Shown here: positions 1-18,511 of the stretch, piece by piece
Position numbering within the stretch: the first letter of the stretch is position 1
Layout of the letters: every line of letters starts with the position of its first letter
Source: an archaeon
Lineage (GTDB): Archaea > Nanobdellota > Nanobdellia > Woesearchaeales > GW2011-AR9
Assembly (NCBI GenBank): GCA_023266155.1
Contig: JAHFRS010000006.1
Location: forward strand, 2,754 to 21,264
DNA: 18,511 nt
Reading direction: 5' to 3'
Notes under the pieces: model-generated
The model's input: only the letters and a program-made list of their open reading frames with translations
Databases searched by the model: none
Told to the model about the DNA's origin: nothing
Made by a program: the position numbers and the translations under genes

Positions 1-2
1 GC

Positions 3-1148
3 TCATTTTTTGTGGTCTCGGCTTCTGCGTGGAGAATGATGAATTCTGGACAACAGGCTTTTAATACGATTCATGGACTGCTCCACAGAAAAAGAATGGA
101 CAACAGTCTTACGGGCTTCTTTTCCTAAGCGCGAGCGTAAAGCTGGGTTGGCCAACAGCTGCTCGACTTTTGCTGCCAAAGTGTCAGGGCTGTTACGGGA
201 ACAAAAGATCCCATTGTGGTTGTTCACGACATAGTTCTTCATGAAACCAACCGGAGTCACGATCACCGGCAAGCCCGTGGCCATCGCTTCTAATGTTGCC
301 AGGGAGGTAGTTTCCGTGAGGCTGGGCATGACAAAAATGTCCATCGCCTGAAGGTACTCTTGCACGTTAGAGACGAAACCAGTCACGCGGCAGTTTGGTG
401 TGGATTTAAATTGTTGAATGAGTTCTTTGCGGCCATCGCCAACTATCAGCAGGAATGCATCAGTTTTTAATTTTTGAAAAGCGTTCAGCAGCATCAAAGT
501 GTTTTTTTCATTTGATACTCTTCCGACATAGCCAATGATGGGGCCAGTCGGAAAGTTCATTTTTTTCTTAAAGGCACGGTGGTCTTGAGCTGGGGAAAAT
601 CGGGCCAAATCAACCCCAAGCTGGGCGACTTGAATTGAGGTTGTCACTCCCGCCTGACGCAGTTGCAGTTTTAATTGGGGATAGGGAATTAAAAGCAGGT
701 CAGCTTGATTATACCAATAGACAAAGAATTTTCGAGCAAGGAAAGAAGAGAGCCTATTCAGGGAAAAATATTTTTCAATAAATTCCCACGGTGTGTTATG
801 GATATAAAGAACGGTTTTCTGATGATATTGCCGGGCAGCACGAAGGGCCAGAAAGCCAACGGGACCTAATTCCTGGATGAACACCACATCTGCATCACGA
901 ACCGCCGTTTGAATTTTACCGCGGTTTTTGCCTGATAATTGTATGGAATTGTAGCTAAAAAGGCTGCGGGCTGAAAGATCCAACAGCGTCGTTCGAACAC
1001 CAGGCTGTTGCCTTGTGCTAAAGCGGGGAACGAGCAGATGGAGAGAAAAATCATGCCGAGATTTTTTGATGAATTCTTCCATGAATCGCAGCACCCCATC
1101 AGCTTTAGGATAATAAGTGTCTGCGGCGAGGACGATTGTTGGTTTCAT
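3..1148 (-). CDS. GT4-family glycosyltransferase
   Basis: The 381-residue protein has the GT-B layout of family 4 retaining glycosyltransferases. The N-terminal acceptor half begins with a TYYPKADGV stretch, as in GT4 enzymes that act on lipid-linked or sugar acceptors. The C-terminal nucleotide-sugar half starts near IIGYVGRVSNEKN and holds the E-x7-E signature in PSLTETTSLATLEAMATG. It should move a sugar from an NDP- or GDP-sugar to a lipid or glycan at the inner membrane face. Its ATG overlaps the stop of the upstream deacetylase by 4 nt (ATGA), so the two are probably translationally coupled. That suggests a glycosyltransferase/deacetylase pair for a glycolipid or surface glycan. The acceptor cannot be read from sequence. 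The stop codon lies at the window edge, so the gene is complete. Confidence 0.88.
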   Translation of the reverse strand: MKPTIVLAADTYYPKADGVLRFMEEFIKKSRHDFSLHLLVPRFSTRQQPGVRTTLLDLSARSLFSYNSIQLSGKNRGKIQTAVRDADVVFIQELGPVGFLALRAARQYHQKTVLYIHNTPWEFIEKYFSLNRLSSFLARKFFVYWYNQADLLLIPYPQLKLQLRQAGVTTSIQVAQLGVDLARFSPAQDHRAFKKKMNFPTGPIIGYVGRVSNEKNTLMLLNAFQKLKTDAFLLIVGDGRKELIQQFKSTPNCRVTGFVSNVQEYLQAMDIFVMPSLTETTSLATLEAMATGLPVIVTPVGFMKNYVVNNHNGIFCSRNSPDTLAAKVEQLLANPALRSRLGKEARKTVVHSFSVEQSMNRIKSLLSRIHHSPRRSRDHKK

Positions 1149-1795
1149 TGGATTCGAAAAAAATGTTCACCAAAACGTTTTCGTATTTTAAAGCCATCTT
1201 TAATGGCGCGATAAAGGACTAAAATCATCAATGGATAAATGGCATTGAACCGCTGGCTGGGAAATTTTTTAAACGCCTTCAATTTTGTCCAGAACGTTGA
1301 AGAGACATCAACGTATAAAGCAGGAAATTGTGTTTGCAGGGAAACGGGGTTCCATACGGAATAGATATACACCTGGATTCTGGACTTCATTTTTTCTGTG
1401 AGCTGGATGGTGATTTTATGGACCGCCTGGTGGTCAGGATGGGGATCTTCATTGCTATGAGTAAAAATCTTTTGCGGTCGATACCGTTTCAGAAGCTTGA
1501 TCAGCGCCGCTTCCAGGCCTTGACTCTGATACTCTTTCAAGTAGGAAAATTCTTTTAAATCAAAAAAAAGTACCCGGCAGCCTAATACTTTACTGGCTTC
1601 TTCAGCCTCCTTTTGGCGAATCGCCTTAATCACTTTGCTTTTCATCCAGGGATGAGATTTTTCACCATAGGAGAAGACGACGGCTAAAACCTTCTTGCCG
1701 GCACGTACGTACTGAGCAATCGTGCCGCCAGCACCGATCACAAAGTCGTCAGAATGAGCACTAAACACGATAATCGTTTCTCTTTTTTTTGCCAC
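1145..1795 (-). CDS. PIG-L/LmbE-family N-deacetylase
   Basis: The 216-residue protein is of the PIG-L/LmbE family, Zn-dependent enzymes that remove the N-acetyl group from GlcNAc-type sugars. The N-terminal metal motif reads A-H-S-D-D (H14, D17; the family more often has a P at the third position). The second motif is HPDHQAV near residues 119-125, with H122 as the third zinc ligand; H113 also lies nearby. The start codon is GTG (positions 1795-1793). No ribosome binding site is obvious. The gene runs into the downstream glycosyltransferase with a 4-nt overlap, pointing to joint work on an amino-sugar glycolipid or surface glycan. An exact substrate such as GlcNAc-lipid or a small thiol precursor is not determinable. 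The family call is firm. Confidence 0.85.
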   Translation of the reverse strand: MAKKRETIIVFSAHSDDFVIGAGGTIAQYVRAGKKVLAVVFSYGEKSHPWMKSKVIKAIRQKEAEEASKVLGCRVLFFDLKEFSYLKEYQSQGLEAALIKLLKRYRPQKIFTHSNEDPHPDHQAVHKITIQLTEKMKSRIQVYIYSVWNPVSLQTQFPALYVDVSSTFWTKLKAFKKFPSQRFNAIYPLMILVLYRAIKDGFKIRKRFGEHFFRIQ

Positions 1796-1870
1796 GAGCA
1801 GGAGAATAATATCAGAGTTTAAGTAGTTTTTGCTTGAGATAAAAGTAAAAAAATTAAGATTAAAACGTTT

Positions 1871-2704
1871 TTATGGAGCCACTGTCCCTTGCAGATTAAA
1901 CTCGTTGTTATAGGTGCCCATCAGTTTATCAGCCGAATCATAGAGTTGCAAGGTAACTCGAACATTGCTCAGATCACCGGTAGTAATAGCATTATATGCA
2001 AAGCCTTGGGGAACATTAATAACCAGTGAATAACTCTCGCCGGCTTTGATGCTCTGGGACGATAAAGGCAGAGAGATTTTCTTTGGAATGGCACTATCTC
2101 CTGTATCATAGCCCTCAACTAACATAATAAAGTAAGCGGGCTTGATCGTTCCTGCTTCATTATTTTTAATCGTATAATCTATTTTGACAATTTTTCCCCA
2201 AGTCCCTTTCCAGTCTTTAATGACATCATTTAGAGAAACGGCGACTTTACTGTAAGTGGTGACAATCGTCTCGACAGAATTATCAGTATTTGCCGCGGCA
2301 ACAACTGTTTCGTTGGGACTAGCTGTGGCATTACTAGCTGGTGTTTCTGTTGTCGCCGTGGAAGCAGCAGTAGGAGTAGATTCACCTGAAGCAGGTGTCA
2401 CGGCAACTTCTTTCTTCGTTTCCGTTGTTTTTTCATCTGAGCTAGGGAGCAGCCCAGTAATAAATCCTGTCAGCGTGCTCAAGAAGCTGGATGCTGATTC
2501 TTTTTGAGCTGTTTCCGTTACTGCTGCTGTCGTTGCGGCAACCGTTACAGAATTAGAAGATTCCGGTGCGGTTAATCGTCCTAAATAGAATATGGAGACT
2601 AACAACATGATAAAGACTAGCCCTTTAAGAATTTTACCAGGGCGGATGCGAACTTGGACTTCTTTGTCCCAGATCGATGACTTGATATCTTTAGTGTCTT
2701 TCAT
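1871..2704 (-). CDS. Membrane-anchored Thr/Ser-rich surface protein with C-terminal beta domain
   Basis: The 277-residue protein has a charged cytoplasmic N-terminus, one membrane span at about 27-43, a low-complexity Thr/Ser/Ala/Glu-rich linker at about 49-140, and a C-terminal domain (about 145-275) with alternating hydrophobic strands (KIVKIDYTIKN, YSLVINVPQGF, VRVTLQLYDS). The C-terminal part resembles Ig-like or FxLYD-type beta sandwiches of archaeal cell-surface proteins. The linker is likely glycosylated and extends the domain away from the membrane. A TATA-like box at 2726-2737 lies about 27 nt upstream of the ATG, fitting a leaderless transcript. No specific function is recognised. 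Confidence 0.75.
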   Translation of the reverse strand: MKDTKDIKSSIWDKEVQVRIRPGKILKGLVFIMLLVSIFYLGRLTAPESSNSVTVAATTAAVTETAQKESASSFLSTLTGFITGLLPSSDEKTTETKKEVAVTPASGESTPTAASTATTETPASNATASPNETVVAAANTDNSVETIVTTYSKVAVSLNDVIKDWKGTWGKIVKIDYTIKNNEAGTIKPAYFIMLVEGYDTGDSAIPKKISLPLSSQSIKAGESYSLVINVPQGFAYNAITTGDLSNVRVTLQLYDSADKLMGTYNNEFNLQGTVAP

Positions 2705-2725
2705 CAGAGGGGAAAAAAGGCATGG

Positions 2726-2737
2726 GATATATAAATT
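2726..2737 (-). promoter_or_regulatory. TATA box of the surface-protein gene
   Basis: An A/T-only core (TATATAAATT on the plus strand) is centred about 27 nt upstream of the ATG at 2704. This spacing is shared by several other genes in the window and predicts a leaderless transcript. Confidence 0.6.
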
Positions 2738-2803
2738 TGTCGTTTTTGAGCTGTAAGTGGTAAATTTAGTACTAAAATAAAAAAAAGAAAGCCCCCGGCG
2801 AGA

Positions 2804-2835
2804 CTTTCCAAGAGACCAATGTTCAAGATCCCTTC
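2804..2835 (-). other. tRNA-Thr intron 2 (T loop, 59/60)
   Basis: This 32-nt intron lies inside the T loop. The T stem GCGAG/CTCGC is the outer helix. The central helix is TTCA/GGAA with an A-G mismatch, and the bulges are AAG and AGT. An 8-bp internal stem AAGGGATC/GGTCTCTT (two G-U pairs) closes a 9-nt loop. Excision gives TTCAAAT. Non-canonical introns of this kind are known from some Thermoproteales and a few other archaea. Confidence 0.85.
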
Positions 2836-2857
2836 TTTGAACTCGCGACCCCCTGAT

Positions 2858-2893
2858 CTCTCTGATCGCGTGTGATTAATTCACCACAACTCT
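2858..2893 (-). other. tRNA-Thr intron 1 (37/38)
   Basis: This 36-nt intron lies in the anticodon loop. The BHB fold has the anticodon stem as outer helix, a central 4-bp helix CTTG/AGAG with one G-A mismatch, and 3-nt bulges TAA and AGA. Cutting after the second bulge base leaves the seven-base loop CTTGTAA. A weaker internal helix is formed by GTG/CAC and TGA/TCA. Confidence 0.85.
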
Positions 2894-3002
2894 TACAAGT
2901 CAGGTGCTCTGGCCACTGAGCTACGGAGGCTTATTTGGAAGAGAAAGAAGGCTCTTTATTAAGGTTTTTATGCTTTTGGCGAGCAGCGTCAGAGTGATTA
3001 AT

Positions 3003-3094
3003 ATAATAAAGAACACAAATAACTGAGCAATAGATCTGTTCTTTACTATCACGAACGAGCCAGCTTGCAGAATTATTGATGCGAGTGAGTATAC
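3003..3094. repeat. 92-bp dispersed repeat, copy A (inverted relative to copy B)
   Basis: These 92 bases match the reverse complement of 13139-13230 with six substitutions and no indel. One half is a hairpin with 13-base arms (ATAATAAAGAACA versus TGTTCTTTACTAT, one mismatch here) around a 21-nt loop. The other half ends in TTGATGCGAGTGAGTATAC. The small second stem seen in copy B (GAGCA/TGCTC) is broken here. It begins 1 nt beyond the stop codon of the M48 gene and lies between that gene and tRNA-Thr. Confidence 0.85.
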
Positions 3095-3095
3095 C

Positions 3096-3875
3096 TTACC
3101 CCTGAAATTCATGAATCTTCCGGTTCATCTCATTGACTTTCTTTTTAGCTGAATTTAGAAATACCACTGTCCCTTGCTCGTGCACGGCAAAGGCGTCAGC
3201 TTCAAGCTCTTCCCGCTGGATGCTCCTATCTAAAGTGATAAACGTTGATAACGGTGAAAAAATCTTCAGGGTGTGAATCGAAAAACGCCATAAAGAAGTC
3301 TTGTTTCTGAGATGATCTAATTCATGCAGCAAGACAGCTTCCATTTCTTTATCATTGAGAATTTCACACAAGCCTACAGATACAAAAATAGAAGGGCGGA
3401 TGTTGGTGATGGAATAGGCTTTCGGTGCCACGTCATTGATGGTATATAATCTGGGTAGTGGTAGATTTAATCGGCAGCAAAGATCTTCCAGCTGTTCTTG
3501 CAGTAGTCCCGAAACGACTTCCCGGGAACGGCTGGCCCAAGTATATAGATAGGGCAAGAGCAGAAAGCTGGAAATCACCGCTCCACCAATTCCACCAAAT
3601 GTTCCGTACAATACGACGCTGGGTGAGCAGTCACAGACAGGTATCACACATTTCCAACAGGTAGAGGTAAACAGGGAAAAGAGGAAAGGAAAAAACAGAA
3701 AAAAAATGTGCGTGTATAAATAGGATACTTTAACTTTAATACGATCAGTTCTCTTAAACAGGAAATAGAACAGCAAGGAAAATATCAGAGAAGCAATCAG
3801 CACGAGCACATTCACTGGGCTGGTGACAAAATGCAGGGCGTACGCCTTCCACGTTTCAATCAGGATCAGATTCAT
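3096..3875 (-). CDS. BlaR1/MecR1-like M48 membrane metalloprotease
   Basis: The 259-residue protein has three predicted membrane spans (about 21-41, 52-70, 89-112) followed by a metallopeptidase domain. The zinc motif is HELDH (184-188), and the third ligand comes from EELEAD (E223), as in M48/M56 peptidases. Its ATG overlaps the stop of the BlaI-type repressor by 4 nt, the standard pairing for sensor-protease signalling in which the protease cleaves the repressor. No penicillin-binding sensor domain follows. Instead the loop between spans 2 and 3 holds four cysteines (C73, C76, C81, C83; CxxCx4CxC). If the catalytic domain is cytoplasmic, as needed to reach the repressor, that loop faces outside. 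I infer a metal- or redox-sensing loop. A general CAAX/HtpX-like role is the alternative. Confidence 0.82.
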   Translation of the reverse strand: MNLILIETWKAYALHFVTSPVNVLVLIASLIFSLLFYFLFKRTDRIKVKVSYLYTHIFFLFFPFLFSLFTSTCWKCVIPVCDCSPSVVLYGTFGGIGGAVISSFLLLPYLYTWASRSREVVSGLLQEQLEDLCCRLNLPLPRLYTINDVAPKAYSITNIRPSIFVSVGLCEILNDKEMEAVLLHELDHLRNKTSLWRFSIHTLKIFSPLSTFITLDRSIQREELEADAFAVHEQGTVVFLNSAKKKVNEMNRKIHEFQG

Positions 3876-4240
3876 TTTTTCTTGAGATGATCAAAGCTTT
3901 CATTAAAATAAGCTACGGCTTTCGTGCCAAATTTCTTGATGAACAGGTTTACAGTATTTTCAATCATCGTTCGTTCATACCGTTCTTTGTTTGTTTCCAG
4001 ACGGTACTTAAAACGGATTCCGCCCCGAGCCGTTTCGGTTTCTCGGCTGACCAGGCCTTTCTTATACAGGCGGTCAAGAATCACAGAGACACTGCTAGGA
4101 GCAACTTTCTTTTTTTTGTTAAGCAAGGAATAAATATCTGCGGCACCATACCTATTTTGCTTCACCAACAAATTGATGATCTCATTCTCCAGCGGACTGA
4201 GAGCCTGAAGCAGTTTTTGCGTCATAAAATTGCTTTTCAT
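3872..4240 (-). CDS. BlaI/MecI/CopY-type winged-helix repressor
   Basis: The N-terminal winged helix (LSPLENEIINLLVKQ, then PSSVSVILDRLYKKGLVSRE) is typical of BlaI/MecI/CopY repressors. A helical tail likely dimerises. The ORF is open to an ATG at 4255, but I chose the ATG at 4240. The TATA box (4261-4270) is 26 nt upstream of 4240 and only about 11 nt upstream of 4255, and other genes here show the same 26-nt spacing. That gives 122 residues, a normal length for the family. It is co-transcribed with the M48 protease and diverges from the long Cys/His/Met-rich gene run, so it probably represses both itself and that run. CopY members of the family answer copper and BlaI/MecI members answer beta-lactams. 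The inducer here is unknown. Confidence 0.85.
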   Translation of the reverse strand: MKSNFMTQKLLQALSPLENEIINLLVKQNRYGAADIYSLLNKKKKVAPSSVSVILDRLYKKGLVSRETETARGGIRFKYRLETNKERYERTMIENTVNLFIKKFGTKAVAYFNESFDHLKKK

Positions 4241-4260
4241 CCTTTTTGTAAACATATAAG

Positions 4261-4270
4261 ATTATAAATA
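4261..4270 (-). promoter_or_regulatory. TATA box of the blaI-like/M48 operon
   Basis: The stretch ATTATAAATA (plus strand) sits 26 nt upstream of the ATG at 4240. It decides the start of the repressor and predicts a leaderless mRNA. Confidence 0.6.
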
Positions 4271-4281
4271 CTTTGTGTTTT

Positions 4282-4291
4282 TGTGTACACA
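4282..4291. promoter_or_regulatory. Candidate repressor operator, perfect 10-bp palindrome
   Basis: TGTGTACACA is a perfect palindrome in the divergent promoter region, just upstream of the repressor's TATA box. BlaI/CopY-type regulators bind short dyads containing TACA/TGTA. The link is positional inference only. Confidence 0.35.
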
Positions 4292-4330
4292 GCGAGGGGC
4301 GGTGGTATAACCATACTTGCCAGTAGTCAC

Positions 4331-4352
4331 GTAACATTTAAATATAAGTTAC
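4331..4352. promoter_or_regulatory. Promoter of the His-rich gene with flanking dyad GTAAC-N12-GTTAC
   Basis: The TATA-like core ATTTAAATATAA (4338-4347) is centred about 27 nt upstream of the ATG at 4370. It is bracketed by the 5-bp inverted arms GTAAC (4331-4335) and GTTAC (4348-4352). A repressor bound here would block TBP. The dyad is short and could be chance. Confidence 0.4.
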
Positions 4353-4369
4353 TATTACAAACTTTTGAA

Positions 4370-5335
4370 ATGATTGGGATGGATGAACATAAGCAGAGAA
4401 AAATGAAGGTGAAGAAAGCTGAAGTGAAGCTGACCAAGACACCTTCCTCAGAAAAGATTTCTGCTGTTGAAGCTCAACATCATCAGCATGAGAGTCCTGT
4501 TCATCCTGGGCACAATCATTCCGAGCAAGATCATACTGTTCACAGTCATGCTCACACTGAAGATTCCCATTCTCACGCCGAACATTCCCCTTCCCATGAA
4601 AAACATCAACATCATGACCAACTTCATCAGATTGAAACTCATCGTGATCCGTCTGCCGACCCATTCTTATTCCGCAGTAATTTCTTTCTGGGCATTATCG
4701 CCATTCTGGTGGTCCTGCTGCTCGTCAATCAAGTGCTGCTGCCACAAGCGTATGCTTCTATTTCCGTCGGCGGAGGAAATTTTGGCACGGCTTCGTTAGG
4801 TAGTTTCGAATATGGTTCTAAGATTACATTGAAACCAATGCCTCTGGCAACGGGAGAACAGCCTAAAATTGGGGGATATCAATCAATCGTCAAGTCTCTC
4901 CCCACCATCAGTGAGTTGTCTCAGCAGCCAAGTACCGGAGATGCAGTGCAGGATTTGCTGAATAATATCGTGCCGACGGGAACACCGTGGTATGGCGAGC
5001 AGGCTGGTGTCAGTTTTGATGATCCCATTGCGGCTCAGAAACAGTGGGGTTCATATCGAGCTTTGCCATTAGATGCCACGCAGACGGAACGCTGGAATCG
5101 CATTGTTAATTCTTTTACCTGTGATTATTGTTGCGGCAGCCCTCAACATCCCACTATTATTACCCACTGTGGCTGTGCGCATGCAGCGGCCGCTCAGGGC
5201 ATGGCGAAATGGTTCATTCAAAATTATGCCGATCAATATTCCGATGAAGAAATTTATGGAGAGATGGCTCGTTGGTATGCGTTATGGTACCCCAAAGGCA
5301 CGATTGAACGGATCATTCAGGAATCGCAGGTATAA
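4370..5335 (+). CDS. Membrane protein with His-rich N-terminus and CDYCC/CGC-containing extracytoplasmic domain
   Basis: The start at 4370 (321 residues) is chosen from the TATA spacing; ATG 4379 is possible. Residues 37-91 carry about 19 histidines, many as HxH, and resemble histidine metal-buffer segments. One span follows (about 105-124). The distal part ends in a compact domain with five cysteines: TCDYCCG (C251, C254, C255) and CGCAH (C267, C269, H271), followed by amphipathic helices (GMAKWFIQNY, IYGEMARWYALWYPKG). The cysteine layout recalls PCYCGC-type putative metal-binding proteins but is not the same motif. With the usual N-in topology the His segment is cytoplasmic and the Cys cluster outside. 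It is the first gene of the divergent run, directly opposite the repressor. No known function. Confidence 0.72.
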   Translation: MIGMDEHKQRKMKVKKAEVKLTKTPSSEKISAVEAQHHQHESPVHPGHNHSEQDHTVHSHAHTEDSHSHAEHSPSHEKHQHHDQLHQIETHRDPSADPFLFRSNFFLGIIAILVVLLLVNQVLLPQAYASISVGGGNFGTASLGSFEYGSKITLKPMPLATGEQPKIGGYQSIVKSLPTISELSQQPSTGDAVQDLLNNIVPTGTPWYGEQAGVSFDDPIAAQKQWGSYRALPLDATQTERWNRIVNSFTCDYCCGSPQHPTIITHCGCAHAAAAQGMAKWFIQNYADQYSDEEIYGEMARWYALWYPKGTIERIIQESQV

Positions 5336-5413
5336 TCAGTCCGTAAGTATAATTAAGATGAATTTAGGGAACAATATAATTATCGTTTACAAACTATGAA
5401 TGGAGGTATGACC

Positions 5414-5632
5414 ATGGAACGAAAAGAAATATTGGTGGTGGTATTGATAGGAGTATTGCTGATAACGACTGCGTTACAGACGGCTCAATTAATGGGTTTG
5501 AGCAAATCAAGTGTCGTCGTCTCTGCGAAAACAGGGGCTGCGCCTTCGCCAACCGCCAACTCTCGTGCTGCGTCGGCTCCGGCCGTGCCAGCGAACTTAC
5601 AGAACTTGCCATCGATGGTTGGTGGGTGTTAA
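5414..5632 (+). CDS. Small anchored protein ending in LPSMVGGC
   Basis: The ATG at 5414 is preferred over those at 5396 and 5408 because GGAGGT lies 6 nt ahead of it. The 72-residue protein has one N-terminal membrane span (ILVVVLIGVLLITTALQ), a Ser/Ala/Pro-rich linker, and the C-terminal tail LQNLPSMVGGC. Its only cysteine is the last residue. The gene at 10444 has the same plan and almost the same tail. In N-in topology the terminal Cys is outside the cell. It could be a thiol, a metal ligand or a modification site. I do not recognise a named family. Confidence 0.75.
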   Translation: MERKEILVVVLIGVLLITTALQTAQLMGLSKSSVVVSAKTGAAPSPTANSRAASAPAVPANLQNLPSMVGGC

Positions 5633-5694
5633 ATCATAACTTAAATTATAACTTATGTTGAGGGAATACGGTAGCCTATGGGGGGAATGCTTTC

Positions 5695-6849
5695 ATGAAG
5701 AAAGATTTTATGGTTGACAGGTTAATTCCTGTATTGGTATTGCTGGCAGTGATTTTTTCTATTTTCAGCGTCGTGCTGCTCCAACAGCGTAAAGTACAAT
5801 GGGCAGATGCTCAGGAGATTGTGCAGGAAAAATTGCGCCCCGCAAATTTACAAGTCGTGAAAATCACCTTAGCCAATTGTGATTTTTGTTATGATCTCAG
5901 CCAGGCGGTCGACGCGCTGAAAAAACAGAATGTCAATATTACACTGGAAGAGGATGTCTCAAGTGATTCAGCGGTGGCAAAAGAATTAATCTCTCGTTAT
6001 GGACTGATTAAATTACCAACAATGATTGTCAGCGGTGAACTCAATAAGTCTGAGCAGTTGTCAGGATATTTCAATGCCAACGGGGAACTGCGGAATGAAC
6101 GCTTTATATTTACTGCCCTGAAAGCCCCTTATTATGACCTTGAACAGGATATTATTGTGGGCAAGGTTAACCTTTATCAGCTTAAGGATTCTACCTGCAG
6201 CCAATGCCCAGATTTGTCTAAAGCCGTAGAAACACTACAGAAAAGCGGCGTATTTTTGACCAGTAACAAACAAGTAGAATACAATAGTGAGGAAGGGAAA
6301 AAACTCATTGCTCAATTTGGGGTTGATAACGTTCCGGCTCTGTTGATTTCTGATGACATCGATTATTATGAACCCGTAAAGCAGCAATTGGAGAAAGTGG
6401 AGGCGGCCAAAAAAGATGGTTTTTATGCCGTTCATTCGCTGATTCCACCCTATCGAGATCTGGCTAAAAATAAAGTGGTGGGCCTCGTGGAGCTCATTAC
6501 TTTGACGGACACCTCCTGTCAGGTATGTTATGATGTGAGTGTCAATAAGCAGATTTTACAGAGGTTAGGGCTCTTGATCGCCTCTGAAAAAACTGTTGAT
6601 ATTTCTTCGGCAGAAGGGCAGCAGTTGAAACAGAAATATCAAATCACCAAAGTGCCGATTATTCTAGCTTCTCCGGATGCAGCGGTGTACGACATTTTTA
6701 CGAAGGCGTGGGATAGTGTTGGTTCCGTGGAAGCAGATGGCTGGTATGTGATGAGAAAGCCGGAACTGCTTGGAGTGTATAAAGATTTATTGACCAATGC
6801 ACCGGTGGGTGAGAAAGCTGCTGTAGCTGCTGTCCCCGCAGGGCAATAA
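5695..6849 (+). CDS. Membrane-anchored protein with three tandem thioredoxin-like domains
   Basis: The 384-residue protein has an N-terminal span (about 10-29) and three repeats of about 105-110 residues. Each repeat begins with a beta strand, then a CxxC, and later a Pro before a strand as in the thioredoxin cis-Pro: C62-DF-C65 with P108, C168-SQ-C171 with P214, and C275-QV-C278 with P321. Each also has an acidic-Ser-x-E/S-G helix, and repeats end with DGxYxV...PY..DL. The CxxC inner pairs (DF, SQ, QV) differ from the CGPC of thioredoxin, as in electron-relay or oxidase domains. The signal anchor places all three outside. A thiol-disulfide exchange or metal-thiolate role is likely. A G-rich ribosome binding site precedes the ATG. 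It heads a tight gene cluster to 10381. Confidence 0.8.
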   Translation: MKKDFMVDRLIPVLVLLAVIFSIFSVVLLQQRKVQWADAQEIVQEKLRPANLQVVKITLANCDFCYDLSQAVDALKKQNVNITLEEDVSSDSAVAKELISRYGLIKLPTMIVSGELNKSEQLSGYFNANGELRNERFIFTALKAPYYDLEQDIIVGKVNLYQLKDSTCSQCPDLSKAVETLQKSGVFLTSNKQVEYNSEEGKKLIAQFGVDNVPALLISDDIDYYEPVKQQLEKVEAAKKDGFYAVHSLIPPYRDLAKNKVVGLVELITLTDTSCQVCYDVSVNKQILQRLGLLIASEKTVDISSAEGQQLKQKYQITKVPIILASPDAAVYDIFTKAWDSVGSVEADGWYVMRKPELLGVYKDLLTNAPVGEKAAVAAVPAGQ

Positions 6850-6860
6850 GAGGACAAGGC

Positions 6861-7463
6861 ATGGCACTCAAATCGGAGAAAATTGTACAAGAGCAGGGCA
6901 TATCAAAGAATAATGTTGACGTATTTAAAGCCGTTTTTGGGGATAAAAAGTATTTGCGAAAGTTTATCATTGCCACCCTAAGCTTTCTGGTGCTTTATAC
7001 TTTTCTGTACGGCTTCTGGACAATTCCGGTGATTCAATTTGGCATCAATCGCTTGTCTCCTGCGGTGATCATCGATTATTTATTTGTGGGCGTCATTGTT
7101 TTTTTATCGGCACTTTTTGTGACGTTGTTTTTGTATGAACGGGAACGACGTCTTTCTTCAGGTTTTTCTTCTCCTTCCTCACTGGGCGGTGTGGGGAGCG
7201 GGATAGCCGGTTTCTTGGCAGCAGTCTGTCCTGTTTGCCAGAGCATTGCGATCGTCGCTTTTGGCAGTACCATCTTGAATATCCCTCTCGCTTTTCTGAT
7301 TCCTTATTTAGGCGTGTTGAAAATAGTCTCTGTTGGCTTATTGGGTCTTGCTATTGTTGTCAAAGCGGACAGTATTGCCACAGGGAATTGCCTGGCCTGT
7401 GAATTTCCTGCCACGGTCAAAGAAAAAATACCTGTTGAAACACATCATCATGGACAGAAATAA
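6861..7463 (+). CDS. Multi-span membrane protein with CPVC and GNCLAC motifs
   Basis: The 200-residue protein has about four to five membrane spans. A CPVC motif (C123, C126) sits at the start of a span after a Gly-rich turn (GGVGSGIAGFLAAVCPVC). A second pair is C177/C180 in GNCLAC close to the C-terminus, which ends in a His run (THHHGQK). Intramembrane CPxC pairs are seen in thiol-transfer (CcdA-like) and metal-transport proteins. The sequence does not let me choose. It starts 11 nt after the triple-thioredoxin gene with GAGGA ahead of the ATG, and it overlaps the next gene by 14 nt. The pairing suggests it passes electrons or metal across the membrane to the thioredoxin-like protein. Confidence 0.68.
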   Translation: MALKSEKIVQEQGISKNNVDVFKAVFGDKKYLRKFIIATLSFLVLYTFLYGFWTIPVIQFGINRLSPAVIIDYLFVGVIVFLSALFVTLFLYERERRLSSGFSSPSSLGGVGSGIAGFLAAVCPVCQSIAIVAFGSTILNIPLAFLIPYLGVLKIVSVGLLGLAIVVKADSIATGNCLACEFPATVKEKIPVETHHHGQK

Positions 7464-7950
7464 AAAAATTATCTACAGTGGCTTGTTGATTTTGTTGGTG
7501 GTTTTAGTTGTCGGAATCATGTTCCAAAACCGCCAGTTGAAAACAGAACAGCAACAAGACTATCAGTTCCCTTCCCCGGAAACGGTGGTACGGCAATATT
7601 TCACGGCGTGGAATGCTCACAATTATCCGGAGATGTATGCGACGATTTCCGATGGGTTTAAGAAGATCGATATCCGCACCAAAGATTTAGCGGCCTTTCG
7701 ACAATTTGCCAGTTCACAGGGAATCGAACGCGTGATGATCAAAAATATAACAGAAATATCAAATGATGGAACTACTGCTCAGGTTAATTATGATATAGAA
7801 TTGGTGGTTGGTGAAGGAAATGAAAAGAATGAAAAAATAGATGATACTAAACCATTTCGCGGCACGTTTACTTTAAAATACCGGCAGGGTGATGTGATTC
7901 ACGGCTGGAAATTGATCCATCCCTATGGAGAGAAGATTGATATTTCATAA
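7450..7950 (+). CDS. Signal-anchored NTF2-like (DUF4878-type) lipocalin-sized protein
   Basis: The open frame extends to 7333, but the ATG at 7450 gives a sensible product of 166 residues: a short basic tail, one span (IIYSGLLILLVVLVVGIMF), and an extracytoplasmic domain. The domain has the NTF2-like/DUF4878 pattern: PETVVRQYFTAWNAHNYPEMYATIS at the start, an alternating strand TTAQVNYDIEL, and a closing strand with W (GWKLIHPYGEKIDIS). Upstream residues in the longer frame lie wholly inside the preceding gene. The 14-nt overlap indicates translational coupling. NTF2-like domains bind small ligands or scaffold proteins. No catalytic residue is apparent. Confidence 0.66.
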   Translation: MDRNKKIIYSGLLILLVVLVVGIMFQNRQLKTEQQQDYQFPSPETVVRQYFTAWNAHNYPEMYATISDGFKKIDIRTKDLAAFRQFASSQGIERVMIKNITEISNDGTTAQVNYDIELVVGEGNEKNEKIDDTKPFRGTFTLKYRQGDVIHGWKLIHPYGEKIDIS

Positions 7951-7975
7951 AAGGTAAACCTGATGGAGGCTGAAG

Positions 7976-8587
7976 ATGATGAAATTAAATTTAATCGTGA
8001 AAAAGAGGTGCATACCTCTCATGTATATGGTTATCTTTTCGGCCTTGATGCTCTTTAGTTTTGCTGCTGCTCATGAAGAAGATTCTATCACGGAGAACAG
8101 CAGTAATGATTTTACCGTAACGGAGAAATTAATCCAGTCAGGCGTGAGCTGTGATCGACTTACCGATGAACAACTGGAAAAAATGGGCGAATATTACATG
8201 GAGCAAATGCATCCGGGAGAAGCTCACGAGCAGATGCATACGATGATGGGATTTAAAGAAGGCAGCGGTGTTGAGGAGCAATTTCATATCACCATGGCCA
8301 AAACAATCTATTGTGCCCAAGACAGTAGAAGTAAGGCGATGATGGATGGAAAGATGATGGGTGATGATAGAGGAGGAGACGAGATGATGAAGATGATGGG
8401 GGGTGGAAAGATGATGAGTTCTGGAATGATAGGCAACTTTGGCATGATGAACGGGTATTTTGGGCCAGTTTCGCTCGTCTATTATCTGTTGGTGGCGTTA
8501 CTTGTTGCTCTGCTGATGCTGATCGTTCTTTGGATTGTTAAAATCTGGAGAGAATTGAGAACTGTGGGTGGCCATCACCATGACTGA
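7976..8587 (+). CDS. Secreted Met/His-rich protein with C-terminal span and HHHD tail
   Basis: The 203-residue protein has a signal peptide (about residues 1-31, FSALMLFSFAAAHEE). A helical Cys-flanked domain follows, from SCDRLTDEQLEKMGEYYMEQ through MHPGEAHEQMHTMMG to FHITMAKTIYC. After it come a Met/Gly/Asp-rich stretch (MMDGKMMGDD, MMKMMGGGKMMSSGMM-like), one membrane span, and the tail GGHHHD. I recall the Cys-flanked pattern with GEAHExMHxMMG from many hypothetical proteins of candidate-phyla bacteria and uncultured archaea, without a known function. Met- and His-rich segments are typical of copper-binding proteins, so Cu(I) binding is a reasonable inference. GGAGG precedes the ATG, and the last 8 nt overlap the next gene. 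Confidence 0.7.
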   Translation: MMKLNLIVKKRCIPLMYMVIFSALMLFSFAAAHEEDSITENSSNDFTVTEKLIQSGVSCDRLTDEQLEKMGEYYMEQMHPGEAHEQMHTMMGFKEGSGVEEQFHITMAKTIYCAQDSRSKAMMDGKMMGDDRGGDEMMKMMGGGKMMSSGMIGNFGMMNGYFGPVSLVYYLLVALLVALLMLIVLWIVKIWRELRTVGGHHHD

Positions 8588-9182
8588 TTATTCCTGTACA
8601 TCATGCCAGAAAACCTTTGATTCCGCAGAAGCGCTGGAAATGCACAACCAAGCCAAGCATGCGGAAACAGTAACGGCACCACTGCTGACATCAAGGCAGA
8701 AAAAAAAGATGAGAAACTGGGTGGTAGCTTTGATCATCATCGGCTTTCTGATATTTGGCACAACGCTGCTAGTGAAGAAAAGCGGAAGTGGAAATTCTGA
8801 CTGGACTTCTCTTCCTGATGTTGCTGTTCCTGTCGGGCCAATCCACTGGCACCCGCATTTACGAATTGTGATTGATGGCCGGGAGCAGATTATTCCCAAA
8901 GATATTGGCATTACCAGCACGGTGCATTATCCTCTTCATACCCACGAGACTGATGGCGTGCTGCACCTGGAAAATAATAATCCCACTGCCAGGACGATGA
9001 TTTTAGGATATTTCTTTGAACTGTGGGGCAAGACATTCAATAAAGATTGTATCTTTGATTATTGCACCGATAAAGGAACGTTGAAAATGCTGGTTAATGG
9101 GAAAGAGAATACTGAATATGGAAATTATTTCATGCAGGACAGAGATGAGATTTTGATTGAATATACTTCAACAGCTAGCTGA
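8580..9182 (+). CDS. C2H2 zinc-finger membrane protein with extracytoplasmic HxH domain
   Basis: The frame opens with GTG at 8568, but ATG 8580 puts the protein at MTDYSC, giving 200 residues. Residues 6-27 form a classic C2H2 finger (C6-x2-C9-x12-H22-x4-H27). One span follows (about 47-65). The outer domain (about 86-195) reads IHWHPHLRIVIDG, LHTHETDGVLHLE, GYFFELWGKTFNKDC, and then VNGKENTEYGNYFMQDRDEILIEY. The His pairs (H89, H91, H93, H120, H122, H129) and Cys157/Cys162 look like metal ligands. The same domain occurs in the next gene, so the two are partly paralogous. The start overlaps the upstream stop, and the TGATG at the end couples to the next gene. Function unknown. The finger may bind zinc or a partner in the cytoplasm rather than DNA. 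Confidence 0.75.
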   Translation: MTDYSCTSCQKTFDSAEALEMHNQAKHAETVTAPLLTSRQKKKMRNWVVALIIIGFLIFGTTLLVKKSGSGNSDWTSLPDVAVPVGPIHWHPHLRIVIDGREQIIPKDIGITSTVHYPLHTHETDGVLHLENNNPTARTMILGYFFELWGKTFNKDCIFDYCTDKGTLKMLVNGKENTEYGNYFMQDRDEILIEYTSTAS

Positions 9183-10381
9183 TGATGAAAGCACAAGAAA
9201 TGAGGAGACCAACAGGAATGACGGGGCAGGAAAGAAATCTTTCTGATAATATGGTTACCACTACGGTATCCACCGATACTTCATCCAGAACTCCCGTTAT
9301 CCCTCATGGAAAAAAAACTAGCGACACCATCATGACCGCTTTTATTGTCCTGACACTGCTCATCGCCGGCGTGGTCTTAGCATTGACCGCCAAATCCATC
9401 TTTTTTTCTTCCGACGCTGATGCACGTACTATGCCTACCGCCGCAGAAAGTTTCATGGGCTCACGGCAAAGCCAGATGTCATTCACGCCGTTTGATGTTG
9501 AACTCGCGAAGAGATTTATGGATAAAGATAATGATGGTACGTGTGACAGCTGTGGCATGCCGGTGGAGATGTGTATCGAAAGCGGGCAATTACAGTGTAA
9601 CATGGATTCGTCTTCAACTATGGGTATTTTAGGTTCTCAGCACATCCATGCTGACTGGAAGATTGATATAAATGGGAAACAACTTGATCTTTCAGATAAA
9701 GATCATATGGGGAGAATGGGTTCTGGCTTAACGGTGAGCAGTTTCATTCATGTTGATAGCGGTGCGCCTGAACCTGAAAAAACAGGTGATGTTCTCCATA
9801 TGCACGGCACGGGCATTCCGCTCTGGATCTGGTTTGAAAGTGTTGGGATGAAATTTGATAAAGATTGCCTCGAGGTAGGAAGCGGCAAGAAGTTTTGTAC
9901 TGATGGGGCAAATACCCTTAAATTCATAGTGAATGGAAAATTAAACAGCCAGTATGAACAGTATGTTTTTCATGATTTAGATAAAATTCTTATCAGCTAT
10001 GGGCCTCAAAATGAGAATGTTGATGAGCAATTTGCGTCAATAACCAATTTTGCTCTCGTTCATCAACCTAAAACGGCTACTCCCTTAACAGCAGCAGCCA
10101 TGGTTTCACGCTCTCCTGCTTCACTGCCTCCCGTTTCCTCTCCCTCTGCGTCCTCTTCCCCCATCACGATCAAGTTACCTGCCAACATTCAGTCCAGTGC
10201 CCCGATGAAGTTCAGCAGCGTCGAAGAGGAAATTCAGTACATGACACAAAATGCTCAGAATCCACAGAATATTGATGTGGAGAAAGCGATCAGAAATATG
10301 GATGCCAATTTGGATGGGGTCTGTGACACCTGCGGCATGGCGATCTTACATTGTATTGAAGGCGGGATGGAAGATATGTAA
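9182..10381 (+). CDS. Anchored protein with HxH domain and two DxDxDGxCDxCGM modules
   Basis: The 399-residue protein starts at ATG 9182; ATG 9218, behind a GAGGAG, is an alternative. One span lies at about 51-72. Two copies of an EF-hand-like calcium loop are fused to a cysteine knuckle: DKDNDGTCDSCGM (114-126, with a further C131) and DANLDGVCDTCGM (374-386, with C391). Between them is the His domain (about 154-274): HIHADWKIDING, VLHMHGTGIPLWIWFESVGMKFDKDC and LKFIVNGKLNSQYEQYVFHDLDKILISYG, homologous to the preceding gene. A Ser/Pro/Ala-rich linker (about 300-330) joins the second module. The DxDxDG spacing is that of dockerin/EF-hand loops, so calcium may structure a metal- or thiol-binding CxxC. 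It closes the tight part of the gene run. Confidence 0.72.
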   Translation: MMKAQEMRRPTGMTGQERNLSDNMVTTTVSTDTSSRTPVIPHGKKTSDTIMTAFIVLTLLIAGVVLALTAKSIFFSSDADARTMPTAAESFMGSRQSQMSFTPFDVELAKRFMDKDNDGTCDSCGMPVEMCIESGQLQCNMDSSSTMGILGSQHIHADWKIDINGKQLDLSDKDHMGRMGSGLTVSSFIHVDSGAPEPEKTGDVLHMHGTGIPLWIWFESVGMKFDKDCLEVGSGKKFCTDGANTLKFIVNGKLNSQYEQYVFHDLDKILISYGPQNENVDEQFASITNFALVHQPKTATPLTAAAMVSRSPASLPPVSSPSASSSPITIKLPANIQSSAPMKFSSVEEEIQYMTQNAQNPQNIDVEKAIRNMDANLDGVCDTCGMAILHCIEGGMEDM

Positions 10382-10413
10382 AAAAATGGGGGGAAAACTG
10401 TTGGCGGTTCATA

Positions 10414-10423
10414 TTTATATAAA
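10414..10423 (+). promoter_or_regulatory. TATA box of the second LPxMVGGC gene
   Basis: TTTATATAAA is centred 26 nt upstream of the ATG at 10444. The small protein can therefore have its own leaderless transcript besides read-through from upstream, where a GAGGAGG site would serve. Confidence 0.55.
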
Positions 10424-10443
10424 GAAAAATGAGGAGGAATACC

Positions 10444-10617
10444 ATGGAAAACAATGAACTTACGCCCAAGAAAAATTTAAAATGGAAAATTGTCGTTGGC
10501 ATCGTGGTGGCTTTGGTCATCATTATCGTATTAACAAAAGTCTTAGGCGGCGGAGTGTCAGGGGCAACAACAGCGTCTTCACTCAATAATCTCCCGGCGA
10601 TGGTGGGTGGGTGTTAG
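10444..10617 (+). CDS. Small anchored protein ending in LPAMVGGC
   Basis: The 57-residue protein starts at ATG 10444, which has GAGGAGG 6 nt ahead. It has a charged N-terminus (ENNELTPKKNLK), one span (WKIVVGIVVALVIIIVLTKVL), a short Gly/Ser/Thr linker and the tail LNNLPAMVGGC. The terminal Cys is its only cysteine. The gene at 5414 shares this plan and tail (LxNLPxMVGGC) but differs elsewhere, so the tail is what is conserved. Too short for most family searches. An extracytoplasmic thiol or modification site is inferred. Confidence 0.75.
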   Translation: MENNELTPKKNLKWKIVVGIVVALVIIIVLTKVLGGGVSGATTASSLNNLPAMVGGC

Positions 10618-10622
10618 TTTTC

Positions 10623-11013
10623 AGGAGTTATATACTTTGGAGAGATTGAGCTGCAATTTCCTGGTGAACTCCGGATGAGCTTTAAAGCCTATCTCACTAG
10701 GGAGAAAAATGATGACGTTTAGCAGCTTCGAACACATCGATGTCAACATGGATGGGGCTGCGTCCCCGTAGCTTGCCGTCAGGCACACACAGTGAAACGA
10801 CGATTCACGAAAACTGACAACGATCAGTTTTCGGAACCAAAAATCAATCGCTGTTGATTTTTGTGTTTCACTGGTGCACCAGCAAAGTCGTCGCTTTGCT
10901 GTGTGAGTCACGAACGAAGTGACTTGAGGGGCAACCCCCCGCGACGCCCTTGCTGTTAAAATAGCGGATGTTCGACCTGATGCTGCTAAACGTCCTAATG
11001 GGATAACTCTTAG
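10623..11013. ncRNA. Hairpin-rich structured element, possible ncRNA or non-coding mobile element
   Basis: This roughly 390-bp gap has no credible ORF but dense base pairing. The ends pair (about 9 bp, AGGAGTTAT near 10623-10631 with ATAACTCTT). A 13-bp perfect long-range helix joins 10714-10726 (GACGTTTAGCAGC) to 10982-10994. Inside are 10-bp hairpins CGAAAACTGA/TCAGTTTTCG (10808-10833) and CAAAAATCAA/TTGATTTTTG (10838-10863), both enclosed by AGTGAAAC/GTTTCACT (10791-10798 and 10865-10872). There is an 8-bp hairpin CAGCAAAG/CTTTGCTG (10880-10901), then AGTCAC/GTGACT (10906-10924), GGGG/CCCC at 10754-10767 and again at 10928-10938. RNase P RNA (GAGGAAAGTC) and SRP RNA (GGAAGG region) signatures are absent. 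A TATA-like GTTATATACT lies at about 10627-10636. Strand is undetermined; plus fits the neighbours. Confidence 0.6.
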
Positions 11014-11036
11014 ATAAATTATTAACGAGGAAACGG

Positions 11037-11453
11037 ATGGAAAAGCAACAGAAAGTAAAACTGGTGGAAAAAATGAGTTCTCTCGCCAGTACTGCTTCCG
11101 GCACTGCGGGTTTCCTGGGAGGCTGGCAAGTTTGTCATACCGTCTGCTTAGGACTCATCTCTTTACTTTCTGTGGTGGGTATTACTCTCGTGGGGATGCC
11201 GTTGTTCTTTCTGACGAGAGTGGCGATACCATTGTGGATTGCTGCCGTCGTATTGTGGGTGATAACTGTAGGATTTTATCTGCGAATGAAATGTATTTCC
11301 AGAAATTTAGTGCTGCTGAATGCTGGAATTATCATTGCCGGAGTTCCGTTTACAGTAGTCAAGCCCATATTGCCACTGCTGTGGATAATGGGGGGGACAA
11401 TGGTGGTGGTCAGTGTTCTGCTGATGGTGAAAGGGAAGATTGCTTCTTCCTGA
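11037..11453 (+). CDS. Four-span membrane protein with CxxxC
   Basis: The 138-residue protein has four hydrophobic spans and a CHTVC motif (C33, C37) at the start of the first, after GGWQ, plus a further Cys in the loop before the third span (RMKCISRN). Paired Cys in the first span recalls MerT/MerC-type metal uptake proteins, but the overall sequence is not one I can assign to them. A GAGG site precedes the ATG. It lies downstream of the hairpin-rich block, and the cysteine pair in a membrane span fits the theme of the preceding genes. A general hypothetical membrane protein is the safe call. Confidence 0.65.
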   Translation: MEKQQKVKLVEKMSSLASTASGTAGFLGGWQVCHTVCLGLISLLSVVGITLVGMPLFFLTRVAIPLWIAAVVLWVITVGFYLRMKCISRNLVLLNAGIIIAGVPFTVVKPILPLLWIMGGTMVVVSVLLMVKGKIASS

Positions 11454-11625
11454 AGAACAATGCTCATGATGTATCGGGTCCCGTGTTATACGCCCCGACG
11501 ACTGAAAGGAGGAGAGCACAGCGTGGCACGGAGCGTTAGAAGAGTGAATTCAAAAAATATTTTTCGTTCTTACTCATGATGATAGGCGTTCCTCAATTCT
11601 TATAAATCTGATTTTTCAAAACACT

Positions 11626-12723
11626 TTATAATAATTCATTCTCAAGAGTAATCTCACCGTGCATATCTTCAACCATCATTTGTTTTATATCTTCATATTT
11701 TATTTTTTGAGCTAATAACCATGCCATTTTTACAGTCATGGATTCAATACTCATATCATATGCGGGAATTGCCAAATCGTGTTCTCTTAAATATTGCCCT
11801 GTTTCATTTACCTGGAAATTTGAAATACCACTTGGCGCTTGAGTTGTGACAATTATTGGAATTTTTTTCTTTTTTAGATATTCAAATGCTGGGAATAAAT
11901 GACTGCTTGGGTCTCCTGCTCCAAAAGCCCTAAAAACAAATGCTTTAATGTCATTGTTTTCAACTAACGATTTAAAGATATTGACTGACATTCCGGGAAA
12001 TTCTGTTAGTGAAGCAATATTTTTTGTATCAAAATTCTTTTTAACACTTAATACTTTTGATTGAATTGCCAATGCTTTATATTTAGACAGATAACTTACA
12101 TGCTTTTTCATAGCAGATTCATTGATTCTCATGAATCTGCCAATATCTCCCAAAGCACCAGTTTGAAAAGCTTTGAAAGGATCATAATCAAAATCTGTTC
12201 CTTTCTTCACTCTTGATCCGGTGATAATTTTACTACCAAAAACAGCCATAACTCCTTTAATTTCATGATAGCCCCAAACAGCCATTCTTAAAGAGTTAAC
12301 TAAATTTGTTACTGAGTCTGTTCCCAAATATCCCAATGGTACTTGGGCCCCTGTTAAAATAACCGGTTTATTGAGATTTTCTAAAGCAAAAGTTAACGCT
12401 GCTGCTGTGTATCCCATTGTGTTTGTTCCGTGTAAAATGATGAATGCATCAAAGCCATCATATTTATTTTGTATTTCTTCTACTATTTTTGTCCAATTCT
12501 CTGGTTGCATATTGGAGCTGTCCACATTGAGCAGTTCAGAAATAGAAGTTGTAATTTCTATGTGCCAATTTTTTTTTACGATATCTACAGAATTGTCTAA
12601 TATAGCCAAAAAACTATTTGGATCAGATTTTGTATTCTGAAAAACCTTGCTCTCAGCAATATTGCCGGCTATAGTTCCTCCTGTAAAAATAACTAGTATC
12701 CTTTTCTTGGTGTAGGTAGCCAT
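11626..12723 (-). CDS. Type I L-asparaginase (AnsA-like)
   Basis: The 365-residue enzyme has the asparaginase/glutaminase fold. The first threonine motif is FTGGTIAG (T14), the second region HGTNTM (T100), and the lysine is in SRVKKGTDFDYDPFKAF (K173/K174). The family hydrolyses asparagine to aspartate and ammonia in the cytosol. The aspartate that normally follows the second Thr (HGTDTM) is Asn101 here (codon AAC), in the substrate-binding position, so activity or specificity may differ. The gene is clearly more A+T-rich by eye than its neighbours and has no functional link to them, suggesting transfer. A TATA box at 12745-12756 lies about 28 nt upstream. GatD is less likely: the extra N-terminal domain is missing and no gatE lies beside it. 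Confidence 0.88.
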   Translation of the reverse strand: MATYTKKRILVIFTGGTIAGNIAESKVFQNTKSDPNSFLAILDNSVDIVKKNWHIEITTSISELLNVDSSNMQPENWTKIVEEIQNKYDGFDAFIILHGTNTMGYTAAALTFALENLNKPVILTGAQVPLGYLGTDSVTNLVNSLRMAVWGYHEIKGVMAVFGSKIITGSRVKKGTDFDYDPFKAFQTGALGDIGRFMRINESAMKKHVSYLSKYKALAIQSKVLSVKKNFDTKNIASLTEFPGMSVNIFKSLVENNDIKAFVFRAFGAGDPSSHLFPAFEYLKKKKIPIIVTTQAPSGISNFQVNETGQYLREHDLAIPAYDMSIESMTVKMAWLLAQKIKYEDIKQMMVEDMHGEITLENELL

Positions 12724-12744
12724 AATATTTATTTAAAAGTTAGA

Positions 12745-12756
12745 CTTTATAAATAA
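12745..12756 (-). promoter_or_regulatory. TATA box of the asparaginase gene
   Basis: CTTTATAAATAA (plus strand) lies about 28 nt upstream of the ATG at 12723. Confidence 0.55.
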
Positions 12757-12927
12757 TTCGTTTTCTGCAGCGATAGCGGAAGAAAACATTATATATTCTC
12801 CTCTACAATAAAAGAAAAAATCAAATTTATCCTTTTTTTAAAGCCTGTCCTCATTATCAATCTTAGAAAAATATTTTTTTGAATTGCGTATAACCACTCA
12901 TAATCAACATCAATCAGAAATCGTCTA

Positions 12928-12984
12928 CCACCGGCCACATTCAGTCACTTCGTTCGGGAGTTGCTTATTAGCAATCACTGGTGG
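12928..12984. repeat. Folded inverted-repeat element in the asparaginase-secE gap
   Basis: The gap from 12724 to 13298 (575 nt) has no credible ORF. This part folds as an outer 7-bp stem CCACCGG/CTGGTGG (12928-12934 with 12978-12984) around an inner hairpin TTGCT-TATT-AGCAA (12961-12974). It contains GTCACTTCGTTCG, whose complement occurs in the hairpin-rich block near 10911-10921. From 12985 to 13138 I see nothing identifiable. Confidence 0.4.
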
Positions 12985-13138
12985 AAAAAGCAGATTATAG
13001 CAGAGCAAATACCGGAAACTTTGCACAACTTGTTTTCCATTTTGATAGTGATTGAAGATATAAGCCCTATGGTTCTGACTAATTTGAGGAATAAATTATC
13101 TTGAGAAACGATGGATGAGACCCAGTTTTAGGATTGAT

Positions 13139-13230
13139 GTATACTCACTCGCATCAATAATTGAGCAAGCCTGCTCGTTCGTGATAGTAAAGAACATATC
13201 TATTGCTCAGTTATTTGTGTTCTTTACTAT
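13139..13230. repeat. 92-bp dispersed repeat, copy B
   Basis: This is the inverted counterpart of 3003-3094, 86 of 92 bases identical. Read on the minus strand, it starts with a hairpin of perfect 13-bp arms (ATAGTAAAGAACA/TGTTCTTTACTAT) around a 21-nt loop. It continues with CACGAACGAGC, a small stem GAGCA-GGCT-TGCTC, and ends GAGTGAGTATAC. The copy is the better folded one. It sits about 40 nt upstream of the secE TATA box. Confidence 0.85.
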
Positions 13231-13268
13231 AACTTAATTTTCTCGTAGCTGAAAACGATAAAGAAACA

Positions 13269-13278
13269 TTTATAAATT
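13269..13278 (+). promoter_or_regulatory. TATA box of secE-spt5
   Basis: TTTATAAATT is centred 26 nt upstream of the secE ATG (13299), predicting a leaderless transcript for the pair. Confidence 0.6.
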
Positions 13279-13298
13279 GCCTCTCTGTTTTTGGGGGT

Positions 13299-13499
13299 AT
13301 GGAAGAACAGGAACAGCTGATAGAATCACCGAACCGGTTGAAAAGGTTTATAAAGGAAACCGCTCGGGTTTTGCATATCACCAAGAAACCCAGCCGGGAA
13401 GAATATTTCAGTATCGTCAAAGTAACGAGTCTCGGGGCGGCGATCATCGGTGTCATTGGTTTTACCCTGCATATCCTTAAACAGCTCTTATTTAAATAA
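13299..13499 (+). CDS. secE: Protein translocase subunit SecE/Sss1
   Basis: The 66-residue protein has the archaeal/eukaryotic Sss1 plan. An amphipathic helix has the pattern RLKRFIKETARVLHITKKPSREEYF (positively charged, then a conserved KP-x-x-EE), and a single C-terminal span follows (SIVKVTSLGAAIIGVIGFTLHIL). The protein clamps SecY in the membrane translocon. It precedes spt5 by 19 nt, the usual archaeal gene order. The tail is only four residues long after the span. ATG spacing to the TATA box fixes the start. Confidence 0.9.
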   Translation: MEEQEQLIESPNRLKRFIKETARVLHITKKPSREEYFSIVKVTSLGAAIIGVIGFTLHILKQLLFK

Positions 13500-13518
13500 A
13501 ACCTCATAAAACTTAAAC

Positions 13519-13992
13519 ATGGACGCAAAGATTTTTGGTATAAGAACAGCCGCCAATCGGGAAGACCAGGTTATAGATTACCTTATTTCTAAATTGCGCC
13601 GCGGCATTAATGCTGTGGTGTATAGTGTTGTGCGCCCCCATGGCATGCGCGGCTACATCTTTATTGAGGCTGTATCTAAAGAAGATATCGAAACGGCATT
13701 ACAAGGTGTTCCGTATGCCAGGGGCATTCTAGACCGAGAAATACCTTATATTGAAATTGAACATATGCTGGAACAGGTTAAAGTGGAGATGAATATTCAC
13801 AAGAGTGATATCGTGGAAATCATTTCCGGTCCATTCAAGCGGGAGAATGCTAAAGTTATCCGCATCAACCGCCAGAAGGAAGAAATTGTTGTGGAATTAC
13901 TGGAAGCTGCTGTGCCCATCCCCATTACCGTCAAAATGGATGCCGTGAAAGTGGTCAGAAGGGGAGAGACAGATAAAGAAGGAGAAGAATAA
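13519..13992 (+). CDS. spt5: Transcription elongation factor Spt5 (NusG-like)
   Basis: The 157-residue protein has an NGN domain (about 3-88) with KIFGIRTAANREDQVIDYL, the conserved RPHGMRGYIFIE and the closing hydrophobic patch. A KOW domain (about 98-152) follows with DIVEIISGPFKRENAKVIRI and VKVV. It binds the RNA polymerase clamp, with Spt4, to aid processivity and couple to ribosomes. The order secE-spt5 is typical, but the usual following ribosomal genes (rpl11, rpl1) are absent: the next genes are convergent small membrane proteins. The acidic C-terminal tail (DKEGEE) is short. Confidence 0.94.
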   Translation: MDAKIFGIRTAANREDQVIDYLISKLRRGINAVVYSVVRPHGMRGYIFIEAVSKEDIETALQGVPYARGILDREIPYIEIEHMLEQVKVEMNIHKSDIVEIISGPFKRENAKVIRINRQKEEIVVELLEAAVPIPITVKMDAVKVVRRGETDKEGEE

Positions 13993-14000
13993 GATTTTCT

Positions 14001-14153
14001 TTATTGATTTGATAGCAGTAAGAACAAAGCCAATCCCAGAATAATGATTACGATGGAAATTAAAGCATTTCTTTTACTGAACGCAGAGACAAACAATGCG
14101 ACTGAGAGTAAAGCTGCACCAACGATTCGCGAAAGGAATAGTACTTCAACCAT
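14001..14153 (-). CDS. Small two-span membrane protein
   Basis: A 50-residue product (MVEVLFLSRIVGAALLSVAL... ending LLLSNQ) has two hydrophobic stretches split by the short polar loop SKRNA. Its ATG follows the stop of the partner gene (14155) after 1 nt, so both are on one transcript driven by the TATA box at 14350-14360. It ends convergently 8 nt from spt5. No family recognised. Confidence 0.6.
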   Translation of the reverse strand: MVEVLFLSRIVGAALLSVALFVSAFSKRNALISIVIIILGLALFLLLSNQ

Positions 14154-14154
14154 T

Positions 14155-14328
14155 TTAGCCTTCCACCTTGTCACCTAACGCTAATAGCAAGCCGCCGAAT
14201 CCCACAAAAGCTGCTCCGACAATAGTTCTGTTCAAAGCCGTGAAGAAAAAACCTAATGAGCCGACCAGCGCACCAATGAGCTTAATCAAAAGCCCGGTCG
14301 AGAGAACGACTTTGCCTGATTTGTCCAT
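14155..14328 (-). CDS. Small two-span membrane protein, first of a pair
   Basis: A 57-residue product (MDKSGKVVLSTGLLIKL... ending LLLALGDKVEG) has two Gly-rich hydrophobic segments and charged ends. The TATA box (TTATTTAAATC, 14350-14360) is centred 26 nt upstream of the ATG, the window's leaderless spacing. That, the clean reading frame and the immediate second gene make this real rather than chance. No known function. Confidence 0.65.
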   Translation of the reverse strand: MDKSGKVVLSTGLLIKLIGALVGSLGFFFTALNRTIVGAAFVGFGGLLLALGDKVEG

Positions 14329-14349
14329 AAAATATTAAAAGCAAAGGAA

Positions 14350-14383
14350 TTATTTAAATCTTCCTGTGCAAAACTTTAAAAAG
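14350..14383. promoter_or_regulatory. Divergent promoters of the small membrane pair and tRNA-Gly
   Basis: TTATTTAAATC (14350-14360) serves the minus-strand pair. CTTTAAAAAG (14374-14383) serves tRNA-Gly, whose predicted transcription start would fall around 14404, just ahead of base 1 at 14407. Confidence 0.5.
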
Positions 14384-14442
14384 CATCAGAGTTCCTTTTG
14401 GTTCATACGGCTGTGGTCTAGTGGTATGATCCGAGCTTCCCA

Positions 14443-14495
14443 TAAAAATTTAAGAAAAGTTTGATGAGAACAGACCTTCCTGAAAGTTTAGAAAG
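14443..14495 (+). other. tRNA-Gly intron 1 (37/38)
   Basis: This 53-nt intron follows A37. In the BHB model the central helix TTCC/AGAA has a C-A mismatch at its inner end, and the bulges are CAT and AGA. Cutting after the second bulge base restores the loop TTCCCAA. Confidence 0.82.
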
Positions 14496-14516
14496 AGCTT
14501 GTGATCCGGGTTCGAT

Positions 14517-14550
14517 GGTCAGGGATTATGGAAGATATCCTCACCGAATG
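14517..14550 (+). other. tRNA-Gly intron 2 (T loop, 59/60)
   Basis: This 34-nt intron splits the T loop. The T stem CCGGG/CCCGG is the outer helix. The central helix TTCG/CGAA is four perfect pairs, and the bulges are ATG and TGT. This is a textbook 3-4-3 BHB. Excision gives TTCGATT, the usual tRNA-Gly T loop. Confidence 0.9.
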
Positions 14551-14638
14551 TCCCGGCAGCCGTATTTTTTAGATAAACTTTTTAAGGCATTTCATATTCC
14601 TTTCACCAACAGGACTGTAAAAAAAGAGGGGAATAATC

Positions 14639-15232
14639 ATGACAATCTGGACAATTGCCAGCACTGGACTTTCTTACATTCTGTCACTTCTCTGGACTTG
14701 GCTGCTCATTTTTGCCGCTCCATTCGCCCAGCCCGCGATGCTGTGGATTATTATCCCCATTTACATCAATTGGATTTTTACGGACTTCTTCCAGGAACGT
14801 AAAGGCACATCACTTGGCAACGCCATCACCAATGGGGCAGTAGTCTTCTGGGTAAGCATTGACTGGAGCAGGACTATCGCCAATAGCTGGCCGGGATTTA
14901 GCATTGCAATTATGGTAAAATTCATTTTAATCCTGCTGACGTTTACCTATGGCCTAATCATTATTGTCCAAGGAATTCGTGGGAAAGATTTTGTGGCAAA
15001 ATTTGGCCGCATCAGAGAAGTCACCTATGTCTTATTGATGTTCACACCGGTAATTTATGATGTGTTGCAGCTCAATCTTCAGAATGTGACTGCCATGATT
15101 CTCTGTGCACCCATCTTTTATTATGTGATGGAGCTGATTGACAGAAAAATATTGCCCAAGTCTAAAGTGATCAGCAAACTAGAAGAGGAGGAAGCAACAC
15201 TAGAGAAATTTCAGGACCACCCAATAGCCTGA
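14639..15232 (+). CDS. Multi-span membrane protein of unknown function
   Basis: The 197-residue protein has about five to six hydrophobic spans and a Lys/Glu-rich C-terminal tail (SKLEEEEATLEKFQDHP). The short polar loop FFQERKGTSLGNA after the second span is the main hydrophilic feature, followed by ITNGAVVFWVSIDWSRT. GAGGGG precedes the ATG. It starts 75 nt after tRNA-Gly. I do not recognise the family. Confidence 0.68.
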   Translation: MTIWTIASTGLSYILSLLWTWLLIFAAPFAQPAMLWIIIPIYINWIFTDFFQERKGTSLGNAITNGAVVFWVSIDWSRTIANSWPGFSIAIMVKFILILLTFTYGLIIIVQGIRGKDFVAKFGRIREVTYVLLMFTPVIYDVLQLNLQNVTAMILCAPIFYYVMELIDRKILPKSKVISKLEEEEATLEKFQDHPIA

Positions 15233-15352
15233 TTCTGCCTGATTCTTATTTACCAGTACTAATTCCAGAGCCAAAGAGAAGCTAAAATGAGTCGATACCT
15301 TTTTATACCCTAAACCTTTTTTCCCCATCATTAAAAAAAAGAGGTGATGAGA

Positions 15353-15580
15353 ATGGGATCTTGCATGTGCAGCCACTGTGGTGGTATAATGAAGATTGTG
15401 ACGGGCGGTTTACTGCTGTTGAATGGCTTTCTGTGGCCGCTGTGGGATGGAATTGACGGCTGGATTAAATGGATTGCCGTATTGATGGTGTTGGGCGGGT
15501 TAGTTAAATTGTTTGTGCCCAATAAATGCCCCAACTGTGCAGCGCTGAATCCAGGAATGGCTAAAGGCAAAAAACGATAA
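15353..15580 (+). CDS. Small two-span protein with CxC-x2-C and CxxC zinc-ribbon ends
   Basis: The ATG at 15353 was chosen because GAGGTGAT ends 4 nt upstream; GTG 15344 and ATG 15347 are open too. The 75-residue protein has a cysteine knuckle at the N-terminus (C4, C6, C9 in SCMCSHCGG), two spans (about 13-31 and 38-54), and a second CxxC (C59, C62 in NKCPNCAAL) near the basic C-terminus. The two half-ribbons lie on the same side of the membrane and could jointly bind zinc. A TATA-like TTTTTATAC lies near 15299-15307. No named family. Confidence 0.65.
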   Translation: MGSCMCSHCGGIMKIVTGGLLLLNGFLWPLWDGIDGWIKWIAVLMVLGGLVKLFVPNKCPNCAALNPGMAKGKKR

Positions 15581-15701
15581 GCTTTTCTTTTATTTTTTCT
15601 GTTTTTCTTTTTGTTGTTGATGATTCTCTTGCCAGTGTTTATTAATCTAACAAAACAATTAATGTCGAAAAACATCGGCTAATTCGCTCCCAAATCCTCA
15701 T
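15581..15701. terminator. T-rich convergent termination region
   Basis: Directly after the small zinc-ribbon gene are several T runs (TTTTCTTTTATTTTTTCTG and TTTTTCTTTTTG), as used for archaeal transcription termination. The gap separates it from the convergent P-type ATPase gene. Confidence 0.45.
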
Positions 15702-18272
15702 CTACTCCGAGAATTTCTTATAGAAAAATCGCTTGGCAATTTCCACTGCTATAAAGTACCCCAGCAACACAAAACCAATCAGTACCAGCACTTCCCCGGT
15801 CAGTGGCACAAACTCAAAGAATTTCTGCCCCCACCACAAATAAGGCAAAGCTAAGACCCAAAAGATAGTGATGAAAGAAACCAGCACCAGCCACATGCTA
15901 GGCTTGCTGCGAAAGAAAGTCAAGTGTGTTCGTAAGGAAAAAAGGATAATGATCTCAGAGATGGCCGACATGACAAACCAAGCCGTGCGAAAAACTTCTG
16001 TCGTGGAATGAAATACCAACAGCAGCAGGATGATCAGGATCAAATCAAACAAGGAACTGAGAATGCCAAAATAAAGCATGAAATGGGAAATGAGCTGGAA
16101 ATTCCAGCGCCGTGGCTTATGCAGCAATTCCGGGTCAACCTGATCGGTGGCAATGGTCAAATTAGGGATGTCACTTACAAAATTATTTAACAGAATTTGC
16201 ACGGGGAGTAGCGGCAGAAATTTCAAGAACAGTGAAGATAGAGCGATGGTAAACATATTCCCATAATTAGCGCTAATGGTGTTCAGGATATATTTAGTGA
16301 TATTGCTAAAAATTTTTCTTCCCTGCTCAATGCCAATAACAATGGCATGAAGACTTTTCTTTAAGAGTATAATGTCTGCGGCCTCTTTCGCAATGTTGCT
16401 GCCCGTATCAACGGCAATGCCCACATCAGCCGCTTTAAGCGCTGGCGCATCATTCACTCCGTCACCTAAAAATCCCACAATATGATTTTCTTTGTTTAAA
16501 CTGGCGACAAGATTATATTTTTGTTCTGGTGATACTCTGGCAAACACGGAATACGTTTGCGCATATTCTCCCAGTTTTTGCGGTGTTAATCCTTCCAGTT
16601 CTTCACCAGTGATAATCCTATTTTTAGCAATGAACAACCCCACTTCCTTGCAAATTCGCCAGGTGACCGTCGGACTATCACCGGTAATGATCTTTACCTT
16701 TACTCCTAATCGCTGCAGCAGAGTGAGAGCTTCCTTCGCCGACTTTTTAGGCGGGTCAATAAACAGTAAAAACCCGCGCAGGGTTAAGTGATGCTCATCA
16801 GCACCAGTGGCTTTCGTTTTACGTAACAATTTTTCGAACGATTTCTCAGCAACAGCAATCACTTTATAGCCGTCCAATTCATATTTTTTGACTTGGTTAA
16901 AGATTGTTTTACGACGAGATGGAGTTAGAGGCTGGGTCTTGCCACGATAGAAAGCTCCAGAAGATACGTTCAAGACTGATTCCGGTGCTCCCTTAACTTT
17001 TAATAATACCTGAGAATTCTTACGTACCACCACACCGATACGACGACGTTCATAATCAAACTCGTTCTCAGCGAGGAATTGATATTGTTCCACCTCTGTC
17101 ATGATGCCTTTGGCAGCGTGATGTTCAGCAATAGCCAGATCAATGGGATTTTCCTGAGTTTTATGGGAGACACCACGAGTTGAGCCAGATAAAATTCCCC
17201 CCAGCAGAACCGCGACATCTTTCCTGCCTTCCAAGTCAACATAGTTATATAATGTCAGTTTTCCTTCCGTTAACGTGCCGGTTTTGTCACAGCATAACGT
17301 GTCGATATTCCCTAAATCCTCTACGGAAGACAGCCGTTTGGTGATGACATTCTCTTTAGCCATGTTTGACGCGCCACGAGATAAAGTTACCGTCATGACC
17401 ACTGGTAAAATTTCTGGGGTGATACCAACCGCCAGCGCTAAGGCAAACATAAAAGAATTAAAGTGGCCCTTGCCAAGGAAGGCATTGACTAAAAAAATAA
17501 ACAAGGTCATCACGACAATGATTTTTACCAGCAGTTTACTAAATTTGTGAATGCTTTTTTGAAAATCAGCCTCCGGCTCTTTTTTATGCAGATATGCTGC
17601 CGTATGGCCAAAAAAAGTTTTTTTGCCAGTGGCGGTAATGATGCCATGCGCCGTACCACTCATGATGGTCGTTCCCAGAAAAACCATATTATGTAATTGA
17701 GTTGGCAGCTGCTGATGAGCTGAAAGAAGGTTCACGGTTTTAGAAACGGGCAGCGATTCTCCCGTTAGGGAAGATTCATCGACAGTTAATCCCCTTACCT
17801 TCAGCACGCGGATATCTGCCGGAACAACATCACCTCTGGCTAAGTAAACGATATCGCCCTGAACGAGTTCCCGAGAATCAATCTCTTGTACTTGTCCATC
17901 CCGCAGAACTTTAGCAGTATAGGAAACATACTTTTTAAGTTCATTGATGGTCTGTTCAGCTCGATATTCCTGAAAAAAAGCTAAGATGACATTCAGGCAA
18001 ATCATCAGAAAAATAACCGCCGCATTAAGCCTTTCCCCTAACACATATGAGATCACCGTTGCCGCTAACAGGATCAGGATTAAAGGGCTGCGAAATTGCC
18101 AGACGAACAGGCGTAAGGCCTGCCAACGCTCTTTCTTTTCCAAGTCGTTGGGCCCCTGAGACTGCCAACGTTCTTGAACCTGCTGAGCCGTAAGACCAGA
18201 AGGAGAAGTTTTAAAGTACTGATAGAGCTGTTTCACGGGCATCGACCAGGCCGCTTCCTCTTTTTTTAACAT
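15702..18272 (-). CDS. mgtA: MgtA-like P-type ATPase (P3B, Mg2+ import)
   Basis: The open frame extends to 18332, but ATG 18272 is chosen because the TATA box (18294-18303) is 26 nt upstream. That gives 856 residues, close to MgtA length. Features in order: a cytosolic N-terminus with a Cation_ATPase_N-like helix, the first spans, the actuator motif TGES (about 170-173), PEILP in the fourth span (about 286-290), the phosphorylated DKTGT (Asp329), the hinge GDGVNDAPALK, and six C-terminal spans. The end region DIPNLTIATDQVDPELLHKPRRW matches the MgtA form (YD-x-SQ...KPRRW) rather than SERCA or heavy-metal pumps, and no N-terminal CxxC metal domain exists. It would import Mg2+ at the cell membrane. 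Other P2/P3 pumps are less likely. Confidence 0.85.
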   Translation of the reverse strand: MLKKEEAAWSMPVKQLYQYFKTSPSGLTAQQVQERWQSQGPNDLEKKERWQALRLFVWQFRSPLILILLAATVISYVLGERLNAAVIFLMICLNVILAFFQEYRAEQTINELKKYVSYTAKVLRDGQVQEIDSRELVQGDIVYLARGDVVPADIRVLKVRGLTVDESSLTGESLPVSKTVNLLSAHQQLPTQLHNMVFLGTTIMSGTAHGIITATGKKTFFGHTAAYLHKKEPEADFQKSIHKFSKLLVKIIVVMTLFIFLVNAFLGKGHFNSFMFALALAVGITPEILPVVMTVTLSRGASNMAKENVITKRLSSVEDLGNIDTLCCDKTGTLTEGKLTLYNYVDLEGRKDVAVLLGGILSGSTRGVSHKTQENPIDLAIAEHHAAKGIMTEVEQYQFLAENEFDYERRRIGVVVRKNSQVLLKVKGAPESVLNVSSGAFYRGKTQPLTPSRRKTIFNQVKKYELDGYKVIAVAEKSFEKLLRKTKATGADEHHLTLRGFLLFIDPPKKSAKEALTLLQRLGVKVKIITGDSPTVTWRICKEVGLFIAKNRIITGEELEGLTPQKLGEYAQTYSVFARVSPEQKYNLVASLNKENHIVGFLGDGVNDAPALKAADVGIAVDTGSNIAKEAADIILLKKSLHAIVIGIEQGRKIFSNITKYILNTISANYGNMFTIALSSLFLKFLPLLPVQILLNNFVSDIPNLTIATDQVDPELLHKPRRWNFQLISHFMLYFGILSSLFDLILIILLLLVFHSTTEVFRTAWFVMSAISEIIILFSLRTHLTFFRSKPSMWLVLVSFITIFWVLALPYLWWGQKFFEFVPLTGEVLVLIGFVLLGYFIAVEIAKRFFYKKFSE

Positions 18273-18293
18273 GAGACAATGAAAGCGAGATGG

Positions 18294-18303
18294 TTTTATA
18301 TAT
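18294..18303 (-). promoter_or_regulatory. TATA box of the P-type ATPase gene
   Basis: TTTTATATAT (plus strand) is about 26 nt upstream of the ATG at 18272, which decides that start over the upstream in-frame ATG at 18332. Confidence 0.6.
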
Positions 18304-18349
18304 CTTATTATGGTGAAATATAGTGAGGGCAATAAATATTCGTAGATTA

Positions 18350-18392
18350 TAGATAACTGCGTAAATTAGATCACATTACACGCAGTTATCTA
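18350..18392. repeat. Long hairpin 1 upstream of the ATPase gene
   Basis: Thirteen perfect pairs (TAGATAACTGCGT at 18350-18362 with ACGCAGTTATCTA at 18380-18392) surround a 17-nt loop. No T run follows on either strand, so it is not a plain terminator. The hairpin abuts the next one with no gap. Confidence 0.75.
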
Positions 18393-18440
18393 ATAGTAAA
18401 CTGCGATAATCGGTGTGCGATATCTTTCGCAGTTTACTAT
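18393..18440. repeat. Long hairpin 2, same outer stem as the 92-bp repeat
   Basis: Fourteen perfect pairs (ATAGTAAACTGCGA at 18393-18406 with TCGCAGTTTACTAT at 18427-18440) surround a 20-nt loop. The outer eight pairs ATAGTAAA/TTTACTAT equal those of the hairpin in the 92-bp repeat, while the inner stem matches hairpin 1 (ACTGCG). The remaining sequence to the window end shows no feature I can name. Confidence 0.75.
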
Positions 18441-18511
18441 ACTATTGTCTTGCCCGAACTATATCTAAAGGCATTTGGACGAATATTAAATGCTTTTATT
18501 ATAATAACTCG

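Follow-up and report, generated by a model that had tools for sequence, protein, structure and literature searches.

Transposition of tRNA introns in the Thermoproteales was reportedly described by Fujishima et al. in 2010. The same process is treated in the accessible part of PMC4033280, and the multi-intron habit of archaeal tRNA genes is on record in the available text of PMC8450103, with up to three introns per gene and, in Pyrobaculum calidifontis, 71 introns in 46 genes. Position 59/60 is listed among the known archaeal tRNA intron positions in the portion of PMC4090602 at hand. The soil Asgard Atabeyarchaeia and Freyarchaeia carry introns in 92-95% of their tRNA genes, often at non-canonical positions and with several introns in over half of them, as far as the consulted text of PMC11291895 goes. 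In that they resemble the lineage described here, also non-hyperthermophile archaea with intron-rich tRNAs; unlike it they are Asgard, and neither 59/60 nor the type of endonuclease is named in the part of the report available. The splicing endonuclease EndA is reported to be narrow in its alpha4 form, with only the (alpha-beta)2 and epsilon2 forms removing relaxed introns efficiently and recognising the substrate through an Arg and a Trp (PMC6379350, in its accessible part). Two inserted loops, the CSL of 15-18 residues and the 11-residue ASL with its Tyr-Lys, are described in the available portion of PMC12397907. For the Woesearchaeota, the intron paper that we found concerns, in its accessible text, group I introns in rRNA (PMC6125680); no published account of their tRNA introns was found in the literature searched, which covered few subscription papers.

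The window, by which we mean the whole stretch of 18,511 nucleotides analysed here, comes from an archaeon of the order Woesearchaeales (genome G000) and contains an archaeal tRNA-Thr(UGU) gene that is very probably functional. The precursor would carry two introns of the bulge-helix-bulge (BHB) type, at 37/38 and 59/60. The parts of the gene are as follows.

2791..2930, reverse strand: tRNA-Thr(UGU) gene, acceptor end to acceptor end (sequence reading, ARAGORN, own scanner)
2790, reverse strand: complement of this base is the discriminator U73 (sequence reading)
2894..2930, reverse strand: exon 1, positions 1-37, 37 nt, with anticodon UGU (sequence, ARAGORN)
2858..2893, reverse strand: intron 1, 36 nt, at 37/38 (ARAGORN, folding, pairing count)
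2836..2857, reverse strand: exon 2, positions 38-59, 22 nt (sequence, ARAGORN)
2804..2835, reverse strand: intron 2, 32 nt, at 59/60 in the T loop (ARAGORN, pairing, folding)
2791..2803, reverse strand: exon 3, positions 60-72, 13 nt (sequence, ARAGORN)
2954..2962, reverse strand: TATA-like TTAATAAAG, 24-32 nt upstream of G1 (by eye)
2780..2790, reverse strand: T-rich stretch directly 3' of the gene (sequence reading)

With both introns taken out, as archaeal BHB-type tRNA introns require, the exons form a complete cloverleaf that ARAGORN calls tRNA-Thr(tgt). Taking out the T-loop intron alone yields a tRNA-Thr with a 36-nt intron, and taking out the 37/38 intron alone yields no tRNA call at the locus. 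The original prediction, that this is tRNA-Thr(UGU), becoming a complete tRNA only once 36 nt at 37/38 and 32 nt at 59/60 are both excised, is thereby borne out, and the junctions it proposed (2857/2894 and 2803/2836) agree with our exon reading. It had also foreseen that gene finders allowing a single intron would overlook the gene, which is true for ARAGORN: run on the whole window without introns or with -i 0-1000 it found no tRNA, and at a 70% score threshold it returned 109 candidates in the window, tRNA-Thr(UGU) not among them. In the window no Rfam family scores as high as its gathering threshold, and in a search of the whole genome the Rfam tRNA family scores the gene at 16.2 bits, against a cut-off of 29. 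Group I introns have a catalytic core and run to hundreds of nucleotides; the introns here do not fit that class, being only 36 and 32 nt long and with no Rfam match in the window. The T-rich stretch is likely the terminator, and TTAATAAAG may be the promoter; by eye, the homologous genes of two other genera (G002 and G012) have a comparable (T)TAATAAAG at roughly that distance.

These two homologues keep 67 (G002) and 65 (G012) of the 73 mature positions, and their changes preserve pairing, with 49-65 changing from G-C to C-G and 7-66 occurring as G-C, G-T and A-T. The G002 gene has introns of 50 nt at 37/38 and 13 nt at 59/60; that of G012 has 89 nt at 59/60 and no 37/38 intron, so that the 37/38 boundary is set, apart from the usual ambiguity. 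Since the exons are similar and the introns different across three genera, the exons have been held and the introns have not. A strict pattern for the 5' half of the gene matched 3 of 49 family genomes, the misses meaning little because no mismatch was allowed.

T-loop introns also recur in the surrounding lineage. Among stretches taken by place from five genomes they occur in 19 of 31 tRNA genes (1/1 in G000, 7/8 in its sister species G001, 9/13 in G009, 1/5 in G006 and 1/4 in G016). It is quite improbable, given these data, that the locus is a decaying pseudogene in which the T-loop insertion disables Thr(UGU) while another tRNA-Thr reads ACA: all stems are intact, the exons are kept in three genera with pair-keeping changes, and the introns are too frequent to be marks of pseudogenes. 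The assembly is 83% complete, so an intact copy could be missing from it. Such an intact Thr(UGU) elsewhere, which the original prediction had named as what would overturn it, was nevertheless not found in what is assembled: the 5'-half pattern occurs once, and a tRNA family search of the genome listed 15 places with E no higher than 10, of which 5 exceed the cut-off, and no intact Thr(UGU) is among the readable ones. The same search found 8 genes over the cut-off in G001, 3 in G012, and 39 and 42 in G037 and G039, two genomes of the same order.

The T-loop intron fits a relaxed BHB motif in which, with the bulges placed by sequence, the T stem is the outer helix. A 3-nt 3' bulge is made of the last two intron bases and U60; T54-T55-C56 lie opposite GAA in a central helix with an A57xG mismatch, giving 3 of 4 pairs; and the 5' bulge, made of A58, A59 and the first intron base, leads into an 8-bp inner helix. 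The 37/38 intron likewise forms 3 of 4 central-helix pairs with positions 32-35, with one mismatch, so that both introns show the 3-nt bulges and 4-bp central helix of the BHB motif in relaxed form. That the T stem is the outer helix and that a G-A mismatch occurs had both been predicted; pairing analysis and folding uphold them, the purine mismatch lying beside the short helix. With their introns, the T arm folds at -15.9 kcal/mol (z -2.5) and the anticodon arm at -16.4 (z -3.1). The minimum-energy fold of the T arm forms the T stem and the 8-bp inner helix and leaves TTC/GAA unpaired; the central helix is therefore supported by comparison, not by the energy model.

That comparison used a catalogue of 38 T-loop introns from relatives, placed without use of intron sequence. 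The central helix has four pairs in 22 of them and three in 16, and all three TTC pairs are possible (G-U allowed) in 35 of the 38, against 142 of 1897 other intron places. Position 57 faces its intron base as A-T in 15 cases, G-C in 10, A-C in one and as a purine mismatch in 12, Thr(UGU) included. When intron bases were permuted among genes, the observed 25 pairs at 57 were reached in 4 of 10,000 tries (mean 19.6), and in the 26 pyrimidine cases A or G at 57 goes with T or C in the intron (Fisher 2e-6), both figures being weakened because catalogue members are related and were partly drawn by tRNA or repeat searches. By this sequence comparison, position 57 covaries with the T-loop intron in relatives. 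At 37/38, at least 3 of the 4 central pairs are present in 38 of 43 introns, as against 275 of 1360. The 22-row alignment A2, which holds 22 of 23 short T-loop introns (one near-duplicate Ser intron was left out), shows two-sided changes in the T stem only, the TTC/GAA pairs varying one-sidedly or not at all.

Some of these insertions are short, as the 13-nt one in G002 shows, and one might suppose that splicing removes the 37/38 intron alone, the mature tRNA keeping the T-loop insertion and with it a larger T loop. Such a loop would break up the contact between D loop and T loop; the insertions reach 141 nt, vary from one orthologue to the next and close with a stretch that pairs with TTCR, and we find retention hardly credible. 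Our own scanner, a fixed cloverleaf that is blind to intron sequence and covers only introns at 37/38 or 59/60 (some of its anticodon labels being unsafe where a gene has a further intron), scores Thr(UGU) at 24.6, whereas 3 Mb of first-order Markov sequence modelled on the window reach no more than 18.0; a stricter version gives 23.0 versus 17.6 in 8.08 Mb of random sequence. The metagenome assembly is fragmented (186 contigs), but with a score so far above random sequence and the same architecture in many genomes, an assembly artefact or chance cloverleaf can practically be dismissed.

We return to a gene that is very probably functional and whose two introns would both be spliced out. In the proposed mechanism, the anticodon stem would serve as the outer helix of the 37/38 intron and the T stem as that of the 59/60 intron; exon loop bases (32-35, or the invariant T54-T55-C56-R57) would pair with the intron just before the 3-nt bulge that holds the 3' splice site; and each intron would form a further helix inside. 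The tRNA-splicing endonuclease would cut both introns and RtcB would join the exons. Exons, conservation, loop pairing, covariation and an EndA gene are seen in the sequence itself; transcription, cutting by a single alpha-type EndA, the order of splicing and ligation are steps that we infer from it.

The original prediction had called the presence of a T-loop intron here notable. It is not peculiar to Thr(UGU): the intron type recurs in a tRNA-Gly(CCC) gene of the same window, in the genus and in the order. The Gly gene, the second two-intron gene of the window, is made up as follows.

14407..14563, forward strand: tRNA-Gly(CCC) gene (own scanner)
14443..14495, forward strand: its intron 1, 53 nt, at 37/38 (own scanner)
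14517..14550, forward strand: its intron 2, 34 nt, at 59/60, with 4 of 4 central pairs (scanner, pairing)

Its T arm with intron folds no better than shuffled sequence (z -0.5). The gene lies concealed beneath a spurious open reading frame at 14461-14802.

Beyond the window, a covariance model of the T arm with its intron (R1), trained on the 22 rows of A2, recovers, over 15 loci, 14 of the 16 T-loop introns that the scanner had called, and one more that is absent from the scanner list. Within the order, 84 of 118 genomes have a match to it at E up to 0.05; in a phylum sample, at the stricter limit of 0.001, 90 of 194 do, and 16 of the 90 belong to other orders of the class; weak matches in both sets are candidates only. 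The 20 best matches in other families, each the best-scoring one of its genome outside the window's own genome and not a random draw, are without exception within tRNA genes whose T-loop intron was recognised by the scanner in 16 and by eye in 4; the latter four genes apparently have extra introns, in the D arm or elsewhere. Several tRNA genes (L107 17145-17272, L211, L212 and L213) seemingly have D-arm introns too, with up to three introns per gene, and an apparent tRNA-Thr(tgt) in G006 (L107) turned out by eye to be a different tRNA with a D-arm intron. Two tRNA-like genes with a long variable arm and an apparent Phe anticodon (GAA), L019 1500-1608 and L081 13687-13829, are probably Ser or Leu genes with an extra intron that the scanner misread.

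In G001, several T-loop introns are near-identical copies of a repeat of 75-95 nt, which we call E1. BLAST detects it in 10 genomes out of 60, every one a member of the window's family. Read by eye, the 19 matches in G000 and G001 fall into T loops in 11 cases and into the anticodon loop of a tRNA-Ala in 2; the other 6 lie elsewhere, with two of them antisense just behind a tRNA and adjoining a partial copy of its 3' end. Automatic sorting gave 22 T-loop and 31 other copies, a count that includes duplicates and some misplaced copies and was used only together with the contexts. The E1 pattern was found in 29 stretches of genome_contigs, all Woesearchaeota, Nanoarchaeota, Nanoarchaeia or archaeon by title, and in none of viral_contigs; as a candidate for a known RNA it was rejected, 18 sources of the repeat giving no Rfam match to it. 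A second repeat, E2, is found in the tRNA-Pro of G001 and the tRNA-Gly(GCC) of G000. E1 and E2 resemble the transposed introns of Thermoproteales: near-identical copies sit in more than one tRNA gene, at both canonical and non-canonical positions. The usual sign of transposition, a similar intron in another tRNA gene, is present for the E1 and E2 introns of other genes. Unlike the Thermoproteales introns, E1 also has copies outside tRNA genes, and the T-loop intron of Thr(UGU) is not E1 by BLAST: among the fetched loci both Thr(UGU) introns gave only self-matches, with no copy of E1 and no sign of transposition.

Several further E1 contexts were seen. The tRNA-Ala(UGC) of G001 (L125 1403-1607), between 16S and 23S rRNA, carries a 44-nt T-loop intron besides E1 at 37/38, and some short introns of G000 resemble, by eye, a shrunken E1. 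Antisense E1-like copies lie just downstream of tRNA genes in L083 (13844-13904), L119 (128-180), L131, L135 and L130, adjoining partial duplicates of the tRNA 3' end, and look like scars of insertion or recombination. Other E1-like repeats (L138, L140, L144, L147, L133 and L155) lie away from any tRNA found, in L140 as inverted pairs, which suggests a REPIN/MITE-like element.

The enzyme complement was examined by the EndA family PF01974. Of the 60 genomes in the kin sample, 58 have it (G018 as two adjacent pieces), and G019 and G023 gave no match. At E up to 10, each of 12 genomes has one gene over the cut-off and four (G016, G009, G033 and G012) have one extra weak match; the extra matches in G016, G009 and G033, considered as a second EndA subunit, look unrelated by eye, and a highly divergent beta subunit is conceivable. 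The window genome's EndA has about 200 residues and both Pfam EndA domains, and its best PDB match is the alpha subunit of N. equitans (3iey_A, E 3.6e-37), with M. jannaschii alpha4 (1a79_A, E 1.7e-36) narrowly behind. The Y/H/K triad is present in all 17 EndAs compared, including that of the window's genome. The spacer from FG to LSLLE, the site of the CSL or ASL in other enzymes, measures 8-9 residues in 17 of 17, 8 in M. jannaschii and 12 in ARMAN-2, and by spacer length a CSL or ASL insertion is absent from all 17. Each also has a C-terminal Trp; in the alignment, M. jannaschii has a Tyr where the window genome's EndA has this Trp. The latter enzyme is like N. equitans alpha and the ARMAN-2 chain in its C-terminal Trp and unlike N. 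equitans (alpha-beta)2 and ARMAN-2 epsilon2 in that no beta subunit was recognised and no CSL/ASL-like insertion is present. From sequence, there looks to be one recognisable EndA gene, of alpha type, without the CSL/ASL loops linked to broad specificity. RtcB was found in 12 of 13 genomes and not in the window's own 83%-complete assembly.

Next to endA, several genomes of the order (L024, L179 and others) encode a conserved protein whose N terminus is winged-helix-like. It has no family match over the cut-off in Pfam or NCBIfam and, considered as a hidden EndA partner, no convincing PDB relative (best E 0.11).

Both intron sites of Thr(UGU) are known, 37/38 as the canonical one and 59/60 as previously listed, and because 59/60 and multi-intron tRNAs are already in print the gene belongs to a known class. 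Like the multi-intron precursors of Thermoproteales and others, it combines a canonical 37/38 and a non-canonical intron; unlike them, it has a Woesearchaeota-type DPANN host in which 59/60 is the second site that recurs and in which one alpha-type EndA gene was recognised. Less ordinary are the lineage-wide T-loop pattern, the mismatch between the type of intron and the recognisable type of enzyme, and the finding that T-loop introns of close relatives are often copies of a dispersed repeat. A wider reading, tentative and to our mind rather doubtful as a whole, is that across the order relaxed-BHB introns in T loops are routinely removed by an EndA that is loop-less and alpha-only, or else assisted by an unrecognised partner, and that in the window's genus E1 seeded many of them. 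E1 would then become an intron on landing in a tRNA loop, where the universal TTCRA would supply half of the splicing motif, and E1-seeded introns might be, by analogy, the archaeal counterpart of eukaryotic introner elements. If true, removal of such T-loop introns by an alpha-only EndA would contradict the published rule that efficient removal of relaxed introns is confined to (alpha-beta)2 and epsilon2.

Searches of the standard one-intron kind pick up no more than a handful of tRNAs in this lineage, and therefore tRNA counts, claims about codon decoding and completeness scores may mislead. The same genomes would offer a direct test of how the type of splicing endonuclease limits intron position and, because orthologous tRNAs of sister species have different introns at the same site, may be a place to catch the gain of tRNA introns.
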